DNA of 34,296 nucleotides from Alicyclobacillus contaminans DSM 17975 (GTDB lineage: Bacteria > Bacillota > Bacilli > Alicyclobacillales > Alicyclobacillaceae), in assembly GCF_000429525.1 (NCBI RefSeq), contig NZ_AUCA01000035.1:1-34296 (forward strand), written 5' to 3'. Within the stretch, counting starts at the first letter, position 1, and each line of letters starts with the position of its first letter. The position numbers were made by a program, and so were the translations under genes. Below the pieces are notes generated by a model, which did not search any database, was not told the origin of the DNA, and saw only the letters and a program-made list of their open reading frames with translations. Of the stretch, positions 1 to 34,296 are shown in pieces.

Positions 1-280
1 CCCAATTCGATTTTTTTCGCAACACATCCACCTGCATCGTGAGTTCACCGATCTTAGCCCGAGCCTCCTGCAACTCTTTCTCCAGCTCCTGCTCCCTCGT
101 AGAGGGTCCGGACTGAAGCCCAGCCCGTCCACCAGTCAGGAACGCTTCACGCCACCTGTAATACAGACTCTGGGCCACGCCATGCCGCCGACATACCTCG
201 CTGATATTCGCACCGGGCATCATGCCCTCGAGCACGATGTTCATCTTCTCGTCCACTGTCCACTTACGTCCCGGCATCAT
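1..280 (-). CDS. IS3-family transposase OrfA (partial, runs off the window start)
   Basis: The 93 visible codons read on the minus strand from ATG at 280, with GAGGTG just upstream as ribosome binding site. Residues about 8-50 form the helix-turn-helix typical of IS3 OrfA (ISEVCRRHGVAQSLYYRWRE). Residues about 65-90 are a Glu/Leu-rich coiled coil (leucine zipper) used for multimerisation. OrfA binds the terminal repeats; OrfAB, made by -1 frameshifting, is the catalytic transposase. A run of seven A in the coding strand (window 11-17) is placed exactly as A_AAA_AAA in the OrfA frame, the usual IS3 slippery heptamer. The catalytic DDE part (OrfB) would lie left of the window. Assignment to IS3 is confident; the exact subgroup (IS150-like) is inferred. 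Confidence 0.85.
   Translation of the reverse strand, partial: MMPGRKWTVDEKMNIVLEGMMPGANISEVCRRHGVAQSLYYRWREAFLTGGRAGLQSGPSTREQELEKELQEARAKIGELTMQVDVLRKKSNW
11..17 (-). other. Candidate programmed -1 frameshift heptamer of the IS3 element
   Basis: Read on the minus strand the bases are A_AAA_AAA in the zero frame of OrfA (codons CGA AAA AAA TCG), near its C-terminus. This is the classical slippery site that fuses OrfA to OrfB in IS3 elements. Whether a stimulatory stem-loop and OrfB follow cannot be seen because the window ends here. Confidence 0.55.
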
Positions 281-649
281 AAACACCTCTACTTCATCTT
301 AACCCATCCCTTCTGTCTGGGTTGACTCTGGGGCCAGTATATGGGCCGTTCAATATGGAGAAGCCACCTCACCGGGAACGAAGGACAGGCCGCTCCATCC
401 CGGTGAGGTGGTGAAACAGACTTGCAACCTACGCTTACAAGCATGTTACGCTATACCAATACGACGGGGTTCGTACGGGTATGGGGGGGGTGTAAATGAA
501 TTTTTGTTATGTATATTATTTTAAAATGGTATATATTTACTAAAAAGTTGGCGAAGCTTTCATTTCAAATCAGGGGATGAACTGGTATAGGGCGCATCGG
601 TGGCGGCAGAACGAGGCAGACTGACGGTGTCGGGAAAGGAGGTCGCTCC
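281..649. other. Non-coding interval with presumed IS3 end
   Basis: No convincing gene was found. On the minus strand, about 341 to 315 reads TATACTGGCCCCAGAGTCAA, which resembles IS150-type terminal repeats, so the element probably ends near 340. That boundary is inferred, because the other end is not in the window. A perfect stem-loop follows at 364-411. An A/T-rich stretch at about 495-560, unlike its surroundings, may hold the promoter of the small gene at 650. Confidence 0.4.
364..411. repeat. Perfect 14-bp inverted repeat (stem-loop)
   Basis: CCACCTCACCGGGA (364-377) is perfectly complementary to 398-411, with a 20-nt spacer. No T-run follows on either strand, so it is not a standard intrinsic terminator. 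It lies just outside the presumed end of the IS3 element. Confidence 0.6.
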
Positions 650-880
650 ATGTACGATGAGGTACGGGGCATGCACACGTGTTTCGTATGCCGCCGCGCG
701 ATGACGTGGGTCGCCCATCTATATGGTGGCAACATCATCGCACACGGCGCGGAGATTGTCGGTGGCGTGACAGTGACCGGTGAACGCGCACAGGACAACA
801 CAGTGCCGCTCGAGGTCAAACTGGTGTGTCCGGCGTGCGGGGCCAACAACAGCTTCCCGCATACCCATACGGTGCAGTAG
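650..880 (+). CDS. Small hypothetical protein with two CxxC pairs (zinc-ribbon-like)
   Basis: This 76-residue protein has a strong ribosome binding site (AAAGGAGG, 635-642) seven bases before its ATG. CFVC near the N-terminus and CPAC near the C-terminus could together bind one zinc ion, as in zinc-ribbon proteins. A run of histidines close to the C-terminus (HTHT) is the only other feature. I recognise no family. The strong start signal and the spaced cysteines make it likely to be a real gene despite its size. It converges with the capA-like pseudogene at 914-1957. Function is unknown. Confidence 0.55.
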   Translation: MYDEVRGMHTCFVCRRAMTWVAHLYGGNIIAHGAEIVGGVTVTGERAQDNTVPLEVKLVCPACGANNSFPHTHTVQ

Positions 881-913
881 CGGCGATGCAACGCCGGGAT
901 CGCGTGCTGGTAC

Positions 914-1957
914 TCATGAATGGCTGCCGGATGGCAAGCGCACATGCTTCGTGGTTGTGGCGTAAACCCTTTTCAGGGTGCTCAGATCTGCCTCCGTGAG
1001 CTTGTCATCCGGATGCTTGAGGTAGGGACCGACCGGCAACACGCGAAACTTGGTGTGTCCATGATGGCGATATTTGTGCACCCATGTGGGGACGGTTCTC
1101 ACGCGTTCCAGCGTGACGCCCTCATTATCCTTGCGGACGGTGAGATAGACAATCGCACCGCTGCTTGAGTGCAGTCCCGCCATCATCCGGTCGGAAATGA
1201 AATTTCCGAGGGAATAGATGACGAAGCGCCGCGCTTTGCGTCCCGACGCATCGCGCACCGTTTCCAGAGCCATGGGTTGCAGAACGTGGGGATGGGCGTC
1301 GAACACGATGTCTGCGCCTCGATGAAACAGGTCTTTCACCAACGCTTTTTGTTTATCGTTGGGATACCGGTGAAATTCTTGCCCGAAATGCAGCGCGACG
1401 ATGGCCAGGTCGGCTTGGCGTTTCAGGCGGCGAAGGTCGGCGTACATTTTGGCGCGCCGAATGCGGTTGACCGCCCACGCCATATCCGCGGGCACCGAGA
1501 TTCCATTGGTCCCGTAGGTGTAGGAAAGAATGCCAATCCGGATGCCTTTGACATTGCGGATCAACAGTTCTTGAGACTCGCGCTTCGAACGATAGGTTCC
1601 CGTGTGGTGCAGCTCCGCCGCATCGAGGATATTGAGCGTTCTTCGAAGCCCTCGAATGCCCCGGTCCATACAGTGATTGTTCGCGGTGGTGACCACATCG
1701 ATCCCGGCTCGTTTGAGCGCTCAGGCCAGCTCGTCCGGGCAAACCGGTTTTTGGATTCTTTTTTGGTAGGCTGACTCGCGACCGGACAATGTCGTTTCCA
1801 GGTTCGCAATGGTCAGATCCGCCCGCTTCAGGTAAGGTGCAACCGGACGGAACATGCCGTCGAACGCGTAGGCGTTTCCGTCCGCCCGCTTCGCGGACTG
1901 AATTTGTGTCCTCCACATGAGGATATCCCCAACGGCCGCAATTTGGATGGTCGCCAT
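914..1957 (-). pseudogene. CapA-family protein (PGA_cap metallophosphatase fold) with an in-frame TGA
   Basis: The frame runs 347 codons from ATG at 1957 (preceded by GGAGAGG) to TGA at 914-916, with one TGA at 1721-1723 (codon 79). There is no frame change across it. Both sides carry family motifs in order: AVGDILMW near residue 6, IANLETTLSG about 50, VVTTANNHCMDRG just after the stop, LHFGQEFHRYPN, FDAHPHVLQP and YSLGNFISD. CapA/PgsA proteins take part in poly-gamma-glutamate or capsule synthesis at the membrane, but no signal peptide is visible here. The stop lies in the helix before the ANNH motif (DELA, stop, ALKRAG), where a CGA-to-TGA change is the simplest explanation. Reinitiation at the GTG of the ANNH region is possible but would lack the first metal ligands. 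It is divergent from the MurF-like pseudogene. Confidence 0.8.
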
Positions 1958-2009
1958 GTTTATCCTCTCCCCGTGACTTCGCCCATCCGTCCAAGATCGA
2001 TGGGGTTTC

Positions 2010-3256
2010 TTGCCATCCTATTCAGGCAACGGACGGACTGAACAGGGCGAATGGCCCATTCACAGATGCCGGCGACGACATATACTTGCCCAAGAGTTCA
2101 TTCGTTTTCGTACCGGGGGGCGGGTGAGTGTGGAGAGAACACTCCGACTACAGCGGCCGGTTATCGCCATCACTGGCAGTGCGGGCAAATCGACCACGAA
2201 GGAAATGATTGCGTCTATCCTGTCCACGCGCTGGAAGATCTTCAAGTCTATAGATAATCGAAACTTCGTGAACCACACGCGAAAGTACGCGAAGAGCATC
2301 CGCCCATCGCATCGGGCGGTGGTACTGGAATACGGCATGGCCGGTCCACATCCGAAAGCACTGTCAGATCATCGAGCCGAACTACGCGGTCATCACCAAC
2401 ATTGGATCGGCGCACATCGGTGCGTTTGGCGGCGGCAATGTCTGCAGGTTGGTCCACGCGAAATCGGAACTGATTCGGTGGCTGAAGCCCACCGGGACGC
2501 TCGTGCTGAACCGTGATGACCGGAATACGCGCCTGGTGGACAAGGGGAGGTTTCACGGGAAAATCCTCACCATTGGGATCACGCATACCGCGGATTATCA
2601 GGCAACAAACGTCGCCTTCGCGGGCAGCGGAATGACCTTCCATGTGCACCTACACGGAAAGCGTGAACATTTTCGGATCCCCATTCTCGGCATGCACCAC
2701 GTGTACAACGCGCTTTGCGCCATTGCCATCGCGGACGACATTGGGATTCTCGGCGGAGGAAATGCGCCCGGGGCTCCGAAATTACCGACGCATGCGCCAC
2801 CGGATGACGATGTATCGGTTTCCGAACCGCCTCACGCTCATCGACGACAGCTACAGTTCGAATCCGCACGCGGCCAAAGCTGCCATTGACACGTTGGCAC
2901 AAATGCCTGCCGCACCTGCCGCAACGAGAATCGCGGTGCTGGGGGCGATGGCCGCCCTCGGCGCTTACGCAGCACGTGGTCACCGGGAGGTCGGACGTCA
3001 CCTGGCCAAGAAGAAAATATCCCAGGTGTACACATACGGCGCGCTCGCCAAGCAGATTGGCACCGCAGCCGTCCAGGCGGGGCTGGCGCCCGGACGGGTT
3101 CGGCACTTTACAAGCAAGGCGGCCCTGCACAGCCATCTGCTTCGAACCATTCAACCCAATACGGTGATTCTGGTGAAAGCGTCTCATTCCATCGGATTGA
3201 TGGAAACGGCTGATTTCTTACGATCCCGCCTTGGCAAGAAGGCGTTTACCGGTTGA
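2010..3256 (+). pseudogene. MurF-like Mur ligase with two frameshifts
   Basis: Three successive frames together spell a Mur ligase. Frame 1 (to about 2345) has the ATP-binding loop ITGSAGKSTTKEMIASIL and ends VVLEYGMAGP. Frame 2 (about 2350-2745) continues HCQIIEPNYAVITNIGSAH and then the central domain with LNRDD. Frame 3 (about 2745-3256) gives FSAEEMRPGL, the substrate loop IDDSYSSNPHAAKAAIDTL and the C-terminal domain. The second shift is most simply one extra G in GGG at 2743-2745; the first fits a net loss of two bases near 2345-2355. Such enzymes join an amino acid or dipeptide to a UDP-muramoyl peptide. The typical N-terminal UDP-binding domain is not visible, so it may be a MurF paralogue rather than MurF itself. 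The start is uncertain; GTG 2124 or 2130 is an alternative. Confidence 0.8.
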
Positions 3257-3403
3257 TTCGCGGGGCGTACACCAATGCGCATTTTTCCCAAGCGAAAATC
3301 TATCGGTATACTGGATATGGCGCACCGTACGCGGGTATCACCGCGGCGGCGTGGTTCCGGGTTTGGACAAGCCCGGTGAGTTTCGCGAATGGAGGCCGCA
3401 TCG

Positions 3404-3844
3404 ATGAAAGACGTTGTCATCTCCGAATTCGAAGTCCGTTGGGGCGAATGCGATCCCGCGGGAATTATTTATCATCCCAACTACATCGACTGGTTTTCGG
3501 TGGCGCGCATGCGTTTCATCAAAGAAAATGGCCTGTCGTACATGGAGTCGTTTCATGATCAGGGGCTGGTCCTCGTGGTGATACAGGTTGGACTGAGCTG
3601 TAAGAAAACCCTGAGAGCGGAGGACAAAGCCTACGTCCACGCGCGCTTGGAAGTGTGCACGCGCACGCGGATGCAATTCCATTACGATGTGTACAACGAA
3701 TCGGGGACGCTCTGCGCTTCCGGGTTCACGGAGCATGCCTTTGTGGACATTCCGACCAACAAAGCGGTCAACATTGCGAAGCGCAATCCGGAGTTGTGGG
3801 CGATTCTACAAGGTCTGCCCGTCACTCAGCCGGAAACACATTGA
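3404..3844 (+). CDS. Acyl-CoA thioesterase, hotdog fold (4HBT/YbgC type)
   Basis: The 146-residue protein starts at ATG 3404, eight bases after GGAGG at 3391-3395; the in-frame ATG at 3389 overlaps that site and is unlikely. The motif WGECDPAGIIYHPNY at residues 13-27 is the 4HBT active-site signature, with Asp17 the likely catalytic residue. Length is normal for the family. These enzymes hydrolyse acyl-CoA thioesters in the cytoplasm; substrate preference cannot be told from sequence. A GC-rich hairpin (about 3359-3375) precedes the gene. Its stop codon overlaps the -35 box of the following tRNA promoter. Confidence 0.85.
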   Translation: MKDVVISEFEVRWGECDPAGIIYHPNYIDWFSVARMRFIKENGLSYMESFHDQGLVLVVIQVGLSCKKTLRAEDKAYVHARLEVCTRTRMQFHYDVYNESGTLCASGFTEHAFVDIPTNKAVNIAKRNPELWAILQGLPVTQPETH

Positions 3845-3869
3845 CGCGGGACGGCAGATATGATATGAT
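3841..3869 (+). promoter_or_regulatory. Sigma-A-type promoter of tRNA-Val
   Basis: TTGACG at 3841-3846 and TATGAT at 3864-3869 are separated by 17 bases. The predicted start, near 3876, lies about a dozen bases before the mature tRNA. The -35 box overlaps the TGA stop of the upstream thioesterase gene. Confidence 0.65.
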
Positions 3870-3887
3870 ATCTGTTGTTCTCGATAC

Positions 3888-3962
3888 GCGGCTGTAGCTC
3901 AGAGGGAGAGCACCACCTTGACACGGTGGGGGCCACAGGTTCGATTCCTGTCAGCCGCACCA
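3888..3962 (+). tRNA. tRNA-Val (anticodon GAC)
   Basis: The acceptor arms GCGGCTG and CAGCCGC pair fully, and the anticodon stem CCACC/GGTGG (3913-3917/3925-3929) closes a 7-base loop TTGACAC. The anticodon GAC is at 3920-3922 and reads GTC/GTT valine codons. The T loop GGTTCGATTCC is standard, and the 3' CCA is encoded (3960-3962). It appears as a single-gene unit with its own promoter and terminator. Confidence 0.95.
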
Positions 3963-3981
3963 TGGTATATCGCAGGATGGA

Positions 3982-4014
3982 GACCGCGCCAAGGGGTTGG
4001 TGCGGTCTTTTTTT
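3982..4014 (+). terminator. Rho-independent terminator after tRNA-Val
   Basis: GACCGCGCC (3982-3990) pairs with GGTGCGGTC (3999-4007), with one G-U pair. The 8-base loop and the run of seven T (4008-4014) complete a strong terminator. Confidence 0.9.
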
Positions 4015-4066
4015 GGTCTCGTCTGTCTCCCATCGGCGCCTTCTCTTCGCAAGAGTGGTTAAAGTG

Positions 4067-4100
4067 GACTATTGTAGTCAACATTCATCTCTCCTATACT
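4067..4100 (+). promoter_or_regulatory. Promoter of the Nramp-like gene with overlapping palindrome
   Basis: TTGTAG (4072-4077), a 17-base spacer and TATACT (4095-4100) form a good sigma-A promoter. The 13-base palindrome GACTATTGTAGTC (4067-4079) covers the -35 box and could be a repressor site. It does not match the MntR or Fur consensus as I know them. Confidence 0.5.
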
Positions 4101-4139
4101 CTAGAAGGTGTGTTTGATAGGACAGAGGTGAAGACGACG

Positions 4140-5405
4140 ATGGAAATGGAATCCACTCCAGTGGCGCAGGGGGCACGGGGCAGAGTCTCCTGGAAATCTC
4201 TCGGGGTTGCTCTGGCGACGTTTGGGCCCGGACTGATCGTGATGCTGGCGGATACGGATGCCGGATGTCTCGTGACCGCAGCACAGTCGGGTGCCCAGTG
4301 GGGCTACGCGATGGTGTTGCCGCAGCTGCTGCTCATTCCAATTCTTTATTTGATACAGGAAATCACCGTCCGGCTGGGGGCGGTGACCGGAAAAGGACAC
4401 GGGGAGTTGATCCGCGAGCGGTTCGGGATGAAGTGGGCGGTTGTCTCAGTATCCACTTTGTTCCTGTCCGCTGTGGGCGCCTTGGTCACAGAATTCACGG
4501 GGATTGCCGGGGTTGGCAATCTGTTTGGCATTCCGCCCTGGTTCAGTGTTTCGGTGGCGACCGTGTTGCTGGTGGTGCTGGGGCTCACCGGCAGCTATCG
4601 ACGCGTGGAACGCATTGGCATAGCTGTCGGGTTGTTCGAGTTGCTGCTGATTGTGGTTGCTTTGATGGCGCATCCGGAACCTGGCGAGGTCATGCGCGGA
4701 CTTGCCACGGTGCCTTGGCACGACGCCAGTTACGTGTATTTGTTGGCAGCCAACGTGGGCGCCGTCATCATGCCGTGGATGATCTTCTACCAACAGGGAG
4801 CGGTGGTGGATCGCCGACTGACTGCCTCCGCGTTGAAAGGCCTGCGCTGGGATACGTTCATTGGGTCGATTGTGACGCAGATGATCATGATTGCCACAGT
4901 GGTGGTGATTGCGGCCACCATCGGACACCAACATCCGAATCAATCGCTGGACACGGTGGAGCAGATTGCGGACGGGTTGGTTCCCTATCTCGGATCGTTC
5001 GGTGGAAAAGTGATCTTCGGATTGGCCATGCTTGGCGCGTCGTTTGTGGCCGCATTGGTCGTCTCTCTCGCCGGCGCGTGGGGGGTCGGCGAAGTGTTTG
5101 GATTCAATCACAGTGTGAATCACTCATTCCGCGAGGCGAAGTGGTTCTACATCATCTATACCGCGGCGCATGTTGGCGGTGCGCTGCTGGTGTTCAGCGG
5201 GATAAACCTGGTTCGGCTGGATGTGGATACCGAGGTGATGAACGCGCTGCTGCTGCCCCTGGTACTTGGTTTCCTGCTGCTGTTGGAGGCCAAAGTGCTG
5301 CCGCCGCAATGGCGCATGAAAGGCTTGCATAAATGGGTGGTCTGGGCACTGTCCGTTGTCATCATGGGATTTGGGCTCTACATGGGTGTCCAGCTGTTGT
5401 TGTGA
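4140..5405 (+). CDS. Nramp-related divalent metal transporter (DTDAG variant)
   Basis: A 421-residue membrane protein with about eleven hydrophobic segments. Its start is the ATG at 4140, downstream of the promoter at 4072-4100; longer readings would begin inside the tRNA. The fold follows Nramp (SLC11) proteins: TM1 begins GPGLIVMLADTDAG (about residues 29-42) and TM6 carries MPWMIFYQQ (from residue 211). In canonical Mn/Fe transporters these positions read DPGN and MPH. Asp38 may be the conserved metal ligand, but the Asn and neighbouring residues differ, so substrate may differ too; the Nramp-related magnesium transporters show this kind of divergence. It appears monocistronic, bounded by a promoter and a terminator. 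Family assignment is secure; the transported ion is not. Confidence 0.8.
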   Translation: MEMESTPVAQGARGRVSWKSLGVALATFGPGLIVMLADTDAGCLVTAAQSGAQWGYAMVLPQLLLIPILYLIQEITVRLGAVTGKGHGELIRERFGMKWAVVSVSTLFLSAVGALVTEFTGIAGVGNLFGIPPWFSVSVATVLLVVLGLTGSYRRVERIGIAVGLFELLLIVVALMAHPEPGEVMRGLATVPWHDASYVYLLAANVGAVIMPWMIFYQQGAVVDRRLTASALKGLRWDTFIGSIVTQMIMIATVVVIAATIGHQHPNQSLDTVEQIADGLVPYLGSFGGKVIFGLAMLGASFVAALVVSLAGAWGVGEVFGFNHSVNHSFREAKWFYIIYTAAHVGGALLVFSGINLVRLDVDTEVMNALLLPLVLGFLLLLEAKVLPPQWRMKGLHKWVVWALSVVIMGFGLYMGVQLLL

Positions 5406-5434
5406 GGACTACAAAACCTCGGCGTTCACGGAGA

Positions 5435-5466
5435 CCGCTCGCGCAGCACGCGCGAGCGGATTTTTT
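5435..5466 (+). terminator. Rho-independent terminator of the Nramp-like gene
   Basis: CCGCTCGCGC (5435-5444) pairs perfectly with 5450-5459 around a 5-base loop, followed by T6 (5461-5466). Confidence 0.92.
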
Positions 5467-5512
5467 ATGAATCGGGCGTGCGCCCGACAACGGGAGGAGG
5501 CGGGGGCATACG

Positions 5513-5608
5513 ATGTGGCAATTCAAAAGGATCGGCAGGACGAGGACGAATGGCAAACATTCGTCTACAACCGTTTTTTCGCCTGTTTCTGGCACTTCTC
5601 TGGCGTGA
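5513..5608 (+). CDS. Possible 31-residue basic peptide
   Basis: ATG 5513 follows a purine-rich stretch (GGGAGGAGG and GGGGG) with acceptable spacing. It gives a short Arg/Lys/Ser/Thr-rich peptide beginning MWQFKRIGRTRTNGKH. It lies between the transporter terminator and ytxC. I recognise no family, and an ORF this short could be chance. Confidence 0.2.
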   Translation: MWQFKRIGRTRTNGKHSSTTVFSPVSGTSLA

Positions 5609-5701
5609 CGAACCGGTGGGCAAGTATAAGCACGTTTCGGTCCGCTCCATACTGTAGTAGACGATGATGACGGACGGGGTGTCTTGCCCCAGGAAGGACT
5701 G

Positions 5702-6604
5702 ATGGATGTGCCCATGCTACAATTCGATTCACCACAAGCGTTGTCCGCGTTCCGGGCGAAAATGGAAGCGGCAGGATTGGCAGTGCACCCGGTGGACAGC
5801 CATCCCCTCGTTGTTTCTCTGGACGTGGACAAGGACACGCAGCCTCTCCTGGTGCAGACGTTGGTCGATTTTGTGTTCAACGACTGGTGCTGCCTCTACC
5901 TTTGCCAACACATGGCGGAGGCGTACGACTATTTGACGGAAGATGAACGGGAGTACATTGCGCTGCTGACCCTGCATGGCCTACGCACCAGCGATGCGCG
6001 ATGGGACGGATTGACGGCAGGAGAGTGGAGACACCAGGTGACAGCCGCAGTGCAATCGCAGCTGGCGAATGGGGCGGCCGAAACTCCGCTCAACATGGGT
6101 GGACTCGCGCGGTTTCGCGCCAGGGGCTTTCTGCGGGCTCTGGATCTGGCGCTGAAGGACGCGGTGGAACAATTTCTCGCGGACAAGGAGTACGAGGAGT
6201 TTGTCGCCATGCTCCGCTACATGCTGGACGCACAGCCGCCCACCATGCAGGTGCTGCACGTATACTGCACCGATGACCGCGTGTGGATCACCGACGCCGC
6301 CGGTAAACTGGTTCGCGATCCGGCCGTGGCCGACGCGGCCGCCCAAGTTTCCGATGGCGAAGATGTCAATGCCGAAGACCTTGCCATGAGCATCCTCATC
6401 ACCCACGCGCCCTGCGCCATCATCATTCACGACTTGACGGTTGCGGCGCCCTGGCCGAGTTTTGCCGAAACCGTGGAAAAAGTGTTCATAGCCCGCGCCA
6501 CGCGGTGCGGGAATTGTTCCACTTGCCGGCAGCTGCAGGTGGGCGCGGACGCGGCGCGTGACACCGCCGCGCCGCGGCGGGCGCTGCCGAAAGAACGACC
6601 GTAG
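5702..6604 (+). CDS. ytxC: YtxC-like sporulation-associated protein
   Basis: A 300-residue soluble protein beginning MDVPMLQFDSPQALSAF; ATG 5702 is chosen because AGGAAGG lies at 5691-5697. The centre is helical and acidic (YDYLTEDEREYIALL; FLADKEYEEFVAMLRYML) and matches the YtxC family of endospore formers, known from their genomes but without a defined reaction. The usual relation to thrS supports the call: in Bacillus subtilis ytxC lies next to thrS, whereas here a sugar cluster of about 6 kb separates them. The C-terminal tail with CGNCSTC and an Ala/Arg-rich end is unusual and may be lineage specific. No signal peptide or membrane segment is visible. Confidence 0.7.
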   Translation: MDVPMLQFDSPQALSAFRAKMEAAGLAVHPVDSHPLVVSLDVDKDTQPLLVQTLVDFVFNDWCCLYLCQHMAEAYDYLTEDEREYIALLTLHGLRTSDARWDGLTAGEWRHQVTAAVQSQLANGAAETPLNMGGLARFRARGFLRALDLALKDAVEQFLADKEYEEFVAMLRYMLDAQPPTMQVLHVYCTDDRVWITDAAGKLVRDPAVADAAAQVSDGEDVNAEDLAMSILITHAPCAIIIHDLTVAAPWPSFAETVEKVFIARATRCGNCSTCRQLQVGADAARDTAAPRRALPKERP

Positions 6605-6611
6605 GTCGGAA

Positions 6612-6669
6612 TTGACGAGATCAGAAAAGTATGATAATTTTTCTTTGCACATCCATGAAACCGGTTTAT
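6612..6669 (+). promoter_or_regulatory. Promoter and operator ahead of the LacI-type regulator
   Basis: TTGACG (6612-6617) with GATAAT (6633-6638, 15-base spacer) is a plausible promoter. The palindromic core AAACCGGTTT (6658-6667) lies just downstream, within TGAAACCGGTTTAT. That fits a LacI-family operator or imperfect cre site (12 of 14 positions) placed for repression or autoregulation. Confidence 0.5.
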
Positions 6670-6717
6670 GAAACTGTATCATTCACATCTCCGTTAGAAG
6701 TGAGGTGAGAAGGTAGT

Positions 6718-7737
6718 TTGCGCGTGACAATCCGAGACGTTGCCGAACGTGCCGGGGTTTCACCCGCGACCGTGTCACGAGTTCTCAACAAGCCGGAGAT
6801 GGTCGAGGAAGAAACGAAAGAGCGCGTGCGCGAAGCCATGGATGCGTTGAACTTCCAGCCCAACGCGCTGGCGCGGGGGTTGAGCACACAGCGGTTTGAC
6901 ACCATTGGACTGGTGGTGCCCGGCATCACGGACCTTTTCTTCAACGAATTGTATCGCGGCATCCACGAGGCCAGTCGGGCACACGGCTTGAAGGTGCTGT
7001 TGTTTGACTCCCAGCACTCTCGTCACCAGGCGCTGGAGGGATTCACGTTTCTGCACCAACATCAGGTGAACGGCATTATATTTACGAGCAAGTTGGTGAC
7101 GGAGGATTTCGATCCGGTGCTGGAACGCATCGGCATCCCCGTGGCGCTGGTGTTGACCCAATCGCAGGGGCGCGTCAAGTTGCCCGCATTCAAGGTGGAC
7201 GACGTGCGAGCGGTCTTTGATTCGGTGAGCTATCTGGTGGCGCGAGGGCATCGGCGGATTGGTATGATTGCGGGACAGCACGAGGACGACATCACGGGTT
7301 CTCTTCGTTTGGAAGGATTCCTGCAGGCCCATCGATTTTACCAGTTGCCCGTTCTTGAGGGCCAGGTACAGTACGGGGACTATCGGTTTGCGGGCGGCTA
7401 CCAGGCCATGATGCGAATGTTGGAGCACATGGAGTCGCTTCGCCTCACTGCCATCTGTGCGGCCAGCGATGAAATGGCCTTGGGCGCCATGCGATGCCTG
7501 TATGACCAGGGATACCGGGTGCCGCAGGACCTGTCCGTGATTGGCTTTGACGACCTGTCGATTGCGCAAATGGTGACGCCGACGCTGACCACGGTCCGGC
7601 AGCCGTTCGCGGAGATTGGGGCCCGTGCAGTGGAATGGCTGGTGCGGGCGAGCGGCGGGATTCAGCCGGACAACGGCGTGTGTTATCTCGGGCATGAAAT
7701 TGTGGAGCGTGAATCGGTTCGGTCCATCGCCACATAA
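6718..7737 (+). CDS. LacI-family transcriptional regulator
   Basis: A 339-residue repressor. Residues 4-25 form the LacI helix-turn-helix (TIRDVAERAGVSPATVSRVL). The hinge helix (NALARGL) is near residue 50, and a periplasmic-binding-like effector domain follows, with VIGFDDLSIAQMVTPTLTTV near the C-terminus. TTG 6718 is taken as start because GAGGTGAGAAGG precedes it; GTG 6724 is an alternative. It heads the alpha-glucoside uptake and hydrolysis cluster and probably controls it, and itself, through the operators at 6656-6669 and 7755-7768. The effector is likely an alpha-glucoside or its product, by context only. Confidence 0.88.
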   Translation: MRVTIRDVAERAGVSPATVSRVLNKPEMVEEETKERVREAMDALNFQPNALARGLSTQRFDTIGLVVPGITDLFFNELYRGIHEASRAHGLKVLLFDSQHSRHQALEGFTFLHQHQVNGIIFTSKLVTEDFDPVLERIGIPVALVLTQSQGRVKLPAFKVDDVRAVFDSVSYLVARGHRRIGMIAGQHEDDITGSLRLEGFLQAHRFYQLPVLEGQVQYGDYRFAGGYQAMMRMLEHMESLRLTAICAASDEMALGAMRCLYDQGYRVPQDLSVIGFDDLSIAQMVTPTLTTVRQPFAEIGARAVEWLVRASGGIQPDNGVCYLGHEIVERESVRSIAT

Positions 7738-7754
7738 GCGAACGTTACGAATCA

Positions 7755-7768
7755 TGAAAACGCTTGCA
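7755..7768 (+). promoter_or_regulatory. cre / LacI-family operator (perfect consensus match)
   Basis: TGAAAACGCTTGCA agrees with the CcpA catabolite-responsive consensus TGNAANCGNWWNCA at every position. It lies 26 bases before the binding-protein start and 18 bases after the regulator stop, where it would block transcription of the transport genes. CcpA and other LacI-family regulators share this pattern, so either CcpA or the adjacent regulator could bind. Confidence 0.65.
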
Positions 7769-7793
7769 TGATGCGATGCGGGGAGGAATGTAT

Positions 7794-9143
7794 GTGAAGA
7801 AAAAGGCCAGCAAGACTTGGTGGCATACGGGAACTGCGGTGGTTCTCGGCACGGGGTTGCTCGCCGGCTGCGGGGGTGCGAGCGGCAACAGTCAGGGAGA
7901 GGGAAATTCTTCGGGTGGAGGGAATGGCAGTTCTGTGGTGGACTACAGCCACGCCAGTGGGCAAATTGTCTTTGCCGCGTCACCCGTCGGGAATGGAAAT
8001 CAGAACATCATTCCGATTCTGGTCCAGCAGTTTGAAAAATCGCATCCGGACATCAAGGTGCAATTGGTTAACCAGAGCACCGATACGGACACCAATCGCG
8101 CCAGTCTGACCACGCAAATCGGCGGTGGCTCGGCAACACCGGACGTGTACATGGGCGACGTGGTGTGGCCTGCGCAGTTTGCCGCCTCCGGTCTGGCGGA
8201 GCCGTTGAGCAAAGTGCTGCCAAGCAGTTTCTGGAACCGATTCTCCAACGGTCTCGTCAGCGGGGCGACGTATAAAGGCCAGGTGTACGCGGCGCCGTTC
8301 TTTGTCGATTCCTCGTTTCTCTACTACCGAAAGGATCTCTTGGACAAGGCGCACCTGCCCGTCCCAACCAGTTGGGAACAGGTGCAACAGGAAAGCGAGC
8401 AGCTCCAGAAACAAGGGTTGGTCAAGTACGGGTTCGTATGGCAGGGCGCATCGTATGAAGGGTTGACCTGCGATTTCATGGAGTTTCTCACCGATGCCGG
8501 CGGCAAGGTGCTGGATTCGAGCGGCAAAGCGGCCCTCGATTCACCGGAGGCAAACAAGGCGCTCACATTCATGAAGGGGCTGGTGGATTCCGGGGTGTCT
8601 CCGAAGTCGGAGGTGACGTTCCAGGAACCGCAGGCAGAGGACGCCTTTCTACAGGGCAGCGCGGCATTTCTCCGCAACTGGTCGTACGCCTGGAATGACT
8701 CGCAGAATCCGAGCACCTCAAAAGTGGTTGGCAAAGTGGGGGTGACGGTGCTGCCAACGTTTGGTGGAGGCGGTGGATACAGCTACGTGGGCGGCTGGGA
8801 CCTGTATGTCAATCCACACACCAAGAACATGGCGGCGGCACTGGCGTTCATCGACTGGATGACGGGAACCGAGGGACAGAAGATCCTGTCGCAGCTGGAG
8901 ATTCCCACAAACGCCAGCGTGGCTTCGGATCCGTCTGTTCAGTCCAAAAACCCGATTTACGCGCTGGCAAGCAAGACGCACTACGTATCGCGGCCGGTGC
9001 AGAGTTCCAATTATCCGCAGATCTCGCAGGCCATCTACACCAATGTCAACGCTGTCCTGGCGGGCAGTGAGAGTGTTGCCGACGCGTTGAAGAAAGCGCA
9101 GCAGCAAATTGCGCAGGTGCAGAGTTCCGGCGGAGGATTGTGA
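7794..9143 (+). CDS. Sugar ABC transporter substrate-binding lipoprotein (family 1)
   Basis: A 449-residue lipoprotein. GTG 7794 is chosen because GGGGAGG (7780-7786) is seven bases upstream; ATG 7788 would be too close. The signal peptide ends in lipobox LLAGC with Cys26 as the lipidated residue, followed by a Gly/Ser/Asn linker. The mature part has family-1 solute-binding features: IIPILVQQFEKSHPDIKVQL near the start, DVYMGDVVWPAQFA, and YYRKDLLDKAHLPVPTSWEQ. It would capture an oligosaccharide outside the membrane and deliver it to the two permeases downstream. The neighbouring GH13 glucosidase suggests maltose, trehalose or another alpha-glucoside; the exact ligand is not readable. Confidence 0.9.
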   Translation: MKKKASKTWWHTGTAVVLGTGLLAGCGGASGNSQGEGNSSGGGNGSSVVDYSHASGQIVFAASPVGNGNQNIIPILVQQFEKSHPDIKVQLVNQSTDTDTNRASLTTQIGGGSATPDVYMGDVVWPAQFAASGLAEPLSKVLPSSFWNRFSNGLVSGATYKGQVYAAPFFVDSSFLYYRKDLLDKAHLPVPTSWEQVQQESEQLQKQGLVKYGFVWQGASYEGLTCDFMEFLTDAGGKVLDSSGKAALDSPEANKALTFMKGLVDSGVSPKSEVTFQEPQAEDAFLQGSAAFLRNWSYAWNDSQNPSTSKVVGKVGVTVLPTFGGGGGYSYVGGWDLYVNPHTKNMAAALAFIDWMTGTEGQKILSQLEIPTNASVASDPSVQSKNPIYALASKTHYVSRPVQSSNYPQISQAIYTNVNAVLAGSESVADALKKAQQQIAQVQSSGGGL

Positions 9144-9152
9144 TGATGGGAT

Positions 9153-9177
9153 GGGGTGGCCGCGCAGGGGCCACCCC
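9153..9177 (+). promoter_or_regulatory. Intercistronic stem-loop between binding protein and permease
   Basis: GGGGTGGCC (9153-9161) pairs perfectly with GGCCACCCC (9169-9177) around a 7-base loop, with no T-run. Such hairpins commonly protect the upstream mRNA end, so that the binding protein is made in excess over the permeases. Confidence 0.6.
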
Positions 9178-9192
9178 GTTGGAGGTGTCAGG

Positions 9193-10128
9193 ATGAACCT
9201 GCCTGTTGTGACGCAATCTCAGGTGGCCCACCGTTCCCTCCAACAGGGGGACAGGACCTCGGGGTACGTGCTGCTGCTGCCGTCGCTGCTGGTGATTTGC
9301 GCGGTGACGCTGTTTCCCATCCTGTATTCCGTGTGGATGAGCTTGAACCAGGTCAATCTCACAGAAAACGGCTATCAGTTGCAATTTGACGGCCTGGCAA
9401 ACTATAACATCCTGGTGCACAGTGGCGTGTTTTGGCACAGCGTTTGGTTCACGGTGTACTACGCGATTGTGACCGTGGCGGTGGAGTTGGTGCTCGGAAC
9501 GCTGATTGCCTTGGCCATTCAGAACGTGCAGGCGCTGAAGGGCCTGTCACTGGTCGTGATGCTCATTCCGTGGTCCCTCATCACCGTGGTCTCGGCAGAG
9601 ATGTGGTCGTACATCTACAACGGGGTGTACGGTATCTTGAATGCGCTGCTGCAAGCCTTGCACCTCATCGGCGCGCCGGTCACGTGGCTTGGCACGCCGA
9701 CGCTGGCGGTGGTGTCGATGATGGCCGCGGACATTTGGAAGACCACGCCGTTCGTGGTGATTATCGTGCTGGGCGGACTGCAGATGATTCCGGCGGAGTA
9801 TTTTGAAGCCGCGTATATCGACGGAGCGAACCGATGGCAAGTCTTCTGGCATGTGACGTTTCCGCTGTTGCGCGGGAGTTTGGCGCTGGCCGGGCTGTTC
9901 CGCATCCTGCAGGCGTTTGGCGTATTTGACCTGCCCTTCGTCCTGACCAACGGGGGACCGGGCAATGCGACGCAATCGTTGGCCATCTTGGGAGAGGAAT
10001 CGCTGTTCCAAAATCTGCACTTCGGCGTTGGGTCCGCTATTGCCGTCAGCACGGTCATCCTCGTGTTGGGGGCATGCCTCTTGTTCTTATCCGTGTTTCA
10101 GTCACTGGTCCGGGGGGAATCGGCATGA
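9193..10128 (+). CDS. Sugar ABC transporter permease (MalF-type)
   Basis: A 311-residue membrane protein with six predicted helices. ATG 9193 follows GGAGGTG at 9181-9187. The binding-protein-dependent permease motif is near residue 205 (EAAYIDGANRWQVFWHVTFP), with the EAA loop that contacts the ATPase. The C-terminal FVLTNGGPGNATQSL is typical of MalF/UgpA permeases. It should form the membrane channel with the next gene product, whose start overlaps its stop (ATGA). The proteins import the sugar held by the upstream lipoprotein. No ATPase gene is present in the cluster. Confidence 0.9.
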   Translation: MNLPVVTQSQVAHRSLQQGDRTSGYVLLLPSLLVICAVTLFPILYSVWMSLNQVNLTENGYQLQFDGLANYNILVHSGVFWHSVWFTVYYAIVTVAVELVLGTLIALAIQNVQALKGLSLVVMLIPWSLITVVSAEMWSYIYNGVYGILNALLQALHLIGAPVTWLGTPTLAVVSMMAADIWKTTPFVVIIVLGGLQMIPAEYFEAAYIDGANRWQVFWHVTFPLLRGSLALAGLFRILQAFGVFDLPFVLTNGGPGNATQSLAILGEESLFQNLHFGVGSAIAVSTVILVLGACLLFLSVFQSLVRGESA

Positions 10129-10955
10129 AGCAAACGAAGGGAGAGCGCGTGGTTGGATACGGGGTGCTGATTTTGTTCTTGCTCGCCATTCTCCTGCCCT
10201 TCTTCTGGATGATTGTGACGTCGTTCAAGCCGAATACGGAAATCAGCGCCTATCCGCCGACGGTATGGCCGGTGCATTGGACCATGGAACACTATCAAAA
10301 TGCCTTGGGGCGTTTTCATTTTCTCACGTACGTTCGCAACAGCGTCGTGGTGGCGGTGATCACCACCGCCTGCGTGTTGGCGCTGTCCAGCATGGCGGGC
10401 TTTGCCATTGCCAGGCTGCCCATTCGCGGAAAGACGCCCATGTTGATGGGGCTTTTGATGATCTCCACGTTTCCGCCGATTGCCATGGTCACCACGCTGT
10501 ACATGATGATGCGCTGGCTCGGATGGCTCAACTCGTACCAGGCCCTCATCATCTCCTACACCGCCATCAACCTGCCGTTTGCCATTTGGATTCTCCGGAA
10601 CTACTTCCTGCAGGTGCCGATGGCGTTGTTTGAGGCGGCCAAGATGGACGGGGCCGGTCCGTTCCAAACCTTTTATCGCATCTTCTTGCCGTTGACCACG
10701 CCCGGGTTGTTTGCGGCGGCGGTGTTCACCTTCGTCGCTTCGTGGACGGAGTTCTTCATGGCGTTTGTGTTCAACTCATCCGACCAGATGCGTACCATAC
10801 CGGTCGGAATTGCGCTGTTCAGCAGTCAGTTCAGCGTACCGTACGGAGACATTTTTGCGGGTTCCATCATCTCGGTGCTGCCCATCGTCATTCTGGTCGT
10901 AATCTTCCGGCGCTGGATTGTCTCCGGTCTCACTCAGGGGGCGGTGAAAGGTTGA
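10125..10955 (+). CDS. Sugar ABC transporter permease (MalG-type)
   Basis: A 276-residue membrane protein with six predicted helices. The start ATG 10125 overlaps the previous stop by four bases, indicating translational coupling. The EAA loop is FEAAKMDGAGPFQTFYRIF near residue 170. The N-terminal FFWMIVTSFKPNTEI and C-terminal GAVKG end are typical of MalG/UgpE permeases. It partners the MalF-type permease in the alpha-glucoside importer. The glucosidase gene begins 29 bases after it, in the same direction. Confidence 0.9.
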   Translation: MKQTKGERVVGYGVLILFLLAILLPFFWMIVTSFKPNTEISAYPPTVWPVHWTMEHYQNALGRFHFLTYVRNSVVVAVITTACVLALSSMAGFAIARLPIRGKTPMLMGLLMISTFPPIAMVTTLYMMMRWLGWLNSYQALIISYTAINLPFAIWILRNYFLQVPMALFEAAKMDGAGPFQTFYRIFLPLTTPGLFAAAVFTFVASWTEFFMAFVFNSSDQMRTIPVGIALFSSQFSVPYGDIFAGSIISVLPIVILVVIFRRWIVSGLTQGAVKG

Positions 10956-10984
10956 TGCCGGATGGCTGTAAAGGAGGTTGTCCC

Positions 10985-12664
10985 ATGCAAAAACGAGCTT
11001 GGTGGAAAGAAGCGGTGGTATACCAGATTTACCCGCGCAGCTTCATGGACAGCAATGGCGACGGGATTGGCGACCTGAACGGCATTCGGAGCCGGTTGGA
11101 TTATCTGCAAACCCTCGGGGTGGACGTCGTCTGGCTGTGCCCGGTGTACGATTCTCCGAACGATGACAACGGGTACGACATCCGGGATTATTACAGCATC
11201 ATGCGTGAATTCGGCACGATGCAGGATTTCGAAGTGTTGCTTGCGGACCTGCACGAACGTGGCATGAAGTTGGTGATGGACCTGGTGGTCAACCACACCT
11301 CCGACGAACACGCGTGGTTCCAAGCATCGAGATCCAGTCGGGACAATCCGTACCGCGACTGGTACATCTGGCGTCCCGGCCGGGATGGGCGGGAGCCCAA
11401 CAACTGGGCTTCGCACTTTTCCGGATCGGCCTGGGAATGGACGGAAGAGACGGACGAGTACTACCTGCACCTGTTTTCCCGCAAGCAACCGGACCTGAAT
11501 TGGGAGAACGAAGCGGTGCGCAACGCCGTGTACGATATGATGCAGTGGTGGCTGGACAAGGGCATTGACGGATTCCGGATGGATGTCATCAACGCCATCT
11601 CGAAAGTGCCGGGCCTGCCGGATGCGCCGAATCCGACGGGGGCCCGCTACGCCTGGGGCGGCCAATTTTTCTACAATGGCCCAAAGGTGCACGACTACCT
11701 TCGGGAAATGTACCATCGCGTCCTGTCCAAATACGACATCATGACGGTGGGAGAAACGGGCCAGGTGACGACGGCGGACGCCATTCTCTACGCCGGTGAG
11801 GACCGGGGCGAGTTGAATATGGTGTTTCAGTTTGAACACATGGATCTCGACAGTGGCCCCGGCGGCAAGTGGGATGTGCGCCCCTGGCGGCTGTCCGACC
11901 TCAAGCAGGTGATGACGCGCTGGCAAAAAGATCTGTACGGCAAGGCCTGGAACAGTTTGTACCTGAACAACCACGACCAGCCGCGCGCCGTGTCAAGGTT
12001 TGGAGACGACGGCAAGTACCGCGTGGTCTCGGCGAAGATGCTCGCCACGTTCCTCCACCTGCAACAGGGAACCCCGTACATCTATCAGGGAGAGGAAATT
12101 GGCATGACCAACGTGGCATTCTCGGACATCTCCGATTACCGCGACGTGGAAATTCTCAACCTGTGGCGGGAACGCGTGGTGGAGGGCGGTGAAGATCCGA
12201 CGTCCATTCTGGCCGCCATTCACAAGAAAGGGCGAGACAACGCCCGAACGCCCATGCAGTGGGACGACTCCAAGCACGCCGGGTTCACGACGGGTACGCC
12301 CTGGATTCGCGTGAATCCCAATTATCGACGGATTCACGTCAAGGAGGCGCTGGCGAACCCGGATTCCGTGCTTCACTATTATCGAACACTGATTGCGCTG
12401 CGAAAAGCCCATCCCATCGTCGTCTACGGGCGCTACGATTTGGTTGCCGCCGACCATCCGCAGGTGTACGCCTACACTCGCACGCTGGATGACGAAGTCT
12501 GGCTGGTCATCTGCAACTTCACAGCGGAGGAGGTTTCCTTCGACTGGCCCGAGGAAGTACCGACGAGCGAACCGGAGTTTTTGATTGGCAATTATCCGGA
12601 GCAGGAGGGAGACATTCGGCGCATGCAGCTCCGGCCGTACGAATGCCGGGTGTACCGGGCGTGA
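10985..12664 (+). CDS. GH13 alpha-glucosidase / oligo-1,6-glucosidase
   Basis: A 559-residue cytoplasmic enzyme, the usual length for this GH13 group. ATG 10985 is preceded by AAGGAGGTTG. The beta/alpha-barrel motifs run in order: VYQIYPRSFMDSNGDGIGDL (N-terminus), DLVVNHTSDEH, GFRMDVIN with nucleophile Asp200, VGETG with acid/base Glu257, and NNHDQPR with Asp331. QGEEIGMT follows. Hydrolysis of alpha-1,4 or alpha-1,6 glucosides, or possibly trehalose-type substrates, is expected. The Val after the nucleophile Asp (MDVIN) is the residue usually linked with alpha-1,6 preference. It would break down the sugar brought in by the upstream ABC importer. No secretion signal is seen. Confidence 0.9.
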   Translation: MQKRAWWKEAVVYQIYPRSFMDSNGDGIGDLNGIRSRLDYLQTLGVDVVWLCPVYDSPNDDNGYDIRDYYSIMREFGTMQDFEVLLADLHERGMKLVMDLVVNHTSDEHAWFQASRSSRDNPYRDWYIWRPGRDGREPNNWASHFSGSAWEWTEETDEYYLHLFSRKQPDLNWENEAVRNAVYDMMQWWLDKGIDGFRMDVINAISKVPGLPDAPNPTGARYAWGGQFFYNGPKVHDYLREMYHRVLSKYDIMTVGETGQVTTADAILYAGEDRGELNMVFQFEHMDLDSGPGGKWDVRPWRLSDLKQVMTRWQKDLYGKAWNSLYLNNHDQPRAVSRFGDDGKYRVVSAKMLATFLHLQQGTPYIYQGEEIGMTNVAFSDISDYRDVEILNLWRERVVEGGEDPTSILAAIHKKGRDNARTPMQWDDSKHAGFTTGTPWIRVNPNYRRIHVKEALANPDSVLHYYRTLIALRKAHPIVVYGRYDLVAADHPQVYAYTRTLDDEVWLVICNFTAEEVSFDWPEEVPTSEPEFLIGNYPEQEGDIRRMQLRPYECRVYRA

Positions 12665-12708
12665 GCGGGCACGGATGGACTTGCGCCGGCGCCATGGGCC
12701 GAAGCGGC

Positions 12709-12738
12709 TTGACAAACGCGGGCTCGGTTCGGTACACT
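12709..12738 (+). promoter_or_regulatory. Sigma-A-type promoter of the thrS T-box transcript
   Basis: TTGACA (12709-12714) and TACACT (12733-12738) are separated by 18 bases. The start, near 12745, precedes the T-box leader. Confidence 0.75.
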
Positions 12739-12744
12739 GACTCA

Positions 12745-13010
12745 AAATCACTTCGTTAAAGCGTTGAGGAAAGACGCGCCCCAGTCACCGGTTGACCAGA
12801 GACGGGGTACCACCGGCTGAAAGTACCTTGCAACGCGGAACTGGCGGACACCACTTTCCGAGCTGTCACCGGGGAGATTGCATCAAAACGGTGGCCGGGG
12901 CGAACGTTATACGCACAGGAGGGCGCGTGGGCATTGACCCCGCGCTGAAATTGGGTGGAACCACGGGAATCACGTTCTCGTCCCTTTGCGGACGGGAACG
13001 TTTTTATTTT
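12745..13010 (+). promoter_or_regulatory. T-box riboswitch, tRNA-Thr responsive
   Basis: The leader has the T-box hallmarks in order. Stem I has AGAGA and the distal loop CGGCTGAAA (about 12797-12831). A specifier candidate ACC (Thr) is at 12850-12852 (GGACACCACTTTCC). The conserved T-box core TGGGTGGAACCACGG is at 12952-12966, and the intrinsic terminator at 12972-13010. Uncharged tRNA-Thr would pair with the specifier and the T-box bulge, stabilise the antiterminator and switch on thrS. The specifier placement was made by eye. Confidence 0.85.
12972..13010 (+). terminator. T-box conditional terminator
   Basis: ACGTTCTCGTCC (12972-12983) pairs with GGACGGGAACGT (12990-13001) with one T-G pair. 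A T-rich tail follows (TTTTTATTTT, 13001-13010). It is mutually exclusive with the antiterminator formed by the T-box core. Confidence 0.9.
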
Positions 13011-13043
13011 CCAAGCTGTGAGACAGATAAGGAGTGTAGAGAG

Positions 13044-14987
13044 ATGGCGAGTGTGCAGGTACGCTTGAAAGATGGATCCGTTCGGACGTACGAAGCCGGC
13101 ACCACCTATGCCGAGATTGCGGCCTCCATCAGTTCCGGGTTGGCCCGCGAAGCGGTGGCGGCAAAGGTCAATGGACAGGTGGTGGATTTGTCCCGCACGG
13201 TGGAGCAGGATGTCGAACTGGAACTGCTGACCCTCAAAGATCCCGAAGGTGTGGACGTCATGCGCCACACGTGCGCGCACGTGATGGCGCAGGCGGTGGC
13301 GCGGCTCTTTCCCGGCACCAAGTTCGCCATTGGCCCGGTGATTGAGAACGGATTTTACTACGATTTTGCGGATCATGTGTTCACCCCAGAGGATTTGCCA
13401 AAGATTGAAGAAGAAATGCGCAAAATCATCCAGGCCGATTACCCCGTGACGCGCGAAGTGCTGACGCGGGATGAGGCGTTGGCCATGTTCCGGGAGCGCG
13501 AGGATCGGTTTAAGGTGGAAATTATCGAGGATCTGCCGGCGGACGAGACGTTGACCATCTACCGCCAAGGGGAGTTCGTGGATCTCTGCCGCGGACCGCA
13601 TCTGCCGTCGACCGGTCGCATCAAGGTGTTCCAATTGATGTCCATCGCCGGCGCGTACTGGCGGGGCGATGCGTCGCGCGAACAGCTCACGCGCATTTAC
13701 GCGGCGGCGTTCGCGAAGAAATCGGAGCTGGATGCTCACCTGGCCCGTTTGGAAGAAGCGCGTCAGCGCGACCATCGCAAGCTCGGCAAGGAGCTGGGCA
13801 TCTTCATGCTGTCGAAGGAGGTCGGCCAAGGCCTGCCGCTGTGGCTGCCGCGAGGCGCCAAGGTTCGCCGGGTGATTGAACGCTACATCGTGGACCTGGA
13901 GGAGCGCCTCGGCTACCACCACGTCTACACGCCGCACCTGGCCAGCCTGGAATTGTACAAGATATCCGGACACTGGGAACACTACCACGAGGACATGTAT
14001 CCGCCGATGCAGTTGGACAATGAGGAATTGGTCCTTCGGCCGATGAATTGCCCACACCACATGATGGTGTTCCGCTCCGAGATGCACAGTTATCGGGATT
14101 TGCCGCTGCGCATCGCTGAACTGGGTACCATGCATCGCTACGAAATGTCGGGGGCGTTGGCTGGTTTGCAGCGCGTGCGGTTGATGACGCTGAACGACGC
14201 GCACATTTTCCTGCGTCCGGATCAGATTCAGGACGAGTTCACCCGCGTGGTGAAGCTGATTGAACGAGTTTACAAGGATTTCGGCATCAAGGACTACTAC
14301 TACCGGCTGTCCTTCCGCGATCCGGAAGACAAAGTGAAGTATGTGCAGAACGATGAGATGTGGGAGAAGGCGCAGGCGATGTTGAAGCAGGCGATGGACG
14401 AGATGGGTCTGCCATACGTCGAAGCACCGGGCGAGGCGGCGTTCTACGGGCCGAAGTTGGATGTACAGGTGAAGACCGCGCTCGGCAAAGACGAGACCCT
14501 GTCCACCGTCCAGCTCGACTTCCACCTGCCGAATCGTTTCGGCCTCGAGTACATCGGCGAGGACGGCAAGCCGCATCGGCCCGTGGTGATTCACCGCGGC
14601 ATTGTGGGCACCATGGAGCGGTTTGTCGCCTTCCTGCTGGAGCAGTACAAAGGGGCGTTCCCGACCTGGCTGGCGCCGGAGCAGGTGCGGATTGCCACGG
14701 TGGCGGAAGACTTCGTTCCGTATGCGGAACAGGTGGCGGAAACGCTCAAATCTGCCGGTTTCCGCGCGGAGGTGGACCAGCGGCCGGAGAAGATTGGGTA
14801 CAAGATTCGCCAGTCGCAGGTGGAAAAAATCCCATACACCCTAGTCGTGGGCGCGAAGGAAGCGGAGCATGGAACGCTCAGTGTCCGCCGTTACGGCCAG
14901 GGCGATCTCGGCGCGATGTCGACGGAGGAATTTATCGCTCGCCTGCGCGAAGAGGTGGACACCAAGGCGCTGTTGGTTGAATCCTGA
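13044..14987 (+). CDS. thrS: Threonyl-tRNA synthetase
   Basis: A 647-residue class II aminoacyl-tRNA synthetase of normal length, charging tRNA-Thr in the cytoplasm. ATG 13044 follows AAGGAGTG. Residues 1-61 are the TGS domain. The editing domain has the HxxxH pair at His75 and His79 (HTCAH). The catalytic core has RPMNCPHH with the zinc ligand Cys336, and the anticodon-binding domain forms the C-terminal hundred residues. It is transcribed from its own T-box-controlled promoter. The infC block begins downstream behind a separate promoter. Confidence 0.97.
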
Positions 14988-15008
14988 GGCCGGCCGAGAT
15001 CTGCGCCC

Positions 15009-15037
15009 TTGACGAAAGGGCATAGAGGGTTTAAACT
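15009..15037 (+). promoter_or_regulatory. Promoter of the infC-rpmI-rplT operon
   Basis: TTGACG (15009-15014) and TAAACT (15032-15037) are 17 bases apart, upstream of the L20-type leader. Confidence 0.75.
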
Positions 15038-15044
15038 GGTACAC

Positions 15045-15214
15045 GTATGGCATCTTCATATGCGAGACAAGTAGAAGCGATGGCTTCTCACCTTGTGGGC
15101 GTGGGCCGACGGGTTCCTTTCTCCAAATCAGCATTGGCTGCCGCACGAGCCATGCGGCGGCAGGATGCACGTGTGTGAGTGAGAGAGGCGCGGATTCCCA
15201 TCCGCGCCGTTTTT
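15045..15214 (+). promoter_or_regulatory. Ribosomal protein L20-type autoregulatory leader of infC operon
   Basis: The leader contains the segment CTTGTGGGCGTGGGCC followed by TTCCTTTCTCCAAATCAG. I recognise this as the Bacillota L20 leader, in which excess L20 binds the RNA and promotes termination. It ends in a terminator hairpin (GGCGCGGA 15187-15194, TCCGCGCC 15201-15208, then T5 at 15210-15214). The infC start lies 44 bases later. Confidence 0.8.
15187..15214 (+). terminator. Attenuator terminator of the L20 leader
   Basis: An eight-pair perfect stem (15187-15194/15201-15208) with a 6-base loop is followed, after one G, by five T. It sits between the promoter and infC, so it must act conditionally. 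Confidence 0.88.
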
Positions 15215-15257
15215 ATGGCCAGGAAGATGTCCCATTTCACTCTGGAGGTGACAGGGT

Positions 15258-15782
<525 letters not shown>

Positions 15783-15864
15783 TGCATGAGGATTCTGTCG
15801 TGCACTTGCCCTGCACCCTGTGAATGCACCGGAGAAAATGGTCAATGAAACGGAGGATATTCAT

Positions 15865-16065
15865 ATGCCGAAAATGAAGACGCACAGCGGTCTGTCCAAG
15901 CGTGTGAAGCGGACCGCGTCCGGTCAACTGAAACGTGCCCACGCGTTCGCCTACCACAAGGCGGAGGGCAAGAGTGCGAAGCGCAAGCGTCATCTGCGCG
16001 GAACCACTGGGGTTTCCACGAGTGATTTTCGCCGCATCAAGGATATGGTGGCTTATCTGAAGTAA
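15865..16065 (+). CDS. rpmI: 50S ribosomal protein L35
   Basis: A 66-residue basic protein of normal L35 length. The start ATG 15865 follows CGGAGGA. The N-terminus PKMKTHSGLSKRVKRTASG is the L35 signature, and KRKRHLRGTT follows in the centre. The protein belongs to the large ribosomal subunit. The gene sits between infC and rplT in the usual order, so it is probably cotranscribed and controlled by L20. Confidence 0.97.
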   Translation: MPKMKTHSGLSKRVKRTASGQLKRAHAFAYHKAEGKSAKRKRHLRGTTGVSTSDFRRIKDMVAYLK

Positions 16066-16130
16066 GGACAGCGCCGAAATCCATCGCGGTAAACCAGTCT
16101 GATTGCCGATGAATAGGGAGGAAGAACGAA

Positions 16131-16490
16131 ATGGCACGAGTGAAAGGCGGCGTGGTGACGCGCCGACGTCATAAGAAAATCTTGAAGCTGGCCCGGGGCT
16201 ATCGTGGATCGAAGCACCGCTTGTTCCGTACGGCGAAGCAGCAGGTGATGAAGTCCCTGATGTACGCCTATCGCGACCGTCGCGTCCGCAAGCGCGACTT
16301 CCGTCGCCTGTGGATTCAGCGGATTAACGCAGCGGCGCGCCTGAACGGTTTGTCCTACAGCCGTTTCATGTACGGATTGAAGTTGGCGGGGGTTGATGTG
16401 AATCGCAAGATGCTGGCCGACCTGGCGGTTGCGGACAGCAAGGCGTTCACCGAACTGGCCAACGTGGCAAAATCAAAACTGCAAGCCTGA
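16131..16490 (+). CDS. rplT: 50S ribosomal protein L20
   Basis: A 119-residue basic protein of normal length. ATG 16131 follows GGGAGGAAG. It begins [20 protein letters not shown] and has the helix [20 protein letters not shown], both typical of L20. L20 is an early 23S rRNA assembly protein. It also acts as the repressor that binds the operon leader at 15045-15214. The operon ends at the terminator 16539-16564. Confidence 0.97.
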
Positions 16491-16538
16491 GAATGGCTGC
16501 CTGGAGCATCCGCTTCGGGGCACCGGACAAGGCAGAGG

Positions 16539-16564
16539 ACCGGCCGTTTGACGGCCGGTTTTTT
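16539..16564 (+). terminator. Terminator of the infC-rpmI-rplT operon
   Basis: ACCGGCCG (16539-16546) pairs with CGGCCGGT (16552-16559), with loop TTTGA, followed by a T6 run (16559-16564). Confidence 0.92.
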
Positions 16565-16601
16565 CCATCTGACAGGGTGGATCGGTCGAGGAGGACTGTT
16601 T

Positions 16602-17381
16602 GTGTATCTCGAATCCCCGCAAAACCCGCGCGTGAAAGCGTGGGGGGCATTGAAAACCAAGAAGGGGCGGACCGAAGCCGGGCAGTTCCTGGTCGAGGGG
16701 CTCCGGCTGGTGCGCGAATTGTTGGCGTCTGAGGTCGCCGTCCATGCGTTGTTGTGGAATGTGGGCGGCGACGAGTTGCCCGACGATGTGTTGGCGTTGT
16801 CCGAACAGCGGCGTGTGCCCGTGTATGAGTTGGCACCGGGGGCGTTTGGCGTTGTGGCGGACACCGTAACGCCCCAGGGGGTGGTGGCTGTGGCCGAGCT
16901 TCCGGACGTCACGCGTGCGCGGTTGCCGCAGCACGCGGTGCTGTTGGACGGGGTGCAGGATCCGGGAAATGTAGGCACCCTCATTCGCTCGGCGGATGCG
17001 TTCGCGTTGGGGGAACTGTGCTGCGGTTCCGGTACGGCAGATCCGTTTTCTCCCAAGGGAGTTCGCGCCACCATGGGCGGACTGTTTCGACTCTCGGTCT
17101 GCAGTCTGGCGAGTGTGACGTACGTGCAGCAGTGGCAGCGGGCGTGGCCGGACGGGCAGGTGCTGGTCACGGCGGCCTCCGCGCCAATGTCGTGCCATCA
17201 GGCCGACCTGCGTCGTCCTACGCTGCTGGTGATTGGCAGTGAGGCGTTTGGGGTGTCTACGGAAGTGGTCGCATTGGCGAACGGACAGGTGAAAATTCCG
17301 ATGTCCGCCGACGCCGAGAGCCTGAACGCAGCCGTTGCCGGGGCCATTCTGATGTATGAACTGCACCGCCAGCAGCAGTGA
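16602..17381 (+). CDS. TrmH/SpoU-family RNA 2'-O-methyltransferase
   Basis: A 259-residue protein. GTG 16602 follows GAGGAGG (16588-16594). The N-terminal part is an RNA-binding substrate domain (SPQNPRVKAW; FLVEGLRLVREL). The SPOUT knot motifs follow in order: LDGVQDPGNVGTLIRSADAF, VIGSEAFGVS, and SLNAAVAGAILMYE. These bind S-adenosylmethionine and methylate the 2'-hydroxyl of a nucleotide, most likely in 23S rRNA as for YsgA/RlmB-type enzymes. The target base cannot be read. It begins 38 bases after the ribosomal operon terminator and converges with dedA. Confidence 0.88.
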   Translation: MYLESPQNPRVKAWGALKTKKGRTEAGQFLVEGLRLVRELLASEVAVHALLWNVGGDELPDDVLALSEQRRVPVYELAPGAFGVVADTVTPQGVVAVAELPDVTRARLPQHAVLLDGVQDPGNVGTLIRSADAFALGELCCGSGTADPFSPKGVRATMGGLFRLSVCSLASVTYVQQWQRAWPDGQVLVTAASAPMSCHQADLRRPTLLVIGSEAFGVSTEVVALANGQVKIPMSADAESLNAAVAGAILMYELHRQQQ

Positions 17382-17408
17382 ACCGGACGCCGCGTTGGCC
17401 CGGCTTCT

Positions 17409-18071
17409 TTAGCGGTCCGGGCCATCCTCGGAGTCGGAGGCTGGAGGAACTTCTTCATCCGGGCTGTCGGTGTTGAGCCTACGCTTCATCCAATGGTGGA
17501 TGTACAGGTAAGCTGCCACCAGCACTGCGACAATGAGCAGCGTCGGGATGAGATTGTGACGCCAGTTGTGGATGAAGTGACGCCAGGCCCGTTCAATGAC
17601 CACACCGGCCAGAATGAACGTGCTCGTCCACAGCAGGGAACTGAGGAGCATCACGGGAACGAATAAAATCAACCGGACGCGGTTGATGCCGGCGATATAC
17701 GGAACGATGATGCGGATGCCGGCGATGTACCGGGAAAGCACGAGGGTCGGAATGGTGTAGCGTGTGAACATGCGGCTGGCTTTGTCGATGCGTTCTGGAG
17801 TCAGCCGTACGTATTTGCCATAGCGGACGAGAAACGGCCGGCCGAGCGCGCGCCCGACCAGGTATCCGAACATGGCGCCGGTGAACGTTCCCAAGGTGGT
17901 GGAGAGCAACAACCAAAACAGGGACAGGTGGTACTGCGGTTTTTGCCACAAAATCCCGGCGGTCGTGAGCGTGGTTTCGCCGGGCACCGGGATGAACAGA
18001 TACTCGAGCGCCAAGCCGCCGTACAGACCCCAATAGCCATAGGTGGACAACAGATGCGCGAGATGATGCAA
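17409..18071 (-). CDS. DedA-family membrane protein
   Basis: A 220-residue integral membrane protein with about five hydrophobic segments. The start is TTG 18071 with AAAGGGG on the minus strand eight bases upstream. The DedA/VTT signature is present: FIPVPGETTLTTAGIL near residue 26, then GYLVGRALGRPF, and the re-entrant loop TLVLSRYIAGIRIIVPYIAG. Members are needed for membrane lipid homeostasis, and some act as undecaprenyl-phosphate or lipid flippases. The C-terminal tail is acidic (DEEVPPASDSEDG). The gene converges with the methyltransferase, with a 27-base gap. Confidence 0.88.
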   Translation of the reverse strand: MHHLAHLLSTYGYWGLYGGLALEYLFIPVPGETTLTTAGILWQKPQYHLSLFWLLLSTTLGTFTGAMFGYLVGRALGRPFLVRYGKYVRLTPERIDKASRMFTRYTIPTLVLSRYIAGIRIIVPYIAGINRVRLILFVPVMLLSSLLWTSTFILAGVVIERAWRHFIHNWRHNLIPTLLIVAVLVAAYLYIHHWMKRRLNTDSPDEEVPPASDSEDGPDR

Positions 18072-18256
18072 GTCAGGTGCCCCTTTGCTGTGAGTTGAAT
18101 CCGTGAGAGTTTGTCCGGATCTTATATTACAATATGTGTATCGCTCTTGTATTCCAACTTTGCAAAAATCGCGTGGAGGCCAGGCGGAAGACCTCCGATA
18201 CCAGAGGAAACCGCACTTTGACCGAATTCGGCCGGAACACGGAAAGGTGAAACGAC

Positions 18257-18766
18257 ATGTTGGATCACGCCCACACCATCTGGGTCAGTCCATTGTTGGC
18301 TATGATCTCGGCACAGGTTCTGAAACCCGTGTTCATCATGCTGCAGCTGCGGCGCTGGGACTGGCAGAAGATGCGCAAATCCGGCGGCATGCCCAGTTCG
18401 CACTCCGCGCTCGTGGTGGCGTTGGTTGCGGAACTGTGGCTCCGCTATGGCGGCAACGACCCCATTCTCGGCGTCGCCATTCTCGTGGCGTTCATTGTAA
18501 TGTATGACGCGGCCGGCGTGCGTTGGCAGACCGGTCGTCAGGCGGCCGTGCTCAACCGGCTGTTGAACGACCTGAAGACCAACCATCACGTGACAACCCC
18601 GTCAGTTCATTCGCTCGAGGCCGACGGCATTCATCCCATTCCCGTCGCCAAGTCCCCTTGGTGGTTGGTGGACTGGCCCGTACTGGACGAGCATGTGGGT
18701 CACAAGCCGACGGAAGTGGCCGGCGGCGTCTTGGTGGGGCTGTTGGTAGTCTGGATCCTGCATTGA
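18257..18766 (+). CDS. Divergent PAP2 family protein (YuiD-like)
   Basis: A 169-residue membrane protein; AAAGG precedes ATG 18257. The signature GGMPSSHSALVVAL, RWQTGRQAAVLN and a C-terminal EHVGHKPTEVAGGVLVG match the DUF212/YuiD family, a divergent branch of the acid phosphatase PAP2 superfamily. Arg and His residues of the PAP2 catalytic pattern are only partly conserved in this branch, so phosphatase activity is plausible but unproven. It is divergent from dedA; its stop meets the convergent dsbB-like gene with a two-base gap. Confidence 0.85.
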   Translation: MLDHAHTIWVSPLLAMISAQVLKPVFIMLQLRRWDWQKMRKSGGMPSSHSALVVALVAELWLRYGGNDPILGVAILVAFIVMYDAAGVRWQTGRQAAVLNRLLNDLKTNHHVTTPSVHSLEADGIHPIPVAKSPWWLVDWPVLDEHVGHKPTEVAGGVLVGLLVVWILH

Positions 18767-18767
18767 T

Positions 18768-19208
18768 TCATACAAATCGAATGCGTATGGGCCGTCGTCG
18801 CTGCCACCGCCAGGCGGCGACGTCAAGCCAAAACAGACATGCGAATGCCGCCGCGGCGAGCAGCGGCGGTGTGACGAAACCGAGCCACTGAAACTCGGGA
18901 ACCGCGCAGGACACGATGGAGTCGCACTGAGTGGTGGTGGACAGGGACGGGATGATTTGCAGCAGGTAATGATACAGCGCGACGAGGAAGCCCACGCCCG
19001 AGAGCGTCAGCGTGACCGCACGCGTGTAGTGCCGCTGAAACAAGGAGACGACGTAGATGAGTGCGAGCGGGTACATGCAGATACGTTCGTACCAGCAGAA
19101 GTCGCAGGGAATCCAGCCGAGGACGAGACTCCAGAACAGACTCGTCACCGTGGCGGCAGTGGCAATCACCGCGTTGAACCACTTTACGTGTTCCATCAGA
19201 AAGCGCAT
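18768..19208 (-). CDS. Disulfide bond formation protein, DsbB/BdbC type
   Basis: A 146-residue membrane protein with four hydrophobic segments. The first cysteine pair, IPCDFC at Cys35 and Cys38, sits in the first extracytoplasmic loop and exchanges electrons with quinone. The second pair, Cys95 and Cys101 (QCDSIVSC), reoxidises the partner thiol oxidase. Length and layout fit BdbC-type proteins of Bacillota. GAGGTGA precedes the ATG. It is directly downstream (12-base gap) of a CPHC-containing lipoprotein, a likely functional pair. Confidence 0.9.
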   Translation of the reverse strand: MRFLMEHVKWFNAVIATAATVTSLFWSLVLGWIPCDFCWYERICMYPLALIYVVSLFQRHYTRAVTLTLSGVGFLVALYHYLLQIIPSLSTTTQCDSIVSCAVPEFQWLGFVTPPLLAAAAFACLFWLDVAAWRWQRRRPIRIRFV

Positions 19209-19220
19209 CCTCGCATCACC

Positions 19221-19769
19221 TCAATCGTTTCGGACCGCCTGTTCCCAAACGGCGGACGTATGTTCCCCAATCAGGACATGGGCTGCCTGGCCTTTGTGAA
19301 ACAGCAGGGTGGGATAACCCGGCAACTGGACGGGATTGACCACGTAATACACGGTGAAACCGGAGAGGCCCAGCAGTTGGAATTCCTTGTCCGACGCGGC
19401 GATGGCCTGTTTCAACGTGGTGTTTTTCGGAAACCCGCAGCTGATGACGATGGGCTTTGCCCCCATCAGCACCGGGTTGTGTTGAAACAGCACCAGGGTG
19501 CGCTGACAATGCGGGCACCAGTACGCTTCAAACAGGATGGGTTGGTTCGTGTTCCGCAGGTCCACTGCCTGTCCGTTTCGGTCGACCACCTTCAGGCTGT
19601 TCAACACTTGATCTGCGTTGGCGAGCGTCTGTGGATCATACGATGCATCCGGCTGCGCTTTCTCATAACCGGTCAGATTGGATACGGTGATGGCGGGATG
19701 ACTGAGCCCGCATCCGGTCAGCAGCAGGATGCAGGCACTCATGAGCAATGGACGGATGCGCACGAACAT
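19221..19769 (-). CDS. Thioredoxin-fold lipoprotein with CPHC active site
   Basis: A 182-residue protein. ATG 19769 is chosen because AAAGGAGAG immediately precedes it; a longer reading to 19808 would lack that site. The signal peptide ends with lipobox LLLTGC (Cys20). The active site AYWCPHCQRT is a DsbA-type CxxC motif, and PTLLFHKG carries the thioredoxin cis-proline. It is probably a membrane-anchored thiol oxidase on the outer face of the membrane, recycled by the DsbB-like protein encoded next in the same direction. Substrates are unknown; pilins or spore proteins are possible but unsupported. Confidence 0.85.
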   Translation of the reverse strand: MFVRIRPLLMSACILLLTGCGLSHPAITVSNLTGYEKAQPDASYDPQTLANADQVLNSLKVVDRNGQAVDLRNTNQPILFEAYWCPHCQRTLVLFQHNPVLMGAKPIVISCGFPKNTTLKQAIAASDKEFQLLGLSGFTVYYVVNPVQLPGYPTLLFHKGQAAHVLIGEHTSAVWEQAVRND

Positions 19770-20128
19770 TCTCTCCTTTGTCTGTGTTACGTCATGCCCC
19801 CATGGCATGTTTTGTTCTCTTCGCCGTGTCTATCCGACTCTCCTCCGCGTTATGGTCGCAGCCCCTCGTCATCCCGAATTCGCGCCGCCGTCCGCTCACG
19901 AGCCGGCCGATTGGGACGGGGCGCATTGCCCCCGCTCAAACATCTCATACAAACGCCGGCGGGCGTCGGCGATGCCTTGGCTCCGCCCGCGTGGTTGACA
20001 ATGTGACGGCGGCCCGGCGACCGCCGTTTTTGACGCTTCCCGACGTTGCGCGGGCATGGCGACTGTCCGCTCTGCATATAACCGTCTCGGGGGATGGAAT
20101 TCCGTCCGCACCTGAGAGGAGGGTTCCG
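19770..20128. other. GC-rich intergenic region ahead of cotJA
   Basis: No clear gene is seen. It holds an orphan plus-strand terminator (20006-20031). A minus-strand segment near 19890-19975 resembles the first helix of Spo0E-like peptides, but without a start codon in reach. No confident sporulation promoter was found for cotJA. Confidence 0.4.
20006..20031 (+). terminator. Orphan intrinsic terminator upstream of cotJA
   Basis: ACGGCGG (20006-20012) pairs with CCGCCGT (20021-20027) around an 8-base loop, followed by T5 (20027-20031). No plus-strand gene ends nearby, so the terminated transcript is unknown. Confidence 0.6.
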
Positions 20129-20347
20129 GTGGATTCACAGTGGCGACCGTATCAACCATTTCGCGGACCGTTCGATCCGTGCCCACCACTGCCCAAAGCG
20201 TACATTGTGCCTCCGAACCAATACATCACCTTCCAGCCCGAGGGTCTGCGCCAGTTTTCCCCGCATGAAGCCTTGAAGTACGGTACGTTGTGGCCGGATC
20301 TGTACAGTCCGTACAATCCCCGATACAAGAGGGGGGACGACGCGTGA
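20129..20347 (+). CDS. cotJA: Spore coat-associated protein CotJA
   Basis: A 72-residue protein. GTG 20129 is used because GAGGAGGG lies five bases before it. The CotJA pattern is clear: FDPCPPLPKAYIVPPNQYI, then FQPEGLRQFSPHEALKYGTL and the C-terminal WPDLYSPYNPRYKR. In Bacillus subtilis CotJA with CotJC is made in the mother cell and becomes part of the spore coat. Its stop overlaps the start of cotJB (GTGA). cotJC is not next in line here but lies about 10 kb downstream. Confidence 0.88.
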   Translation: MDSQWRPYQPFRGPFDPCPPLPKAYIVPPNQYITFQPEGLRQFSPHEALKYGTLWPDLYSPYNPRYKRGDDA

Positions 20348-20610
20348 GCCAGGCCACGCTGCCGAAGGAGTACTACAAATATTTGCACGAGCTGCAAACG
20401 GTGGATTTCGTCCTGGTGGAACTGACGCTGTATCTCGATACACATCCGGCCGATCAACAGGCCCTGTCCCAGTTCACACAGTTTCAGCGGCGCAAACGGG
20501 TCCTGATGCAGCAGTTCGAAATGGCGTTTGGCCCGCTGCTCGAGTACGGAAACAGTCCGGTCGGCCAGACCTGGACCTGGTCGTCCGCGCCGTGGCCGTG
20601 GCAGGTGTAG
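20344..20610 (+). CDS. cotJB: Spore coat protein CotJB
   Basis: An 88-residue protein beginning at GTG 20344, overlapping the cotJA stop by four bases. The central helix YLHELQTVDFVLVELTLYLD, followed by a second with QFQRRKRVLMQQFEMAFGPL, matches the CotJB family, and the end is aromatic-rich (WTWSSAPWPWQV). It is needed with CotJA and CotJC for spore coat composition. The usual next gene, cotJC, is displaced by the type IV pilus cluster. Confidence 0.88.
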   Translation: MSQATLPKEYYKYLHELQTVDFVLVELTLYLDTHPADQQALSQFTQFQRRKRVLMQQFEMAFGPLLEYGNSPVGQTWTWSSAPWPWQV

Positions 20611-20982
20611 GGGTGGACGTCGGATGTCAGGGGGGTTCCAGATACACCCATATCGCAGTCCGTCCACAAACAGAATAAAAATGGATATAGATTCTAAATG
20701 ATCTTCTTTTCCCCTTGGATTCCGCGCGTCCGAAGACCGTGCGTCGAACGGTGACGGAGTGATGACAACCACGGTTCCAAGGGCCTTTTTATGGTGGCGA
20801 CGGGAAACCATGCGCGCTATCGAATGTAACAACACGCACCGAAAATAATGATAAATAATCTGTTATGAATCGACAAATCGTGAAGGAATTTGGCGAGCGA
20901 AGCAGTATTCATATAGATGAAAGACCATACAAGAGAGAACGGCGCGGCCAGCGGTGGGGTGCCAGGGTGAGGGGAGAACGGC
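20611..20982. other. Junction region between cotJB and the pilus cluster
   Basis: No gene. It contains the structured element at 20712-20790 and an A/T-rich run at 20835-20865. TTGGCG with TATAGA at 16-base spacing (within about 20889-20920) is a weak candidate for the pil operon promoter. A short stretch before it (about 20625-20645, TCAGGGGGGTTCCAGATAC) is weakly similar to one at 30318-30335 just past the pilus genes. Confidence 0.4.
20712..20790 (+). terminator. Structured RNA / branched terminator between cotJB and pilB
   Basis: CCCTTGGA (20712-20719) pairs perfectly with TCCAAGGG (20776-20783), closing a 56-base domain. Inside, TCCG/CGGA (20721-20724/20755-20758) and ACCGT/ACGGT can pair. 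CC and five T (20786-20790) follow. It may simply terminate cotJAB; the branched interior also resembles a regulatory leader. I do not recognise c-di-GMP or other known riboswitch cores. Confidence 0.5.
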
Positions 20983-22641
20983 ATGACGACGCGGATTCGG
21001 CTGGGAGACCTCCTGTTGAGCATGGGGATGATCACGCAGGAACAGTTGGATCATGCCCTGGAGATTCAACGGGAGACCAAGGGACGTCTGGGCGAAATCC
21101 TCATTCAGGAAGGGTATCTGTCTGAGGAACAGTTCATTGAAGTGCTTGAATTTCAATTGGGCGTACCGCACGTCAACCTGTTCCGATTTCAGATTGACCC
21201 GACCATCGTCGCTCTGATTCCGGAGTCGGTGGCCAGACGCTACCAGGTCTTGGCGCTCAAGAAAGAGCGTAACAAGTTGACCGTTGCGATGGTGGACCCA
21301 CTCGATTACTACGCCATCGACGACATCCGCATGAGCACGGGCTTCAACGTGGAGCCGGTGATTGCCTCCAAGCACGAGATGCAGGTGTACATTGAACGGT
21401 ACTATGGCCTGCCGGGATCGCTTGAAGAATTGAGCACGTTGGTGCCAAAGGAAGAAGCCCTGGGAGAGCATGTGACAGACGAGGACTCTCCGGTGGTTCG
21501 TTTGGTCAACCAAATCGTGCACCAGGGATTGCAGCAGCGGGCCAGCGACATTCATATTGATCCGGGTTTGGAGGAGGTCATCGTCCGTTACCGCGTGGAC
21601 GGCCTGTTGCGAACAGAGCTGACGCTGCCGAAGAGCATGCAGAACATTGTCATCACGCGGATCAAAATCATGGCGAACCTGAACATTGCGGAACGGCGGC
21701 TGCCTCAGGACGGGCGAATGCAGGTGGAGGTGGACTTTCGCCAGGTGGACATTCGCGTGTCCACCATTCCCACCGTGCACGGGGAAAAGTGCGTGATGCG
21801 TCTGCTTGACGCCAAGAATGCGGTGCTGGAACTGGACAAGCTCGGCATGTCCCCGGAGAATCTGCGGGTGTTTCAATCGATGATCCGCTCCGCCCACGGG
21901 ATGGTGCTCATCACGGGGCCCACCGGCAGCGGAAAGACCACCACGCTGTACGCGGCGCTCGGGCACTTGTCCAGTGTGGAACGCAACATTATCACGATTG
22001 AAGATCCGGTGGAATACCAATTGCCGGGCATCAACCAGGTACAGGTGAACCCGGTCATTGGCTTGACGTTTGCTCGCGGTCTGCGCTCCATTCTGCGCCA
22101 GGACCCGGACATCGTCATGGTTGGGGAGATTCGCGATTCGGAAACGGCGGAAATCGCGGTGCGTGGATCTCTGACGGGGCACTTGGTGTTGAGTACGCTG
22201 CACACCAATGACGCGGTCAGCAGTCTGACGCGGCTGATTGACATGGGGATTGAACCGTTCCTTGTGGCGTCGGCGGTGACAGGCATTGTGGCTCAGCGGC
22301 TGGTGCGCCGGGTTTGCGATCAGTGTCGAGCGGTGTACACACCCACACCCTCGGAGGCGGCCTGGCTGGAGGCGCACGGTGTACCGATGACGCAAATGGT
22401 GAAAGGCAGCGGCTGCGGTCACTGCAACAACACGGGTTACCGCGGTCGTCTCGCCATCCACGAAGTGGTGAAACTGGACGATGAGCTGCGCGGCATGGTG
22501 GTGGAAAAGCGGACGGACGCCGAGTATCGGAGCTACGTGCAGAGCCAGGGAATGACCAGTCTCTTGGAAGACGGCATGGCGAAGATTGCGGCGGGGCTGA
22601 CCACCCTGTCCGAGGTGCTTCGCGTGTCGGGCTGGGATTGA
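20983..22641 (+). CDS. pilB: Type IV pilus assembly ATPase PilB (GspE family)
   Basis: A 552-residue cytoplasmic ATPase; GGGGAG precedes ATG 20983. The N-terminal MshEN-like domain (RLGDLLLSMGMITQEQLDHA) is followed by the catalytic domain. That carries the Walker A motif GPTGSGKTTT (residues 312-321), the Asp/Walker B region QDPDIVMVGEIRDSETAEIA and the His box GHLVLSTLHTND. Zinc-binding CDQC and CGHC pairs sit near residues 445 and 480. It powers pilus extension with PilC and PilM-N-O. It is the first gene of a compact cluster that runs to 30304. Confidence 0.95.
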   Translation: MTTRIRLGDLLLSMGMITQEQLDHALEIQRETKGRLGEILIQEGYLSEEQFIEVLEFQLGVPHVNLFRFQIDPTIVALIPESVARRYQVLALKKERNKLTVAMVDPLDYYAIDDIRMSTGFNVEPVIASKHEMQVYIERYYGLPGSLEELSTLVPKEEALGEHVTDEDSPVVRLVNQIVHQGLQQRASDIHIDPGLEEVIVRYRVDGLLRTELTLPKSMQNIVITRIKIMANLNIAERRLPQDGRMQVEVDFRQVDIRVSTIPTVHGEKCVMRLLDAKNAVLELDKLGMSPENLRVFQSMIRSAHGMVLITGPTGSGKTTTLYAALGHLSSVERNIITIEDPVEYQLPGINQVQVNPVIGLTFARGLRSILRQDPDIVMVGEIRDSETAEIAVRGSLTGHLVLSTLHTNDAVSSLTRLIDMGIEPFLVASAVTGIVAQRLVRRVCDQCRAVYTPTPSEAAWLEAHGVPMTQMVKGSGCGHCNNTGYRGRLAIHEVVKLDDELRGMVVEKRTDAEYRSYVQSQGMTSLLEDGMAKIAAGLTTLSEVLRVSGWD

Positions 22642-22651
22642 GGTGATTTGG

Positions 22652-23690
<1,039 letters not shown>

Positions 23691-23698
<8 letters not shown>

Positions 23699-24953
23699 AT
23701 TCTCCTACGTGGCGCTGGACGGATCGGGCAAGCGGCAGCGCGGGCGCATTTCTGCCGAAACGAAGCGGGATGCCGTGCTGCGCCTGCGGGAACAGCGGTT
23801 AACAGCGCTCGAGGTCAACGAGTACCGCAAGCGCGGTTTGCTCGGGTCGCTGCGCGAAGCATCGGGCGACAGCATCTGGTCCATGGAGATTCACTTTGGT
23901 CAGAAGGTGAAATCCGGGGAGTTTGCGATGTTTACCCGACAGATGGCGACGTTGATTCGGGCGGGGGTTCCATTGGCGGACGCGGTGCAGGTATTGGCCG
24001 AACAGTCGGAGAATAAGACCCTGGGTAAGGCGCTTCGTGAAATTGGCTCGGAGATTCTCAACGGCAACCAGTTGTCGGAAGCCATCGTTGGTTACAAGGA
24101 TAAACACATTTTCCAGCCCGTGTTCACGAACATGGTGCGGGCGGGGGAAGCGTCCGGAAATCTGGACGAAGTTCTGGAGCGGCTGGCGGTGTTCTTTGAA
24201 AAGGAGCACTACACCCGTGAAAAGGTGAAGTCAGCCCTGACCTATCCCACCATCGTCAGCGTGCTGGCGGTCTGTGTCACGGTGTTCCTGCTGGTGAAAG
24301 TGGTGCCCACCTTCGTCAGCGTGTTCGCCAGCTTCAACGTCCAGTTGCCGTTGCCGACCCGGATTGTCCTTGGGGTATCTCACTTTTTCGTCCATCAGTG
24401 GTATGTCGTACTGGCCTTGCTGATCGCCGTCGTCGGCGGTTACAAACTGGCGGTTCGCAATCGGACAGGCCGATATTGGCGTGATTACGTACTGTTGAAG
24501 ACGCCAGTGTTCGGACAGTTGGTGCTGAAGTCCAGCGTGGCGCGGATGGGGCGGACATTGAGCAGTCTGCTCAGCAGTGGCGTGCCCATCATCCAGGCTT
24601 TGCGCTTGTCTGCCGAAGTGGTGGAAAACGAAGTGATTCGACGGGCGCTGCAGGATAGCGAGGAAAGTCTGACCACCGGACAAACGCTGTCCGATCCGTA
24701 CGAGCGCAGCAAACTATTTCCGCCGCTCGTGATTCAAATGATCAAGGTGGGCGAGGAGACAGGGAACCTCGACTTCATGCTCACGAAAATTGCAGATTTC
24801 TACGAGACGGAGACCGAGGCCATGGTGGACCGCATGAAGTCCCTGCTGGAACCCCTGTTAATGTTGGTTCTGTCGGTCATTGTCGGAACCATTATCACCG
24901 CCGTGCTGACGCCGATGTTCTCACTGTATTCCCAGGTGGGCAGCTTGGGCTGA
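23691..24953 (+). CDS. pilC: Type IV pilus platform protein PilC (GspF family)
   Basis: A 420-residue membrane protein starting at TTG 23691, inside the end of pilT, with GGAGGTG upstream. Two homologous T2SSF domains are seen, one around residues 75-200 (FTRQMATLIRAGVPLADAV) and one around 280-400 (MGRTLSSLLSSGVPIIQAL). Three or four membrane helices lie between and after them. The protein is the inner-membrane platform on which PilB and PilT act. Length and motifs are normal. Confidence 0.95.
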
Positions 24954-24975
24954 TGTCTCATCCAGTCGGTGATGA

Positions 24976-25007
24976 TTTGCTGGCCAACTTCGGTTCAGAC
25001 CAGCAAA
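24976..25007 (+). promoter_or_regulatory. Stem-loop upstream of the major pilin gene
   Basis: TTTGCTGG (24976-24983) pairs perfectly with CCAGCAAA (25000-25007), with a 16-base loop and no T-run. It lies between pilC and the pilin, where it could set an mRNA 5' end for a separately stabilised pilin transcript. Confidence 0.45.
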
Positions 25008-25047
25008 CTCACATATATGAAATTCTTGAAGGGGAGAGGGTAGTTTC

Positions 25048-25506
25048 ATGAAGGAGAAGTTGTATCGGTTTGTACGAGCCCGCCGCGATGCCGCGGAACA
25101 AGACGCCGGCGTGACATTGATTGAATTGTTGGCGGTCATCGTGATTCTGGCGGTCATCGCCTCGATTGCAGTGCCCGTGGTGCTGAACTCCATCAATAAT
25201 GCGAAGATCAACACTACGAAACAGTCGGAGTCGGTCATTGCCGAAGCACTGAATCGGTATGCGGCAGATCACGATGGAAAATTTCCTACAGGATCAACGA
25301 CAAAAATAGAAGGGACACTAACAAGCAGTACAGACGGCGGTCCCTACCTGCAATCCGTTCCAAACGATGCCTGGGGAAATCCTTTCAAAATTAGCTCCAA
25401 TGGCAGCAACTATGACATTGTCACATCAAGTAAGTCGCCCCACAGGGTTGAATTGACAAACTTGGAATCTGCGCCTACAGTGGATAATCCCACCACGAAT
25501 CCATAA
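25048..25506 (+). CDS. pilA: Type IV prepilin / major pilin (PilA, GspG-like)
   Basis: A 152-residue prepilin. AAGGGGAGAGGG precedes ATG 25048. The 21-residue basic leader ends at Gly21, followed by VTLIELLAVIVILAVIASIA, with Glu26 as the conserved +5 glutamate. Cleavage by a prepilin peptidase is expected, though that peptidase is not in this window. The globular part contains YLQSVPNDAWGNPF, as in GspG-type major pseudopilins and many Gram-positive pilins. It forms the main pilus fibre in the envelope. The C-terminal 60 residues are less GC-rich and Ser/Asn/Thr-rich, as expected for a variable surface pilin. Confidence 0.88.
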   Translation: MKEKLYRFVRARRDAAEQDAGVTLIELLAVIVILAVIASIAVPVVLNSINNAKINTTKQSESVIAEALNRYAADHDGKFPTGSTTKIEGTLTSSTDGGPYLQSVPNDAWGNPFKISSNGSNYDIVTSSKSPHRVELTNLESAPTVDNPTTNP

Positions 25507-25533
25507 ATCAGGCATCCTAGATGTTTTTCCTGC

Positions 25534-25561
25534 GGAGAGACCGTAGCTTGGTCTCTCCTTT
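25534..25561 (+). terminator. Intercistronic terminator after the major pilin gene
   Basis: GGAGAGACC (25534-25542) pairs perfectly with GGTCTCTCC (25550-25558) around a 7-base loop, with only three T following. The weak tail suggests partial termination, leaving less transcript for pilM-N-O. Confidence 0.7.
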
Positions 25562-25591
25562 CACCCGGACAATGTGAGGGGTGAGGAACTG

Positions 25592-26539
25592 ATGTTCGGA
25601 ACAAAAAGAAAAAGAGTTGTCGGTCTCGACGTTGCAAAGCATGGGATTTCGGGTGTGGTCTTGCAGCATGGAACGGAAAAGGTGCGTGTCGCAGATGTGT
25701 TTTCGTTGCCTATGCCCGTTTCTGAGGATGGGACCCCCACACTTAATCCGCACGTGCAGAGAGAGCTGCGACAGGTGGTGGCGGCCCATCGGTTGCGGGG
25801 TAAGCCGGTGGTTTTGTCGGTGCCGAACGACCAGGTCATCGTCCGCTACCTGCAGATGCCGGTGGTACCCGAGACCGCGCTGCGGCAAGCCATTGAGGTG
25901 GAACTGGGCGTCACCATCCACCTGCCGTTCGAAGATCCGGTGTTTGATGTGAAGCGGGTGCCGGGGATTGGCGCGATGGAAGCGGAGGCAGATCAGATGG
26001 GGGTGTGCCTGATTGCTGCGCCGAAAGCGGTGATTGCGGAACGAATTGGACTGGTGAGAGCGGTAGGGCTCAATCCAGTGGCGGTTGACATTCAACCGCT
26101 GGCGTTGATTCGGGTAGGAAATATTAAACCGCGTGATCCATCCGAGTTGATGATTCTGGTTCAATTGGACGACGAAGAGTTGGCGCTCTCCATATTCGTA
26201 GGATCACACCTGTATTTCGTGCGCACTATGGAGATGGGCATTGGCAGAGAAGTGGATGATCCGATGCTGCTGAAATCTGCGGCGGAGGACATTGTTTATG
26301 AGATGAACCGCGTCGTGAACTTTTTCAACTTCAATCTGGGTGAAGTAGAACGACCGGTGGGCGTGGTGTATGTGCATACACTGCATCCCAAGAAACACTT
26401 TATTATTGAACAGCTTAACCAACAATTGTCAACGGAAGTAAACTTGATTGAGTTGGGCGTAGTTGGACAGATGAACGACGTCTCACCGGAGGCTTTCATG
26501 GCACTCGGGCTGTCCATGAGGAGAGGATACGAAGGATGA
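25592..26539 (+). CDS. pilM: Type IV pilus assembly protein PilM
   Basis: A 315-residue actin-like cytoplasmic protein. ATG 25592 follows GGGGTGAGG; an in-frame GTG 25574 is possible. VVGLDVAKHGISGVVL near the start and VPNDQVIVRYLQMPVVPETAL (residues about 76-96) fit PilM, which binds the N-terminus of PilN and links PilB to PilN-O. Its length is slightly short compared with proteobacterial PilM (about 350). Its end overlaps the start of pilN by four bases. Confidence 0.85.
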   Translation: MFGTKRKRVVGLDVAKHGISGVVLQHGTEKVRVADVFSLPMPVSEDGTPTLNPHVQRELRQVVAAHRLRGKPVVLSVPNDQVIVRYLQMPVVPETALRQAIEVELGVTIHLPFEDPVFDVKRVPGIGAMEAEADQMGVCLIAAPKAVIAERIGLVRAVGLNPVAVDIQPLALIRVGNIKPRDPSELMILVQLDDEELALSIFVGSHLYFVRTMEMGIGREVDDPMLLKSAAEDIVYEMNRVVNFFNFNLGEVERPVGVVYVHTLHPKKHFIIEQLNQQLSTEVNLIELGVVGQMNDVSPEAFMALGLSMRRGYEG

Positions 26540-27072
26540 ATTCAGCCTTCATGGAAGTAAATTTACTGCCTAAGGAGACGGTGCAAGAACGGTACTCTTT
26601 CGGTCTGAGAGCAGTTGGGGTGGGGTTGCTGTCCATTGCTATTCTCACATTTTGTATCACTGCCTGGCTGCAGCATAGCAGTGATGTGCGTGAACGACAG
26701 TTGCTGTCACAGGCCCAGTCAGATGTGGCAGCAGTGCAGCAGAAGCTGAACGCGGTTCACAGTGCAGAGGGCGGGCAGTCACCGGCTCCTGCGACAGAAC
26801 CTGCTGCGCAACAGACCTTGGTGCAACCGCTCGTACAGGCCGTCTCCAAGGTGCTGCCTTCCGGCGCGTCACTGACCACGGTACAGTGGTCAGGAACAGC
26901 GCTGACTCTTTCGGGAAGTTGCAAGAGCGTCGATGCCCTGGCCGACTATGAAGATGCGTTGGCACGGGTGCCGAATGTCAGTCAGGTTTTGGTCCAGAAT
27001 GTATCCTCGGGTGCGAATGGAGATTTTACATTTAGCATCAATGCCACCATGACGGGGAGCGGTGCGGCATGA
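26536..27072 (+). CDS. pilN: Type IV pilus assembly protein PilN
   Basis: A 178-residue bitopic membrane protein. The N-terminal MEVNLLPKE is the short PilN motif that binds PilM, and one hydrophobic segment (about residues 24-44) follows. A coiled-coil stretch (about residues 50-75) and a Pro/Ala linker (SPAPATEPAAQQ) lead to a small C-terminal fold. It pairs with PilO to form the alignment ring. It overlaps pilM at its start and pilO at its end (ATGA). Confidence 0.82.
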   Translation: MNSAFMEVNLLPKETVQERYSFGLRAVGVGLLSIAILTFCITAWLQHSSDVRERQLLSQAQSDVAAVQQKLNAVHSAEGGQSPAPATEPAAQQTLVQPLVQAVSKVLPSGASLTTVQWSGTALTLSGSCKSVDALADYEDALARVPNVSQVLVQNVSSGANGDFTFSINATMTGSGAA

Positions 27073-27614
27073 GCAGAGCAAAGTCACAATGGGTCCTCGT
27101 CTTGCTGGCTCTGTTAACCATCGTTTCGGCTGTGTGGTTTTTCGTTGAATACCGGAACTACTCAGTCCATCGCCGGAATTTTGACACTGTGCAGAGTCAG
27201 CTGTTGCTTTTGCAGGAACAACTGGCGAGAGCACAAGCCAAACCCAAGAACACGACGACTGCTCCTGCAACAGCTCAAGTCACGCCGAAAGGCGCCAATG
27301 AATCCAGTCTGATGCGCGAGATTGGGAATGCCGTCGCCAAATCCGGTGCCAAATTGCAGACAGTGACGTTTTCCTCATCAACAACGGGGAATAGCAACCC
27401 AACTTCCGGCGGCACGGGGCAGGTGTCCGCCCCTGCTGGGACACAGCCGCTGTATGCAGACATCCAGGCGACTGGAAGTACGGCCCAATTGCTTGAGTTT
27501 GTGAATTTGATTCAGACGAGCGATCGACTGTCCGTCTTGCGCAGCTTTACCATGAATGCAGGACAGAATGGACAGACGCTCGAGGTACAGTTCAATTTTC
27601 CATACCTCTCTTGA
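27069..27614 (+). CDS. pilO: Type IV pilus assembly protein PilO-like
   Basis: A 181-residue protein with one N-terminal membrane helix (WVLVLLALLTIVSAVWFFVE), a coiled coil (about residues 35-58), a Thr/Pro/Ala linker and an alpha/beta domain. The C-terminal PLYADIQATGSTAQLLEFVN is consistent with PilO ferredoxin-like folds. Sequence similarity in this family is low, so the call rests on topology and on its place after pilN (4-base overlap). It probably dimerises with PilN and contacts pilins in transit. Confidence 0.72.
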   Translation: MSRAKSQWVLVLLALLTIVSAVWFFVEYRNYSVHRRNFDTVQSQLLLLQEQLARAQAKPKNTTTAPATAQVTPKGANESSLMREIGNAVAKSGAKLQTVTFSSSTTGNSNPTSGGTGQVSAPAGTQPLYADIQATGSTAQLLEFVNLIQTSDRLSVLRSFTMNAGQNGQTLEVQFNFPYLS

Positions 27615-27625
27615 GGATGATTCAG

Positions 27626-28048
27626 ATGAAACGCCTTCATGCCACTCGGCCAGATGGTATGACCTTGATTGAAGTGCTGGCGTCTGTGGTGATACTCAGT
27701 ATGTTTTTGACAGGCATGCTAATGCTTTTGAACGCCATGTTCGTTACCTCAAAGCTGAACGCGCAGCAGCAGGATGCGACCACTTTGGCACAGAACATGA
27801 TGGCGCGCATGGAGTCGGAAGGCGCGGCTGCGTTCCTGTCTGACTATCAACAACAGTACGGACAGACGCCCGAGGTGGAGACACTCCACGGGGTCCACTA
27901 TATGGTCGTACCCCATCAAATACAGCCAACCCCGAGTTGGGCGGCAAGCAGTGCAGTCTATGTGGAGGTGGACGTGTCATGGTCGACGATTCAAGGCGGG
28001 AAAACCATCACCAAACAAATTGCCTTGAAGCGATTGTTCGATCAATGA
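27626..28048 (+). CDS. Type IV minor pilin (PilV-like prepilin)
   Basis: A 140-residue prepilin. ATG 27626 follows GAGGATGA; TTG 27611 and ATG 27617 are alternatives. The leader ends at Gly11 with mature MTLIEVLASVVILSMFLTG and Glu16 at +5. The globular domain is small (VEVDVSWSTIQGGKTITKQI at its end), like PilV/GspI minor pilins. It lies after pilO and overlaps the next prepilin gene by four bases. It probably belongs to the priming complex at the pilus tip. Confidence 0.82.
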   Translation: MKRLHATRPDGMTLIEVLASVVILSMFLTGMLMLLNAMFVTSKLNAQQQDATTLAQNMMARMESEGAAAFLSDYQQQYGQTPEVETLHGVHYMVVPHQIQPTPSWAASSAVYVEVDVSWSTIQGGKTITKQIALKRLFDQ

Positions 28049-28605
28049 CAAGTCTTTCCCAAGCGGAGGAAGGACTGACCTTAATAGAACTGTTGGCTGC
28101 ACTCGTGATTGGATCAGTGGTGTCCACTCTGCTGGTTTTCGTGATTTCTTATGAATTCAGATCATGGCAGTCGATTGAATCCCAGAGTAACTTACGCAGC
28201 AATGTCATATTTACGTCCAATGCCATACAGCAGATATTTCAGAATCTGGTTACATTCGGGCCGGACGAAAATGCGCCGGATGGCGCTTCTTGGATGGGAC
28301 TGGATGCAAATGGAAATACTGTGAAAATCCAATTAAAAACAACTGGAACCACGGGGCCGTCGAATGGGAACGTTCCAATCATAGGCATTGCAATCACGGA
28401 TACATCATCCCCTACCGGAGACGGACCGCCGCTCGTGCCGAGCACGGTTTATACCTTCAACGATACATCGTTTGCCGGGACAAATTTTGAGTTGAATGAT
28501 GTCGACAACGTCATTGAGCTGAACCTGCAGGCTACTTACTATGGGACCGAATCGCCGGTGGTATATCAAACCACGGAGGACTTTACCCTTGGGGGAGGGG
28601 ATTAA
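28045..28605 (+). CDS. Type IV minor pilin (PilW/GspJ-like prepilin)
   Basis: A 186-residue prepilin whose ATG 28045 overlaps the preceding stop, so translation is probably coupled; no separate ribosome binding site is obvious. The leader MTSLSQAEEG is cut after Gly10, giving LTLIELLAALVIGSVVSTLL with Glu15 at +5. The globular part (about residues 45-186) has beta-rich segments and ends VVYQTTEDFTLGGGD. Size and position fit PilW or GspJ. It likely acts with the flanking minor pilins. Confidence 0.8.
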   Translation: MTSLSQAEEGLTLIELLAALVIGSVVSTLLVFVISYEFRSWQSIESQSNLRSNVIFTSNAIQQIFQNLVTFGPDENAPDGASWMGLDANGNTVKIQLKTTGTTGPSNGNVPIIGIAITDTSSPTGDGPPLVPSTVYTFNDTSFAGTNFELNDVDNVIELNLQATYYGTESPVVYQTTEDFTLGGGD

Positions 28606-28606
28606 A

Positions 28607-30304
28607 TTGAAGGAGAAAGACAAGGGCTCCACGCTGCTCACCGTGCTCGCGGCCGTGCTGATTTTGAGTACCATGATGACCGCATTGGTGGCCACGTCTG
28701 CGCAGGACATGGCCAACAGCGCGAAATTCATGGATGCCACGACTGCTCTGGACAATGCGCGCTCCGGCATGCAGGCATTGTACCAGAAGACGGGCGAAGA
28801 ATGGGAAAAAATGGGCGGCGAAACAATCACGGATGTGGCAACGGCGATTGCCGACTTACAACAGCTGCCTGAGGCTGTGTCGGCGGACTTCCCCAATTCT
28901 GACTCAAGCCGACCGTTCACGCTGGTGAAGTTTAATCTGGCGGATGACGATTTTCAACAAGTCCAGGCGAATGATTCGTCTGCCACCACCATCTGGGCCA
29001 CGTATGACGTCGTGGTGAGCAGCACAGTGAATCAGGTCACTCGAACGTTGTCGGACACGTTCACAATTTCCGGATCATTTACGTCGGGGAGTTCCAGTCC
29101 TGGAGGGGGTGGAGACAACGGCGGAGACAATTCAGGTAACGGGCCCAGTATGACGGTGTACGCAGACGACCACCTGTACGTGCTTGGAAATCCAAAGATT
29201 TCTCAAGGACAGATAGAAGCAGGAGCTGTGGACTTTCGTATTACGCCATGGTCGTACTTCTTGGGGCTCTCCAGCAACCAGACGTTTCTTCCCGACTTTA
29301 CCGGCTCCACGCTATCGGCGGCCAAGGGTTATTACTCCTTTAGTGGATTTAACGGAGATGATTGGCTTACATCGTGTCTGAACAAATCAGATGACAGTAG
29401 CCCGACCCAAATTAACGCTTCTTCCCCGCCCCCGTCCATTGCGGTTTCTCAACTGCCACAGTACGAGCATGGGGCACAGTTGGTTCCTTACCAATCGTAT
29501 TCTCAGTGGCAAACGGACATAAAGCAACTGTCTACAACTCTCAAAAATGTGTCATCTTCGTTTGCAAATAACCCACCTGCGTTTGGCATAGACCTATGGT
29601 CAGGCATCTTGTCTCCTTGGTTTGGCGGTGACTCGAAATATGTGGCTCAAGGGGACTTGAATAGCAATCATACGTACTTGGTCATCCAATCTGCCACCGT
29701 GAACAATCAGACTCACGTACCAGGGAATTTAGTGGTCTCAGGATTCTTGTTCGGCCAAACTAATCTAAACATGTCCAGCAGTATGCTGGTGGATGGCTCC
29801 CTGTTTATACCACATCTCGGCACAATGACAGTCAGTCAACCCTTGTTTGTAAAGGGGGATCTATATGTTCTTGGCGGGACACTTACAGGTACGGCTCCAA
29901 TTTACGTTGGTGGTCACGTAGTGATTGTCAATACGCCGGGAACCACCAGCCAATTGGATCTCCGTAGTGCTGGGCCCATTATTGTCATCGGGGTACCAAC
30001 GGCCACCATCAATGGACGCTTGGTCAGCGGTGACTACGTGTATTTAGAGGGAAGTCCAGGGTCTCACGGTGAGACGTACACCGTTCACGGACAAGTGGAA
30101 GGAGAAAATGTGATACTCACCAGTATACCTGATTTGTGGGGGAATCCCGGGATTATAATCAATGGTAACAATGCTGGGAACAACAGCGGATCCGGGTCCG
30201 ATAGCGGAGGCAAAGGGAGTGGCGGCGGTGGAGCCACCACGCCAGCGGTGAGTGGTTTGATGCTGGCTCCGATGCCACAACCGACCACTTCGGTTGGTAG
30301 TTAA
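28607..30304 (+). CDS. Large PilX/GspK-like tip protein with predicted beta-helical head
   Basis: A 565-residue protein. TTG 28607 is taken as start because GGGGGAGGGG lies six bases before it. Residues 1-7 (MKEKDKG) form a short leader; STLLTVLAAVLILSTMMTAL follows, with Thr12 at the +5 position where pilins have Glu, as in GspK/PilX tip proteins. A Gly/Asn/Ser/Pro linker (about residues 160-180) leads to a large extracellular part. Its second half repeats short beta strands of the kind seen in right-handed beta-helices (VPGNLVVSGFLFGQTNL; VKGDLYVLGGTLTGTAPIYV; VGGHVVIV). A second Gly/Ser linker (GSGSDSGGKGSGGGG) precedes the C-terminus. Possibly a pilus-tip adhesin; that function is inferred from architecture and position only. 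Confidence 0.7.
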   Translation: MKEKDKGSTLLTVLAAVLILSTMMTALVATSAQDMANSAKFMDATTALDNARSGMQALYQKTGEEWEKMGGETITDVATAIADLQQLPEAVSADFPNSDSSRPFTLVKFNLADDDFQQVQANDSSATTIWATYDVVVSSTVNQVTRTLSDTFTISGSFTSGSSSPGGGGDNGGDNSGNGPSMTVYADDHLYVLGNPKISQGQIEAGAVDFRITPWSYFLGLSSNQTFLPDFTGSTLSAAKGYYSFSGFNGDDWLTSCLNKSDDSSPTQINASSPPPSIAVSQLPQYEHGAQLVPYQSYSQWQTDIKQLSTTLKNVSSSFANNPPAFGIDLWSGILSPWFGGDSKYVAQGDLNSNHTYLVIQSATVNNQTHVPGNLVVSGFLFGQTNLNMSSSMLVDGSLFIPHLGTMTVSQPLFVKGDLYVLGGTLTGTAPIYVGGHVVIVNTPGTTSQLDLRSAGPIIVIGVPTATINGRLVSGDYVYLEGSPGSHGETYTVHGQVEGENVILTSIPDLWGNPGIIINGNNAGNNSGSGSDSGGKGSGGGGATTPAVSGLMLAPMPQPTTSVGS

Positions 30305-30347
30305 CGTGGATGGTGTTCAAGGGATCCCAGATACGTACAATCCATTT

Positions 30348-30403
30348 TCGCATATCCATCCCTGACGACCACAACGGCGGGGGTGGATGTTTGTGTGAAT
30401 TTA
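30348..30403 (+). repeat. Direct repeat copy 1: degenerate cotJC leader and start
   Basis: These 56 bases match 30997-31052 at all but two positions. Read in the cotJC frame the copy gives GTG TGA ATT TAC GAA TAG, the start of CotJC with Trp changed to a stop. Weaker similarity extends roughly ten bases on each side. It is a fragment of a duplicated, decayed cotJC. Confidence 0.85.
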
Positions 30404-30408
30404 CGAAT

Positions 30409-30439
30409 AGAACCTCGGATGGAATAACCGAGGTTCTTT
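30409..30439 (+). terminator. Stem-loop after pilus cluster, possible terminator
   Basis: AGAACCTCGG (30409-30418) and CCGAGGTTCT (30428-30437) form a perfect ten-pair stem with a 9-base loop, followed by only three T. It could end the pilus transcript, or that of the convergent phzF fragment. Confidence 0.55.
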
Positions 30440-30483
30440 GGAGATGACCTCATGTCAGTTTCTATTCTCAGCATGATAAGTGG

Positions 30484-30975
30484 TCAATCCAGCTGAAGTT
30501 GGCCAGTCCCTGTGATCACTGCCGTACCGCCCACGCGGATTTCAGGTGAATCTCCAGGAATGGTATCCACGAAGACCATTCCCGGACGTCCCATGGAATC
30601 TCCCTGCGCGATGCGTAACGAATGTCTTTGTTCGGAATTCAGTATTCCTTCCAGAACGAGATACCCAGCCAGCGCGCCATTTGCCGCGCCGGTAACCGGA
30701 TCCTCCGGGATGCCCACTGCAGGGCCAAAGTCACGGGTGTAAATATCGTATGGATCTCCTTCTTCGGAGAATGTAAACAGATGTGTAGTCGCTGACTGTT
30801 GCTTCGCATTCATCTCGGCTAATTCGGTGAGATGAGGTTGCGCAGCATCGATGGCGGCGCGGGAAGCCACGGGGACGAGTAAGTGCCAGTTTCCCGTATA
30901 ACCAAGTCGAATGGGATAGTTCGATGCGATGTCGGAAACGTTCATCCCGAAAATACGGGCGATTTCCTCGGCTCA
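30484..30975 (-). pseudogene. PhzF-family isomerase-like gene, N-terminal half missing
   Basis: The readable frame gives the C-terminal half of a PhzF-type protein: FGMNVSDIASNYPIRLGYTG, then TRDFGPAVGIPEDPVTGAANGALAGYL, and a beta-rich end with GRPGMVFV. PhzF proteins are isomerases acting on aromatic or keto acids; the full family length is near 290-300 residues. Upstream of AEEIARIFG the frame is closed by TGA, so roughly 130 N-terminal residues are missing and no start signal is visible. The fragment lies between the two cotJC-leader repeats, with its broken end close to copy 2. Confidence 0.75.
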
Positions 30976-30996
30976 CCGAATACAGACAACTCGTGC

Positions 30997-31052
30997 TCGC
31001 ATATCCATCCCTGAGGACCACAACGGCGGGGGTGGATGTTTGTGTGGATTTA
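30997..31052 (+). repeat. Direct repeat copy 2: functional cotJC leader and start
   Basis: The intact partner of 30348-30403, carrying the GGGGGTGG ribosome binding site and the GTG start of cotJC. The two differences from copy 1 are C/G in GACGAC versus GAGGAC, and A/G in the codon after GTG (TGA versus TGG). Confidence 0.85.
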
Positions 31053-31611
31053 TGAAAAAAAGCTGCAGTATCCGGTCCGCGTCAGCAAATGTGATCCAAG
31101 GCTGGCCAAGTTTCTCATTGAACAATATGGCGGTGCCGACGGGGAACTGGCGGCGGCCCTGCGCTATCTCAATCAGCGATACTCAATCCCGGATAAAGTC
31201 ATTGGGCTGTTGACCGACATCGGGACGGAAGAGTTCGCCCACCTCGAAATGATTGCCACCATGGTCTACAAATTGACCAAGGACGCCACACCGGAACAGT
31301 TGAAGGCGGCGGGGCTTGGTGAGCATTTCGCCGATCACGACCATGCGCTGGCGTATCACAATGCGGCGGGCGTTCCGTGGACCGCAACATACATCCAGGC
31401 GAAGGGCGATCCCATTGCGGATTTGTACGAGGATATCGCCGCGGAGGAAAAGGCGCGCGCCACCTATCAATGGCTGATAGACATCACGGATGATGTGGAT
31501 ATTCAAGACGCACTCAAGTTTCTGCGGGAGCGGGAGATTGTGCATTCGCTGCGCTTTCGCGAAGCGGTGGAGATTCTCAAGGAGCACCAGGAGAAGAAGA
31601 CCGTATTCTGA
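31042..31611 (+). CDS. cotJC: Spore coat protein CotJC, manganese-catalase family
   Basis: A 189-residue protein, the usual CotJC length. GTG 31042 is chosen since GGGGGTGG ends six bases before it and the N-terminus WIYEKKLQYPVRVSKCDP then fits the family; ATG 31036 overlaps the binding site. The ferritin-like dimanganese motifs are present: GTEEFAHLEMIATMVY (residues about 64-79) and a second EExxR/H region, YEDIAAEEKARATYQWL. CotJC is a coat protein thought to protect the spore from peroxide. It is separated from cotJA-cotJB by the pilus cluster, so it must have its own promoter or read-through from upstream; no sigma-E promoter could be identified by eye. Confidence 0.93.
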   Translation: MWIYEKKLQYPVRVSKCDPRLAKFLIEQYGGADGELAAALRYLNQRYSIPDKVIGLLTDIGTEEFAHLEMIATMVYKLTKDATPEQLKAAGLGEHFADHDHALAYHNAAGVPWTATYIQAKGDPIADLYEDIAAEEKARATYQWLIDITDDVDIQDALKFLREREIVHSLRFREAVEILKEHQEKKTVF

Positions 31612-31833
31612 ACTGTGGTGCGACCGTGCTCGCTGGGTTTCGTGGGATGCACGAGCCGTCGAGTCCTGAAGTACCCACTCCAGGCGTGCGGCGGCGGACG
31701 GTTGTGGGACAAGCTGAGGTGTTCTCCCGTGTTCAGTGCAGCCACCCAAAATGAAAAGATCCCCTTCACGACGTTTGAAGGGGATCTCCACTGCCGCAAT
31801 GCTACTGTAGTAGCACTCGTTGCGGCTAGAGTC
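31612..31833. other. Intergenic region between cotJC and adh
   Basis: No gene. The only notable structure is the adh terminator at 31748-31787. Confidence 0.6.
31748..31787 (-). terminator. Terminator of the alcohol dehydrogenase gene
   Basis: AGATCCCCTTCA (31757-31768) and TGAAGGGGATCT (31776-31787) form a perfect 12-bp stem with a 7-base loop. Read on the minus strand it is followed by TTTCATTTT, so it terminates the adh transcript arriving from the right; it may also stop cotJC transcripts. Confidence 0.85.
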
Positions 31834-32871
31834 TCACTGGTACAGGATGACCTTCAGCGCATTTTCTTTCGCGGCGTTTCCGAAGACATCGTACGCCTGT
31901 AGGATGTCAGACAGCGGGAAGCGGTGGGTGATGAGTTGTTTTGGTTCGAGTTTACCGGACAGCACGGTCTTGAGCAGCATCGGCGTCGAATTTGTGTCCA
32001 CGAGACCAGTGGTTAAGGTGATATTTTGAATCCACAGTTTCTCGAGGTGTAGATCCACGCTCTTGCCGTGCACGCCAACGTTGGCGATTCGTCCACCCGC
32101 CCCTACAATATTTTGACAGATATCGAACGTGGCTGGCACTCCAACGGCTTCAATGGCGACATCCACGCCTTTGCCGCCAGTCAGGTCCAGGACGGCTTCC
32201 ACAGCGTTGCCCTGGGAACTGTTCACGGTCTTTGTGGCGCCAAACTTACGCGCAACTTCCAATCGATTGTCATCCAGGTCAACCGCGATGATTTCAGCGG
32301 GAGAATAGAATTGGGCTGTCAGTAGGGCTGCCAAACCGACGGGACCGGCACCGACAATAGCCACCGTGTCTCCTGGCTGAACCTGCCCCTTCAGGACACC
32401 GATCTCAAAGCCGGTGGGAAGGATGTCACTCAACATCACAAGCGCCTCTTCATCGACGCCCTCCGGAATCGGATACAGACTGGTGTCCGCATACGGAATT
32501 CTTACGTATTCGGCTTGTGTCCCGTCAATGAGGTGTCCGAGAATCCAGCCACCGTCTTCACAGTGCGAATACATGCCCTTCTTACAGTTGTCGCACTTCG
32601 CGCAGGATGTCACGCAGGATATCAAAACCTTATCTCCAACCTTGAAGTTATGGACCCCGGATCCGACTTCCTCAATAATCCCAACACCTTCATGGCCAAG
32701 CGTACGTCCCTCAACCACCTCAGGCACATCGCCCTTCAAAATGTGCAGATCTGTTCCGCAAATGGTGGTTTTGGTGATTTTTACAATTGCATCTGTGGGC
32801 GATTGAATGGTCGGGGTAGGTTTGTCCGTCCATTCTTTCTTTCCAGGGCCACGATATACAAGCGCTTTCAT
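31834..32871 (-). CDS. Zinc-dependent alcohol dehydrogenase (MDR family)
   Basis: A 345-residue medium-chain dehydrogenase. ATG 32871 follows AAGGAGGG by eight bases. Catalytic-zinc ligands are Cys38 (ICGTDLHILKG), His60 and Glu61 (TLGHEGVG). The structural-zinc cluster is CAKCDNCKKGMYSHC. The Rossmann motif VGAGPVGLAA with DLDDNRLE suggests NAD. It interconverts an alcohol with an aldehyde or ketone in the cytoplasm; the substrate is not readable, though WILGHLIDGTQAEYVRIPYA is the signature of short secondary-alcohol or ethanol-type enzymes. It is apparently monocistronic, with a TATAAT -10 box upstream (minus strand 32906-32901). Confidence 0.92.
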   Translation of the reverse strand: MKALVYRGPGKKEWTDKPTPTIQSPTDAIVKITKTTICGTDLHILKGDVPEVVEGRTLGHEGVGIIEEVGSGVHNFKVGDKVLISCVTSCAKCDNCKKGMYSHCEDGGWILGHLIDGTQAEYVRIPYADTSLYPIPEGVDEEALVMLSDILPTGFEIGVLKGQVQPGDTVAIVGAGPVGLAALLTAQFYSPAEIIAVDLDDNRLEVARKFGATKTVNSSQGNAVEAVLDLTGGKGVDVAIEAVGVPATFDICQNIVGAGGRIANVGVHGKSVDLHLEKLWIQNITLTTGLVDTNSTPMLLKTVLSGKLEPKQLITHRFPLSDILQAYDVFGNAAKENALKVILYQ

Positions 32872-32900
32872 TATTGACACCCTCCTTCACGTGGATAAAT

Positions 32901-32906
32901 ATTATA
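32901..32906 (-). promoter_or_regulatory. TATAAT -10 box of the adh promoter
   Basis: A perfect -10 hexamer on the minus strand, 30 bases upstream of the adh ATG, in an A/T-rich stretch. No good -35 hexamer is present at 16-18 bases, so an activator or extended -10 contact may be needed. Confidence 0.45.
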
Positions 32907-33001
32907 ATACTACAATCAAACGCGAAATTGTATCGTTATTTTGGGAAAAACACCACTTCATAGACTGCCCCGTACGCAATCCAGCGCATAAGGTGTCTCA
33001 C

Positions 33002-33412
33002 GTGACTTTGTTGCGATACGTTCAGCGTGGTCGTCAAACTGGGATATTGGGAACATGTAAGGTGGATGGAGAAGATCAAATTGTTTCGGGTGTTTTGAGT
33101 AGAAATGTGAAGACGGGCGAATGGGTATTTGGCGGTGGATGGACCAAGCCGCCGTCGGGTGAACCTCTCTACTGGGGAATGTGTGCTTCCAGGGGATGGG
33201 CCTTCGTATCGGGAGTGGCATTCGACAGATCTATTTCCAAATTGCACGTCACCATGGCCGACAGTGGAATTCAGCAGCAAATACCCGTGGATGGGAATGG
33301 ATACTTTGCACAATTTATTTCCGTACCAAAGACGGAACATCTGCCCTATCGATGGATCGTCGAGGCTATGACAGAAATGAACACATTTGAACTTCCGCAC
33401 AGAGTGCAATAA
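33002..33412 (+). CDS. Hypothetical protein, start uncertain, possibly 5'-truncated
   Basis: An open frame continues upstream to 32807, but that part overlaps adh. GTG 33002 is chosen since AAGGTG lies six bases before it, giving 136 residues; GTG 32993 would be an alternative. The segment contains Gly-rich beta-like repeats (NVKTGEWVFGGGWTKPPSG; WGMCASRGWAFVSGVA) and ends LPYRWIVEAMTEMNTF. I recognise no family. Lack of an N-terminal signal and a weak start suggest a fragment or an orphan gene. It lies between divergent adh and a membrane-anchored protein. Confidence 0.4.
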   Translation: MTLLRYVQRGRQTGILGTCKVDGEDQIVSGVLSRNVKTGEWVFGGGWTKPPSGEPLYWGMCASRGWAFVSGVAFDRSISKLHVTMADSGIQQQIPVDGNGYFAQFISVPKTEHLPYRWIVEAMTEMNTFELPHRVQ

Positions 33413-33491
33413 CGGGATCCCGCCAAATCTGTTTGTATTGTCCGTGTAATTATGTGAAAATTCCTTTCGTTTTGGGCAGGAGGTTGTATCC

Positions 33492-33960
33492 ATGAGGCTT
33501 CGTCTCAAGCACATCGCATGGATGCTAGCGAGCCTGATGATTGTCGGCATTGGCTATTTATCCACGTTTCATCCTTCGTCGAATGTTCCAAAGGATTACA
33601 CGCTTCCGAATGACAACTTTGACACAGCCACCATGCAACAGATCGAAGCGGATTTGCAACAATATCAAGTGGCACAGAATCCGCACGATCATGAAGTGTA
33701 CATGGTGACAGGGGGGCTAGGTGTTGAAAACCCCACAATCATGTCGTGGGACTCGGATGGAAACATGACGTTTGGATTTTATGGCCCACCTGGGGAGATC
33801 TTCGAAATCCAGGAGACGGGCCAAGATCCTAGATCATGGAAAAGAGTGATTCCGCAGGGGAAACCGGATCCAAAAACCAAGCAGGGTGTGACGTTCACTT
33901 ACAAGCCTCTTCACTGGATTGAACAGTACAGTTCAACAGGGCAGGTGTATTATAAACTAG
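33492..33960 (+). pseudogene. Membrane-anchored hypothetical protein truncated by an IS630-type element
   Basis: ATG 33492 follows GGAGG (GCAGGAGGTTG). Residues about 4-25 form a signal anchor (LKHIAWMLASLMIVGIGYLS). The exported part begins after SNVPKDYTLPNDNF and is soluble, with YMVTGGLGVENPTIMSWDSDGN about residues 75-96. The frame continues past about 33960, but from there the sequence belongs to the transposon, whose transposase reads on the other strand. The natural C-terminus is lost, and the open reading to 34124 would add a foreign tail. I do not recognise the family. Confidence 0.6.
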
Positions 33961-34296
33961 TGCCCCTTCAGGCAACCTTGATCTTCTTTTGTTCCCGTAG
34001 AAGGCTAGCGTTTCGCCTGTGCTTATTGCGCCAGCGAATATATGCCCGAATTGCGTCAGCAAGTGCCTTGTGGTCCTCATGGTTGCTGCCACTCAGCACA
34101 AACTTGCGCAACGGCCCGAAATGACACTCAATCCGATTGAGCCACGATGCGTGTGTCGGAGTGTAGACCAATTCCACATTGTTCTCGACCGCCCAGTTTC
34201 GGACACGCTCATGCTTGTGCGGCGAAAAGTTGTCCAGGATGATGTACAGCCGCTCGGAACGGTGATAACGACGGCGTAGCACCTTGAGAAAACGCA
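33957..34296. mobile_element. IS630-family insertion sequence (left end; runs off the window)
   Basis: The element begins at or next to CTAG (33957-33960), the tetranucleotide targeted by IS630-type elements that duplicate TA. It contains the C-terminal end of a DDE transposase on the minus strand. The terminal repeat cannot be confirmed without the other end. It interrupts the gene at 33492. Confidence 0.65.
33968..34296 (-). CDS. IS630-family DDE transposase, C-terminal part
   Basis: The frame enters from the right window edge (RFLKVLRRRYHRSERL) and ends at TGA 33968-33970. It has the second catalytic Asp in LYIILDNFSPHKHERV and the third acidic residue Glu in HASWLNRIECHFG, the IS630/Tc1-mariner C-terminal pattern, followed by the family end IRWRNKHRRN. 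It cuts and joins DNA at TA targets. The N-terminal half lies outside the window. Confidence 0.85.
   Translation of the reverse strand, partial: RFLKVLRRRYHRSERLYIILDNFSPHKHERVRNWAVENNVELVYTPTHASWLNRIECHFGPLRKFVLSGSNHEDHKALADAIRAYIRWRNKHRRNASLLREQKKIKVA

Follow-up and report, generated by a model that had tools for sequence, protein, structure and literature searches.

A truncated cotJC start in Alicyclobacillus contaminans as a probable relic of a serine-recombinase element

The window analysed here, the whole 34,296-nucleotide stretch of contig NZ_AUCA01000035.1 from Alicyclobacillus contaminans DSM 17975 (positions 1 to 34,296, forward strand), contains the leader of the coat gene cotJC twice, once in front of the intact gene (copy 2) and once in front of a cotJC start that is cut after a few codons at a joint with other DNA (copy 1). 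This two-part junction is most plausibly, with an estimated probability of about 0.7, the attL scar of an integrative serine-recombinase element whose attachment site was the beginning of cotJC, the adjoining phzF fragment being leftover cargo and cotJC having been restored. The same left junction is present inside cotJC, with a recombinase gene adjacent, in two other genomes, namely G019 (apparently Alicyclobacillus kakegawensis NBRC 103104) and G061, and in G019 both ends of the element are found with dyad arms. The feature in the window is a dead, inert relic, which is read as a remnant and is not filed as a sporulation-gene-intervening element; its value lies in the elements to which it points.

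The repeated cotJC leader and the phzF fragment

Comparison of positions 30348-30403 with 30997-31052 confirmed the 56-bp direct repeat with two differences described in an earlier note, as 54 of the 56 positions are identical, with mismatches at positions 19 (C/G) and 51 (A/G) and a longest common exact word of 31 nt. A repeat search extended the pair to 30331-30415 and 30980-31064 at 85% identity over 85 nt. A dispersed repeat, the finding that would have told against the earlier interpretation, is ruled out, as good matches within the genome of A. contaminans (G000) are limited to these two places, the next having an E value of 1.87. Copy 1 (30331-30404, plus strand) consists of an ATA-N17-CATATCCAT motif, by its consensus a sigma-E-like promoter, followed by a leader and a truncated cotJC start that reads ATG TTT GTG TGA ATT TAC; it was recognised as the host half of the scar by its similarity to copy 2, to the leaders of relatives and to G028, a genome of another genus, whose leader is 93% identical over 89 nt, carries an identical promoter spacer and precedes a single complete cotJC. 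The same motif is frequently common to the upstream regions of solo cotJC genes. The TGA that had been placed directly after the start of copy 1 is indeed present, yet it follows the start immediately only when this is taken to be GTG, the cotJC start codon in most of the 11 relatives compared. An internal TGA was also seen in additional, truncated cotJC-like copies in two further genomes (G035:C236:10577-11062 and G036:C1:697466-697951).

The cotJC sequence of copy 1 is cut at TTTAC-GA (ATTTAC-GA) and is followed by ATAGAACCTCGGAT, the sequence beyond the cut continuing as ATAGAACCTCGGATGGAATAACC. The GA at 30405-30406 (plus strand) is the proposed crossover dinucleotide, by analogy with G019, where the element's dyad arms are centred on GA, and the adjoining ATAGAACCTCGGATGGAATAACCG (30407-30430, plus strand) would represent the element half of the scar, an attP-like arm identical to that of G019 at 19 of 24 positions. 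Overlapping this arm is a hairpin, AGAACCTCGG-9 nt-CCGAGGTTCT (30409-30437, not assigned to a strand), which has fold z-scores of -3.9 on one strand and -5.9 on the other and may be the terminator of phzF. The insert between the repeat copies carries, on the minus strand (30484-30976), the C-terminal half of a PhzF-type gene, as the earlier note had proposed, covering positions 143-279 of 281 of the Pfam profile PF02567 (E 2.5e-27). At DNA level window positions 30394-30976 are 91% identical to the corresponding part of a whole phzF copy in the congeneric sister genome G001, both genomes having the DNA that runs from the joint across phzF. Extension of the phzF reading to 30996 found no support (p ~0.22, as compared to p ~0.005 for the promoter spacer). 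The missing 5′ half, which the earlier note had suggested seeking elsewhere in the genome, was not found in the A. contaminans assembly, a draft of 111 contigs rated 99.99% complete, where a G001 query that included upstream DNA returned only the edge of the fragment itself at E < 0.4. The other PhzF of this genome (contig C57) was rejected as the missing half, being only 33% identical to the G001 protein. A C-terminal part of a DDE transposase (PF13358) lies at the contig end (33968-34282).

In G001 the phzF gene stands beside a divergent gene that is LysR-like by look, on a contig other than that of the cotJABC operon. This pair is 97% identical over 2 kb between G001 and G011, which belong to different genera (L256 8092-10129 and L257 5902-7933), and therefore seems to be mobile between genera, the likeness being a sign of recent transfer; the shared stretch stops just beyond the phzF stop codon.

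The 17-mer CGAATAGAACCTCGGAT, which spans the joint, occurs exactly in 3 of 61 genomes, at one place each in G000, G001 and G019, its neighbours being a full phzF in G001 and the interior of cotJC in G019. With up to two mismatches it was found in 11 of the 61 genomes (13 places) as compared to 8 of 61 for a reversed-pattern control, and for this reason only the exact matches were used. A second scan, which covered 59 genomes and allowed up to three mismatches, matched at 14 places, each in a different genome (3 genomes for the reversed control); of the 11 places beyond G000, G001 and G019 one, in G061, follows cotJB and the cotJC start, and the remaining ten, read by eye, have no preceding cotJC start. 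L283, the only one of these ten also compared with cotJ and recombinase proteins, gave no match to them. The arms of G001 and G061 each agree with that of G019 at 22 of 24 positions. Comparison of the G019 insert with the phzF contig of G001 over 13.7 kb gave a match at the att site only (89% over 36 bases, E 1.2e-6), and in G001 the junction copy lies away from any cotJC gene; only some 14 bases there resemble the cotJC start, and no remnant of cotJC or of a recombinase was detected near the arm in the 13.7 kb compared.

Recombinase elements within cotJC and beside other spore-type genes

In G019 the 17-mer comes after cotJB and the opening codons of cotJC, where it marks the left end of a 24-kb insert, the remainder of cotJC being located 24 kb further on. 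Between the upstream stop codon and residue 5 this 3′ part is devoid of an in-frame ATG, GTG or TTG, and its ORF, with an internal start, comprises 176 aa. A large serine recombinase with Resolvase, Recombinase and zinc-ribbon domains is encoded at the left end of the insert, resembles the SPbeta integrase over its whole length (PDB 9dxh, E 1.7e-55) and is 30% identical to an annotated SprA. At its two ends the insert has 24-nt arms which are inverted with respect to each other and agree at 21 of 24 positions about a central GA, and the dyad score of 36 compares with a maximum of 27 in 2000 shuffles. The cotJABC of G025, the genome placed beside G019 in both trees, is unbroken. The left junction recurs after cotJB in G061, whose recombinase shares 78-79% identity with the G019 enzyme and whose contig stops inside the element, so that it covers the left junction only. 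Type I restriction-modification genes are located within the G019 insert (L199 1813-8343) and, by eye, seem to be present in that of G061 (L284-L285) also. Viral contigs yielded no copy of the cotJC element, by protein or by att arm, and the recombinases in phage and plasmid records were all less than 60% identical.

Relatives of the G019-type recombinase were detected in 31 of the 61 genomes (E up to 1e-40), and the flanks were read at seven places in five genomes. At six of the seven, where the recombinase is 46-51% identical to that of G019, it directly adjoins a truncated gene of spore type, two of these six being in A. contaminans. The truncated gene is yhbH (DUF444) in G000, G008, G010 and G016 (recombinases at L262 on G000:C7 at ~94.2 kb, L266/L286, L265 and L267, respectively), a YheC/D-like gene in G000 (L263, G000:C3, 290-1816) and a LysM-GH18 gene resembling yaaH/sleL in G032 (L264, recombinase 50-51% identical). 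All three are presumably sporulation genes; Pfam confirmed one example of each, the other yhbH cases having been assigned by eye. The seventh place, on contig C7 of G000, has a more distant recombinase (31-33%) beside a thioredoxin-reductase-like gene that appears whole by eye. In G008 the second half of yhbH was located 8.2 kb away behind an inverted arm, and judged on its DNA this genome is assigned a complete yhbH-splitting element. The opposite ends of the yhbH insert of G016 and of the GH18 insert of G032 were not found within 60 kb each.

Taken further, cotJC would be a recurrent target of serine-recombinase elements of the Alicyclobacillaceae, which would be excised in the mother cell so as to rebuild the gene, with a wider set of elements, several per genome, splitting yhbH, yheC/D and the LysM-GH18 spore gene as well, and with the lineage of the window having escaped once it had reacquired an intact cotJC, attL and the cargo staying in place. 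We regard the odds on this broader proposal as even.

Origin of the intact cotJC and rival explanations

Copy 2 (30980-31035, plus strand) provides the promoter and leader of the intact cotJC (31036-31611, plus strand; manganese catalase family, PF05067), the only cotJC match in the genome. By repeat search and spacer comparison copy 2 appears to possess a complete promoter distinct from that of copy 1, as the two 17-nt spacers match at only 10 positions (p ~0.005); the copy 2 spacer agrees with those of other solo cotJC genes at up to 11 of 17 positions and is unlike phzF. The cotJC DNA of A. contaminans is nearest to that of G028 (86.0%, as compared to 78.5% for G001), whereas for its cotJA and cotJB, and for the DUF212 gene next to them, the nearest of the genomes compared is G001. 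The separate promoter and these differing affinities favour a replacement in which incoming DNA supplied the intact cotJC over local duplication, with support that is modest, given a cotJC tree whose forks (84/94 and 83/97) are weakly supported and whose bootstrap had not settled. Copy 2 was probably regained later.

The earlier note had also suggested that the repeat may be the scar of the event that split the cotJ genes, and this was not borne out. In the window cotJA (20129-20347) and cotJB (20344-20610), both on the plus strand, lie 10.4 kb upstream of cotJC. Among 41 genomes searched, 38 have CotJB, which adjoins cotJC in 17 and is separated from it by 0.9-26 kb on one contig in 16, a further 2 having reversed order and 3 having the genes on different contigs; G028, outside the 38, is split also (2.8 kb), and a split cotJC often has an apparent solo promoter. 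In both the 17-mer and the second scans the scar junction occurred in just two of the 16 split genomes, G000 and G019, and therefore the split is a common arrangement and no product of the scar. For a deletion between the repeats the earlier note had predicted sister strains with one cotJC copy and no phzF; the sister genome G001 has a single cotJC in an unbroken cotJABC operon with no phzF beside it. The genes between cotJB and copy 1 may be type IV pilus genes; Pfam gave no match for the one analysed (28541-30304). These pilus-like genes were rejected as a usual cotJB-cotJC insert: among 20 fetched cotJB-cotJC stretches the 17 window genes compared found no match except for the DUF212 gene upstream of cotJA (10 of 20), and thus the inserts, represented in the window by 20610-30330, differ. 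A common origin of the DNA that follows cotJB and the region before copy 1 was likewise set aside as weak, with p 0.002 in one shuffle test in which the shuffled maximum exceeded the score.

Under the favoured attL reading, a large serine recombinase such as that of G019 would have joined the element arm to cotJC at GA, within codon 5 counted from GTG. Adjoining this left end, the element would have borne phzF, probably together with the LysR-like gene beside it. Later losses would have taken the opposite end and the remainder of the element as well as the 5′ half of phzF, most simply through a recombination that set an intact cotJC and its own promoter, supplied by a tandem copy or by incoming DNA, immediately after the phzF stub. 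The window itself shows the cotJC start cut at the joint and an intact cotJC following it. Several observations tell against this account: no recombinase is among the ORFs listed for the last 10 kb of the window, and no attR lies beside the scar, where only the one arm was found, the opposite arm being absent from the window within three mismatches; that one arm is the least alike of those compared; the G001 junction copy is not at a cotJC gene; the G019 insert gave no phzF match; and the recombinase matches of A. contaminans itself, on contigs C3 and C7, include ones only 46-48% identical to that of G019 and located beside genes other than cotJC.

A rival explanation is a microhomology joining in which the 3′ flank of phzF already bore a stray att-like TGTGGATTTGCGAATAG, as in G001, that begins with bases similar to the cotJC start. 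Replication template switching or end joining would have fused this flank to the cotJC leader and a switch back would have followed, so that a templated insertion came to lie within a direct repeat, with no recombinase acting at the locus. The G001 flank TGTGGATTTGCGAA is similar to the cotJC start TGTGGATTTACGAA and lies away from a cotJC gene, and an inverted foreign piece between direct repeats fits two template switches. This explanation is nevertheless unlikely, as the break point is the exact entry site of the recombinase element in the cotJC of G019, G061 has the same left junction, and spacers differing at 7 of 17 positions are unexpected from a single copying event. The differing spacers also weigh against a tandem duplication of leader and cotJC followed by entry of phzF DNA into the first of these copies and a single deletion, no site-specific element being involved; the two leaders, alike at all but two bases, would suit such a history, but it leaves unexplained why the joint matches the element end of G019 and G061, and we consider it highly improbable. 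The duplication followed by insertion or deletion put forward in the earlier note survives in so far as an insertion at a duplicated cotJC start and a subsequent deletion are supported, and a simple tandem duplication on the spot need not be assumed, the two spacers being unlike and that of copy 1 being identical to that of G028. A false joining of unrelated contig pieces at the repeat, conceivable in a draft of so many contigs, has the slightest chance of all, since the longest shared exact word is too short to make a short-read misassembly likely and the joint recurs as a junction in other genomes.

Comparison with known sporulation-gene elements

The rejoining of genes in the mother cell is a rare form of programmed DNA rearrangement in bacteria. 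If cotJC elements are indeed excised during sporulation, a coat gene joins the known targets, and together with the yhbH, yheC/D and GH18 cases this would suggest that the family carries many such elements, several per genome, with the window showing how a host may lose the element and yet keep the gene. The elements used for comparison were skin (sigK), SPbeta (spsM), vfbin (spoVFB), vrin (spoVR), gin (gerE), phi3T (kamA) and yin (yabG), and published sources name the interrupted genes as sigK, spsM, spoVFB, spoVR, gerE, kamA and yabG (PMC4191935, PMC5595907, PMC6957869, PMC10747680). In the openly available literature searched, no published account of an element splitting cotJC came to light. 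The nearest case with respect to the gene is the Clostridioides difficile phage phi027, a prophage beside a CotJC-like gene (PMC11222575, PMC12122855), which differs from the G019 insert in being described as upstream of the gene and not inside it. With respect to the host it is the Alicyclobacillus phage MMB025, a prophage of sigK in A. acidoterrestris, which is like G019 in belonging to the same bacterial family, in having a SpoIVCA-type integrase beside the joint and in its inverted repeats, and is unlike it in targeting sigK and in being an infectious phage, cotJC being absent from the text of its report (PMC13141910). As compared to the skin and SPbeta kind, the G019 insert is distinguished by its target, cotJC, and by an excision that is putative, and the window by retaining a single decayed half-site; the G019 insert is of that same kind in three features, namely its location inside a sporulation gene, the adjacent, terminal large serine recombinase and the inverted arms around a short core.
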